Source: Branchiostoma floridae | Lineage: Eukaryota > Chordata > Leptocardii > Amphioxiformes > Branchiostomatidae | Direction of reading: 5' to 3' | Assembly: GCF_000003815.2 (NCBI RefSeq) | Contig: NC_049982.1 | Span: 22,305,311 to 22,369,310, forward strand | DNA length: 64,000 nt | Part shown: positions 1 to 64,000 of the stretch, piece by piece | Layout: each line of letters starts with the position of its first letter | How positions within the stretch are numbered: position 1 is the stretch's first letter | Program-made: the position numbers and the translations under genes | The notes under the pieces: generated by a model | Told to the model about the DNA's origin: nothing | The model's input: only the letters and a program-made list of their open reading frames with translations | Databases searched by the model: none

Positions 1-2545
1 ACAGTCACTGTTTCTTGTAATTCCGATTCTCTGTACAAACATACTGCAAAACAGCCAAACCCACAATACATCAATAGATGTCACAATAGCAAGTATATGG
101 GAGGCTGAAACAAAGTTTTCATTAGAGGCTGTTAATGTTTTTGAATGTGCAATGCAAACATTTTATCATGGCTATACAAACTGACCTCAATTATTTGCAT
201 GATCTAGACCAGAGCCAACTGTAAATGACAAATACAGGAATGGATGGATGGTAATTTTAAAAAAACAAACAAATCAAACAAATAAGAATTTCATGATCAT
301 TATGAATATATGGACATTCAAATCTTGCATCATACCAAAAATTATTGTAATGTTTAGAAGTGAATATTAAGAAAGGACTGAAAATATACCTGGTCCAGTA
401 ACCTGGATAAGGACAAATATATTGAAGTGTGTAATAAAATTTACTGTCACCACCGGAAGCAATATTTGAACAAAAAGGGATAAAAGCTTCCAAGGGTAAT
501 TTTGGTGGGGAATTCACGAGCAATGAGCCAGCATATGGCATATTCCCCAAGAGGACAGCATCAGAATAATTCTGATACACCTGCAGCAATATGGTAGATG
601 GTTCTACAGCTAGAGATCCGTGACCCACATACGTAAACATAAGGGGGGGGGGCAGAGGGAACTGAACTAGGGACAAGCAAAATATGATACATCAGTTTCA
701 ACCCTTACTTACTAAAGGAGCACAATAATGGCAACAGTCATACAATAGACCCTCAGCAGATTATACGTTGATATCAATATGGGGGAAAATAAGGCATATT
801 CTAGTAAAATGTAATATTTATCAGCATGTCTATCCTATGGGAACAGATTATTGTTACCAATCATACAATATATAAAGTAGATTTGTGGGCATATTAATCT
901 CCTCCCTACTGTATCCCAACAACCAATACAAATTTGGGACTAAATGGTTAATATATTCTAGACTGTCATCTTCTTTTCTATGCGTAGTTTTAATCACAAC
1001 AAAAATCAATGTAGAATGGGGATTGATGACCTGGCTCCAAAATGACCTGTCCATATCTTATCTGTATAAAAGAACATTAGTCATTCTCTCTGACATTTAA
1101 CTGGTTGTACAATTACATATTAAAGAAATCAGTAATAGAACACATAATTTGTCAGCGGTTATTGTCAGGAGAACCTATTCCTTCAAATGAACGACTTGTA
1201 TAATCCAACATTCTAAAACATAAAACACATTCCCCATACACACAAATAAAGCTTTTTGGATATTTCATGATACTCCTTTTTTGGACAAACTGATGTGTGC
1301 TTAATCTTGGGAGAAATATAAATTATGTTTAAGCCATTTAGAGCTATCATTTACCAAATTTTTCCGAATTGCAGAAATATTATGCTCAGTAAAAGTTACA
1401 GCACATCATGTTGCACATCTAGGGAATTCATAGTTACACACAGCTTGATTTTTCTCCAATTCATCCATTGAACTGTATCTTTCCTGTATTGAATTTGTGA
1501 TGGAGTGTGAGAATTTCTGCATCAATCCAATATTACAACAGACAAGCAACGCATCTTATTAGTAGACCCTTCTATTACTGGCATTCTCAACATTATCCAG
1601 TAACACCTTGTCAAAGTGATAATGACATCCATATAGGATACTATCATTAAGTTATACCCATGAAACAACATTAGATAGATGACAGTTGGCCACCAGCCAT
1701 GGTAATAAATGGAAGCAATAATCCATCTGGAAGGGACATGATGATCGCAAAGATAATCAGCCCAAGCACCGGCTACATCTATGTTGAATGTGTATAACAT
1801 CTATGTTGTATATTGTACATCTGCTGTATGTCTATGTCACAACATGTTGTATGCTGTATATGTATGTTGCATGTTGTACAGGATGGTATATGCAGCTATA
1901 ATAATTTCTGAAATCAATGTCTGCCAATCATCTGGAAACCCCCACAAAACATGGTCAGGTAAGGAAATTTGGCTGACTATCCTGGACTGTATGCTATGCT
2001 GCATTGTGCTGCGACCTGAATTTTGTATGAGTATTCATATGTTTAATCCTTAAATTGGACCATCCTCGTTTTCTTTCATATGTTCTAAGTAATAATATGC
2101 ATACCTCTACACAAGTGACATAATATTAACAGAATTCCCATAATGGCATTGCCTCCCTAAAATTTAAGACCCTTGGCACACTGACAGTTACATGTAGATT
2201 TTTGTAGAACATGGGTTGATTCAGTATCAGTCTAACCTGATGTAACCTCTCATGATAACATCTAGGGAATTAAGACAAAGCTACTGCTGGGTTCATTATA
2301 TGCCTTTTTTCGCAGAATGCCATTTTCAACAATGCTTCTTACCACAATTATGCCATTACCTCACATTGGAAAACGATGACTATATTTCTATACATCAACT
2401 TCACAATACTGACAGAGCTCCAACTAGTTAACCATAATTAGGTAATTAAGTCATCATTGCAGCTAAGAAAATGGTCATGATCAAGTATTACCTCATCATG
2501 ATTACTGTCTTCTTCATGATGGCAGTAATCTAACCAAACGCTTAC

Positions 2546-2609
2546 CTCTGAGCTAGGTTCCTGCAATGTTACACAGTCCTGTGGCTGTTCACAGTGCGAG
2601 GCACCATCA
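2546..2609 (-). CDS. Weak candidate exon, product unknown
   Basis: The minus strand shows ..cattcccAG, a 64-nt open segment (DGASHCEQPQDCVTLQEPSSE) and a perfect GAG|GTAAGC donor. In-phase would be 2 and out-phase 0. The acceptor lacks a good pyrimidine tract, and no link to the abLIM exons can be shown because the intervening LIM4 exon is missing. It could be an alternative linker exon or chance. Confidence 0.18.
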
Positions 2610-3687
2610 CTGGGAATGATCTACCCAACATCACCTGCACCGACTGAGGGGGCGGGGACCAAGATGGCCGACCCAAATCATACATGCATCGCTGAGGCAT
2701 GCTGGGAGTGCTGGAATATCACTTCGACTGTTCCATTATCAAGTCAAATTTCCAAAATCATTCCCGTATTTTCCAGCTTGTTTGCTCTCCTGGTGTAACT
2801 GATTGAATGACGGGAAGGTGGAATTTACTTACAAACTCCACTGGGAGGAATCAGTGATATGGAATTTCCTTCTGGATAGATGATGGAATTTCATTATTCA
2901 CAGCAAAGTAATTATTGCATAGGGTAAGTCAATGCAAAATTTTGCCCAGTCCTGGACAGGTGAAATGTAACTACATATTTTTTAATAAACAAGAGACATA
3001 AAAAGAAACTGTATAGAAGTACTGCTTCAGGTTTTAACCCTCAATAAATTAAAACAGTGGTTGAAACAGTGCTACAGTATGGTAGTAATACATGATTGGA
3101 AATGATGTAGTTTAGTCATGACTTTGGTATGGAAAGGTCACCACTTAAATAGCAAAAATAAATTATAACCACTGTAAACATTTCATGATTTACAGTACAG
3201 TACCAGTACAGCCGGCTGCCTGCAATAAAAGTGTCTTTAAAATGACCCACAAGAGGCTGGACCAAAATATTCTATAGTCTATAGCTGAACTATGACCTTA
3301 TATACAAAGACATAACATCTGTCTTTATTAATATTCATTCTACTGTGACAGTTATATAACATCGTAATATAAAGTTATCAGCTTATCATATGCTAGGGAC
3401 ACATTTCCAAACCAGTGCCTAGCCAGGAACTAGAAATATGATAAGAAAAGAAAACAAAACAAAAATGTTTGAATTTAACATTCCTGCAAACAGCCTGGCT
3501 AGGCCCTCCCGGTTTGGAAATGCACCCTACCACACAAGTACATGTAAATGATGACAATGAATGATAGGCAATTCATCCTCATCAGATTGTTGCCAAATAT
3601 GCAGGAGTTAATGGAAACGTAAAATAGACGCAGGACTAGCGCTGACCTATATTCTAGGCTTTGGGTAAATCCCACCCTGATAATTAC

Positions 3688-3747
3688 CATGCAGTACACG
3701 TGGGCCCCATCTGTCAGACCTGACGGCGCATTTTCTATCACTTTCCT
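3688..3747 (-). CDS. Weak candidate exon, product unknown
   Basis: A 60-nt phase-0 segment lies between a minus-strand ctgcAG acceptor and a GTAATT donor, translating as RKVIENAPSGLTDGAHVYCM with GC-rich codons unlike the neighbouring intron. It does not resemble LIM4. It is reported only because the splice-like borders and open frame coincide. Confidence 0.15.
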
Positions 3748-3989
3748 CTGCAGCCTCTCATCCATGCACAACACCTCTCAGGTCAGAAGGCAGGGGATCC
3801 CTGATGAGATGGTGTGGTGCTGATGCCAGGGAAAGTCAAGGGGACTAGGTGACTGGGTTACAAAGACTGACTACTGTACTCTGCATTGCCTGAGCAAAGT
3901 GTGTCTTAGATGTATACATACTTCATTTCTGCATCACCAAGGTCTAAATCCAAGCAAATTATACTACAAAAAACATACCAGGAAGCCTA

Positions 3990-4150
3990 AAATTGACCTT
4001 GACCTTCATCTTTCCAACATGTACCCACATACCAAATATCATTATAATCCATCTAGAGGTTCTTGAGCTATGCTGACTACAAAAATCCAGAAACACAGAC
4101 AGAGGACGCAGAACTATATGTCCATTTTTCAAGGGGATAAATACCACCAC
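3990..4150 (-). repeat. Dispersed repeat family A, minus orientation
   Basis: Read on the minus strand it contains agctcaagaacctctagatg, tgatatttggtatgtgggta and gaaggtcaaggtcaatttta, colinear with the copy at 23085-23290. Confidence 0.7.
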
Positions 4151-7100
4151 TGCGTACTTTGTTACCTAATAAAAACTAGCTAATATAAGCAAGGGCTGTA
4201 CAAAACATACAACATTGTCCTTCATTTCTGCACCACTAAGGGCAGACAAAGCTTGACAAGCAAATAATACCATTCTATATCTGTCACCTATAAACAACAA
4301 CTTGAACAAGTACATCAGACCATTTCTCTTAAGCTAGTCTACCTGCACTGATCTTCTAGCCCATACAGACCACACCTTGTCTGATCTCCTAAACAGAAAC
4401 ACGCAATCCTCAATCCTCAAAACACATGCAGAGTCATGATCACTGCCAAGTTCAGACAACAGCTCATCAGTCTTCTTGACGCGGGGCTCCACACTGGGCA
4501 GACTGGCTCAACAATACATTCCATCTTCTGTTCATCATTCCACATGCAAAGTGCTGTTCAAAATATTGGGTACCATTTCCAAATCCCCAATGCTACCCAT
4601 ACTTTCAATTTGCCCTGCCTTATTATTAGTTAAATCTGTATGCCTTTCATGCCCGTTACCATACACACAAAAAATTTGATTTTGTGACTACGAGCTTTAC
4701 CAACAAACATACCTTTAGTAATAACTCCAATGTCAGCCACACCAGCCCTTCTTCTCAATAAGCAGAGTTCGGGCAAATTAAACTGAAAGTAGCAGGTTAT
4801 TCAGACGCGACCTTCAGAGGTCAGGTCCTTTTGTCCTTTCCCTTCAAAGCCAAGAAGTGCTGAAAAGCAAGCACTCAGTCGCTGTACTGACGGAACAGCA
4901 AGCACTCATTCACTGCACTGACTGAACAAGACTGACTCTAACAGGCTCGCTGCCAAACCTATTTTACTTCAGACTCAGAGGGGAATGTTTTCCATCTAGA
5001 TCCTTCCACAGTCCTTTCAATAAGATGTGACTTGACTATTGAGGACCACATACATGAAAGTACATTTGTGTACAAGTGTGTGACTGTTGTACAGTAATTA
5101 GGAATACAGTACAACTTGTCCAAGAAGATCACTTGGGACCGGTAAAATCTGTAATGATTGTGTCGATGGAGAAAATTATCTAAAGGACCACCATTGGTCA
5201 GGTGGTCCATATTGGAGATGGTCATTTGTACAGGTTTGACTGAACAATCTGAATTAATTTTGTATGGTCATTAACATATCTAGCTACTGAAAATAATGAA
5301 TAAAAAATATGACAAGTTCCTGTGGTGACTTTGCATTTTGTCAATAATATCATGCAAATAAGCTTAAAATGTCTCTAATTGCACCTGAATAAAAAAACAA
5401 GCAATACGAAGATGACATACAGTTGTATTCCTGTGATCTAAATCGGAGTAAGTTCAAAGAAGGTTTGGAAACAGACACTCAGGATAAACCAAGTCTTGAT
5501 TTCATGACATCATGTCCAATACTCCAAAGCTGCACATCAGTCCAGATCCTAGTCAATAGCATGATTTCTCTACCATTTCCCTGAATGATATGGACATTGT
5601 AAATTCTGATCACGCAAGCTACTGATTATGGCAAGAGATGCACCTCTGAAAGGATGCCTTTGTGCAGAAATGTACATAACAGTACTTAATCATCATCATG
5701 GTGTTTTACACATTAACAGAGTGGTTAACAATTTTTTGAAATGAATCAAAGCTTGAAAGTCAAATGGTCCTCAAGCAATAATAGTTTCAACAGCTTCAGT
5801 TGCAGCATTGAATCTGGTGAAGTGTGCCCCCTTGTGAAGCTTGTACACACTGCATGTTGAGGGGCTATCCAAGAATCACAAGGAATGTCTTCTTTCACAA
5901 GAATGGGTGTTTGGAATGTTGAATATGACCTCAATGCTCACATATGTGCGTATTCATACATTTACAATCATTATTATGGTACCATGAATCCTTGGTTATT
6001 CTAATAGAGTGGATCCATATAACAAGCCAAGCAAGAGTGAAGATCAGGGCTAACATTTTGTAACAGCCTTCTGCCAGTTGGATAGCCCATGTCACCTCCC
6101 TGGATGTATGACTATCATGCAGACTAAAAATCAAATCAAACTGCATCACAACATCAGAACACTCAGGACAGAGAGAAAGAGAAGGTGGCCGATTCAGGAT
6201 ATAAGAGGAAAGCTTCATCTATCATGGAGTGATCTACAAGTGGAGCATTTGGAGGACTTGATTCTGTCCAAGGAAAAAATCACAGAGCAGCAGATTTGAA
6301 GGGAGAGTCAAACCACCCATGCAGCTCACCTCAGAGAAGCTCCCATCATCCTGCAACACTGCCTCCACACTCAACTGTTGGTGCACAAACCAGTGTCAAT
6401 CTTTGCAACATGCATTACAAGTTGTGCACGTGGTAGTGGTAGTGCAAAACTTACTCATGCAAATAAACAAATAATGTTGGAAAAACACAGGTGCAACACA
6501 AAAACAAATACACATGGCATAAAGAGAGAGTGTAATTTTACATGTACATGCAAGAATGGTTGGTCAGACACAGAGGTGTAATACTATGTACACAAAGTGT
6601 CATGTACATTGTAGTGCTTTAGATACTATTACTTGTAGTTTCATACCATAATCATGTCACCTCCATGACCATGTCATTTTTCCCGACCTGATATGGTTTT
6701 TTGTTCATGTTACTATCATGTAATTGTGGTAAAATCAAGTATGGAATCATTAAATGCTTCATGGTGATCACTCCATGAACATTTGAATCTTGCCTCAGAT
6801 GTCCAATCTCCATCATATAATTTTTATATACTGTCAATCTCTATGTATCTTCAAAATATCTTCTAATTGGATAACAATGTTCTGACCAAAGAGTTATTAC
6901 GCTAAATTAGCAATTAAGCAACAGGATATGCATGGTTTAGAAATGGTCAGACGTTTCCTTTAGCATCCACTACCTTTCCTCAGAGACACTGAAAGGTAAC
7001 AAAAGGTACACATTGATGCTACCTGAAATGTCTGTCTCCAAAACTATATCCAGCTTAAGTAATTTACTATTTTATTACCTGAATGTCTAACTTTCATATA

Positions 7101-7424
7101 TTTTTTGTAATTGTCACCTTCCTCAATACTTAGTAAATACTTGTTATACTTTTCACAGCAGCTAGGTGTCACTGCTGCATCCCAATAAAGTCCCAATTAA
7201 TGTGGAAGAGTTTTGACTCTTTGGTTACATGTGTCAGCTCCATTGTGTAAAAAGAGCTTTGTTATCCAGCAGTGAATTAACTACAGACATAATGAAACTA
7301 TTCAATGAAACAGATTGGATTGTCCTCGTCTTTTATCATTTCAAAAGTTCTCTACATTTATCAACCATTGAACACTTGTACATATACATGTATACCGGTT
7401 CATCACTGGGGTTGATGGGACGAG

Positions 7425-7740
7425 GACGAGGGGGGATACAAACTAAGCCATGTTTGGGATTGTTTTCTCACCACAAAAGCGCCACCAACATCGGCTACAT
7501 ATAGTGGTGAGAAGCAGAACTCCAGTTAGAAGCTCTGACGAAGGTGTCTGAGAGACATCGAAACGTAAGCTATGTAAGTACCCACTGGTTGTGTACAAAG
7601 AATTTCTCCTTTATCCTATATTCTACCAACCTGATGAAACTATTTTCGGATGTATTAGCTGTGATCCTGGCAATATGGTCTAAATACAGTACAATGTATT
7701 TACAACTACCTGGTATCGTTGAGTAGTCAAAAATTATGTG
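7425..7740 (+). mobile_element. Degraded Penelope-like or related retroelement end with hammerhead-like core
   Basis: This segment contains CTGACGA (7535-7541), a stem-loop GGTGTCT/GAG/AGACATC and GAAA (7560-7563), the order of a hammerhead ribozyme core. Following sequence (ctaccaacctgatgaaa) recurs at 15505-15527. The head gatacaaactaagccatgtt resembles 24028-24050, showing it is dispersed. Penelope-like elements are known to carry hammerhead motifs near their ends; the assignment here is inference from the motif alone. Confidence 0.35.
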
Positions 7741-7939
7741 CTTAAGATTGAAGATTTCAAAGACTTTCCAGCACATGTATGTACTGGATGAGCCCACATA
7801 CAGCACAGCTACTTAGAGAATCACTTGTAATGTTTCTTAGTTTCTATTTCACAAGAAAGTTTTCCATTACTTCTGACAGGATTAGGGCAGATCAAACTGT
7901 ATTTCTCAAACATTCATCAATTTGAAAGTGTAAGCTTAC

Positions 7940-8033
7940 CTGCAAAACCTTCCCTGTGATATAGGTGAGACACCCGGCACACTTCACACCAAACAGTTGT
8001 TGGTAGTCACGCTCACAGTATGGACGACCCTCT
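7940..8033 (-). CDS. ABLIM: abLIM-like exon: second finger of LIM3 and start of LIM4
   Basis: 94 nt, in phase 2 (acceptor gtgtttcAG) and out phase 0 at donor GTAAGC. It encodes (K)EGRPYCERDYQQLFGVKC, so C189 and D192 complete LIM3 and C201/C204 of CAGC open LIM4, then LTYITGKVLQ. The G.PYCE.DY...FG.KC block matches the abLIM LIM3-LIM4 junction. This is the last exon I can assign. The remainder of LIM4, with its H..C ligands, is not recognisable down to base 1, implying a following intron of at least 7.9 kb. Confidence 0.93.
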
Positions 8034-10481
8034 CTGAAACACAATTAAAAGTTCAGCATTACCACAAGGACCTCTGGAACAGTGCAGTCATGTGGGGATG
8101 TTATACAACACAGGGTTGGGGTTAACAACCAGTAATCTGGGCCTAATTATAATTACTCCTGAACAGAGAGTTAAATAACTGTTGTTTTAACAACAATTGA
8201 GAATACTTCCATCGACGTTAAAGAGTTGAACATTTTGTATGACGACACAAATCCATTAGTTGAAAAGCTACACTATATAGGGTACAAAATAGCAATTTGA
8301 AATGATGTTTCCTAAAAGAGTTGAGCCTCACATGTAAATGACCTCTTTGAGAAAAAAGTAATTTAGAAATAATTTGCATTTTTCCTCATCTTTTAGCTAC
8401 ACACTCATGCCAACATCAAAGTAATGTCTTGGATTGGTGACAACAACTGTAAAATCATGTTAGTGTAACTTGATTGGTTAGAAAATACTGTTGGCAAGTG
8501 TTCCATTTCATCCTGAACAGTAAGGTACAAATTAGTGTGATTTGATTTCCATTCTTCAAGGTTAAACAATTTGTGTGCAAAGCTCTTAAGCTTTAATGGA
8601 AGAAAATCACATTTGTTAGCAAACAAATGGATAAAAGGAACATACATTAACAGAATCATCATAGCAGATTTTCTTTCATAAAACTAATTTCTTTCCTCGA
8701 TTTACAAAAATCTATGTAACCACAATGGTATGAAAATAATTTCAGTAGAGGAATTTCTCTAATAGCAAGTAACACACATGGGGGCAATTTAGCTAACTCA
8801 CCTTGCAGGATTTTACATGTATTATAAATCAAAGACTTTGATTTATAATTCATGTAAAATCCTGCAAGGTGAGTTAGCTAAATTGCCCCATGTTGTTACT
8901 TGCTATCAAGAATATCTGAAAGTTTTTAACCATAAAAGATATGCTGCTTTCTCCTTGATTCTTCTTTCTTTCAAAACCCAGTGAAAAAGCCAACAAACAG
9001 TTTGAGGTGGGTGTAAATGTGACACACCCAGACAAGTCCTCCCTCCCATAACATTGACTTTACATGATGTAAACAAGGTGATGTCAGGGCATGCCAGGAA
9101 TGTCCCAGCCTAGCCAAGACTCTCCACCCACCCACACAAGACTTCTTCAAGTCTTACATCATGGAACACAAGGTGCCTTGTGCTGCGTCTTGTCATTCAG
9201 CAGGACAGGCTGACAGGGGAGGTACCGGCATCAATGGTTTGTCTGTAGAGTCTGTGTTATTCACAATACTCTACAGAAAAGCTAACACCCGGGCTGTCCC
9301 AGTCATGTAAACAAAGACTCTAAGGTAACAGTCGTCCTTGGACTCTGTTTTGGGTGCTGTTATCAAAAACCTAGAAACCTATTAACCGGTCCAGTGGCCA
9401 ATTAAGTAGTGTTGACCTTGCGCTGGCTATGTCTTGCGTTTGATCCCCAGCCAAGTTATGATAGTAACAAAAGCTTAAAAAACTTTACGTACTCAGATAT
9501 CTCTGCTTAGCACTCAGCAAAGATTATTGTTGAAAACACACCTTCCACTACAGTAGTGACTGTAGTTGTGTGGCCCAAGGGCTATCAAAAAACAGATGGG
9601 TGATGTCCTATGCACCATCCTGTCATACAAGTATGGAAATAACTTTCTTAAAACATGAAATGTGTTCTGCTTACATGTACTTTCAAATGCTCATTCTGAG
9701 CTCTTTGGCAAATAAACAAGTTATTTGGAGAAGATTAGCCCTTTCCCTGATAGGATTACACTAAGAAAACCTGAGCCATGTGACATCATAGCGCCACTAA
9801 TGCAGTGAGCATCCATTTCTTCTCCTGAACAAAAATGTACACTTGTGTGTATTGAGTATTATCCATAATATCAATTCTCAGAGTTTCGTCGGTTTCACTG
9901 ACAATCTAACAGTATCTAATGAGATTGACTGATGCAGTATCACTATCAGTAATCCTGAAGGTATGCACACTTCAGATATCCAGGTGGTCAAGACATTCCT
10001 AAAGACATTGGTGACACCTTTTCTTAATACCTGGGGGTCTTACTTAAGGTATTTGGCAGAACTTTGAGAGTTGTCCTTGCATGTGTAGCAGGGGATATGA
10101 CATGTGAGCTCCTTGTTAGAAGTTTGATGTCATATATAGGATGCCTGACAAATCAAATCTGCTGGTAATATTTTTTCAATTTTTTTTTACCTTTCTACGT
10201 CTACTAGATTAAGTTTGTGTGTGTGTGTGTGTCAGTGTGTATTTGTTTGTCTGAGCGTGTACATGTGCTTCTGAACAGTATAACAGCCTCAAGAAATCAT
10301 GATATTTGGAATGTTGGTAGGGGTGGCAAAGGAAAGGTTTAGATTATGGCTAGCAGCTTTCAAGAAGCATGATTCAATCAAGAAAATAAACTATTACACT
10401 TTCTGCCCTTCAATAAATTTGCACATCTGTATTCTACAATGAGGCAACAATTCTCCAACTTGACAGTAACTATGCACTTAC
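8034..10481 (-). other. abLIM-like intron between LIM3 exons
   Basis: 2.4 kb, AT-rich apart from a GC-richer patch at 9000-9320 that could be regulatory. It holds the 8763-8906 palindrome and a short GT run (10217-10234). No exon was recognised. Confidence 0.5.
8763..8906. mobile_element. Near-perfect 144-bp palindrome (foldback MITE)
   Basis: Arms of about 70 bp (ATAGCAAGTAACA...TGTTACTTGCTAT) meet at 8834/8835 with almost no loop. They contain gcaatttagctaactcacct and its complement. Only a handful of mismatches are visible. It lies in the intron between the LIM3 and LIM3/4 exons and would fold into a long hairpin in the pre-mRNA. Confidence 0.85.
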
Positions 10482-10608
10482 TTTCCCATATATTCTCCAG
10501 CCAGCATACAACCACACTGGGTGCACTTGAAGCACCACAGATGCCACTGTTTATCCAGAGCGAGCAAGGCTTGTCCCGACTTGATTTCATCTCCACATCC
10601 CGCACAGG
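10482..10608 (-). CDS. ABLIM: abLIM-like exon: first half of LIM3
   Basis: 127 nt, in phase 1 (acceptor cctcgttttcAG) and out phase 2 at a perfect GTAAGT donor. It encodes CAGCGDEIKSGQALLALDK, then QWHLWCFKCTQCGCMLAGEY. LIM3 ligands are C142, C145, H163, C166, C169 and C172. The ALLALDKQWH..CFKC block is the abLIM LIM3 signature. The reading frame stays open upstream of the acceptor to ATG codons at 10687 and 10783 (see the alternative exon entry). The next exon completes Lys183 and the second finger. Confidence 0.95.
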
Positions 10609-10687
10609 CTGAAAACGAGGGGAAAAACACAACATCGTCATCGTCGGAAAAATCCGTCATGGTCCCCGTGGAAACTTTCCGAGCCAT
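10609..10687 (-). CDS. ABLIM: Candidate alternative first coding exon of the abLIM-like gene (reads into LIM3)
   Basis: From the ATG at 10687 the minus strand is open through the LIM3 splice acceptor with no stop. It adds MARKVSTGTMTDFSDDDDV and VFFPSFS before the first LIM3 cysteine. The ATG sits in a strong context (ACAAGATGG) that also matches a YY1 site. A TATA-like GATAAAGA lies near 10813-10822, and the block 10560-10900 has many CpGs. This is what an internal promoter producing a short LIM3-LIM4 isoform would look like; vertebrate abLIM genes are known to make shorter isoforms from internal promoters. The alternative is chance read-through of the intron. Confidence 0.42.
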
Positions 10688-10900
10688 CTTGTCTGACCGC
10701 AGCAGTCCGCAGACCAGTTTGGTCAGTGCGAATGTCAGACTCCAGAGCTCGCTAGCAGCAGTGTTACTGAGATCCGCTGGCATAGCTCACCACTCAACAC
10801 TGGGTTCACCCCTCTTTATCCCACCCTGTAACGTAAGCAAGACTATTTTGGTGTGGCTGGAATCATGCGCAGCATAGCCGCGGGGAAACGGTAATCAACA
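10688..10900 (-). promoter_or_regulatory. Possible internal CpG-rich promoter of the abLIM-like gene
   Basis: The segment has clustered CpGs within an otherwise AT-rich intron, a TATA-like GATAAAGA at about 10813-10822 on the minus strand, and a YY1-like CAAGATGGC overlapping the ATG at 10687. A further in-frame ATG at 10783 lies so close to the TATA-like site that the 10687 ATG is the more plausible start. Confidence 0.35.
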
Positions 10901-12965
10901 GCTATGGGCGAAGATAAGACATGACATCATTACGAGATGACAAAACTTTGCTGGTATGGCTCTTATGAAAGTTTAGCCTTTGGAGTTTATCTCACAAGTC
11001 TTGTTGAATAGAATGCATGCCAGACATTTAATTCCAGACAGACGTTACAAATTTAAGACAGACTTTACAAAATTAATGTTACATCATTCTTTAAATATTT
11101 CGACTTGTTTTAAAAATGATACGGGACATATGCATGTACTGTAAATCATGGAATCTAATGTTTACAATCATTTTATTGACCTCTTACCATGAAATCACAA
11201 TACAATATGAATGACTGTTAGTTTGTTATAGAAGTGTTTCAACAGAATTGTTTCAACCATGAACTTAACACACAGCAAAAATCTCCTACTGCAAAATAAA
11301 ACCACTGCAAAAATAAACATTTACAGTACTACACCTCAAACCATTTTGCTTATGAGGAAAGATATTGCTGGAATGTTTCTCTATTAGTATGAACGCATGA
11401 GGAATTGCTTGGATAACTGATATAATTGTAACCCAGTATGAGCCAGGCACAGATTGTACATATCTCCAGAATGTCCCACATGACTTGGAGTCAGACCCAG
11501 ACAGTCTGACATGGAACATACCACTCATCAAATCACACCCCTTAAATATTCCTCCAGCTACTTAATGTTCACACCTCCTGTAACTACAGCATCCTGCTGC
11601 CTGTTCACTGCCATGAGAGACGGACATGAAACAAACAGCCAGGCGACCTTTACACCCCTTCAACTACCAACAAGTCGTTACTTTCTTGTCAAGTTTACAT
11701 CGTTTAACGTTGGAATAAACATCCGACTAGGTCTTTACACATCGGATGGACTGTGTTGAGCAGCACTTTACATTTGTTTAAGGAATTACACATACATTGT
11801 ACAATGTATGTTGCACACCTCTTATACACATCATGTAGGTATGAAAAACTCTAGACTAAATAGCTTATAATTATAGTCTTCACTCTACCTCAATCCCTCA
11901 TAGATTGGGATCTTTTTAAAAATAAGTCATTACTCAATAATGAATAATTGGGCTTTTCAAAATGTTCGTCCTCTTTATTGTGAAACTTCTAAGGACCAGG
12001 ATAAAACAATTTCCAGTAACCTCACTGACCCAAGCATAAACCTGATCACGGTGGTCACGTTGCTAGGGTATTATCCGCGTTGCCAGGTCAGAGTGCTCCG
12101 CCCACAATTCGGCCCGCGCGAGCCGTGGCGGTGTGAAAAAAACAACACAAATTTCATCCAACATAACGCACGATATGATTATCACATCAGGAAAAAATTA
12201 TATGCACACGAAAATTACATTAGTTCGCCTTAAAAAGATCTCAATTATTTGGGATGACCATGTGCAAAACGCTTCAAATCGCCCGCTGTTTCATGTGCGT
12301 ATTGGAGGTCGTTTTGGGTCACTGAACTTTGAACTTTGAATTTAATGCTCTATTTTACGCACCTGGCAAAGCTTTGACCTATGCTTTAGACTTTAGGACC
12401 TCTAAGAATATTCCACCTTATGCAGTTTTAAGTGTCTACGACTTTTTAGCTAATTTTGTCACATTTTCACTACGTTTTGTCCCATAGTTCCACAGCGATG
12501 GAAGAGAATCGATTGATTTTTCTCCAAGATGGCGGCGATAGTTTTTTCTTCACGATGAAGTTTTTCTGGTCAGCTTAAGTATAAACTATCGGTAGATATG
12601 GCTCAAAATACGAATCGTACGTTTTGTTAAGATTTTCACGTGGAAGAATGGCTATGCTCTAGACTTATAATTAGGTTGTCGGCGAACATCAGAGTGGTTT
12701 TTTCTCGCCTCCGTACGTCCTTACAACAACATCTTACCTGGGACGGCAGTGATATGGAAATGAGCTGGCGTGGCCCCATTGTTGTCGTCCCGGGCGCGAA
12801 ATTTGAGAGAGAATCGGCTGTAGCAAATTATTTGTACAGTTTGTTGTGTCTGCAAGATTTAAGCTACCAATAATTCTACAAGATCTTTAGTGCACTTTCG
12901 CAGCTGCACTTTCTCCCTTAGTTAAGATTATTTAAGAAATTTTGAACGAGGTCCCAAATTGTAAA

Positions 12966-13020
12966 ATGGCGTCTTTTGTAAACAAAAGAGAAAACCGGTT
13001 TCATCCGGTTCCGCTGTCAG
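12966..13020 (+). CDS. Candidate first coding exon (MASFVNKREN...), unassigned
   Basis: ATG in a YY1-like AAAATGGCG context, open for 18 codons (MASFVNKRENRFHPVPLS), ending phase 1 at CAG|GTAACA. Its phase does not fit exon 2 of the nested gene, so it would need another partner, or it is non-coding. No downstream phase-1 acceptor was identified. Confidence 0.22.
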
Positions 13021-13476
13021 GTAACAACACTACATATCTGACCCCCTACTTCACAAAAGTTTGATCTACTACTGTGCTTCTTTGATAGTTTCTTTGTAGT
13101 ATTGAACCGTTTTCATTTTTCTACCAAGGGCGCCAAAAGTTGAGTTTTTTCGTCTAGCGTATGCAAGCCGATAGCACATCAAACGCTTGGGTGTGTAATG
13201 TTACGAAGCCTAGTGAATTGCGAGATTCTGTTACAAAATTCACGGCAATATGAAATTGTTTCTACAAATAGCGGAGAACGAAGTTTTTTCTTCATTTTTT
13301 AGTTATTTTGTAGGACAGGACTAGACACGCCGGTTCGTGAATCTTTATTTGAAGACGCACTTTGTCGAGAGGTCAGTGTGTATTACGTTCTCCCGTGTGC
13401 GGTAAGCTTCCGTGCAAATGTTCAAAATATAGATTTCACTTCACCAAGAAACTAAACTGGTGTTCTGTCGTTCAAT

Positions 13477-13505
13477 TGTGTGTGTGCGTGTGTGTGTGCG
13501 CGTGT

Positions 13506-13540
<35 letters not shown>
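13477..13540. repeat. (GT)n-(GA)n microsatellite
   Basis: A GT/GC-alternating run to about 13505 passes into a pure GA run (13510-13540) within the CpG-rich block. Open frames across it on both strands are composition artefacts. Confidence 0.9.
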
Positions 13541-13544
<4 letters not shown>

Positions 13545-13639
13545 TAGACTTCCGTAGGAATGGCCGGGTTGTGTTTATATTACGGGCGGGCGGGCGGACT
13601 CTACGCCGCCCCCGCTGAATCTTGCATCTGCGCCCGGCA

Positions 13640-13654
13640 ATGACGCCGGTCACG
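13640..13654 (+). CDS. Possible alternative first coding exon of the nested gene (MTPVT)
   Basis: ATG ACG CCG GTC ACG is followed by a GTAAGT donor and ends in phase 0. That phase matches exon 2 of the nested gene (14796), so it can substitute for the 14162-14203 exon. It lies in the CpG block. Confidence 0.3.
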
Positions 13655-14161
13655 GTAAGTTGGGTGAATTTTCATGGTGTTGCGGTTGCTATGCTTTCGT
13701 CCGTGTTACCATGCGTTTTATTACTACTTCAAATCCATTCTATAGTATAAGGCATAATTTAAACAAAGAAAATTGCGGGGCAAAGGACGCCAGTTTGAAG
13801 TTTACCATGTAATGCCCAGCGTACTACCGATATCGATAAATTCGCCACGTCCGTCAAGCGCTGGTATGGACCTAGTTCATTTACAGAATGACGAGAATAT
13901 AAGGAGTTTGCTATTTGAGAGAACACGTTTATCAAAACACGTAGGTTGCAATTGAGTGTGTGTGTGTGTGTGTAAAAAAAGGCAAGGATAATTGTCCGGG
14001 TTGTGTCTGTAAACGGTGGCCACTGCTCCGTCCCAAGCGTGACCCGGGAGTGACGGTAACTCCTTCGATCTTTGCTCACCTAAGGTTTAGTTTTAGCATG
14101 TTGGGTGAATATAATATATAGACAAATATATAGTTCAGAAAGAATTAAAACGGTGGTTTCA

Positions 14162-14203
14162 ATGCCGAGCTCCAGCGTGAGAATGGCCGACAGAAAAGCT
14201 CAG
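14162..14203 (+). CDS. Nested gene, exon 1 (MPSSSVRMADRKAQ)
   Basis: Fourteen codons from an ATG in context TTTCAATGC, with a second in-frame ATG at codon 8, ending phase 0 at CAG|GTATTG. It sits at the edge of the CpG-rich block. It is the first of six plus-strand exons that join in phase to a stop at 22797-22799, predicting a 111-residue protein. No known domain was recognised. It lies antisense within an intron of the abLIM-like gene. Confidence 0.42.
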
Positions 14204-14795
14204 GTATTGTTAACTTGGTAAGCGGAGAACAATGGGGGGAGGAGAAAAGGCGCGCATATCAAAGGAGCAAGTTCGCGTCAAAAAATAGCTCCACTTGGAG
14301 CGATCAAAACAAACGTAATCCCCGCCTACAACGGCGTAAACCAATCAGCTATTGTTGCCAGTAGTGAAATGGATGATTGACATTGATTTCCTCATCCATA
14401 TGCATGATTTGCGAGTGAGGATTTTTGAGGGCCTTTTTGACCACCGTGGATTACCCAAGCTTTCTTTGAGCGGCTGATCACTGGTATGGGACATACAATT
14501 TTTAATTTTTCGTTGGATACCTGAGTGATAAAAATGTTGTAGAATCTTTTTCAACATGTTCTCCTTATTTCTGCTACAATAGAAAACTGTGCTTGACCCA
14601 AACCTAAAAGGGCAGTTTTCAGGAGCACAACATTTATTTTGGAAGTCCTAAGCAGAAGATTCCTAGTGAGAAGTAACCATTAATACTGTAGTGTCTTAGT
14701 ACAGAAGTAGAGTTTGGCTTGAGTTTGCACACCTGTTAACTGTGAGAGAAAACTGAGCCTGTTGCTATGTGTGGTGTTTATATCTGACTGACAAG

Positions 14796-14873
14796 CTTCA
14801 CTCCACATCCCTGAGACTGGACTCAAGAGGTGATCCACTGTTTACCATGGATGGGAGACAGTTGCTACCAAAG
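14796..14873 (+). CDS. Nested gene, exon 2
   Basis: 78 nt, phase 0 to phase 0, acceptor tatctgactgacaAG and donor AAG|GTACAC. It encodes LHSTSLRLDSRGDPLFTMDG then RQLLPK. The only ATG inside (codon 18, context TTTACCATGG) has an ideal Kozak sequence, so translation could also begin here. Codon choice is GC3-leaning relative to the intron. Confidence 0.48.
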
Positions 14874-15317
14874 GTACACATGGATCTGTTTGAAGGTTTA
14901 CTTTCTACATTTATATGAGACATGGATCTACATGTATTCTTGGTTATCCATACACTTTCATATAGCATTCTATGTTTTTATATAATATTCATTAGCAAAT
15001 GTAACAAAGTACACTACACAGACTCTTAGGCAGTGTTGCTAACATTGGAGTCTACAAGAAGGGACAGACAAAAACACAGGAATGGTGATATAACGTTAGA
15101 CATACAGCATCTGTAGTCTCTATCACAACCAGAGGAGTATCTCAACTGTTGAGTTTATTGAACTAAACTGGTTCAAGATCTTTCTTTTTCTCTTTTTTTT
15201 TTCTCTCCCTCTGTCTCTGTTTCTAAGTCCTGGAGTATGAAATTATAAGTGTCTTCACTTTATTTGTTGTAAGTCAGTACTGAAAATGCACCTTCAGACA
15301 TTTACTTACTGTTGTAG

Positions 15318-15359
15318 GTTCTGAGCTGGCTGCACATGCAGGTTGACAGGTTCTTCCAG
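15318..15359 (+). CDS. Nested gene, exon 3 (VLSWLHMQVDRFFQ)
   Basis: 42 nt with borders ttactgttgtAG and CAG|GTATGG. Only one of three frames is open, and it is the one in phase with exons 2 and 4. The amphipathic VLSWLHMQVDRFFQ looks like a short binding helix; the ..V.RFF ending resembles a PCNA-box but lacks the leading Gln. It lies 240 bp from the antisense LIM2 exon of the abLIM-like gene. Confidence 0.5.
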
Positions 15360-15433
15360 GTATGGCAGATGAATGGCTGACTCTAGGTAACGTTGACCAC
15401 TACAGCCTCAGCAACTAATTTGCCAAGAGTTTA

Positions 15434-15501
15434 GGATGTTGGAGTTTTCTTTTACCTGTTAGGCGGCATTACTGGTTGTATAAAAGAAAACTCCAATATC
15501 C
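15434..15501. repeat. Inverted repeat (about 20-bp arms)
   Basis: TTGGAGTTTTCTTTTA and TAAAAGAAAACTCCAA face each other about 27 bp apart. The right arm runs into the dispersed ctaccaacctgatgaaat sequence shared with 7620-7640, so it is probably a piece of a mobile element. Confidence 0.7.
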
Positions 15502-15598
15502 TGTGCTCTACCAACCTGATGAAATAAGTTTTGGGCACCAGAAATTTTAATCTAGATGTTCTTAATACAGAAAACAGCAGCAAAACTGCCATACACAC

Positions 15599-15708
15599 CA
15601 GTGGAGGCCGGCATCCCACGATTTGGACCAGCGTTGGGGGTGATGCAGAATTTACACAGACAGTCCCTCCCATTGAACGTCACTCTGTCTCCTGGAGGGA
15701 AGGGTTGC
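15599..15708 (-). CDS. ABLIM: abLIM-like exon: second finger of LIM2 and LIM2-LIM3 linker
   Basis: 110 nt, in phase 2 after acceptor attcttttccAG and out phase 1 at donor GTGTGT. It encodes QPFPPGDRVTFNGRDCLC and KFC, supplying LIM2 ligands C122 and C125, then a linker ITPNAGPNRGMPAST. The QPFPPGD.VTFNG..C.C..C segment is the expected continuation of LIM2 in this family. The exon is too short and too constrained by splice sites to show as a simple ORF. It was found by homology and confirmed because both phases fit its neighbours exactly (AG+G makes Arg104, G+CC makes Ala141). Confidence 0.92.
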
Positions 15709-18281
15709 CTGGAAAAGAATAAGAAGACATCAGTAGATTCCAGGGAAAGGTGCTTGGAAGAGAAGAACAGGAAGATGTCTGTTTTTTCAGCATGTTTCAG
15801 TATGTTTGTTTGTGTGTCTGGTATTGACTTGGCTCCAAATTTGTTCCCAGGCTATGTTGGCAGGGGTAGAAAACTTATTCCGTGGGCATGCAGGAAATGA
15901 AGTCAGGCATCCAAGATTGGCATATTCAAGAGAGTGGAGCATTCAATGTGTGAATTGGACATTATGATGTTATACTTTTTGTGACTTGCCAAAACTCACA
16001 AAGTATGAGATGTTCAATTTCTTTTCATTACATGCTTTGTACAGAGGATCGCTTAAGGCTAAAGTCCTATTGGCAATGACATTCCTATGCAATGTCTAAT
16101 TTATTTCTAATTTCCTCTTAAGCCTCCCTGTGCTAGGGACCAACCTGCAGTACTGGGAAGGTTAATACTAATGTTGAGCCTTGTTCTTCTTGCATGATCA
16201 TGACAAGCAAACATGTTTTTCTGAAGGCCCCTATTGCCTATTACACCTGTGAAAAGGGCATGGGTGACACTTTGTCAAAGAAATACAACCCAACCCTGGA
16301 GTCCTGCTTCACTGCTATAGAATAGTCCATGACAAAAAAGGTTGAGCTAGACTTTTTTCAGCCCTTTGTAGTTTTTTCTTGGTAGTGTAAGCTAAACACC
16401 ATAGATGACAAACCTACAAATGCTCATTACCTACATTGCGTGTAATAGTAGCATAATACTTGTTTATCCTTTCTATTTATGAAGTGGTTTATAAATTTCC
16501 AGACATAAAATTTACTTCTCAAGAACCCTTAAAATGAATACTCACCTGGTATGAATGACCAAAGATTACAGGTATGAACATGTTTATTTTGGAACAAATG
16601 ACTTTACTTTACTTCTTTTGTTAGTTTGTTTGTTTTAGCTGTTGTATTCTACATTGAGACAATGGAAAGCTTTCCTGTGTTTAAGACACCTCAGCAAACA
16701 CTATTAGCCATCAGCTGAAACTGCTACATTGTTGATGTGAAAGTTTCCCACACACCTATTCATCAATCTAGGTCACCCATGCAATGTCTCTACACAGAGA
16801 TCGTCAATCTTATCCTCATGATGATAGGGGTGATGTTGGCATAGGGGATTATCTTACAAGATTACTTTCATTGCTACATTCTGCTTTACAATCAATGTGT
16901 GAAATACCGTAAACCCGTACAAGTGATCGACACTACTTAAGGACCACCTGGCCATTAATACAGTAGTGTCCAGCTCTACATAAGGACCACCTGGCCAATG
17001 TGACCACTTTTAGGTGGTCTCTAAGCTAGTTTTCCCATTGACACAGGAATTAAGGATCCTGTCTATAATGACCACCTGTCCTCATACATGTAAAGCAGAT
17101 TTTCTTGGTCTCCTGAATGGTCTTCTTGTTATACAGCCCTTTTAAAGAAATAAATACCTTTTGACAATCTTTGCAATAATGGTCGTGCTAGTAAAATATT
17201 TTGGTTGCTCTTTCCTAGTCGCTACAACCGCCCACCCCCACCCCAACCGGCCCTAGTGGAACTTGAGAAAGCAGTGTCCATTCACATACAAGTTTCCTAG
17301 GAAGAAACCCAACCCTGCGCTTATACTAAACACCCACTTACCCTGACCGGCGGGCATGCTTGACCTATCTCGACCATCCCCACAAAATGCCATGTGAGCA
17401 TTCCCCAACACTGAAAAAAAAGGTTTAAGCCCCAATTTCCGGGCATAGATCGCTGTACTTTCTGGTACTTTTGCAAATCCAGTGGGAGCCGATGTGCTCC
17501 CTACAATGTAAACAATTTCATGCACACAGTTTTCATCTCACTGGTTAACTTGTTTGTCCTACAAATGCTGTATCTATACCGATGACCTGTTACTAGTGAG
17601 GAGGGGACACTATGGAACACATAATAAAGCAAGTTTTAGACTTAAGTACTAACATCATGGTTCCATACTTTGTTAAATAATGCACAGCCTAATAGTTAAA
17701 TTTGTCATTGTGTGTTCCAAACATGTGCTACTGGCTATATTTGACTTATTGGTCTAGTATTATCGGAACTTTTGTGAACTTTTGAAGTATTGTGAAGACC
17801 ATAACTGTTATGATCAATCAACACTAAAATAATAAAGCGTGTTATAGACAATGCCTTTTTTGTCTGTGTTGGTCTATCCAATGCGGCGAAATAAATACAC
17901 ACAACAACAAACTGAACACAAAGAATTCTTAACACCTGTGTTTGGGTGCAAACTTCTCTACAGGCCAGTTTCAATGCCTTTCCTGACCCGAGACTGGTGA
18001 CAAACGTTGCCCCACCCCCACCATCTCAACACAATGACTACCTCGCCAATGTGACAATTTTTTGGCAATCCCTTATACAATTTTTTTTTAATAAGAATCC
18101 AGTCAATAGTAAGCACCTGGCCAAATGGACCAGATAATATTGGTCCCACAAGTGGTCTTCTTGGGCAGTTTTGTCTACCTAGAAGATGACCACTGTGCTT
18201 TGCCATGAGTAACTAAAACACTAAGGAAACTTACCAGGTCCTGTACCCTTTACAGTTCCTAAGAGCTGAGCACATATTTAC

Positions 18282-18465
18282 CTGCATCGTGAGCAGACAA
18301 AGCACTTCTGGTGGTAGGTCTTCCCCAGGGCGGTGACCACCTCCCCCTCCACGTAGTCTCCGCAGCCGTGGCACTTGGTGCCGAACATCTCCTGGTAGTC
18401 CCGTGTGCAGTAGTACATCCCATCCTTCACGAAGAACCCGTCCGTGGCCAGCTGACGGCGGCAAA
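18282..18465 (-). CDS. ABLIM: abLIM-like exon: second finger of LIM1 and first finger of LIM2
   Basis: 184 nt, in phase 1 and out phase 2, with acceptor ctctcctgttcAG and donor GTAAAT. It encodes CRRQLATDGFFVKDGMYYC, TRDYQEMFGTKC (C62/D65 complete LIM1), then the LIM2 ligands C74, C77, H94 and C97, with GEVVTALGKTYHQKCFVC. The GFFV.DG.Y.C..DYQ..FGTKC and EGEVV.ALGKTYH blocks are diagnostic of the abLIM family. The open frame runs 37 codons upstream of the acceptor to in-frame ATGs, which could be intron read-through or an alternative start. GC content and codon use are far more coding-like than the flanking intron. Confidence 0.95.
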
Positions 18466-19357
18466 CTGAACAGGAGAGAGAATTGATGACAATTTCAGCG
18501 AGCTGACGCTCGAAATCCATGGCTGTTGGTGTGCACAGCTTAGCAAATTCCAATAACGGATTCTGAGCTGAGTCCAACAGTTATTTCTTCAGCCCAGTGG
18601 TTCTCACAGGTCCTTGCATAATCTTGTTGTGTAAAACCTGGCCAGTCCGCGCTGCTTCCCTAACAGTTGTCTTTGCGGACATCTTAAACCCATCCCAAGA
18701 AAGCAACTGTCATGGTTGTCTCGTCTGGAGTAACCACTTGTACTCCACGTGGAAGATTCAATGGGGGTGGGAGTGGTCACAGAGTGCCACCAGAGTAACC
18801 ACATGGACTCCTCTTGTAAAGGCCACAGATAGATTTTCCTTGATACTAATGTACAGAGGTTGAGTCATACTCCATTCAGATGGGTAGGGAGCTCTGATAC
18901 AGTTAGAAGGTCTGCATGATTCTGCACCAGTTTGACAAGGAGTCAGAACATCCCAAAATCTGACCATGTGACAAACTCTGTCTAATCCCAGGGGGGAAGC
19001 TGGGGGAACGCTTCAGTCCCCCTGAATACAAGGCGGCTTTTCAGGACAGGTAAACCCTTTAGTCCTGTAAATGGCCTGTACAAATGCCTCCTAGATCAGG
19101 TTTCCTGGCCAGGCCTTTACCTGCTGCCACTGGGCAGTCCGCTGAGTTAGGCAGGGTGGAAGGAAGTGTTTAGTTAGGTAAAAATGCTCCTTCTTTATAC
19201 ATCTTAAACCTTAAACCTTAAATGTATCTTATCTTCACTTAAGTAAAGTAGATCAAACTAAAGAAATGCTTGAGAAGAAACATTTTCGATAGGTTGAAGT
19301 GCAATGCGGTTTCGCTGTGGCTGGCTTTTGCAGCCAACCACACCTCATTATCCATAC

Positions 19358-19588
19358 TCTTCTTGATAAATGTGTTGGCTTCTATGGGTTTTTAGAGAAT
19401 GCAAAGATGTGGTTTTCACAAAAGCCATAAATTAACAAAAGTCTTTCAATGATACTCATGACACAAACCTTCCTCTTCTCGATAAATGTGTTGGGCTCTA
19501 AGGCTTTTTCGAGAATGCAAAGATGTGGTTTTCACAAAAGCAGTGAATCAACAAAATTGTTTCAATGATACTCATGACACAAACCATC
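19358..19588. repeat. Tandem duplication, about 115 bp x 2
   Basis: Two adjacent copies share gataaatgtgttgg, gagaatgcaaagatgtgg, ttttcacaaaagc and caatgatactcatgacacaa in the same order, roughly 85-90% alike. Confidence 0.85.
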
Positions 19589-21066
19589 AGCATGAAGACA
19601 AAACACTTTTTTCATCAAACAACAGACTTAAGGCTGCCTCTTACGTGAAAAAAAAAACATTCTTGTTCAAACATTCCTACTGCAAGGGAAGGATTCCAAA
19701 AGACAATTGCAACAGGAGACTTACCTTGAATATACGAAGCTGTATGGTCTGTAGTGCCACTTTAAAAGCATGGCATGGAAATCAACTTACTAAAGCAAAT
19801 AAACTATAGCTGTCGGTTTTATCAACTACCACTTGTGCCACCAGCAGGAACAATAAATCTACCTGGTGGTTCATTTTCTTTCAACACAAACTGTCTGGAC
19901 TGAAGAAGGTCTAAGTTGAAAAGTGCAATTTGCACTTTGCTACTTGGGCCTTGTTGAAGCACCCAGAAAGTGAGTATGCTAACTGTGAAAACGTCCATTG
20001 CAAAAGTAGATTTAATGAAAAATATTCTTAAGCAAACAGAGTCTGTTGTCACTGATGAAAGACAGTGGACTAAATGTCTATTTTTTCAAGCAACTTTTCG
20101 TATCTTATTTATTACCTTGATGACTAAACTGTCCTTCATTGACATAATCTTTTACAGAAATACGGATTTACTTCTGAGTTCTGACCCAACCATGTAATCA
20201 GCACTGGTACATGTTTCACAAATGCAGTACAAATACGCAAATTGTATATATCGACTAAGTCTTGAACAAATCATGTGGGCTTGGTCACGATTTCGTAATT
20301 AAATCTTCTTTCTTTAGGATAAGTTGAAATCATACCAAGCATCACAATGTCTTATTGTATTGGCCAATAACTTTTAACAGATTTCCTGACAATTTTGTTT
20401 ATGCATCTTTAAAGGAGAAGTCAGTCATTTATTTCTATAGGCCTGTCTGGTTCAGTTAAACTGCTGGCTTCTGCACTGTTAACTGAGGTTTACCACAACT
20501 TCGGAAGACATTATTTCTGCTTGTGAAGAGAAAAAGCAAAAGGAAACTGAATAATCAAAGACAAGCCCTTGCTGGCTGATATTGCTAGAGTGCAAGAATG
20601 GGTTGGTTTTGTTCGGCTGGTATATCTGAACCCAGGCAAACCACTTAGGTATCCATCTAGTGACTGATGGTCAAACTGCAGCCAACCCTACAGTAAAAAC
20701 ACTGGCCGATATGTGGAGCATGCTGGGACCTTGACCTAGGGTTCCTCCTGATGAAAATAAGTTGACCGGTACTCAATCATGCAGCACATGATGCAGTACA
20801 AGAGCAGTTTTACACTCCTGTTACTGCATAATGGCTAAAACCAACCCAAACCTTAATGAGAATCTGTGAGCAGACCGATTTAAGTTTTTCATGAAGAAAG
20901 ACTCAAGCAAACAAAATCAAACTTTACTAGAAAAATATGTCACTGATCATAAACTTTGGCTATAGTCATTATGATTTAGACATCATTCAATATTACAAAT
21001 GTATCACCATCATGATGATAAAAGAAATTGTACCCTTGACATAATTTGAGCACATGTAATTTGCAG

Positions 21067-21107
21067 TCAGCGGATCAGTGCAGCAGTGTGCCACTTGCGG
21101 ATAGTGA
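21067..21107 (+). CDS. Nested gene, exon 4
   Basis: 41 nt, phase 0 to phase 2, between acceptor catgtaatttgcAG and a perfect GTAAGT donor. It encodes SADQCSSVPLADS plus the GA of a split Glu. It was located by looking for an exon that would bridge the phase-0 end of exon 3 and the phase-2 start of exon 5, so it is the least independent member of the chain. Confidence 0.35.
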
Positions 21108-21627
21108 GTAAGTGCAGTTATAGATGTCATAAAAATAATGAATTTTGCGGACAATATTTTATTTGATTACTGACTAAGTGCTCTTGCAATAGAAAGTAAA
21201 ACATCTCCAGACAATCTGTTTCTTTATTGAATTTGTGCCCATAAAAGTTGCTTATTAATATATTGTAACAAATGGCAGGGCATAATTGGAGTATGAGACC
21301 TTAAGAATCCATTTCTCTCAGTCTCTAATATCCCATTTCCACTAGGACGGCGCTCTCTCTGCGACCTAAAATTTGATAGATCGCTCAATGAATTCGATAG
21401 AAAAGAAACAAATCTTTTTACACTTTGGGTGTTTCGTTGTCTTCTCAGCCACACTTTTACATATCATATGATATACAGAGTGTGAAAGCGAAGGATACGT
21501 CATATTCTATTTAGGTCGCAGTGAGAACGCAGCACTAGCGGAAAGGGGGCCTAACTGTACAAATATCTGTCGGTAGTTTGTTCCACAGTTCTACTATAGT
21601 ATAATGGGATAGTAAATAGAGCCTTAC

Positions 21628-21738
21628 CTCTGCAGACGAAGCAGGTGATGTGGAAGTGCTTGTCCTGCACCCTGAGCACCTCCCCTGCACAGGGCTGTCG
21701 ACAGGTGTAACAGGTGATCTTGGGCTTCTGGGCTTCAG
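21628..21738 (-). CDS. ABLIM: abLIM-like exon: first zinc finger of LIM1
   Basis: 111 nt, entered in phase 1 after a cccccAG acceptor (21740-21739) and left in phase 1 at a GTAAGG donor. It encodes EAQKPKITCYTCRQPC and continues through GEVLRVQDKHFHITCFVCR. In the joined protein the zinc ligands are C15, C18, H35 and C38, and C41 opens the second finger. The GEVLRVQ..HFHI..F.C stretch is the hallmark LIM1 sequence of abLIM1-3/UNC-115. The terminal G joins TT of the next exon to make Val43, giving CFVCRVCRRQL, as expected for a LIM domain split at this point. Confidence 0.93.
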
Positions 21739-21979
21739 CTGGGGGGAACCAAAACAACAAAGTTAGCGTGTGGAATGGCTGTTCAGTAAATACATGTGCA
21801 ATGTGTTTCTGCTACTTTCTTTAGACAGCCTCTCGATAAGTGTCATTAACAGTCGAAGCAGTATTTTTCTCATCTACCTTTTTATCACCCATTGAAAGCT
21901 GTAAGTTAGTCAGAGCTTTCTTTTAAGCTGCCTATAACTTTTAACTATCTATGGTCTCGGTTTTCTCTGCATTTGACAG

Positions 21980-22031
21980 GTATGGGAAAATGTGCACCAG
22001 AAAGTTCAACAAAAGGCAAAAGAACATGAAA
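21980..22031 (+). CDS. Nested gene, exon 5 (basic segment)
   Basis: 52 nt, phase 2 to phase 0, acceptor ttttctctgcatttgacAG and donor AAA|GTGAGT, both strong. It encodes (E)YGKMCTRKFNKRQKNMK, a lysine/arginine-rich segment that could be a nuclear localisation or nucleic-acid binding patch. It lies 240 bp beyond the antisense LIM1 exon. Confidence 0.48.
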
Positions 22032-22718
22032 GTGAGTGTTTGTTATTGTTAAAGCTATTTATCAGATTGAAAGTATAGCAATTCATAGTGTGATACTATC
22101 ACTTTTTTGTACTCGGAATGCCACATAGGATTCATCATAGATTACATGTAATTCTGCCAGAGTGTCCTTTAAAAGATTAAATCAACATTACCTAAGTGCA
22201 ATAACTCAAAGTGTGTTGTAAAAAGGGTGAGCATAATGGACATTAGTGTTATAGTTCATTTACATATTTTCTTCATGTAGCATTAAATGATGACAATTCA
22301 GGTAAACTCGCAATATGCTAAGGAAATAATGATTAATCATTCAATGGTCATTATTTCCAGCAAATTTTTCAAGTAAACTAAACCTTTTAGATTTTGCAAT
22401 GATGGGCAGAAACTGAGGGTGTTCCTAATTATAAGGTACAGCAAAACTTTACTGTGCTTTTACTTTATGCCTTTTGCTGGCTTGGGTCCAGTGTAATCTA
22501 AGCACTGCCAACATTACTGTTCAAGACTGTTTAATGTTCGAACTTAGACAGGAAAAGTAAATACTATTATTTGTACATAACCTAAGTCACTATTTAGTGC
22601 TAAATACTATGGAACAACTTGTTCTTACCGTGTTCTTAGTTCAAAGACAAGTGAAATTCCATGTAGTAAAACTATCACTCCGATGTCAAACTTTAGAAGT
22701 AGTTTCTTTCTTTCCTAG

Positions 22719-22799
22719 TATCAAGGCATTTTGACATCTATACCGAAAGAACTGAGCAAGCTATCATCTGTGAAAGCACACCACCAGAATTCACCCTGA
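22719..22799 (+). CDS. Nested gene, terminal exon
   Basis: An excellent acceptor (tttctttctttcctAG) opens a phase-0 frame, YQGILTSIPKELSKLSSVKA then HHQNSP and stop TGA at 22797-22799. The phase matches exon 5. No canonical AATAAA was seen immediately downstream, so the 3' end is undefined. The protein family was not recognised. Confidence 0.48.
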   Translation, partial: YQGILTSIPKELSKLSSVKAHHQNSP

Positions 22800-23084
22800 G
22801 GTTAAAGATACATGAATCTTAGCCAGGTTTAAAGGAATGTCCTCTGTAAACTTTTCTACCATCTGTGTGAAAACTAAGAGAGCAACACTTCCCCAAGGAC
22901 ACAAGTAACAGTTGGTAGAGACATTTCTGCTTTCCTGACACATTTCACAACCCTTGAGTAAACCCCAGACTTCCTCTCCATGGAAAACACATGTTGATCT
23001 TCATACATTTCTGGAATAATCTTGAGTTAGAAGGCCCCACAGAACACAAACAATCCGAATCAAAGTAGGTTTTGTTACCTGCAT

Positions 23085-23290
23085 GAATGACCTTTTTGGC
23101 ATGTCTGTCTGTATCTGTCTGTCTGTCTGTGTAGTTTCCAGATTTGTGAAGTTGGTATAACTTAAGAACCTCTGCATAGTTTACAATGATATCTGGTATG
23201 TTTAAGATGTTGGAAAGATGAAGGTCAAGGTCAATTTTGGCCCCCTGGTGTGTGACCTTAGTGTTGCAGTATAAATTCCAGTTTTAGTAT
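23085..23290 (+). repeat. Dispersed repeat family A, plus orientation
   Basis: It carries the family order: GTCT-rich run, 'aacttaagaacctctgcata', 'gatatctggtatgt', 'caattttggccccctgg', 'gtgtgaccttag'. The same core occurs at 3990-4150, 40664-41010, 52060-52484 and 60780-61420. Confidence 0.7.
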
Positions 23291-23808
23291 CTTGGGCATG
23301 CTACATGTATGGTCTTGTTAAACTAAAAGATTGTTATTACCTCCATGATGTAGTTTCTAACTTTAAAATTTAAATTCACTAAAGTGCAGGTAATACTTCT
23401 GGCCTTTGTAGCCAGCAATAGTACAAGCTAAACCAAGTAGCAATTTTGTTCTATTCTATGAGAATACTTCCTTCACACACTATCCATTGCCAAGAACTTC
23501 AAGTTAGAGTAATTACCAAGATTTACTACATGTATCTGCATACTACTGAAAAGCTATCATGTGAAGTAAATCTGCCTGGATTTCACATAGACTGAAATTG
23601 CCAGTATTTTGACATGTGCAACACTTCAAGGATGTTACAGATGTCAGCATTCCATGTTCAAGGTCAATGTAAAATCCAATCACTCTGGCAACAGCAAAAA
23701 TGCTGTGAATAGATTCCATCACGCTGGTAAATCACTGGATATCAAAGTTCATTATCAAAACCAAAACATGTTCTTTTACCTGAATCAACATTTCAGTGAC
23801 CATCTGTC

Positions 23809-23917
23809 ACCTTCCTCACGTAATATTGACTGCATCTCGTAGTATTGGCTGGGATTTTTACTGGCTCGCTCTGCTTGGAGAATTGTAGATGCAGTCAGTA
23901 TTAGCCCGAGGAAGGTA
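23809..23917. repeat. Foldback with about 28-bp arms
   Basis: CCTTCCTC..GTAATATTGACTGCATCT pairs with AGATGCAGTCAGTATTA..GAGGAAGG across about 50 bp. A minus-strand open frame over this area is explained by the element and not by a gene. Confidence 0.65.
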
Positions 23918-25440
23918 AAACTCCCAGCCACTACTATTCCCTGCAACCTAACCTCTGCTTGGAGGATAATTCCCACTGCAGCTACATCATGCAGTTGTAA
24001 TGCCAACTGAGTATACATGGGGGGGGAGGGTATAAACTCAGTCATGTTTGGGATTATATAATATTCTTTGCAGCGACACCTGGCTGCAGTACAAAGAATA
24101 ACCAGTCAGTATTATATTAAAAAAAACAGTCACATAATCTCAGCCTGAATAAGAAAACGGATGGTTGTGTACAAAGGGCACGAATGCCTTTTAATCCCTT
24201 TGACGTCACACTACCCGTCATTAAACTTTTCTGGTGTACTTGAACTGAAGGTTCCAGAATGCCTGATGGGTTACTTGTGGACACCAGTTTTGTAGAAGAG
24301 TACATATTGTATTTGAGCAAAGCAAGAGTGATGAATGATGACTATTACTGCTAACTCAATGAAAAACTGAGCATATTAATTTTACTATACATCAAATGCC
24401 ACAGCCGTAACATATCGAGACAGGTTTCTGGGGCATTATATCAAGAATTGGTACTGCAAATATGGGAGATACAATAATAAGTTAACATTCATTCAGAGCG
24501 TCACAGTTAAAACAAGATTGGCAATGGAAAAGAATACATTGCCTGGCGACGATGAGTGTTGTAGGGTTTTTTGACCGGTGCAAAATGTGGAAATAGCATT
24601 GGAATGATTGGCAGGTAGGTGCGCATGCATAGATTAGAAAGTCCCTGTCCTACTAACCCTGGCACCTAGCCCACATGTAACATAAACTACAGCCAGCAGA
24701 AATGTACTATCCCTGGTACAACACAAACCTACGGCCAGCACTACAGTGTGTAGTGGAGAATAAAAAAAGGAAGAACCAACTGTTTACAGCACTTCAGTCC
24801 TTGAGTGACTTTCTTGCACCTAATCCACATGGCTGTCCTAGTTCGTAATATTCCAGTACTTGGGATACATGCAACTTGTCGATTGAACTTTCCACACAAT
24901 GGACGTCCTAACCACCCAAAGCAATAACAGTATAACGTTAACTGAAATCGGGAATCGACTGAAACCTTCGTCATGTATCGCACTATCTCTGGCACAATTC
25001 ACTAGCCCACCTGTAACTAAAAACTACAGCCAAGAGAAATGTACTATTCCTGGTACATGTAACGAACCAGCCCTCAGGAATGGAATGCACTGCTATCAGC
25101 TATCTGTACATGTATCAGCAATTAAGGGTAATGCACTTCCGCTAATTCTATAATGTACACACAACAGGGTTATTGTGAGGAGTATAGTGGAAAAGAAAAA
25201 AAATTAAGAACCAACTGTTTCCAAAGTTCAGTACTTGAAGATTTCCTTTAATAACTTTCTTGCACCTAATCCAAACGAATGTCCTACTCAGCAATGTCCC
25301 AGTCATTTGGATAACTGGACGGTTGAACTGTCCACACAATTGATGTCTTCGCTACCCACAGCAATAATAGTCGATGCAAGAATCTCCCTCTGGCTTTTAC
25401 CTCCGTCACTGATACAGTATAGCATCCACTAGCTGCCACG

Positions 25441-27740
25441 AGGCGAGCCAAATGGTATATTTGTTGTGCTCAGTCTGCAAAACCTCTAGGAATTATACAG
25501 GCACGTGTCAAAAGGAATGCCGGACCTTGGGAATGTTTGGAATTCTGCATTCCCGACCTACATTCAGCCTGCATTCCCGACCTACATTCAGCCTGCATTC
25601 CCGACCTACATTCAGCCTGCATTCTCGACCTACATTCAGCCTGAATTCCCGACCCACATTCAGCCTGCATTCCTGACCTACATTCAGCCTGCATTCCCGA
25701 CCTACATTCAGCCTGCATTCCTGACCTACATTCAGCCTGCATTCCCGACCTACTTTCAGCCTGCATTCCCGACCTACATTCAGGCTGCATTCCTGACCTA
25801 CATTCAGCCTGCATTCCCGACCTACTTTCAGCCTGCATTCCCGACCTACTTTCAGCCTGCATTCCCGACCTACATTCAGCCTGCATTCCCGACTTACATT
25901 CAGCCTGCATTCCCGACATACATTCAGCCAGCATTCCCGACATACAAACATGTAGAATTAGCCTGCATTCATGACCAAATCTTTGGATGTAGTAAGATTC
26001 CCCATGCCATGTGTAAGATATTCTGATCACCTTTGAGTTGGGAGCATTGGTTCTTTTACATTAACGTTACAGTATCTACTCCATTAGGGTACAGATTGCA
26101 AATAAATTACACCGAACACTCTGCACAAACACGATGTCCCTGGAATGCAAGATTGTAAGAATGTGTCCTGAAGAGTTTCCTGACACAGCAGAATTTGAAA
26201 GATGTTACTATTGTATTGGATTATATCATATCAATAGGCTAGGATAATACCAGTGGCTGGCTTGATGGCCCACCACACATGACCTTGCATTTGTTGAATT
26301 CATTTTACATTGGACACAGAATATTTTTCTTTGTAACTCTGAATATGATTACCATTTGCCATCATTCAAGATCAGGACCTTGACAGGAAGTATTTTCTGT
26401 CTACCTGTGGTGTATGACTTGAACAAGTCAGAACTCACAGTTCATGGGTGATAGACATTTATCAGGAAGCCAATGATACTGGAATTTGTGTTTGTGTGTG
26501 TATTAGTACTAGTGTGTGACCTTGATATATAAGTCTTTCCTAACTTTTCTACCTAAGACATAATATGATAGAGCTTGAAAAATTACATTAGGCTCGGGTT
26601 ATGGTTACCTTTTGCCATCGTTCAAGATTATGACCTCTGCATGAAGTATTTTCTGTCTACCTATGTTGTATGGCTTGAACAAGCATATCTTTTATAACAT
26701 ACCAACGAAGTTAACGTGATCAATACCTTGTCTGTCTGTATGACTATGAGGTTTGATATCATGTCCTTCAGTCACAACTGTGTTGGGCATTGATACAAGA
26801 GGAAATTACTTTAAATCAATGCTGTGATTTTTGTATGTTTTATATGGCTGTATGTACCAGTGTGTGACCTTGATATAAATTTAGTATATGCCATGAAAAA
26901 TTACATTTGGCTCTGAACATAATTTCCATTTGCCATTATTACCTTAATATTTCCTGTCTGCCCATGGTATATGACTTTGCCTATCAATTGACCTGAGCTG
27001 ACCCAAGCAACCGACCTGATCCCACCTTTCTGGAATATGTCCCAAATTCCATTTCACATTCGTCTAGGCAAACATTTCATACATGCGTATGAACATGCAG
27101 GCTATCATTCCATAAATGCCTGCGGACATGCCAGGCTAACATTCCATACCTGCCCGATCGAAACATGCCTCTACGATTCCTATAATTTATGGCATTCCCT
27201 ATCAGTTGACTTGAGTTGACCCAACCATCCCCCTGATCCCACATGCAAAGGATTTCCAGTACTGCCTGTAAATTTCAATCTGGCTGTGTTTGTGTGATTG
27301 TATTTTATACATGATGTTGATTTATGCATACGATGTTGTGTGTTTGTGTGACACTGTGTGTACCAGTGTGTGATCTTGATATACCTTTAGTATATCCAAT
27401 AAAAATTACATTTGGCTCTGAATATTACCATTTGCCATCATTCAAGATTATGACCTTAATATGTAACATTTCCTGTCTACCTGTGGTATATGGCTATCAG
27501 TCTATCCTGTCTACCTGTGGTATATTGTTATCCCTATCAGTTGACCTGAGTTGACCCAACCATCCCCCTGATACCAGCTTTCTAGGACATGACCCAAATT
27601 CCATTTCACATTCCTCGATGCTAACATTCCATACAATACATGCCTGTGGAAACATGCCTAGCATGCCTGTGGAAACATGCCTGTGCAATTCCTAGAATTT
27701 TTGCAGACTGAATCTAATATATACCATTTGGCTTGCCCCT
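25441..27740. mobile_element. About 2.3-kb TIR element containing a minisatellite and ~500-bp internal repeats
   Basis: The left end (25441-25505: gagccaaatggtatat, cagtctgcaaaa, tctaggaatt, acaggca) is repeated as reverse complement at 27679-27740. Inside lie the 24-bp array and two to three diverged modules (about 26335-26490, 26600-26700, 26855-27060, 27355-27620) sharing taccatttgccatcattcaa, tttcctgtctacctgtgg and gacctgagttgacccaac. No transposase frame is visible, so it would be non-autonomous. Confidence 0.6.
25547..25945. repeat. 24-bp minisatellite, about 16.6 copies
   Basis: The unit cattcccgacctacattcag+cctg is repeated head to tail with point changes (tcctgacc, ctttcag, caggctg). 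Because 24 is a multiple of three and the unit lacks stops, several frames are open on both strands; these octapeptide-repeat frames are not evidence of a gene. Confidence 0.95.
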
Positions 27741-29274
27741 GAGGCGTCGCCAAAAAAGATACAACAAAGCTGCATTTTATAATATACACTGTACATGTAT
27801 ACCAACAGTTACTGAGAACGTGGGGACACATTATTTTTGCTGGTAGTATTTGCAAAATTATAAATTCTATGATTGTATGAATCTATATTCAATTTCTCCG
27901 AATATAAAGCATTAAGCACCCCATAGAATGAATATGCCACTAACTACATTAATCCTTGTTAAGATGCAAACTACCCTTCATTGTGTTACAATACCATCAG
28001 GATCCTATAACGTGCACAATGTCTCGTAATGCAATTTCTTCAGCGTAATCAAAGGCTTTTAATGTCGTCAGACAGTGGCAGCCTAATGTCCCTCCCAGTG
28101 GTAAATTGGCATGCACAATGACGGTAACCCTGCAACTAGTAACCATAGTGACACGAGATTGGATCATGAATTTTGAATGAGGTCCACACCAGTTATGACC
28201 TAATTGTCTGTACTGAACGCATGGCTTGTTGGCTATACTGCAAAACACACAATAATAAATACCAAAATTGTACAGTACACTGCAACAATGTTACATCTGT
28301 GGCCAAGGGAATAGTAATTCATAATTCTACCCCATGTGAGTAGCACCAAAAGTGAAATAATATGAATATACATCATAAATCATATATGGAGTATGGTTAT
28401 GTGAATGACCATGTCATGGCTTTAATTTTGTGAGTGAAACTTAAAGTTAAAAAAGTAATGCTGAATCACACAAGATTAAAGTCTAAATTTGTATTCGTCA
28501 CTTTCTGTAACACTGCAGTGTAACTATTGGTTCTGTTTTAGTAATTTTCTGAATGATGAATTTATGACGAAAAAAAAAAGATGAAAGTTTACAATGAGGT
28601 TGAAAGTGAATAGTCATCATAGTGGATGTATCAAGGTAACTAATAAACCATGCAAGCTTCTTGCTTAATTTTGATTCTAAAAAGTGTTTCAAAAGGTCAT
28701 TCTTCTGACGTCACTGACAAAAATGCATGACTGACAAAAGTGCAACAATCAAACATTGTCAAATGTCAATATTGATTTAATAAAACCCAACATATCATCT
28801 AGACCTGGCCCAGCTCCAGGGCTAGACCTGAACCTTGACCTAAACCTACATCCTAAAAAGATACAACAAAGCTGCATTTTATAATATACATTGACCTAAA
28901 CCTGTATCCTGTACTTGGACCTGATCAAGCTTAACAGGTATCCATCCTTATTCCCATGGGAATTCCTCTTCTTCTTCATTTCCTCATGCTATAACACCAG
29001 TTACAAGATCTACAGATGCTACAGATGCTACAAGACAGACAGCCTAGTGGGCATCCTTTATTGATCTTCACCTGCAAACAATACCGCTTCATCAGATGAT
29101 GGCAGATAAGAAAAGAAAAGAAATCGATAGACACCACCTCCTTCCCTGCACGTGACGTAAAGCTGACTCCGCACATCCTTTCACAGCGGTTGGGTGCGGA
29201 TTTCCACTCATCTTAGAAACTGCACCTCTGTTATTTCAAATTGAAGAAAAACTGTGACAAGATCAAATTCTCTA

Positions 29275-29430
29275 ACAAAAGACCCTACAGTTTTAAAGAA
29301 GCTGCTAGGGGGCCAAAACCTATACCACTTAGTCTTACTCTTTTTCCAGAGAACTATCTACCTATCAAAAACTAAGACTACAGCATGTCCAGGAAAGGAG
29401 ATGTCAAAAATAGAAGCCCTGCTGAAGGTG
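29275..29430 (-). repeat. Dispersed repeat family A, partial
   Basis: agctgctagggggccaaaac, acagcatgtccaggaaa and 'agatgtcaaaaatagaag' match the cores at 52250-52330 and 60830-60950. Confidence 0.65.
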
Positions 29431-30844
29431 TGTAAAAAGCAGCTAGCAGCCCAATATCAGCTCCTAATAATGAACTTGAACTTCATTTTTCTGATAGTTA
29501 AGCTATTCCTAAACACACAATGTAACCAACCAACCAACCACCACAAATGGAGAAAAACATAACCTTCCTGGCAAAGGTAACAAAGAGAAATGATCAAATG
29601 TAACAAGAATGAGTAGTAATAACATATGTAGTAAATACTGTACACAAATTTCTAAAATCCATTTCCAGTTAACGGCCCTGAAATGTTCACTCCAGTTTCA
29701 GTGCTCGTGTATCTTTCCATTATCAGTTGTTCAATCTGAAGGAATGACTGCTTAGTAAAGAGCTCCTGAAACATCACATGTAAATACTTAAGACGTGCTG
29801 TGTGTTTCTTATTCCTTATTGCATATATATATATATAGAAACATATCACGAACGTACATGTGCACGAGGTCCTTGCCTTGCGTACCCTGCATATCAGACC
29901 TGTTAGGCCCGTTTGTGGTTGCTTGCGATTGTTTGCGATCGTTTGTGGTCTTAATTAACGCATATCCATCTTCCAAAATAGAAAGGAGGTCATTCCTGAC
30001 ATGACAACAAACCACAGGCCCCTGAAAAAATCTCTGTGTTTTCTCCAAGAGCAGCAAACCTTCAGTAGAATTTCATTCTTTGGATACCTTGTAAAGCTCC
30101 TGTTAGAATTACTATCGGTATTGATAAAATGAGATATACTGTCATTTTACGCCAAAGAATGGTTATACCAGCTACATAGATACAGATTTATGTGCCCCCA
30201 ATATAAATCAAAACGTTTTCAATTTTTTTTTTATCTAGTTAGTAGTTAAACATGTACATTTGTTATGATCATATTCTACAGCATCTTGTACTATGATACT
30301 ACAGCTATAATTATCCAGTACTCCTTGTACACCTTGTGAAGTTGCTGTTAGAATCACTACTCACAACTTGTGACTGTGAGTTTACCTTGAAGGAACGTAC
30401 TGTCATCTATATATATATGTGCCCTCAGGGGCTCAACCATAATCCAAGAGCTAGCTGTTAGTACTTACACATGTACTTCCTGTCTGACTTCAGATCGTAA
30501 TCTACATCATCTTCTACTAATTATGGCATTACCGTAATTGCTGTACTGGTCATAATGGATGGACGGAGCTGCTTTGGGGTCATCCCTTCAGCCTGTGTGG
30601 CCAGTTGTTTACTTTCTGATACAACAGGCAAAACACAGGTCCTTCAAAAACCAGCCTCATGTATTTGAACAGCCCTAATTTGAGCCATCTTTTGTTTCCT
30701 GAGATATGGGAAGAAAAGGCTTGCCATTGCTGGGCAGGAAGGACACCAGAGGTAACCAAGAACCCAGCCGATGTTTGAATAACCACCTTTTATATTCGGT
30801 TGGTCTTTAGGTTGGGGTGATAACTTAAGTGTGGAAACTATAGG

Positions 30845-31206
30845 CAGGGCTCGAAATACCACCTGCATATGCAGGTTAGTGCAGGTAAAATTGGAGCTGT
30901 GCAGGTATTTCTGGTGTCTACTTGCACCTAACCTGCACCGGTCCTTGTACTGGGTTTTAGACATTCCTTTGATATACATGTAGGTGTATGGATAATGTTT
31001 TTCTACTGAATTTTATTAGCTGCATTAACTGTTACAACATATGAAGTATAAAAGAAAAAAATAGCAATGGTTCCTGAACAATTTTAGTATGATTCATACT
31101 TCCTAAATTCAGAGTGGTGCACCGTGCAGGTAAAATTTGTCTGGTGCAGGTAATTTTCAATGTCACCTGCACCAGTACAGATATGCAGAAAAAGTATTGA
31201 GCCCTG
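30845..31206. mobile_element. hAT-like MITE, 362 bp
   Basis: It starts CAGGGCTCGAAATACC and ends TATTGAGCCCTG, an inverted pair with the CAGGG terminus usual for hAT elements. Both ends carry ctgcatat/atatgcag and several gtgcaggtaa motifs. Flanks share TATAG but no clean 8-bp duplication is visible. A second CAGGGTTCGAAATA start at 31238 suggests a neighbouring relative. Confidence 0.65.
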
Positions 31207-33982
31207 TATAGAGTAACAGAATGTAACTGTGTACAGGGTTCGAAATAAACACTTTTTACAGTAAGAGTTGTCTGAAAAATTGGGAAAATCATTTAAAGTT
31301 TAACTGCAATTCGAAAAATCTCTGCAAATGAATTCCTGTCCTACTTCAGCCTAATGAAATATACATTATCAATACTCCTGTAAAGTAATCTGCCCATCTG
31401 AAAAGCCCAGCCAATAACCCGATAAGTCCCGAGACATTAGAAACATTTGTGTCATATGTTCAAGTTGAAAGCCCAGTTCCAGACATCATGATGTAATCTT
31501 CATGCTGCCAGGCTGGAGCTAATTCAGTTAGCCTTGATACTCCCTCCTGCAAGGCAAGCACAAATCCACATTTACAGAATAATGACGATCCTGAATCAGC
31601 CAGAAATCCTTTTATCTCAGAAATGTCCTGAAGTGCAAGATCGGCGCTGCGTACAAAAAGGAACAGAAGCAATCATTGGACTCCTTTAATCAGAATGTAA
31701 GGAGGGCAACGCAACAGGAGACTTTTTAATCTATTGCAACCACATACATGTAGTCCTCAAGGTTAGGCCAATGCCAATTACATATGATAGATGCACTGCT
31801 GGCCTTGATTATTTCCTCGGTAGGGAAACATTGACGTAACTACATGCTGCACATCTCAAGCAATTTAGTTCTAGATAATACCACATGAACAAAACTACTG
31901 CTAGGTGGAGCAACCCATAACCATTCAAATTTCAATGCAATGATTTAATCAGTTGCAATGTACATACTATTTTTATCCTACATGTGAACATGCCTGTATT
32001 AAACCTATTTTTGACATGCTGCTAAAATATTAAAACATTTTTAAGAACTTCAACAATGCAAGGCTGAATATCAGTCTTAGATAATATCACAACTGTGGGT
32101 GGTCAAATTCAAGCCATGTTCCACACAGCAGAAGACTACCACACATGACCACAGTACTTCACTGATAAAACTATTCACCTGTCTACTGTAGTTAAACAGG
32201 AGCTGACAGCTAGAGGGACAACCGCACCCCCGTTGCTAAGCAACTTAAGATGTAATGACAGATATATTGAGCAAGGATAAAGTCCATGTTCAAAAGTAAA
32301 TTCTACTTCAGGTCATGGCCAAATTGTCTAGAAGCCAAGCCATGTTTTAAATTTTTCGCGTAGACCCTAGACCGTCCAGAGTGATTCAGAGGCTAAAATA
32401 AACGTTTCACAATATACACGTCTGATATTTACAAGGACAGTCCAACTCGTATCAAACGCTATTATATTTCTTTGCAGCGCATGTACATGTATTAACAGTA
32501 GAAACATTAATTTTGAAGGATCTGTCATCGATTTTGTGGAAACCTAGTATGGAAAAAATCAAATTTACATAGGAGTATAGGTACAAAAACTATGATACAA
32601 CCACTGCAGAATGTGGTGACTCATGGAGAGTTTTTGCCATCTCGTACTTGTACATTTTGTATCTAGTGGAACAATTATATCATCAGTCACAGTACGTCAT
32701 CTTCTCTTATTCTGAGGCTACAATAGGTGTAGTCAATACACTTGAATTCTGTTGATTTGTAACACCTACTCAATGGGACTAATTAAGGTAAGAGCATACC
32801 ATAACAAGATAACTAACCAGTAAATTATAGTGCAAATTTAATTGGTAGATAACTTAATTTTAAGTAACACGCTTCTTACATGTAGTTTGGAACAATATTT
32901 GCCATATTTGTGGTCATTTTCTGGTCTCTAGAACTGTCTACAAAGGGATTAAGTTTGTGTGACAAATGTATATTTGCAATATTTTTCTCTCCAAAACACT
33001 CACGGCCCTACATTGTTGTTTGAGTAACTTCTTATCAGGAAGCTCTCAAACAATACAGGAAGCCTAACACTTCAGTTTGGGCAGGCTGCCAAGCCAAACA
33101 GGCCTGAGGTACAACTCAGGTAGCTCCACCTTTGCTACGTACTACTATTACATGTACGCTTCAAATAAATCTTCCTCGTCAAATTACATCCTGATCTGGA
33201 TAATTGCCATCTAATTATGTAAATCATCACCAAAACTACCAACATAACAAACATCACCATGGTCTGTCAACACCCTTTTTAGTTAACCTCTTTCAAACAT
33301 TTAAACAAAAATGACCTTGCAATTCCAGAACAGACAGGTTGGGGACAATCCATTTAAAACTCATTGAGGATACATGTACTGATGTACATGTATGCTGCTA
33401 AACCACAAACACAATTACAATAAAAGTGGTGAAATTATGAGTTTTCAACTTTAAATGCATTGATAAATGGCACAAAACTTTAATAACAAGGAAGGATATT
33501 CTATAATTGTAAGTGACAAACTTTGAGTATATAGCAGTTGTTTCATATCCCTCATCATGGTACAGATGATTTTGTTCATATGGACTTAAAGTAAGAATTG
33601 AATCTGAGAACAAAGAAATTAAATTGGTGTTGCATTATCAAGTTAAGTTTCTAGTCACGCTTCGGCATTAACTGTTATTGAATTCTGCGCAATTAGTGAT
33701 CACTATTCTTACTAGATGAAAAAGACATGACATCTATCTTATGATGCTACACAACACAGACTGGTTTGAACATCTGACTCTGAAAGTCAGAGTCAATGAC
33801 TTAGAAAATTAGACTTCATGCTGGAAGGGTTGTTGCTAAAAATACATTGTTGCATGCTTGAAGCTAAACTGTGCAAGACATTTGTTATTTTCCCTTGATT
33901 GGTAAATCCAAGCAGTGCTAATTTGCTATGTTGTACCTTTAAGTTGTAGTCAAATAAGTATGTACTGAACAATATTTATTTT

Positions 33983-34291
33983 GTAAATGTTATTTCTGAT
34001 TGTAGCATTGGGTAATGAAATATTCTACATTGAAGTCATCATCGGTTGTTGGATTCTGTAAATGCCACAGTGTCTTTAAAAACACCCATACCATATTTCA
34101 CCTTCTACCATAGAAGTCCCTAAATACAGGTAAATGTTACTTCTGATTGTTGCATTGGGTAATCCATTCTACATTGAAGGAGCTAACTTTGACAAGACAT
34201 GATCCGTTGTGCGATTCTGTAAATGCCAGTGTCTTTAAAAACACTCGTTCAATCTTTTACCTGATCAACTCCAGAAGTCCCTAAATACAGG
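33983..34291. repeat. Tandem duplication, about 150 bp x 2
   Basis: Two consecutive blocks share ttctgattg, gcattgggtaat, cattctacattgaag, gattctgtaaatgcca, gtgtctttaaaaacac and agaagtccctaaatacag in order. Confidence 0.85.
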
Positions 34292-35119
34292 GTAATGTGT
34301 TTCTGAGCCCTTATCTTTGACAGCAAACCATGCCGATGACTCACAGTAAGTATGTGTCCTCCTGGAATATGGTCCAAGTTCATCCCTAGTAGTATTTCAG
34401 CTGCATGCCTTGAAAGCTTGGTGATTGCAGGGGGATATTTGGATTTGGCATGTCAGACACAATTACAGTGTGATCACTTTGTGTTATTGCTTCCGGTTGG
34501 CTCACTGCTTTTCAATCAACCTAAATCAGCCAATTCTATGAGTCGTTTCACTTGGCATTTCCACGCAGACGAGTCTTGAGCAGTTTCAATCAAGAACTGA
34601 ACTGACAAAGTGGTGTAATAATAGACAGAATTACACACCCTGAAAACATTTGGGGGCATTGATCTCATAGTATGTAAAGGCTGTGTTGGACTCACCTTCA
34701 GTACTTCCATAGTAAAAAGAGAAACAAACCTTCCAAAGAAGACCACTAATATATGGAAGCAACAAAATCCTGTCTACATACAATTACTAGACATGGTCAC
34801 TATAGACAGGATTTATAATGGTTGTGTCAAAGGAAAAGATCACCAAAAAGTGGCCAAATTTGCCAGGTGGCCATTAGGTACAGGTGGTCACTTGCAAGAG
34901 TTTAAATATAGTACTAGTAAGAGTTTAAATATAGTACTAGTAGGAAAATGCTATAAATGTTAGACACAGTTATTTCTAAGTTTGCTCATACTAGTGATAT
35001 TCACATTTCTATGCAAATCAGGTGGAGTGTGCATTCTGCAAATGGTCAGAACATTTATTATTATACTCTTTACAATTAGATACACGTTATTTCAGTCTAA
35101 ACTCTGGTGTTGGCATCAG

Positions 35120-35190
35120 AGCCCTTTCTGCTGGGACATGTCAGACCAGATCAGAAGCTGAGCACTCATCCCCTTGACTTGAAGCACAAT
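35120..35190 (+). CDS. Isolated exon-like segment, unassigned
   Basis: 71 nt, in phase 1 and out phase 0, with a GTAAGT donor and a moderate acceptor (gttggcatcAG). The only open frame reads PFLLGHVRPDQKLSTHPLDL then KHN with coding-like codons. No partner exon was found, so it may be chance. Confidence 0.2.
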
Positions 35191-37389
35191 GTAAGTCCTA
35201 CTCTTTGTGTACACAGAGGCTTAACTCTAGAGGAGGCATGAAATCTGGTCAGGGATGAAAGCCCACTGTGACTAGTGCTGACCTAGGCAAGGTGGAAGGA
35301 TGACAAGATTCCTATAGAAAACATAAATGGAGCAGAACTGTAAAGAGATAGCCTGAATGTGTTAAGGCTCTCCACCTAAAAGTAACATTCAGTACTAGAA
35401 TGTTACTTACTGTGAGTATACACATATGGAACTCAATACATAAATTCATCCAACAATGGATGTAAAATAAAAGATTTTCTTTTCCTAGTATCACAATGAT
35501 CCCTGGACTAATAAATATCCATTAGCTTAACTTATCCGCCTTCCCAGCATTGGAAAATGCTATACTGTAAATTTTAAAATGTTAATGGTCTACTTTTTTT
35601 TCGCAGTGACTCCGAGTCTAATTGCCAAGCTTGTGACACAAAAATATGTGTTTTGTAGCATAGAATTGTTTCTGCCGTGGACTTAAAATATCACAAAAGT
35701 CTCCAAATGCAAAATAAAGTAAAAGTCTCTAAATAAAAAATAACTAAATTTACAGTATTAACATTACAGCCATTACCACATGCAAATCATCGTAATAACA
35801 GTGCATTGCTGTATGGGCTTAGTGCCATATTTGACCTTCTGATGTAAAATGAGTCATTCTCAACCCAGGCATAAAACTCAGCGATATGAATCCATTAAGG
35901 TTAGCTGCCCTTGGGATTTACCCACATGCTCTCTTCTGATGGCCATTTGCATATCAACAAAGAAAATTATATCATTACCATAGGACAAGTGGAACAATGG
36001 GAAATATACAATCCACTCCAAGAGAATGTCTGGAAAAAAGTGTATCTCCAAATATGAGCTTGGGGCATAACGTTCATGTAAAATCAGAATGAACATTATG
36101 ATTTGGATCTATGCAGTTAGCAAAACTAATATTGAATGAAATGATTACTTATCAGCCCCATTATCAATATCATACACCTTTTACAGCAAACTAATATGTA
36201 GCAAATGTACCAATATGAGGGAATACATGCCATTTTCTATGAAACACATTATCTACTTTAGATGGTAAATTTGAATCATACGTGACAAATTTGAATCTAA
36301 TGAACCCTGTATTTTGTAAAATGTGTGTGTGACTTCCGTAAAATTTCTGTGAACACATGATTAGGCACTCTAAGGCAGATGTAGTGTTCTTCCAATATTC
36401 ATATGAACCATTATAAATGTGATATGCTGAAATGTTAGAAAGTAAACAAACTCCAGCCACTTCACAATTTATCAAAAACAAATAAATTATGCCCTTAAGA
36501 GCAATTACAGTACCCTTCCCTGCCCCTTAATGTAATTAAGCCTGATTTAACAATCACTCAGATTAAGGGCGACTCGTTTACATTGCTCATTCGCTCATTT
36601 GCTTCAAACTCAAAGTCTTGAGTCGCTAGTCCACAAACCGTTTACTACATATGTATGTGTCTCTCCCACAGGCTGTACTACATGTTTATGGAGCCCCGTT
36701 TTCTAGTTGACAGATATAAATAAATCATCTATCGGCCCAGACACCGTTACCTTTAGAGCAAGACTCTAAGCCCCTAAATCTGTAAAATAAATTGGCGGCA
36801 GATAAAGTAGGAATAAGAAAAGACTTTTGGGATTACAGAATGACCTACTTTGGATGTCTTCAATAAATCTGGAGGTTTTGCGTGCCGATTAAAGATATTT
36901 TTTCGGTCGAGGTGTTGACAGAACCACCACACACAAGGGGCAAAACATCGGGGTAGGACGGTACCACCCTGACTTGGCCAAAATACACACGCAGACATAA
37001 CAGACGGTAAATATAAAGTCTAACCATTGCCAGAACATTTCTTGTTGTGTGTGTGTAGCCAACTGTTATTCTGGGGGATTGTCGTGTTTTTGTGCACGCC
37101 ATGTTGACGATATGGTAACAAATCACTCGACCCGAACCCTGAACTCGGCTATTTGCAGTTTAACTTCACCCCGTGCTCCGACGTTTTCGACCCGAAATGT
37201 GGACAGAAAGCGGGCGTGACTGAACCCATAAGCTGTACAGACTTAACCGAGGAGCTGGAAGTCGTGTTGTTCATCCTCTCGTCACGAATTAAAATCGATG
37301 AAGACGCAAATATTGCAGGAATGTGCGGGAGTGTTTTTGATATGGGGGGCAGGCCGGGTGTGTAGTGTGTGTGATGCAGCGGTACTTAC

Positions 37390-37405
37390 ACATCAGATCC
37401 TCCAT
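37390..37405 (-). CDS. ABLIM: abLIM-like gene, first coding exon (MEDLM + split Ser)
   Basis: The minus strand reads ATG GAG GAT CTG ATG T, then a consensus GTAAGT donor at 37389-37384. The exon ends in phase 1, and its single T joins the CT that opens the next exon to make Ser6, so the start is MEDLMSEAQKPK and leads directly into LIM1. Family knowledge: abLIM/UNC-115 proteins link signalling and transcription partners to F-actin through four N-terminal LIM domains. The start is chosen because it is the only phase-compatible ATG exon with a perfect donor that I see upstream of LIM1, and it lies in CpG-rich promoter-like DNA. The intron to the next exon is 15.65 kb. Another unseen first exon could exist. 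Confidence 0.72.
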
Positions 37406-37700
37406 TGCTGACGCTTCCTCACAACTCTCCTAGCAAGCAAATAGACTTTGGGTAAAACTCAGCGTTGCAGGAACATTCTATCCAAGCAGAGCGGGGTTGT
37501 TGGGGGTTGGTAGGGAACGGGGAGGTTATTTTTCCATGCCGCCCAGTGCAGACGATCGTCCCGCTGTTCTCCCCTCCCGTCCAGGAAGTGGCTGACTGAC
37601 ATGACCCCTCCCCAAAGGGCCGTGTGCAAAACCGCGCCGAATTCAAATGGTTCCAGGAAGCAGGATGGGGCGTGGCACTTTGACATGGAAGGAATGAAAG
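37406..37700 (-). promoter_or_regulatory. GC/CpG-rich 5' UTR and probable promoter of the abLIM-like gene
   Basis: The DNA just upstream (minus strand) of the MEDLM start is clearly richer in GC and CpG than the surrounding introns and contains C-rich tracts. No TATA box is obvious, which fits a CpG-type promoter. The transcription start itself cannot be placed from sequence. Confidence 0.45.
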
Positions 37701-37830
37701 CAGTGAGGTGACTATGTGCCTTATCTATTCAACCTGTGCTTTTTGAAATTATTAGAACATGGCCACTACCCCTCAGTCAATCAGAGCCCTTCAGTTACTG
37801 TGTTTATATCCCCAAAGTGCAGAAAAGTAT

Positions 37831-37919
37831 GGTACTATGAAAAAAGTGTGGTACTATCAACTAATTTGCATAGATCAGAACCACACTTTTTTTGATAGTA
37901 CCAAATTTTTTCATGGTAC
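37831..37919. repeat. Inverted repeat, about 28-bp arms
   Basis: GGTACTATGAAAAAAGTGTG followed by gtactatcaa pairs with ttgatagtacc and TTTTTTCATGGTAC about 32 bp away. Confidence 0.75.
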
Positions 37920-37977
37920 AACACTACTTTTTTGCGCCACTTGTCGGCTCACAAACTGTTGATGCTTTCTATAACTG

Positions 37978-38345
37978 GAAAAAGAACCAGATCTTCAGAA
38001 AATAACAAACTCAGTGCAATGTGTTACAGACAGTAACAGGTCTAACAGTAACGTGCCGTAAAACTAAACAAAACAGTTTCATTCTTTCTACTAAAAAACA
38101 GTGTCACCACTCCAGAAAATAACATGGGTGGTGCCGTCAAACTACTAAAACAGTTTGGTTCTCTCTACTGGAAAACAGGCAACACTTCAGAAAATAGCAT
38201 GGTGTTACCATCAAACTAAACAAAACAATACAGTTTGATTCTGACTTCCTGAGCTATATGGAAAACAGTGGCACCTCTTAAATAATGAAACAAAACAGCT
38301 CTCTGATTCTCTCTACTAGAAACAGTAGCGAGAATAACAAACCGA
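37978..38345. repeat. Degenerate tandem repeat, about 80-90 bp period, 4 copies
   Basis: Recurring order of cagaaaataaca, aaactaaacaaaacagtttg, attctctctact and gaaaacagtg. Confidence 0.7.
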
Positions 38346-38818
38346 AACAGCAACCAAAACAGAGTAACTCACAGTTCATGATCAGAAATCCCAGTTCAAA
38401 TATGCTTAGTTACCAATGGGTTAAAAATCCATGTAGATTTTAGTCCGTTTGGCTGAATGATGGAAAGCTGTGACAACCCGCTTGACTCTCGAGGTCAAAA
38501 AGATGTTCCACATACCGGTCTGCAAAGTGGTCCAGTCAGTGAAAGTTCGAGTCCAGTTGAGCCCGTTATAGCAGATCCGGTATAGCACTTCCTGGTCAGG
38601 TACTAGGTGCCACAGATGCCACAAAACACTGTAAACAGATTCCATTTATCAATAAATTCTCTTTCACTTTATTTGCTTATCCATGAGAGCAAGGAGGTCC
38701 CTTTTCCCACCTCCTTGATGACAGGGTAACCCTGACACACTTTGAATACAATGTAATATATCCTAAATATGCTTGATTCATCTTGAAATACAGTCTTCGG
38801 GGTATTGGCCATGTTCTA

Positions 38819-38941
38819 AAATAGATAGAAGATGGGCTTGGCTCAATATGTGAAAATAGGGGTTCGCCTCGGGTATTGCTTGTGGGTGAGGCAGCCGGCC
38901 CCTATTTTCACATAATCAAACCGCGCCCATCTTCTATCTAT
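38819..38941. mobile_element. Foldback MITE with about 40-bp arms
   Basis: AATAGATAGAAGATGGGC..ATATGTGAAAATAGGGG is mirrored by CCCCTATTTTCACATAATC..GCGCCCATCTTCTATCTATT. The 37-bp loop has its own small hairpin (gcctcgggt/gtgaggc). Confidence 0.85.
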
Positions 38942-39134
38942 TACAAAGCCATCTAACGATCACGCACCCCTCATAATGTAATGGTACGAAAAAGGGGAAT
39001 TGTCGGTCCTACACATGGACGACAGCTACCAAGAACGGCACTTGCCTGAATGTCTTCCTCTTTCCACAATATGGGAAGGGGAGAACCAGTAGGTCATTTG
39101 ACTGATCTAGGAGGAACCATATAACTTAACATTG

Positions 39135-39545
39135 GTCAAGGAGGTTTATACATTCTGGGTTCGAAGCCGTTGATGTGCCACCGATCTTGTGCCATTGGGA
39201 AAGTCACTTAAAACAACTTTCCCACACTTCACTCAGCTTATGAGGTGAAAAGAAGTACCTAGCTTCCGTTAGGGCTGTCCCTCTGATAGGACGTAAATGA
39301 GGGTCCCGTGTTTGAGGAGAGCCACAACTCGAGCATTTCAAGAACCCACCGCACTTATCGAAAAGAGTAGGGCTCCTTCCAAAACCTACAGTCCTATGGC
39401 CGCGCAAGGGGCAATTGCTGTCGTATTTAAGTCACCCGAGTTAGCGCCCAATGGCAGCCGCTCCAGACTCGTGCAATTTAGCTCCGCCTGTTGTAAACTC
39501 CTCACAATTCAGCCCCTGGCTGCGAAGAGAGAGTAGTCGGCCCAC
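39135..39545 (+). mobile_element. tRNA-derived SINE-like element, plus orientation
   Basis: It begins near a B-box-like GGTTCGAAGCC (39158-39168), then ccaccgatcttgtgcca, ccacaactcgagcattt, 'aagaacccaccgcac', ccttccaaaacctacagtcc and ends ggctgcgaagagagagtag. The same body occurs inverted at 48775-49190. A Pol III A box is not clear, so this is a decayed or 5'-truncated copy. Confidence 0.7.
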
Positions 39546-40094
39546 CCAATACCCCCCAAAATGATAACGATGTTTATTTGCAAAATCATGCATGAGGGCT
39601 AATTGCACGTACGTATACGTACGTACCGTCACAAAGTAATTAAATTCATACAGTACATAACACTAATTTCCAATCAACTATAAGGTACAACGTTTACTAT
39701 TGTTGGGTTTAACTTCCTCTTTGAAGGCAATGGTTAATGAATTGTCACACGTTCTGCAAAATACTCGTAGTAGTACGTGGGTTTTGTGATTTTAATAAAA
39801 ACGTAAACTTTTGGTGATCTTCTACATGGTAAAGGTTCGGAGAAATTGTGGCAATAATTTGGTATAAGCTGTTTCTTTCGGTCTCGCAGCGAGGGCATTA
39901 AGTGATAAAATGTATTTCATTTTCCACTGCGATCATTGGACAGCATTTACACATTTTATCGTGAACTGGTAACTTTTTATGACGACCTCTTTCTATCTAA
40001 TGGATGCACGCTTATCTTGTCTTACATATGGCTGATCTTTCATTGAACTCATGATTAAGATACAGGTAGTTTTCCATCAAATATCAAGGCAAGT

Positions 40095-40305
40095 CGTACA
40101 GTATGAACAGAGCGCTTGTTGCCAAGTTCGCGGTTTTCGCGGTGACCGCCGCGAACTTAAAACCAACGCGAACATTTTTCCATTTATACAGCTAGTACGA
40201 GACTGCAGTCCATGGCGCTACTGCGAACTTAAAACCACCGCGAACACTCCATTTTCCCGCTACCGCGAAAGTAAATCCCCGCGAACTTAAATTCATTTAC
40301 AGTAC
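40095..40305. repeat. GCGAAC-type MITE
   Basis: The unit 'cgcgaacttaaaacca' recurs at about 40150 and 40215, with ccgcgaacttaaa near the right end and a palindromic tacagta at both edges. Related sequence lies at 62230-62315. Confidence 0.6.
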
Positions 40306-40663
40306 TTATTGAGCGATATCCAGAGTACAGAGTGTTTGAGGAAGCAGAATTTGGAGCAGGGCAGCGTCCATTGAACACCTCGTATATGGTTACTGTCGTG
40401 TGGGTCATTCATATGGAGGATACGGTAGTCCGAAGTGGCCCCTGATAATCCTGATGGTTTGATACTGGACAGATTCCGCAAGCTTTTGGTCACGTACAGC
40501 ACTAGTAAGTCCGGCCCAGACAATGTCAGCTGTGTACATGTACAGTCTGAGGAGAAGTAAGTCCTTCTAAAATGTCTTCCGTACAGCACATAGCAATCCA
40601 GAGATATCGATGATCTCTGCCAAAACAAAAGATTTTCTTCTAAGAAGGCTTTGTTTCTAGTAA

Positions 40664-40707
40664 TTATCTCCATGAAAAATGGAGATATAGTTTTGGGTGT
40701 GTCTGTG

Positions 40708-40738
<31 letters not shown>

Positions 40739-41010
40739 GTGTGTGTGTGTGTGTGTTTGTGTTTCCGGATATTTGTGGTCAGCATAACTCAAGAACCTCT
40801 GGATGGATTATGATGATATTTGGTATGTAAGTAGGTGTCAGGTCAATTTTGCCCCCCCCTAGTATGTGACCTTGGTACCGCAGTAAAAATTCGTTTTTTG
40901 TATCTTTTGAACTGGATGTGCTGTGGTCTTGATTTTTTGATGGCAGATAGCTGATGACGTAAGGAATAGGTGGTGTTTGTTTGGGTCCCCTAGCAGGTTG
41001 CTCTGGAACT
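40664..41010 (+). repeat. Dispersed repeat family A, plus orientation, with intact end hairpin
   Basis: Terminal hairpin ATCTCCAT/gaaaa/ATGGAGAT at 40664-40685, then a GTCT/GT run (40700-40756), then aactcaagaacctctggatg and gatatttggtatgtaagt. A related segment continues to about 41340 with ttgcataattaat motifs. Confidence 0.75.
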
Positions 41011-41347
41011 GCAAGGGCGTTTTTTTTTCAAAATCTTCTTAGGAGGATAATTGAACAAGGGAACAACAAATTCAGATGATATTTGGTATGTAGGTAGTTT
41101 TGACAGAGATGTACATCCTAAAGTGCAAATTATGCAGACTGGCGCTTAATTTGCATAATTAATAAGGGAAATCTATATTTGTAGTGTTTTTTACTATAGG
41201 ACTCAAATACCTGTAATATATGTAGTTTGTGGCTGGTGGAACATTAGCGGGTAACAATTATGCAAATTCGACCCTAATTTGCATAATTAATATAAAGTGC
41301 TATAATTCTTCTCAATGGTATATTATTGGTCAATCAACATTTGGACG

Positions 41348-42332
41348 GGTGTCACAGCGCCCGGGGGGGGAGATCACTAGCGTTTTCGCCCCCCTTTAGC
41401 GCCCCCCCCCCCCCCGAACATTACTAGTACTTCTCGGAGGGGTCTTTAGAGCAGCTGGTTACTACATATTAGGTGCGCTACCTGGTACTATACTGCACCT
41501 GGGAGTAACATAGTTGGTGTGTTACCTGGTACGTATATGGCACCTTATTACCGTAAGATGTCATACCTTGTTCGGTGCAAACACTACATTGAAAAGACAG
41601 TTTTTTTGCAGCTGACATGGCTGAGGTGGCATAGAAAACAATGCTATTGTGAACGTATAAATCAACACCGTATCTGGTACAGAATACTTCAGCTATATGT
41701 TTTCAATTTGTCACAGTATTTTCTTTCTTGTGCAGAAAACATTTCCAAAGCACTAAGAAAAACACAAGTGAATATTAAATTCTCATTATAAACACTATCT
41801 ACGCGCAAGTTGATATACCTGTTGCTAAATGCTACAAAAAACTGGTAAAGTACCAATCTTAAGAAACACGGATAAATGCACCAGTTTCTAAATACTAGAA
41901 AAACCGTCATATTGAAGGTGAAGATACCCATAGGCTAGGTGCATCTAACAAAATGTGCATTATTCTAATGCATTATTGGCATAATCAATAAAGACATTAC
42001 ATAGTTCTTTTGTGGTCAATTCATAGTAGAGACTTCATATTAGAGATGTATAGGTTGCTTGAGGACAGGTGAATACAATGAAAAATATCTTATGTCGAGA
42101 CTCGGGTATCAACTTCTGAAGTGTCATGTAAACCCGTTTCTTTGGGGGGGGGCGAAATCGCTAAAGGGGGGCGAGATCACTAGCCGGGGAGGGCGAGATC
42201 GCTAGTGATTTCGCCCCGGGGGGCGAGATCGCTAGTGATTTCGCCCCGGGGCGGGGGGGGGGGCGAGATCGCTAGTGATTTCGCCCCCCGGGGGGGGGGC
42301 GAGATCACGGGGGACGAGAACGCTGTGACACC
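41348..42332. mobile_element. 985-bp TIR element with G-rich hairpin array
   Basis: 12-bp perfect terminal inverted repeats GGTGTCACAGCG (41348-41359) and CGCTGTGACACC (42321-42332). The subterminal regions carry long C/G runs and, at 42189-42290, three copies of gcgagatcgctagtgatttc+gcc, each a near-palindrome. A third terminus of the family lies at 52602-52613. No transposase is visible. Confidence 0.75.
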
Positions 42333-43692
42333 GGCATACGTTATTTAAAGGTGTACATAACCAAGCATAGATTATGTAAAAGTGGAAGTAATTTGCATAA
42401 TCGGACAATTTCATGGAAATATGAGGTCTACGAACTCTTGTTCTTGCCAGTTTCTTGCCAAACCAGTTTTTCCATTATCGATTGCCGAAGAAAACAATCC
42501 AGTAAACGTCCTCACTCTCTGATTCCCTTTTGTAAGTTGGCATTTACTTAGTTTCTTACAATACTTATTGAGAATCTAGTTTCTTAGAACAGTTATTGAG
42601 TATCTAGATTTAATCCCACAGTTAACTATTCCGTTGCACCTGTTATGAAAAGGAAACGTTGCCAATGGTTTTATAGGTCCCGCCAATGAGGCTTTAATCT
42701 CTTTGCTGCAGAGAGTTCGCCTTTTGGCTTCCAAAATGTAGATCAGCTGGTAATACAAAGTGAATCAAGAACCTCAAATTCGTAAAAAGTCAGCAACCGA
42801 GAATTAGTCTGCAGACAAGTGTAACTAACTAGTCTGTGTAACGTAAACCCTGCTGTCTGGAATCTGGCCCCTATACCCACGCAGGCTTGGTGTCGGCACG
42901 CCGCACAATTTAATATGTGTACCTATTACGTTATATAGAATTTATTTATTTTCATTGTCCCACATGTATAATCTCATCAACTTTATGCAGTAAGAACTGT
43001 TGTTCACTTGCATGCAATTAGCCAACAGGCATGAATTTGCAATAAACTTTTCTGGTAACTAATGATAAACTGATACGTAAATTGAAGTGGCTCCTGAAAA
43101 ACCTGTTGGACTACTGGAGCTGCATGCACTGTTGTGTGTATTAAGCTAACGTAACGAAAAATAGAAATATATACGTTAAGTATACACAAATGATGCCCAT
43201 GACGTACTATTCTCTTTACGTCTTGTATAGTATGGTGTTTTTTATCATACTTTTCGTTCCCTAAAGCTACCTGGCCGGGCCCCGGTTTGGAAATTTGACG
43301 TAGTGGCGGCACTGCCGCCCCCCCCCCCCCTGGAAACCCTACTTGCCGAAACGCCCAACATTCGACACACTAACAGACAAAAGTATACATGTACTGTGTT
43401 AGTGTCAAATTCTAGATCCCCTGCGTACCATACAGAATCATTGTTTACTGTTTTATGTGGTTGTTAGACAAAAACTTAAACTTTTGTCTTGGATTCTATC
43501 CTGTTACAAATACCGAGCCTTCATTCAGCTGACATTTTTACTGCTATGGTTCGACAGTTTTAGTGAGTACCATATCATTATAAGCAATGTCATTCATAAT
43601 AAATCATTCATTCATTTGCCATGAATGTGCATGCTTGATGTTCCCTAGGATTATCCAACTCTCTAGGGCCACCCGTCACTTCCGTGTGTTCA

Positions 43693-43761
43693 ATGGTGGC
43701 CGTTACCCAGGCATGTGCCGTGTTTGTCACGATGACTTCACTTGTGCTGATTTCCATCAAG
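43693..43761 (+). CDS. NXPE-like gene, exon 1 (signal peptide or signal anchor)
   Basis: ATG GTG GCC GTT... encodes MVAVTQACAVFVTMTSLVLI and SIK, 23 codons ending phase 0 at AAG|GTAAAG. The hydrophobic run (residues 8-21) is a signal peptide or type II anchor, as expected for secreted/Golgi NXPE proteins. An in-frame TGA lies at about 43635, so this ATG is the first. The longer frame-2 reading of the same DNA (CRVCHDDFTC..) does not fit the phase of exon 2 and is rejected. Confidence 0.75.
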
Positions 43762-44062
43762 GTAAAGTACTACTTTCACCTTACTCTGGTCAGTTGATCA
43801 CGCTATATTGATAATTGACCTACAAGGCTTTCAGGATGAGCTATCCAGTCAATTTAAAGGTAAATACAGGTTCAGCTAAAAATCTTTGAGGTGCCTCTGA
43901 ATTAAGTCATGTGTCTCTGAGGTTGTGTGATAATCGACAGTATTCAAAAGGCTGTATGATCGACATTTCATTAGGCGTTTGGAACACAGTTGAATTAGAT
44001 TGATGTGATATTAGCATACAATATAATCATATCACGTTTTTCATGTCATGTAAACGTTGCAG

Positions 44063-44512
44063 TTTTCTTACCAACCGATAATGAACTGGGGCCAACACGC
44101 AACAAACTTCCAGGAAGCTCCAAAGCCAATGTTGAAACTCCACTCAATCAAGAAACCAGTTCAACCAATCAACATCAAGCCACTGACCATCGAGCCATCA
44201 CTTAAACCAATCACCGTCAATCCACTGGTTAAGCAACTTCCAATGGAGCAGCCTCTCCATGTAACATGCTCGCAAAATACTAAGATTGTCGTGCTAAACA
44301 GAGACCGCCCGCATCGTCAAGGAGATGTTCTTACCGCGATTGTAACAGCAAGGGACCAAGAGGGAAGGCCTAAGACGTACGGAGGAGACTTTTTCCGTGC
44401 AAGACTCATCAGGGATGGTTCACCGCAGGCTAGTAGCGCAGGACACATCATTGACCATGACAATGGCACCTACACTGTGGAATTCCCGCTGCACTGGTTG
44501 GGGAATGTTCGG
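44063..44512 (+). CDS. NXPE-like gene, exon 2 (neurexophilin-like domain)
   Basis: 150 codons, phase 0 to phase 0, acceptor aacgttgcAG and donor CGG|GTGAGT. After a Pro/Lys-rich linker (KPLTIEPSLKPITVNPL) comes the immunoglobulin-like NXPE fold: SQNTKIVVLNRDRPHRQGDV, LTAIVTARDQEGRPKTYGGD, FFRARLIRDG and DHDNGTYTVEFPLHWLGNVR. The D..G.P..YGGD..RA.L and D..NGTY...F.L.W.G...I blocks are diagnostic of NXPE1-4/neurexophilin relatives. Confidence 0.93.
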
Positions 44513-45077
44513 GTGAGTACAGTACTTGTAAAAGACTTTATTGTGGACGAATGAAGTAGAATCGTCTGCAACAAAGGATAGCATTGTGTCTATCATTTTT
44601 GCGTTTTCAGTGAATATCATTTTATTTTCTGTCACCCTAACAAACTCCTCTGTCTTCTTCAAAAATGTTGTTAGCACCTTAGAGGTACTCGATGTAAGAA
44701 TAGGATGATATTTGGTCATATTTTCTCATCATTTTGATATTCACATATAAGAAAGTTGAATCAACCCAATCGAATATATGTGAAAAAGTTCTTTCCTTAC
44801 ACGACTCTAGCATTTATATGTACAAAAAGTGAAGTAGACTTACATCAGGTTGTTTGGTGTTTTTTTAGGAATAATGAAATATAGAATATGAATATGAATA
44901 TTTTATAATGACAGAGGTGAATAGAAACATTACATGTATGGTTTTGTTCTCCAACAAAAATGTAATGTAGTTTGCCGCCAAAAACATTTAATAATTTTAG
45001 TACATTTTGACAACTAAATTGAGATATATGGCTATCATTTTGTATTAACCTGATCAGTACTTTATCCTTAATAACAG

Positions 45078-45394
45078 ATTAAGATTCAGCTCGTCCATCC
45101 AAGTGAAGCAGTGAAGGTCCTATGGAGACTGCGAGACATTCCCAACAAGATAGGTTTCCAGTGCTCTTTCTTTGACGAAAAAACGAAGATCACTGAAAAA
45201 CGTGAATGCTTCAGCTCTGCAAGTCCCAGTCTTCAACCTGACCAACAGTGTGATCTGTCAAAACCGGAGGTGAACGGAACCTGGTTTTGTCAAAGACCGA
45301 AGAAAGTTCCATGCACCACCATCGCCAAGTGTCGGTCTTCTAAGGACAGGGTTTTGGGCCTTGTGTCTCAAGAGGAAGTAAAATATTTCCAAAA
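45078..45394 (+). CDS. NXPE-like gene, exon 3
   Basis: 317 nt, phase 0 to phase 2, acceptor taataacAG and donor AA|GTAAGT. It starts IKIQLVHPSEAVKVLWRLRD, the family's 'LVHPSEAV..L.R.RD' strand, then a cysteine-rich stretch (C at GFQCSFF, RECFSS, QQCDLS, WFCQRP, VPCTTI, AKCRSS) typical of the linker between the neurexophilin-like and esterase-like parts. Confidence 0.93.
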
Positions 45395-45726
45395 GTAAGT
45401 TCCATTAACGGCGGCACACTCACAACATGATATACATGCAGTAATATGATAATGATGAAAAACTGTTGTTCTTGTACATAGATGTACATACATGCCTCGA
45501 AGGACTAGGTACTGGTGGTGTATCGTATGACAAAACAAACGTTTAAAAACTAATAGACAACAGTCACGAGTTAGGCAATGCCATTAGACAAAATTCTCTT
45601 CTTCTTTGAACATGTGTAACTGTGATTATATTAAAAACTTGAAGGTGATCCAGGTGATTATGTCATGTTCTCTTTTGGAATTTTCTTCCTAAAATTACAT
45701 CATATTTCATATTTTCCATCAAATAG

Positions 45727-45956
45727 GCCGCATATAGAAGAAGAACTAAAAAACGACGTACCCTTGCCTATCCGTGTCCTTGAGCCAGAACTGCCCACTC
45801 CTCCATATCTCCCAGCATGCACATGGAACATGCCGGATGCTCAGATGAAAGGATTCTGGTTAGGAAAAGTGTGGAAGTCGTCTGTCTGCAACGTACGAGT
45901 CTTCACTCCAGCTGACATCAAACGCTGTCTGGCTGACAAGACCGTGTACATGCAAG
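45727..45956 (+). CDS. NXPE-like gene, exon 4
   Basis: 230 nt, phase 2 to phase 1, acceptor catcaaatAG and donor CAAG|GTACGT. It encodes the segment ending LPACTWNMPDAQMKGFWLGK, VWKSSVCNVRVFTPADIKRC and LADKTVYMQG, matching the region of NXPE proteins just before the GDS motif (.GFW....W....C....F....I..CL..K.VY..GDS). Confidence 0.92.
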
Positions 45957-46402
45957 GTACGTTGTGTAATGGTATTATTCGAGTCCGTATGAGGTCGGTA
46001 TAGAAATCTTAGCCTCTACTGGGCTCCACAGGTCTCTGAAAAAAAGCGCAAATTGGACAAATATAGACAGGTGTTAACCCCCTTTAGACCCCCTTTCTAG
46101 TACTACTATAGACTACGATGGCTGCGCGACCGTACAGCGACCAAAATTGGATTTGTGTCATCTTTGCTTTCATCCTAAATTTGGATATGATGCAAGATAT
46201 AAAGTGTAAATTAAGAGACAAGATAATTGTTCTTTATCTATAAGATTCGTTGAGCGATCTGTTAAATATTTAGTTGTTATATGATTGCAACCTCTAATGG
46301 GTAGAGGGTATAATGCTACAATATACTTGCTGAGCCGTTTGTTTACAGTACATATTGGGTAATTAAACTGGATTTAGATACATTTCAATCTGTCTCTTCC
46401 AG

Positions 46403-46483
46403 GTGACTCCACCCTCAGACAGTGGTACATCAGGTTTAAGGAGTTGCTGACGTTGAACATCACTGAATCTGGGGATTATTCTG
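46403..46483 (+). CDS. NXPE-like gene, exon 5 (GDS motif of the PC-esterase-like fold)
   Basis: 81 nt, phase 1 to phase 1, acceptor tctgtctcttccAG. It begins with the split Gly of GDSTLRQWYIRFKELLTLNI. GDSTLRQW is the block-I motif of PC-esterase/GDSL-like hydrolases, with the Ser in the nucleophile position. Enzyme activity has not, to my knowledge, been firmly shown for NXPE proteins, so 'esterase-like' is structural. Confidence 0.92.
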
Positions 46484-46899
46484 GTTTGTCTTCTTTTCCA
46501 TTTTCAAAATAACCTATACATCTATAAATGCTAACATTTGAAGTCCCGGGCCCGGCCGAGTAGTTTAGGTGAACGAAAAGTATGATGCAAAAGACACGAT
46601 GAACACAAATTGTACCAAAAATTTCTCAAGAGAATAACTTGCGTATATCTATCTTGATACAATTTAATTTTCCCTTTCCGGCTCGGCTGGGCCCCGGCTG
46701 GGTCCTGGCGTAAGTACTGTAGTTATTTCACTATGCTGCTCCCTGACACGAATGGGCAGCAAAAGTGACTTATATTTCTTACCCTGCTTGCTATTTGCAT
46801 AGTCAGAATATTCATGAGGATATGTGGTCTCCGAACTCTTGTTAAATCTTTATCCAGTATAGGAATTCAGCTTACCTAAAGTAGATATTTCTGTTACAG

Positions 46900-47414
46900 T
46901 TTTGGAATACGGAAAGAACAGCTATTGGAACATCACCATCCGTTACCGCTTCCACTATCTTCCCATCCAGGGGAAATTCTGGCTTCCCCTCTCCCAGCTC
47001 AGTTATGCCGCCGATCAACTGGATACCATTCAAGGAGGACCGAACACGGTGATAGTCCTGGGTCTGTGGGCTCACTTCACAGCAGAGCCGCTTGAGGTGA
47101 TCCAGTCACGACTGTACGCCATCCGGCTCGCTATACACCGCCTTCTGCACAGGGCTCCTGGCACAAGGGTTTTTGTGAGAACCGGAACAACTCGAGAGCA
47201 CAAGAATGGCAAGTTGCAGCACTACCTGCTACGTAGTGACTGGTTGGCGTACCAGATCACGGAAATGATACGAGAGATGTTCCTGGGAGAACCAGGTGTG
47301 GTCGTGTTGGACACGTGGGACATGAGCGTGTGTCAGCCGGGGAAAGACAACGTTCACCCAGATCAAACCATGGTGGACAATGAACTAAACGTACTGTTGT
47401 CTTACATCTGCTAA
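46900..47414 (+). CDS. NXPE-like gene, terminal exon
   Basis: 515 nt, in phase 1, ending TAA at 47412-47414. The joined gene is 554 codons including stop (553 residues), the usual NXPE length. It contains FHYLPIQGKFWLPLSQL, TVIVLGLWAHFTAEPLEVIQ, RVFVRTGTTREH and the closing DNVHPDQTMVDNELNVLLSY IC; the Asp-x-x-His of DNVH is the second catalytic-type motif of the PC-esterase fold. Poly(A)-type AATAAA motifs follow at about 47524 and 47573. All key motifs are intact, so the gene appears functional. Confidence 0.95.
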
Positions 47415-48349
47415 TGTATAATTGAGCACATCATTGAACGGCCTGTTACACGAAACTAGAGTTTCACAACCTCATGCTTGTTTCTAATTGCAATTGATTA
47501 TATACAAACAAGGAACTCATTTGAATAAATCATATCAGTTGATCGATTTTCTACCCCAAAAAAGGATTTCAAAAATAAATATATGCAAGTGTTATCTTTG
47601 TTATGAGTTGTCCGTCGCTATGGAATTATAAATTTTCTCATTTGTTATGAAAATGAGGTCCTTATCTAGACCGCTCCCCCAGCCTCATCAACATCTAGAA
47701 ATGCAAAATAAAAGTGTAAATATTTGACGGACATGCAGTCAGTTTCTCATCGTTCGAACCACCTGTCGTCATGCTGTCCTTCTCCAAAGTTTCCTTCATA
47801 AGTTAATGTTAATGATGCAGTGACTGAACTAATCTGTGTATGGTGATGGCACTATTTATGGCACTGGAAGTTTTCTGTTGCTTGTGTTCAGCACCAAGGA
47901 CAGGTGCGTTCGTGTGTACTGAAAACCTTTATGTACTTGGATTAACAGCGCCACCTTACAATACTAACTAGAACCGCAATCATCAAAGAAACAACATTCT
48001 CTGTTGTCACTAATCAATAGCGGCGCTTAGCAGCCCTTAGTTGCTAGTACTGTTAAAACACGATTCTGTACATGTGCACATTCAACGCTTTTGACAGTAG
48101 ACTTTTGGCTGTATCCTTTACGAACCGGTTTTGTTTAAAAGATGGCATGAATTTTCGTATGCCCCCAGGTCGTGTCACACTGGCATGTGCATCACGGGCT
48201 CTTCACCATCCAGCACCCCCCGAGCGTTTTCCATATACGGTAATAAGGGTTTTATAGACCGGGGAGTCTCAACATCTCATCACAGGGAAGTCAAACAGGT
48301 CATCAGCGATGGAAGATTGTCAGTCATTGAAATTGGAAAGTTCTTAACT

Positions 48350-48490
48350 TCCAGGGACCAGGTGCGTTTGTGTGTGGATGGTGTTCAGCACCAAGGACGG
48401 GTGTGTTTGTGTGGAGATTGTGTTCAACACCAAGGGTAGATGTGTTTGTGTGTGGATAACATTCTACAGGAAGAGCAGGTGTGCTTTGTG
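48350..48490. repeat. Degenerate minisatellite, about 40-bp period
   Basis: gttcagcaccaaggacgggt and gtgtgtttgtgtgga recur three times. A related unit occurs at 47885-47925. Open frames here are artefacts of the repeat. Confidence 0.65.
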
Positions 48491-48774
48491 TGCTAAAACG
48501 TCAACACCATTATGCTCATGGATCAAAAGCGTCCCCTTGCAATGCTTACTAGAACTGCAGTCACCTCTTTTGCAAAGTAGCTTATTCTCGTGGACCAAAA
48601 TCATGATTGTCAAAACTAATACATCGCATTGCTCTCTGATACGGTGGCAGTAAATAACGTTGGTACTATGGCCATACTGTAAATGTATTTCTACAAGTCA
48701 AGTCAAAGTCAAACCGGGCCTGTTCTATTCTGGAATAAGAATTATAAATTGGTTGATTAGTTAGTTAGTTATTG

Positions 48775-49190
48775 CGTGCGCCGACTACTCTCTCTTCGCA
48801 GCCAGGGGCTGAATTGCTAGTAGCTTACAATACGTGGGGCTAAATTGCAAGGGTCTGGAGGGGCTGCCATTCGGTGCTGGCTCAGGTGACCTCAATACGA
48901 CCGTAGTGGCCAAAGGTCTGTAGGTTTTGTACCACTCACACCGGGAAGGACCTTTGGATGGAAGGGTTCGTTAATGTGCTCGAGGTGTGGCTCTCAAACC
49001 CGGGACCTCCATTTAACTTAACATCCGAAAGACGGACCTAATCGAAGCTAGGTACTCATTTTCATCCGAGTGAAGTGAGGAAAGTCGTGTTAATTACCTT
49101 TTCGAAAGGCACAAGATCGGTGGCTCATCAGGGGATTCGGACTCAGAACTTCTGGGTTGTGAATGGAACATCCTGTCGATTTCACCAGTA
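48775..49190 (-). mobile_element. tRNA-derived SINE-like element, minus orientation
   Basis: Reverse complement matches 39135-39545 along its length (ctctcttcgcagccaggggc, tggccaaaggtctgtaggtt, gtgctcgaggtgtggctctc, ggcacaagatcggtggc). It interrupts a low-copy sequence: 'tcaaaccggg' before it (48708) and 'agttgtata' after it (49190) are adjacent parts of the homologous stretch at 58587-58750. Confidence 0.7.
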
Positions 49191-49306
49191 GTTGTATACA
49201 GAAAATAGAATATTTGCTCATTCATGCACACTAGACTCCATAACTGTTGGGGATTGAGAACAAGATGGGAATTTGCACCAATAATTGATAGAACAACGAT
49301 CGACTA

Positions 49307-49331
49307 TCACACTTCCGTTCCGGAAGTGTGA
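49307..49331. promoter_or_regulatory. Palindromic double ETS site
   Basis: TCACACTTCCG-TTC-CGGAAGTGTGA, a perfect 11-bp inverted repeat with a 3-bp centre. Each arm holds the ETS consensus CGGAAGTG. It lies 59 bp before a splice donor (49390) and about 270 bp before the orphan coding exon. Confidence 0.6.
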
Positions 49332-49390
49332 CTTAGGTTTTGGGTCATTACAACTTGAGAAGGATCAGAGGACTGATCGAAAGCTTGTTG
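49332..49390 (+). other. Candidate non-coding first exon of the proline-rich gene
   Basis: Downstream of the ETS palindrome the sequence runs to CTTGTTG|GTAAGA, a good donor. With the acceptor at 49595 it defines a 205-bp intron. No ATG-initiated frame joins in, so it would be 5' UTR. Confidence 0.35.
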
Positions 49391-49601
49391 GTAAGAGCTT
49401 TATTTTGTGTACGGATATAAAGTCTTAAAATTGTATCATTACAAAAACTGTGACTTTGTTTTTATCAATATGTGCCTCCCTGCACTTGAGAATAAGAACA
49501 GCCCAGTAACTATAGTCACACACGTCTACATGTAATAAATCTAGAAAGGCGTGAAACAGTTAATGAAGTTATAAAGTCTCCAAACTCTTGTGCAGAATGC
49601 A

Positions 49602-50063
49602 ATGTCTAACGATCAACACTTCTTGCCGCCACCACCAATGCTACCACAACAGGAACCTCTTCGGACTTTCTGGGCAGTCGCACCACCACCAGCAACAGCA
49701 ACAGTTCCAATTCACACCGCCATGATGAACATGCCGCAGACCCCGCAGAACATCGCCACCTATCATCCCATTCCCTTCATCACACCAGCCACCAGCCAGC
49801 CCAACCCATCTTACATCAACCCCAGCATACCACAAGCTATCCAAAACCCCATCGCACCCATCCACTCCCAACGCATTACCACTACCCCGCCATCCACATC
49901 ACAGATCATCAACACTCATCACTTAACCTTTATTCCATCAACGGTCAACTCAACCGCTCCCATCATCCATAACACAATCCGCACCACAGCACCCAACACC
50001 GTACTCATGAACCTGTCACCGATTCCACCACAAAACATCAACCCCACCACACCACATCCATAA
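49602..50063 (+). CDS. Candidate orphan gene: Pro/Thr/Ile-rich protein, 153 residues
   Basis: ATG seven bases after the acceptor ctcttgtgcAG (49595). The frame MSNDQHFLPPPPMLPQQEPL, RTFWAVAPPPATATV ... IPPQNINPTTPHP ends TAA at 50061-50063, and a canonical AATAAA follows at 50083-50088. Composition is low-complexity: rich in Pro, Thr, Ile, Asn and His with very few charged residues, so it is probably disordered. No family is recognised. Against coding: the DNA is C/A-rich and therefore poor in stops by composition. For coding: acceptor, ATG, stop and poly(A) signal are in the correct order and spacing. Confidence 0.45.
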   Translation: MSNDQHFLPPPPMLPQQEPLRTFWAVAPPPATATVPIHTAMMNMPQTPQNIATYHPIPFITPATSQPNPSYINPSIPQAIQNPIAPIHSQRITTTPPSTSQIINTHHLTFIPSTVNSTAPIIHNTIRTTAPNTVLMNLSPIPPQNINPTTPHP

Positions 50064-50821
50064 ACAACCTTCCATCACTTTTAATAAAAACCTGCTCACC
50101 CTAACGCTCAAATCACTCCCATCTCTTGGAATGCCTGTTATACGTTTAAACATCAACGGGGTAATGTTAATTTTTATTTGTGAAGGTTTTAGTTGTTTTG
50201 TAGGATTCTGTGCAGCAATTCGAACATGGATTTTCATGATTTTCTTTGATTTGTATGGTAAATGGTACTGTCAATCCATAGATTTAAAATATTTTGCATC
50301 TTGTATTAAAGTGGCTGCACATATGTTTAAGCTATAGACGTGGGATGTCAATTTTCAACGATTAGCTTGTGCAGATACTTCCATTTATAATTGATGTAAC
50401 TGTTAGTTAATTTCCTGTATTATTTGTTCAGTTCATTGATAATGAAATCCAGCTTTTTGGAGTTGCGATTTTAACTATCTATCTTCCAATTTGACAAATC
50501 GTTTATACAATGGTTCCCACCCAATATGACCCTTACATATGTCTATGACTTCAATATTCATGTTTACATTTTGTGTAACCTGGCAGTAGTCACTTTAAAT
50601 GTGGATAGCTCTTTGTAGGCAAAGTAGACAACGGTCCAATTTTGTCAAAGTTTTTTTCTAATTTCGCAAAATCGCAAACAGTCTATAACGACCGAATCCA
50701 TCGATCTGGAAAAGAAAAGAAAAAGTACCTATGTTACTGTTGTAAGTATGATACATATACATATACATAATGTTTTTGTAATTAAAGGTGAACGAATTTG
50801 ATACTTCATGTGTGTGTGTGT

Positions 50822-51350
50822 GTTTGTTCCAATGAATCCCCGTGCCATTCCAAGGACACGGTCATCCATAGATAGGGGCCTCCCCACAACAATGTTGTCA
50901 GGATCAGTTGCGACACCCTTTTCACTTATTATACGGCCTAGTTAATACTTTACTTCCTTCTGGGAGAGGCAGCACTTTGAGGGCAAAAGTTTCAGACCAT
51001 AGTACTCTAATCTACTGAGGACAAACTCCAGCCTTTTCAAATGACTTTCAAAGGAGCCTGAGTACACAAATATATCATCCTGATAGATAAGCAGAAAATG
51101 AAGATTTTTGATCGCCCAAACATTCATCATAACACGCTGACATGTACTACAGGACCTTATGGGCATTATTTCCCTTTTACATGAACCCAAAGGGGTTACA
51201 AATACTGTCCTCCTTGTCTTCTTCCTCGACAGGAATCCCGAGAACAAATCTAACGAATTGAAGACCTTGGCGTTTCCTGGGGCTTCAAACGATTCCTCAA
51301 CTCGAGACAAGGGAAACGATTAGTCATGTGTAACCGTCTTCAAATGACAA
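50822..51350 (-). pseudogene. Decayed Ty3/gypsy reverse-transcriptase fragment
   Basis: The minus strand encodes RT pieces: SRVEESFEAPGNAKVFNSLD then LFSGF, TVFVTPLGS, LLIYQDDIFVYSGSFESHL with the catalytic Y-x-D-D box, GLKLLPSKCCLSQKEVKY and, in another frame after a stop, GRIISEKGVATDPDNI. These are the ordered blocks of a Ty3/gypsy RT. Small deletions remove parts between blocks, at least one frameshift and stops are present, and no LTR, RNase H or integrase was seen. It is a dead, truncated relic. Confidence 0.85.
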
Positions 51351-51429
51351 TATTTAGCATGCAAATAAACAGAAACATTCTTCTTACTAAGACTAAAATA
51401 TGTACAACTAGAGTTCGGCGACCTCATAC

Positions 51430-52500
51430 CTCCATGAATATTTAGAGCTTTTGTTAATTTCATGCAAATGACTTAACATTAACATGATTTATGCATGGTG
51501 TTGTTCATCACTGAATAACGTACAGTACACGTCACAAGTAAAATTCCCAATTCAGATCATTAATCATTAAGTTGTTTTGCAATCTTTGCATAATTTATGC
51601 AAATAAGTCCCTCATTTGCATATTTGATATCTGCATATGTTCCACCGATTATAATTAACAAGTGTTCCATTTATCGAAGTCTAGTTATTGCAAACAATGG
51701 AATTATACAATTTCCTCATTAATTATGTAAATTAAGTCCTCATTTGCATAAAATGCATATCATTATGAACATCTTTGCCCAAGCTACCTGCATACCTAAA
51801 ATGCAGGCAATCCGTCGTTCCTTTCTGCAGTTATCCTCTTTGGAGTGTCTTGACAAAAACGCTCCTGCAGTTCCACAATTGAATGTTAGGGGACTGAAAC
51901 TTGCTCCACTTTGTCATGACGCTAAAAGCTATCTACCACCTAAATGTCACGATCATATCACGTCCGGGACAAGAGATACATTGAAAAAACTGCTATGATA
52001 GATTATTCTCATTAATTATGCAAATGTACTCCTATTTTGCATAATTAGTATTTTATCTTGTACAACATTGTCTAAGGTACCTGCATATCAAAAATCATAA
52101 AAATCCGTTGTTCCCTTCTGGAGTTATCGTCTTCGGAAGTTTTTGACAAAAATGCCCCTGCTATCCTAAACCCGGACGCCAGGGGGCCCAAACTTATGTC
52201 ATTTCTTCCTGAGCACAAGAGCTATCTAACACCCTAAAATCGTGACCATAGCATGCTCAGAACACCGAGATAGCAAACCCGGAAGTTGCGCTGCAGTACC
52301 AAGGGAAGCCGCTAGGGGGCCCAAAATCTAATTATTTCCAGCTTTCATCACACACTACCAACACACCAAGTATGAAACCAAGTCACCCTGCCGTTCTTGA
52401 GTTATCTTGTTTACAAACACACACACACACACACAGACAGACAAACGCTGGGTAAAATATAACCTCCATGACATTTCATGGAGGTAACTATATTTTACCT
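51430..52500 (-). repeat. Dispersed repeat family A, long copy with AT-rich module and end hairpin
   Basis: AT-rich module (51440-52030) with repeated 'atgcaaataagtcctcattt' type motifs, then two successive core units (51800-51990 and 52070-52350), an AC run (52415-52436) and the terminal hairpin CCTCCATG/acattt/CATGGAGG at 52463-52484. Open frames across it are shared with other copies and not supported as genes. Confidence 0.7.
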
Positions 52501-52601
52501 ACATCAACTGAAAGAGTCCATCCTTCCGCGGGTCTTCTTTTTGATTTTTGGACAGAATGAGTATGTAAAAGTCCACTTAATGAGCAGAAGTGTTTTGGAC
52601 A

Positions 52602-52680
52602 GGTGTCACAGCGATCTCGCCCCGCGACAACAACACCCCCCCCCCACCCGGTGATAGGGCGTTTAGTGATTTATGATTGC
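52602..52680. mobile_element. Solo terminus of the GGTGTCACAGCG TIR family
   Basis: ttggacaGGTGTCACAGCGA followed by tctcgccccgc and a C run matches the left end at 41341-41380. No opposite end was found nearby. Confidence 0.55.
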
Positions 52681-52689
52681 TGTCTCCAG

Positions 52690-53128
52690 TTGCAGTACAT
52701 GTAGGTCATTTGCTTCCAAATTTGGTGAACCAAGGAGCTCCCTTCGGCTCTTGTGACTTGTTTTACAGCTAGTGGACGGTGTAGTCGGGATCGCGGGGAG
52801 AAAACGCGGATTAAAGACCATACGTCACTTCAGGTCATACACACGGTTACTCTTGTTGTATGGCGGAGGGATACGTCAGGCTTAAAGTGGCTGTTAGTGA
52901 GAATGACTGTTAAGCCCTAAGGCCTAGCGTATTTCATCCATGCTTATAAATACTCCGGACTTGAGAGGAAGCGACCCCCCACAAAACATCATGTTGTGAA
53001 AATTGAGTACTGCTGAGAAATCCACTTCCTTCAGTCCCACTTGGACCGTCTCCTTTATACAGTTTCTGTGCCCTCTGAGTTGACGCTCACGTGCTGATTT
53101 CTCTGGTTTGCCTTGCTGTCATTCAGAT
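52690..53128. repeat. Low-copy diverged repeat, copy 1
   Basis: Shares with 59195-59612, in order: ttgcagtaca, aaatttggtgaa, gacggtgtag, cgtcacttca, tgtatggcggagg, 'cccacaaaac', 'aatccact', and cttgctg..attcagat. The TIR element begins directly at its end. Confidence 0.7.
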
Positions 53129-53866
53129 GAGGGTCTGCATGCCTTTTTCCGTTAAGCGTTACGAGACATTTTAATTCACCGTTAATCGTTACCGACCCGC
53201 TCTAATTCAATGTTAACCGTTATCGGTGTATTATTCGTGAAGCGTTATTGGTCGTTTTAATTCAACGTTAATCGTTATTTGTTATCCCATATTCACCGTT
53301 AAGCGTCACCAAGAACTTCTTCGTAGCCCGTTATACCCACGAAGTCAAATGCCAGATAGAACCCCTGGAAATGCAAGAAATGGTGTTTCAATGGGTCCAG
53401 ATTTCAAAATTCCCCCGAGCCTCCCAGCCTTCGGCTCTGGACATGGTAGATATGTTGCGGAAGCGTCGCCCTCAAAAACTTTATCACTCATACAGATTTC
53501 AGTGTCAAACTTAGCTTAGTTTCGGGCAAAAAGCACTCCCAGAATGCAGAAAATGAGGTTTCTCCGGACTTCCCTTGCGACGGCTTGCGCCTTTGGCGCT
53601 CACGACGACATGGCGAAAATATGTTAGGGGCGTGGGTCGTCGCACAAAAAAACCTTTTCTCTCTAATAAAATGTCATTTAATTTAGCTTCGTCTTACAGC
53701 AAAATTTGTCTTTCAAAATGCAGTAAGTGGCGTTTCAGACGGTCCATATTTTAAAATTTCCCGTCTCGTGCCTTCCGAGCCGTCTCGTGCCTTCCTAGCC
53801 TTCTCGTACCTTCCGAGCTGTCTCGTGCCTTCCAAGCTCGAAATGGTAAAAATATGTCGGGGGCTC
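53129..53866 (+). mobile_element. Left half (738 bp) of a TIR element, truncated
   Basis: Begins with TIR GAGGGTCTGCATG, followed by subterminal variants of ccgttaagcgttacc and diverged internal units of about 170 bp, each starting near aaatgcag. It is colinear with 55655-56392 over 738 bp with no length difference and only about six mismatches, then stops abruptly after gtcgggggctc. The flank TCAGAT (53123-53128) is repeated at 56939-56944. Confidence 0.85.
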
Positions 53867-55227
53867 AGCAAAATTTGTCTTTCAACTCGCTTGTACAATA
53901 AAATGGAAATGTGTCGTCCGCATTATCAACAACAGCCACACCTACATGATCGAACTAGAACAAAGTATGTCGTACCTGTTATGATATTCCAAACAATTTG
54001 TCTTGTGTCGACGCAGCAGTCTCTTGTTTGACAATTTGTCAAGCAAGGGTATTGCTCTACTACACCTTTGAGCTGATGTGCGAATCTTTTTGTAGTGCTA
54101 GTCACGCGGGACAAATTTGCGAAATGCGAATTTGCAATGTGATATGTATGAAGGTCAAAGGTTTTGAGTCGTTGTACCGATTGTTTTCGACTTTCCCATG
54201 GTAAAGTAAACATACGATGCAGTACAGATAGAGGTTTTTAAGGACAAGGAGATCAAGAGTTGAGGGGTGGATACATCCCCTGAAGTAATCAACTTGAATT
54301 GGTTCAAATGACGGATCAATGTCTGCAGAACACATTGACAGGTTCTAATTGATTTTTATTGTTCCCCACCCTACAATATGGTTTGTTCGCCTTTAGGCAC
54401 CTTTACATCCCAAAGCTAGGCCCCCCGCAAACATAATTCACATAATTTTACAGGCATTTACATAAAAAATACTCGCCACTCACCTTCCTCTATATATGAG
54501 CGTTTTTTCCGAGCAGGTCATACACTCTAGATAACAGAAACACCAAAAGGCTTTAGAGGTTGAGAGGGTTGACAGTTTGTCCACAAGAGTAGAAGCCTTG
54601 TCACGTCTTAGCCCCTTCCCTGGTTGGTTCTATGTATTCTTCTACTCAATTCTACTCAATTACTATTGATCTTATCGTTGACGTACCAAAGAGCAGGGGG
54701 TCCAACCTACAACTTGCTCTTTGTTATGTCTCAAGGAAAACAAATTATCCAACGATTGAACCGCTTTAACGAGTTTTTGTTTGCTTACGCCCCAGTGAAA
54801 AACGTCTTGTTGTCATCCATAAAATTTACTTGCTGTGGCCTTAGTTAACCAATGCAATGAAGAACTCTTGCTCACTGATGGTAAGCGCAAATTTTGATAA
54901 GCTATCTGGGGGACTATGTACTACCTACAAAGTCAACCCATGACCATTCTTTCCGCAGCTGTTCAAACAAAAGCATTTATCAAGGTGAATTCTTTTCAGT
55001 TCAGTGTGTCCGGTGGATTGACATTTCGCTAATTGCGTGTACACTGACTGTCATAGTAAGCGTAAATTCTATCATTCACTTCAAAACTTATTTGCTGAAG
55101 TTAACGCCCAGCCGGTCGCCCTTTGTCTGTAAGATGAGTCATGGCTTTGGAACTTTTCTGTACACCCCACACTGTCTGACTTTGCAGATACCAGTTTTAG
55201 CCGTTTCGCGCGTCAGGGAATTCCATG
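53867..55227. other. Unique segment between the two TIR copies, upstream of the patatin-like exon
   Basis: Starts with agcaaaatttgtctttca, a fragment also present inside the TIR element (53700), then 1.3 kb of AT-rich DNA. An open frame at 54894-55322 overlaps the patatin exon in another frame and lacks supporting motifs. Confidence 0.45.
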
Positions 55228-55240
55228 GTCGCCTGGCAAC
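55228..55240 (+). promoter_or_regulatory. RFX X-box upstream of the patatin-like start
   Basis: GTCGCC-T-GGCAAC is an exact match to the X-box pattern GTNRCC(N0-3)RGYAAC. It lies 50 bp before the ATG at 55291, within the usual window for RFX-controlled ciliary genes. RFX binding and a ciliary role are inference. Confidence 0.55.
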
Positions 55241-55290
55241 GTTTCGTCTCATTTCCGTTGTGTCTAGATCGCATGCGCTAACTAAAACGA

Positions 55291-55497
55291 ATGGGGAATT
55301 CGGCGGTGAGGTACGACACTGAACATTTTACGGCACTGAACATTAATTTTCATCCTTTATTGAAACAAAATGGGGCAGAGTTGCCCCACGATCTTGGGGA
55401 GGCAGCTAGAAAGTTCCAAGACTATGACTTCCCGTTCGAGAACCTTGTGTTAGAGGGAGGAGGGGCAAAGGGAATCGCCTATGTCGGGGCGATGAAG
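55291..55497 (+). CDS. Patatin-like phospholipase, first coding exon (partial gene)
   Basis: 69 codons from ATG (context ACGAATGGG) to AAG|GTGTGT, phase 0. The N-terminus is MGNSAVRYDTEHFTALNINF; the end, FENLVLEGGGAKGIAYVGAM K, is the patatin first strand and glycine-rich oxyanion-hole loop (GGGAKG). Patatin enzymes hydrolyse lipid acyl esters with a Ser-Asp dyad. The GxSxG serine and DGG/DGA aspartate exons were not found downstream; a 1.3-kb TIR element sits in the following intron and two N-gaps follow. This is either the start of a gene continuing out of view or a captured fragment. Confidence 0.8.
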
Positions 55498-55584
55498 GTG
55501 TGTGATCTTTCTACTGGTAGTGAAGTGCAATAGAAAACTCTTCTGCGAGCCTTATATGTTCTGAATGTCTGAGAGTGAGTGTAT

Positions 55585-55587
<3 letters not shown>

Positions 55588-55638
<51 letters not shown>
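55588..55638. repeat. (GT)n microsatellite
   Basis: About 51 bp of uninterrupted GT between the patatin-like exon donor and the complete TIR element. Confidence 0.95.
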
Positions 55639-55639
<1 letters not shown>

Positions 55640-55654
55640 CAAGACAAGATATAT

Positions 55655-56938
55655 GAGGGTCTGCATGCCTTTTTCCGTTAAGCGTTACGAGACATTTTAA
55701 TTCACTGTTAATCGTTACCGACCCGCTCTAATTCAATGTTAACCGTTATCGGTGTATTATTCGTGAAGCGTTATTGGTCGTTTTAATTCAACGTTAATCG
55801 TTATTTGTTATCCCGTATTCACCGTTAAGCGTCACCAAGAAATTCTTCGTAGCCCGTTATACCCACGAAGTCAAATGCCAGATAGAACCCCTGAAAATGC
55901 AAGAAATGGTGTTTCAATGGGTCCAGATTTCAAAATTCCCCCGAGCCTCCCAGCCTTCGGCTCTGGACATGGTAAATATGTTGCGGAAGCGTCGCCCTCA
56001 AAAACTTTATCACTCATACAGATTTCAGTGTCAAACTTAGCTTAGTTTCGGGCAAAAAGCACTCCCAGAATGCAGAAAATGAGGTTTCTCCGGACTTCCC
56101 TTGCGACGGCTTGCGCCTTTGGCGCTCACGACGACATGGCGAAAATATGTTAGGGGCGTGGGTCGTCGCACAAAAAAACCTTTTCTCTCTAATAAAATGT
56201 CATTTAATTTAGCTTCGTCTTACAGCAAAATTTGTCTTTCAAAATGCAGTAAGTGGCGTTTCAGACGGTCCATATTTTAAAATTTCCCGTCTCGTGCCTT
56301 CCGAGCCGTCTCGTGCCTTCCTAGCCTTCTCGTACCTTCCGAGCTGTCTCGTGCCTTCCAAGCTCGAAATGGTAAAAATATGTCGGGGGCTCTGGGGATG
56401 GAGGTCAAAGCTATAACCATGTGTAATTTTATGAAAATGTCAAAATCAACCTAGCTTAGTCTGTCGGCAAAATTTGCCGAAAAATGCAGGAAATGACATT
56501 TAAGAGGGTCTTGATTTTAGAATTTTCCCTGGGGAGCATACCCCCGGACCCCCTGGGATGCATCGCGCCTTCGGCGCTCCATGTGCTGAAACAATAGTTC
56601 AATCCCCCCATAAGAGATTTGCTGCCGCCGTCTCTGTGACGGGCCGGGAACTCTGCCTCCGTCAATGTACAGATGCCATGGACATTGTCCCTTTCATTCC
56701 TCTGGGTTCTGGGCACCTTTTTCTTCTCACAATGCCATTAGTCGGATATTTGCACCCATTGATATAACTACTCTACCGTTGTATGAAAAGGAATGCACGT
56801 CAATGTTACCGTAATGCTTTGTAACTCCTTCTGAATTTACCGTTAAGCGTTACCGGGCCTCCTGAATTCACCGTTAAGCGTTACCGGGCCTCCTGAATTC
56901 ACCGTTAAGCGTTACCAAGACCCCCCATGCAGACCCTC
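55655..56938 (+). mobile_element. Complete TIR element, 1284 bp
   Basis: Inverted termini GAGGGTCTGCATG (55655-55667) and CATGCAGACCCTC (56926-56938). Three copies of accgttaagcgttacc lie near the right end and variants near the left. Internally there are four diverged units of about 170 bp. No transposase frame is visible. Its left flank (gacaagatatat) does not match its right flank (tcagatattcagat), whereas the left flank of the partial copy at 53129 does. Confidence 0.85.
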
Positions 56939-57085
56939 TCAGATATTCAGATCGGCGAAGGTCACGGAACAGGTAATGATCAGGGAACAGTCTGCAGTTA
57001 CTAATAAAGGGTTAATGCCCCGGCACCGAGGTGTATATGGTGAGATAATTCCTGGGTACCGGCTCGAGGCTTGACGGCACTGGGC

Positions 57086-57323
57086 NNNNNNNNNNNNNNN
57101 NNNNNNNNNNNNNNNNNNNNNNNNNNNNNNNNNNNNNNNNNNNNNNNNNNNNNNNNNNNNNNNNNNNNNNNNNNNNNNNNNNNNNNNNNNNNNNNNNNNN
57201 NNNNNNNNNNNNNNNNNNNNNNNNNNNNNNNNNNNNNNNNNNNNNNNNNNNNNNNNNNNNNNNNNNNNNNNNNNNNNNNNNNNNNNNNNNNNNNNNNNNN
57301 NNNNNNNNNNNNNNNNNNNNNNN
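57086..57323. other. Assembly gap (238 N)
   Basis: Run of N. Frames crossing it are meaningless. Exons of the patatin-like gene could be hidden here. Confidence 1.
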
Positions 57324-58291
57324 CGATGGAGGTTTTATACTTGGTATAAGCACAGTACGTCGTAAGTCGGGGAAGAATCGGAAGCAATGGTTTAAATATA
57401 TAAAGCCGTGGTCACAAGGATCGTAGCGCGTCGTACGATGAGGTCATAAGAGTGTATCAGCGTCAATCGCAGGTGAATCATAGTAAATCGGGGAGCCTCC
57501 TATGACGAAAATGGAGCTGAAATAGATTTTGAACATGTTCAAAATTCCTCCATCGTCGTACGATTTTTATTGCCCCCATATCAGACTTCATTGTGGCCAT
57601 TTTTTCTTCTGATAACTTTAAAGATTCATACATGTGGCCATGGTTTCAGTTTCCCCTGATATTGTCGATGTTGACGAAAAAGGAAACTATATCAGTCGCA
57701 ACGTTCACAATAGCAACTAGAGAACAGCGCGCCCGTAGAAGAGTCTGCATTCAAGGCAAAGTTTTCCACTAGACGGATTCCGTATCACGCACAGGTGATG
57801 CATGTATTTGCTTGATGGCTACATACACGTGGGTTCATAATTAGATGAAATCTCATCTCTCGCCGGTCTCTGGTCAGTTAACCATAATCGTAACCATGGG
57901 GACAACTCGAACAGAAAGGCAGGCTTATGATATAATGCTCATGATATGATTTTTGTCTGATGACATTTATTCCTGATAGCATATCATCACAAAAAAAGTA
58001 AAGTATGATTTTCGATAAAGCCTGACTCGTAGAGCCGGCAAGCAGGCCGAGATAATCATACCAGTACTTGTGCTTGATTTGAACGTTTGTTTGTAAGACT
58101 CATGTTGTTATGGTTAACGTTTCTTTTGATTTGTTTTCAAAAGTGAAAGACCATTATATGAAGGTATTAACAGGTAGGTGCCATATATGACGGATTCGAG
58201 CTCGCTACCCTACGATTTTTCTCACTTGTGTCTCTTCTGCATAGAACGATGAGCCGCTTGTGTATAATTACCATCCATTCCCTATCCTTCT
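57324..58291. other. Between the two gaps: no gene recognised
   Basis: AT-rich unique-looking DNA with a small inverted repeat (cgtcgtacgat at about 57429 and 57553). No exon or splice chain is supported. Confidence 0.5.
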
Positions 58292-58391
58292 NNNNNNNNN
58301 NNNNNNNNNNNNNNNNNNNNNNNNNNNNNNNNNNNNNNNNNNNNNNNNNNNNNNNNNNNNNNNNNNNNNNNNNNNNNNNNNNNNNNNNNNN
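58292..58391. other. Assembly gap (100 N)
   Basis: Exactly 100 N, the conventional size for a gap of unknown length. Confidence 1.
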
Positions 58392-58579
58392 TGGCCTGAA
58401 TCTACGTGTTACGGCGTCATAACCAACGTGGAACGGGGCCTTCTGATTGGTCCGCGGTGCCTGGCTATATGATAATAGAATTGAAACCATGGAAACTAAA
58501 TTATGTGCTCCCCCGTCTACTCAGAGGCTCTCTTTAGGGGATTATGGAGCGAGGATCTGTCAAGAGTAGTTGATTACGA

Positions 58580-59190
58580 AAAAGTCAAACCGGGTACGTT
58601 ATATTCTAGATTGTATTCAAAATTATGACATGACCCCGTGCGTTTAGGAGGGGAGGGGGGGGGTCTGTATTTTCCCTTGTAATAGATGATAAGTTGTATA
58701 TAGAAAGTAGAATCTATGCTCAAACATACACACTACATTTCCCGTTGGTGTCTTGGTGACTTATCTATAACAGGTTAGAAACGATATAATGGGAATTTGC
58801 ACCAATACCAGCTGATTTCGGATCATACTATTGATAAAACAACGTTGGACCATTGATTTTTGTTAGATTATATACTTTATCATCAAGTCAGCGAGCGGAC
58901 TACTTTCTCTCGCGAAAGGATAAGAAAACTGCACAAAACTCTCGACGTCACAGGTGCGGCGGCTGCACCGAAACTGAAAACAAATGGAGAGATTTTACCT
59001 GATATTTTGTCTCTGTAGTTAAAATATCATGTTAATCTGTCGCTAGGTTGGTTTAAGAGTGGTTTAGATTGTTCCTGGCCGCGAGAACTGTCAACAGCGA
59101 GAAGGAAGTTTAGAATCCTGACCGACTGGACTTCACACTTTCCTTGTCGTGGTTTCCATACGGTAAGTCCTTGATCATGAACATGAAGAG
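58580..59190. repeat. Low-copy diverged repeat related to 48700-49310
   Basis: 'gtcaaaccggg', 'agttgtata', 'gaaa.tagaat', 'gggaatttgcaccaat' and gataaaacaacg occur in the same order in both places, the other copy being split by a SINE. Confidence 0.6.
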
Positions 59191-59194
59191 CCAT

Positions 59195-59690
59195 GGTTGC
59201 TCCTTCCAATTGCAGTACACGTAACGTTAGGTCGTTTGATTGTAAATTTGGTGAAACAAGGAACTTCATTAAAAGTTGTTGTGACGATAAAGAATCTAGA
59301 GGACGGTGTAGCCGGGACAGCAATGCGAATGCGAATAAAGGCCATGCGTCACTTCAAGTCAAACACACGCTTAACCTTGTGTATGGCGGAGGGGCATTCC
59401 ATTTCAGACTGAGCGTGGCTGTTGAATGGCTGTTTGCCTGACAGAACGCGGAGGCGACAACCCCACAAAACACCAATGGGAGTGTAGATTTGATAGTGAT
59501 GGAAAATCCACTTTATTCAGCCCCACACTCCCTAGTCGTTTCTGTACATTCAGCTAACATTACTCGCGTGGAACCGATCTCCGTGGTGCTCCTTGCTGAT
59601 ATTCAGATAGCTTAAGGGCACGGAATAGGTAACGGATCAGGTGACAGCTATTTCGCACTGTGCTTTGAAACCATGGTAACTAGGTGGCGT
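59195..59690. repeat. Low-copy diverged repeat, copy 2 (unoccupied at the TIR site)
   Basis: Homologous to 52690-53128; at its end (59596-59640) cttgctgatattcagatagc, 'agggcacgg' and 'aataggtaacggatcagg' continue where copy 1 is interrupted by the TIR element, and the continuation is found after the second TIR copy (56945-57000). Confidence 0.7.
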
Positions 59691-59824
59691 GCGCTCCATC
59701 CACCAGACAATTTCCTGTTGGTCTAAAATCTATAAAAAGTTAAAAAAAACGTCCAACGTAACTAATATATTAAGTAATACATGCAAATCGTGCAGATTAC
59801 TATTTCTCTTTACGTCATATGTCT

Positions 59825-59854
59825 ATGTGTGTGCGTGCGTGCGCGCGCATCTGT

Positions 59855-59905
<51 letters not shown>

Positions 59906-59920
59906 CGTGCATGCATGCGT
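59825..59920. repeat. (GT)n/(GC) microsatellite
   Basis: GT-rich run with gcgtgc ends. Val/Cys-repeat open frames over it on the plus strand and Thr/His frames on the minus strand are artefacts. Confidence 0.95.
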
Positions 59921-60349
59921 GTTTTTTTGCCCTTTGTTTCATACTTTTCGTTGCCACAAACAGCCAGACCGGGCGCTGTAAGTACCCTATTTTGCATGTA
60001 AATATTTCCTTACGCTTATCGAGTTACCTGTGCTGTGGGGTCAACGGTTCAAGGTGATATGGCGTGCATGGTCACATTCTTCATCTCACTCTGCCGGAGG
60101 CGATTGTTGATTGGTCTACCAGGCTCTGTTGGCCACAATTTGTTCACAGCTATTTGAGGTAAACGTCTTGATGTAGTAATCTCTTCTTATTCTTACTTGG
60201 TGCTCCATGTACCGATGATGGGTACATGTATGAATGAATGAATGAATGAATTTATGCTCAACAATTGCACAGGGTACAATGTATGGCAATTAATAACAAC
60301 TAATAGCTATACAAACAGTAGTACTAAGAGGCAAGCTCAGTTGCATTAT

Positions 60350-60775
60350 AGGACCATTACAACATGTGACATTTGTGACTGAGAAGGAGAAGAATATTGA
60401 TAGATATATATTATGCAATTTAAAAAAAGACCAAATTTGCATAATTAATGAGAAAGTGCTATAATGCCATTTTGGTAAATGACGGGGACTTCTTACTTGT
60501 AGCATTTGGAAGTTATGGACAGATGAACATCGTTGAACATTAATTATGTAAATGAGGTCCTCATTTGCATAAATTATCAGAAAATGCCGTAAGAGCCTTC
60601 TTTCTTACCATAGATTGTGTACGTCTGGTGTTTGATGGAGGAGATGATCAAGTAATATAGTTTATGCAAATGAGAACCTTATTTGCATAAACAATTAAAA
60701 ACGCAATTAACACAGCAGTTTTAAAAGTTAGGGTCATTTGGCGAAGGCATGGGATCGTGGAACTCTAGTTCCTTT
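60350..60775 (+). repeat. Direct repeat pair, copy 1
   Basis: Shares acaacatgtgacatt, 'ggtaaatgacggg', ttgaacattaatta, 'ccatagattgtgtac', 'ggagatgat' and ggatcgtggaactctagtt with 61480-61890 in the same order, about 80% alike by eye. Confidence 0.8.
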
Positions 60776-60779
60776 ATGC

Positions 60780-61420
60780 TCCTTGAAAGATTTTGACCGG
60801 AATACCCCTACAGTTCCAGACCAAGCCGCTAGGGGGCCCAAACGTACATCACTTCTTCCTTACATCACAAGCTATCTGCCACCTAAGAATAAGACCATAG
60901 CATGTCCAGGTCAAAAGATACAAAACATCGAGGTCCTGCTGCAGTACCAAGGTCGCACACCGGGGGCCCCAAATCGACCCTGACCTTCGTCTTTCCAACA
61001 CTTACCCACATACCAAATATCATTACAGTCCATCCAGACACAGCATAACTTATGACCAGAATAACTTGAGAATGCTTAAATGCATTGTAATGATGTTTGG
61101 TATGTGGGTAAGACTTGACGAGGTCTAGGAACGATTGGATTTGGGGCCCCTTGCAACTTGTCACGGTACTGCAGCGGAACTTCCTCTTTTGATATCTCGA
61201 GTCCTGGACATGCTGTGGTCGTGATATTTGAGCGGTAGATAACTCTTGGGGCTGAGAGTAAGTGGTGTATGTCTGGGGCCCCTGGGGGCTTGTTTTGAAA
61301 CTGCAACGGTTGGTTTAATGTCTAACTTTGAATGTGAATAACTCAAGAAGGGCTCGACGGATTGTCATGATTTTTGGCATGTAGACAGATTAAGTGATGC
61401 TTCATATAATTAAATGTGCA
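60780..61420. repeat. Two family A cores in inverted orientation
   Basis: A minus-oriented core (60780-61030, acataccaaatatcattaca) faces a plus-oriented one (61085-61420, aatgatgtttggtatgtggg) across about 60 bp, lying exactly between the two copies of the 420-bp direct repeat. Confidence 0.7.
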
Positions 61421-61479
61421 AATCAGAATCTAATTTACATGATTAATGAGGAAATTATATAACCCTGCTTTGTTCCGTT

Positions 61480-61890
61480 ATAGTACTACTGCAACATGTG
61501 ACATTCATTGGTAACTGAGAAAGAGAAAAATATTGATAGATAAGTGTTATGCCAATAAAGGCCTAATTTGCATCAATGAGGAAATGCTATTACCCCATTG
61601 TGGTAAATGACGGGATTTTCTTACTTGTGGTATTTAGAAGTCAAAACATTGAACATTAATTATTCAAATGAGGGCCTTATTTGTATAAATCATGAGAAAT
61701 TCAATGAATGCCTTTTTCTGACCATAGATTGTGTACATCTGTTATTTGGGTATAGGAGATGATTAACAAATATAATCTATGCAAATGAGGACCTTATTTG
61801 CATAAATAATGACAAACATAACTAATACACTAGTTGTTAAGGTTAAAATCATTTGGCGAAGGTATGGGGTCGTGGAACTCTAGTTGATTA
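61480..61890 (+). repeat. Direct repeat pair, copy 2
   Basis: See 60350-60775. A further fragment, ggcgaaggtacgtgttcgtt with aatttgcatgatttat, appears at 62884-62930. Confidence 0.8.
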
Positions 61891-63239
61891 AGTTAACATA
61901 AATCATCTACTGTATAACAATGATATTTGTCTGATACAGTAGAAGCCCTTTTCTAACTACCGTGTTTGAACGTATACTGTATACGTTACAGCGTACTGTG
62001 CACTGTCAATGGTTACGGGTCAGTCCAGAGTAGTGTCCCGTCTAATGCTGGAATAGGTGGAATAGGCCAACACTTTGGTATTAAAGTACACTGTAATGTA
62101 CTACGTATCCTGAGCTTAGATACGGTCAGATCTGTGACACTGTGAGAGTCCATAATCACGAAAGCACCGCAACGCCAAAAGCGACTACTATATCCGTCTG
62201 TATGACCCGAGTCGCTGTGTGGTTTCCGACTGACTGCCAACAACTTAAAACCACTGCAAATGTTTCCTCCTTCACGCAAAAAATATTTCCCCGCGACCTT
62301 AAATACAGTAATTATACAATTTACCGATAGAGAATACTATTTCTATTCATTATGTCACTGCAAGTTGTCTGCCAAATCTTAATACCGGCTTTGACGGCCT
62401 TTATCGAGCGGTGTCTCGTTAAGGTGCCGACTCGCCCGGGACCCACCCACGACCTCACACAATATCGCTTTCTTTTGCCCCTAATAATAATTTTTGAATG
62501 TCGTCGGTATTGCGCCTTACACTGGCAGTCATTGGCACGCACGATTTTAATACGCATTTGCATTTGCAGGTTATAATTAATTTATCGACGATGTTTGACA
62601 AATGTCCGTGAACTTATTCGGGATTGATGACTTTTTGTCATGCAGATAAGCGAAGTCACTAACAATGGAGTGAATGGGGGCTGATTAGGGATTTGGTGAT
62701 TCCGTGCAATTGACCGAATTTTGCGTTTATCCGATGTGCAATCAATTGGCTTCTACAGTACACACATTTGATGTAAATAATTTGATTATGATATGCTAAT
62801 CATTGATTATAATTTGTGATTTTATTACATATTATACACAAAATAAAATGATAAACATACTTTTTTCTGATAAAACTTTTTTTGGCGAAGGTACGTGTTC
62901 GTTGAACTTAATTTGCATGATTTATCATTTATGAGGAAACGCTATAATTTCTTAGTGGTAGAATGTGATAAACATTTCATACCCAAAATACGTAACGCTA
63001 GTGCATTAAGAATACATGACATCATTTGCATCGTAATGAGACTAAATTACTTAGGGAAGGTATAAAGTAGTGGATTTCTTTCGATGTGCAATGCTAACTA
63101 TCAAGCCTGAAATTCTAAAACCACGTAAGTCAATAATATCTTTACAATATTGCGCAGAAATTGTGTTATAGTGAGACGTGAGTTAAAAGTTTATTTTTAA
63201 TTCAAGCTGAAGTCTTCGTTTTTGATTTCCCTACCACAG
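61891..63239. other. Intergenic AT-rich stretch
   Basis: Contains a GCGAAC-type repeat relative (62230-62315) and a third fragment of the direct-repeat family (62884-62960). No gene was recognised. Confidence 0.5.
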
Positions 63240-63329
63240 GACGCTTTCGTGTTTTTGAGGCATTGACGTGCAGCTCGTAAGAATTGTGAAAGGGCCAGCA
63301 TGGCATCACCACAGGCATTGGAGGAAAAG
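63240..63329 (+). CDS. Candidate first coding exon (MASPQALEEK), start of a new gene
   Basis: Acceptor gatttccctaccacAG, a 60-nt 5' leader, then ATG at 63300 in context CAGCATGGC, ten codons MASPQALEEK and a donor AAG|GTATAA, phase 0. The rest of the gene would lie right of the window or was not recognised. Coding part is 63300-63329. Too short to name. Confidence 0.33.
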
Positions 63330-64000
63330 GTATAACGTTACTTCACCTTTATCCGTAGGGTAACCTATATCCGTTGTATATAAAACAGGGTATTTGGGGA
63401 TCGTTAAGTCGATGGAAGGTAGTTTCACATTGCAATGATTAAAAATTCTGACATTTAAAACCCACGTTGTTGACCTGAAATCTCTAAATACCCATTTTTT
63501 TAACAACAACGAATCTAGATTTAATACCCCACGGATTTAGGTGAACTAGCGTTACAAGTTTTTGAAAGCCTAGATTGTTATTCGGATAGAATTGCAGTCA
63601 TATGTAATGAAGCCAATAGAGTGTTAAGCATAGGTCACAACATGCCGTACGTGATTTTTGTTCTTACATTTTTTGGGGAGGCCACATCAGCAACCTTTTT
63701 TTTTAATACGCGGGGAAATACTGACAAGAGCAGGGAAGGCGTGCGTCAACGCACGACTCACTCACACGGTTGCGCAAGGTCTGCACGCCACGCCTGGCTG
63801 CGAGTGGTTTCGGTTACGTGCATCGTTTGTTGCGCAAGTGGTAAGTGAGTTGTACATGCTTATAACTTACAATCTTGTGCGGTTACCACGTTACCGTATG
63901 CAGGCCGTACTTTCGGTTCCCGTAATCCTTACGCACGGTATCCTGACTCACTCGCATGGTAAAGTTGCTGGACATGGCTCGTTCGGGAAAAGGGGGGGGG
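63330..64000. other. Window end, no supported gene
   Basis: CpG content rises from about 63.7 kb (gtgcgtcaacgcacg palindrome, cacgcctggctgcg), perhaps a promoter. The open frame at 63621-63848 has no recognised motif. Confidence 0.35.

Follow-up and report, generated by a model that had tools for sequence, protein, structure and literature searches.

The start of a patatin-like gene lies between one and a half copies of a transposon in the lancelet Branchiostoma floridae, and the whole forms a single 3.8-kb insertion. The insertion is part of a 64,000-nucleotide stretch of DNA (the window; C4:22305311-22369310 of a 513-Mb assembly of 431 contigs), in which a preliminary description had proposed a composite of the form A-X-A-B, with a patatin-like exon 1 carried in X. 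This architecture was confirmed by a target-site duplication (TSD) common to both outer ends, a contiguous empty site and only 5 mismatches over the 738 bp that the two element copies share. The best reading is that a non-autonomous TIR element gave rise to a composite insertion similar to a Pack-TIR or a macrotransposon. Repair of a break, in which the template switched between two sister copies, is narrowly favored over a two-element, cut-and-paste macrotransposon. The coordinates of the features are listed in Table 1.

Table 1 Features of the composite insertion and its unoccupied site (window positions).
Feature	Position	Strand	Basis or remark
Left outer TSD, TCAGAT	53123..53128	.	Sequence; 6-bp TSDs in 32/38 family copies
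Truncated left element copy (A), 5' TIR and first 738 bp	53129..53866	+	5/738 mismatches to the full copy
19-nt filler, element positions 570-588, 1-nt overlap at junction	53867..53885	+	Exact match
Foreign DNA X, single-copy: older dispersed repeats, putative promoter, exon 1, start of intron 1	53886..55654	+	Assembly-wide DNA search
X-box-like (RFX) match, GTCGCCTGGCAAC	55228..55240	+	Pattern match, 51-63 bp upstream of ATG
Patatin-like exon 1, 69 codons, GT donor at 55498	55291..55497	+	tblastn to paralogs
ATATAT adjoining inner left end, likely original target of right copy	55649..55654	.	Score 3.30
Full-length element copy (A'B), 1284 bp, 13-bp TIRs	55655..56938	+	
Right outer TSD, TCAGAT	56939..56944	.	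Sequence
Paralogous unoccupied site	59193..59648	+	Alignment to joined flanks; two-copy local repeat

The left copy aligns without gaps to 55655-56392 of the full-length copy, and 733 of the 738 positions are identical (99.3%); approximately six mismatches had been claimed before. Both copies are in direct orientation. The full-length copy has perfect inverted termini, GAGGGTCTGCATG, and subterminal CCGTTAAGCGTTAC-type repeats. The element family is dispersed in the assembly; of 2096 first-look candidates, 40 received a score, and the identity of most others among these, gaps included, is 84-88%. An exact 6-bp TSD adjoins perfect or near-perfect 13-bp TIRs in 32 of the 38 other family copies examined with their flanks; the ends of the remaining six (L008, L042, L049, L056, L059 and L068) were misplaced, shifted or missing as the script placed them. 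Removal of seven of the 38 for odd structure or unresolved ends left 31 clean copies, which have a mean pairwise identity of 94.0% and are 96.5% identical to their own consensus; the window copy is 93.8% identical to that consensus. Dada elements have a 6-bp TSD and targets in U6 genes, according to the available text of PMC3706591. Assignment of the window element to the Dada superfamily is unsupported, because the family targets are dispersed and AT-rich. Among the papers listed by literature searches, none dealt with the element or with Pack-TIRs of lancelets.

At each of the five differences between the window copies, all 31 clean copies side with one of the two, and the derived changes number four in the left copy and one in the right. 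Common to both window copies is a 40-bp expansion of a 19-bp repeat, of which 30 of the 31 clean copies contain no bases and one contains 2 of the 40. The pair also shares 24 substitutions that occur in none of the clean copies (688 columns compared), whereas the maximum of private shared substitutions among 465 other copy pairs is 9. Outside the window, the expanded stretch is spanned only by a weak match on C15 (75%), among 40 scored of 215 candidates. Small insertions at 516-519 and 626-627 were dropped as lineage evidence because they are present in 14 and 16 of the 31 clean copies, respectively, that is, in about half of them. The expansion and the 24 private substitutions indicate that the window copies descend from one individual element lineage and are not two random family members.

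The outer TIRs are both bordered by TCAGAT and the inner left end, preceded by ATATAT, is not, just as had been described. A chance 6-mer match at the local base composition is expected at ~ 3e-4, and the matching TCAGAT pair behaves as a genuine TSD. Target preference was scored with a matrix built from 32 family TSDs and compared with random hexamers. Only 1.3% of random hexamers reach the score of ATATAT; as this is a family-favored target, the right copy was probably first inserted there, next to X. TCAGAT scores -2.79, a value reached by 70% of random hexamers, and the family minimum is -3.30.

When the outer flanks are joined with a single TCAGAT, they align continuously to a local paralog. 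The claim of a homologous empty site that crosses the junction near 59596-59640 is thereby borne out. The local score of the last 88 nt of the left flank together with the first 52 nt of the right flank was reached by none of 500 shuffles, whereas the scores of two inner-flank controls were reached by 353 and 476 of 500 shuffles and these controls have no match in the paralog. An assembly search placed two copies of the paralogous unit in the assembly, both at the window locus. Relative to this unit, the right flank is broken by ~ 1.5 kb (56991-58480) that includes N gaps at 57086-57323 (238) and 58292-58391 (100). On its two sides, 56942-56990 matches 59598-59647 and 58481-58513 matches 59665-59697, and the interruption may be a second, independent insertion. 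No N occurs between 52800 and 57085. Elsewhere in the window, exons of an NXPE/neurexophilin-like gene are present at 44054-47411 on the plus strand and a reverse-transcriptase fragment at 50942-51319 on the minus strand.

At the inner break, element position 738 is followed by the 19-nt filler, which the preliminary description had missed, and then by the foreign DNA X. The filler looks like the templated filler left by break repair, and it points to template switching. A DNA search of the assembly with 53867-55654 found no second copy of X; the partial matches elsewhere are to the exon, at 77-86% DNA identity, and to older repeats. Segments 54426-54711 and 54841-55022 of X are collinear with C16:1642390-1643805 (74-80%) and have weaker matches in other places, which suggests that they are older repeats inside the captured DNA.

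Exon 1 is homologous to genomic paralogs and contains a GGGxxG motif (GGGAKG), as in a patatin-like gene; its match to Pfam Patatin is partial (E 0.01, 16.5 bits, below the 27.7 cut-off). The search of the assembly found 30 patatin exon-1 loci including that of the window, and the best of the other 29 is 73% identical over 40 residues. The suggested "duplication" of a living parent gene is unsupported because X is single-copy and no near-identical exon 1, or parental copy, was found among those 29 loci. With one exon 2 as the query, 29 exon-2 loci were identified, none of them on C4. A same-strand exon 2 is present within 10 kb, at distances of 175-6752 bp, in 29 of the 30 exon-1 loci (two pairs of C9 exon-1 loci share one exon 2 each), and the window exon 1 is the sole one for which none was found within 10 kb. 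Outside N gaps, patatin exons 2-6 had no convincing match in the window or in the 10 kb that follow it; the gaps, not visible to the exon search, are the two mentioned above and 1675 N just past the window end. The strongest downstream-exon match was a 52-residue exon-3 alignment located upstream, at 42279-42434 (E 0.02); another covered 22 residues on the minus strand of L073 (E 0.011). The stretch 58524-58595, considered as a further patatin exon, matched no patatin exon and no Pfam family.

The captured DNA had been described as a mobile, RFX-driven lipase start. The GTCGCCTGGCAAC site, which we take to be of the RFX type because it fits the X-box pattern, is the only match to this pattern on either strand of the window, and a match occurred in one of 200 mononucleotide-shuffled 800-bp stretches. 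In 15 distinct paralogous loci, namely L084 and 14 of the other 29 exon-1 loci, the 800 bp preceding exon 1 contained no X-box match. The window match itself is real, and control by RFX would rest on this one match. The term lipase start is an overstatement. Presumably GGGAKG and the catalytic Ser (GxSxG) and Asp (DG(A/G)) regions all have roles in patatin-like phospholipase; the exon has the first without the other two, and exons with GxSxG and DG(A/G) were likewise not detected across the window and the following 10 kb, N gaps apart. Lacking the nucleophile and aspartate regions, the exon alone cannot encode a lipase. It would now be an orphan 5' gene piece, able at most to provide downstream DNA with a promoter or first exon. 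Mobility, too, is hypothetical, the composite being single-copy in the assembly, and any function of the exon or promoter as a mobile gene start is speculation.

We infer the order of events and the repair route as follows. The leading account, which we hold tentatively, is that the composite arose by break repair of a resident element from a sister copy in a patatin gene. One sister element would have inserted at TCAGAT at the window locus, and a second member of its lineage would have entered intron 1 of a patatin-like gene, at ATATAT. The resident element would then have broken near position 738, with repair templated by the copy in the patatin gene. The right side would have re-entered by homology within the element, and synthesis would have left the left end of that element, continued through exon 1 and the upstream DNA of the gene, and switched to the internal 19-nt element stretch before end-joining to the resident left half. 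The product would be A-filler-X-A'-B inside the original TCAGAT duplication; the donor gene, absent from the assembly search, would be lost, polymorphic or unassembled. A single event of such gap filling would account for the truncated left copy, the filler, X and the repetition of the left half. It is supported by the 99.3% copy identity, the shared expansion and the 24 private substitutions against a maximum of 9, by the matching outer TSD with a different, family-favored inner target, and by the contiguous empty site and the filler. The composite is also single-copy, like most animal Pack-TIRs in the available text of PMC8277862. However, the donor in gap filling is copied, so X should persist elsewhere, and none was found in the assembly. 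A donor was not revealed by an orphan exon 2 either, for which the two exon-2 loci without a listed exon 1 were checked. The one on C19 proved to have an exon 1 of its own. In the one on C10 (L085, C10:6524001-6531500), the patatin exon 2 at 6773-6919 is protein-identical to that of a neighboring C10 gene, and no exon 1 was detectable in the 7.5 kb, in which an N gap of 100 bp precedes exon 2. Two further points count against gap filling. No member of the lineage is known beyond the two window copies, which also fits local duplication of one element, and TCAGAT matches the family target preference poorly, though inside the family range.

Macrotransposition is a serious but less probable possibility. 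An element in patatin intron 1 (at ATATAT) would have given a second, upstream copy by a local hop or tandem duplication, this upstream copy would have lost its right half, and the outer ends would have been jointly cut and pasted to TCAGAT with exon 1. The two elements have compatible outer ends and one shared TSD, they belong to a single private lineage and lie as direct repeats, and X is single-copy, as expected after cut-and-paste. The process is known for Ac in maize, as described in the available parts of PMC9910405 and PMC4270019. However, three steps are required (the second copy, a deletion with filler and the joint transposition), and a donor remnant with exons 2 onward but without exon 1 is expected, of which none was identified in the assembly. 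That this is a natural animal macrotransposon, in which two linked 6-bp-TSD elements moved, and did not copy, a promoter and first exon as a unit, seems to us possible but doubtful; the composite is single-copy and no donor footprint was identified. Since neither donor nor remnant was found, the evidence for gap filling and macrotransposition is nearly balanced.

One-ended or sister-chromatid aberrant transposition with re-replication, the type seen for composite insertions in maize, would account for foreign DNA that abuts an exact element end at one junction and has been joined by repair at the other, and composite insertions with repaired junctions are described in the available text of PMC4270019. 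It is nonetheless improbable. Re-replication duplicates the element's own flanks, and X has no match in the 3.1 kb left of the composite or in the 7.1 kb right of it, apart from 44 bp in its GT-repeat tract, which is weak evidence if the donor lay elsewhere. A native patatin gene at this locus, with the two elements as independent intronic or upstream insertions, is more improbable still: the N gaps in and just past the window could hide exons, but no convincing exon 2-6 was found outside them up to 10 kb past the window, an exon 2 lies no more than 6.8 kb away in each of the other 29 exon-1 loci, the flanks run on without a break in the paralogous empty site, and the outer TSD matches while the inner flank does not. 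An assembly artefact, either false duplication or haplotype joining, is just as improbable, for although the locus is known from one assembly and lancelets are highly polymorphic, the sequence across 52800-57085 is free of N and the five differences, filler junction and matching TSD are hard to make by misassembly.

In bacterial composite transposons, two element copies flank the cargo. The window insertion likewise has element copies on either side of its cargo; unlike them, its left copy is truncated and the unit is single-copy. In plants, there is good documentation of TIR elements that have captured gene fragments; for animals, 370 cases were reported from 100 genomes surveyed (Tan et al. 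2021, PMC8277862). In the available text of that survey, animal Pack-TIRs are mostly single-copy and attributed to gap filling; a parental copy was required in the main scan, and a relaxed human scan without it was also reported. Like these Pack-TIRs, the window insertion has a single-copy, non-TE host fragment between parts of one TIR element, inside one TSD, and a repair-type junction inside the element, with its 19-nt filler and 1-nt overlap. The captured DNA is a 5' gene piece, and one frog Pack-TIR holds a 5' UTR. Unlike the Pack-TIRs described there, the window insertion has a repeated left half (A-X-A'-B), a right junction exactly at the element terminus and no parental copy found elsewhere, X being single-copy and the best other exon 1 only 73% identical over 40 aa. 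As in the maize Ac/Ds macrotransposons and composite insertions described in the available parts of PMC9910405 and PMC4270019, two linked elements enclose host DNA, the outer ends are compatible with one TSD and the inner break is repaired; unlike those, the window case is from an animal, involves a non-autonomous family with a 6-bp TSD and forms a unit that is only hypothetically mobile. The event, uptake of a gene piece by mobile DNA, is clear and of a kind already known, and is not unprecedented; as an animal example it is of moderate interest. The insertion is also a young one whose TSD is intact, whose filler junction can be read and whose empty site survives locally, and from it the order of events can be resolved base by base.
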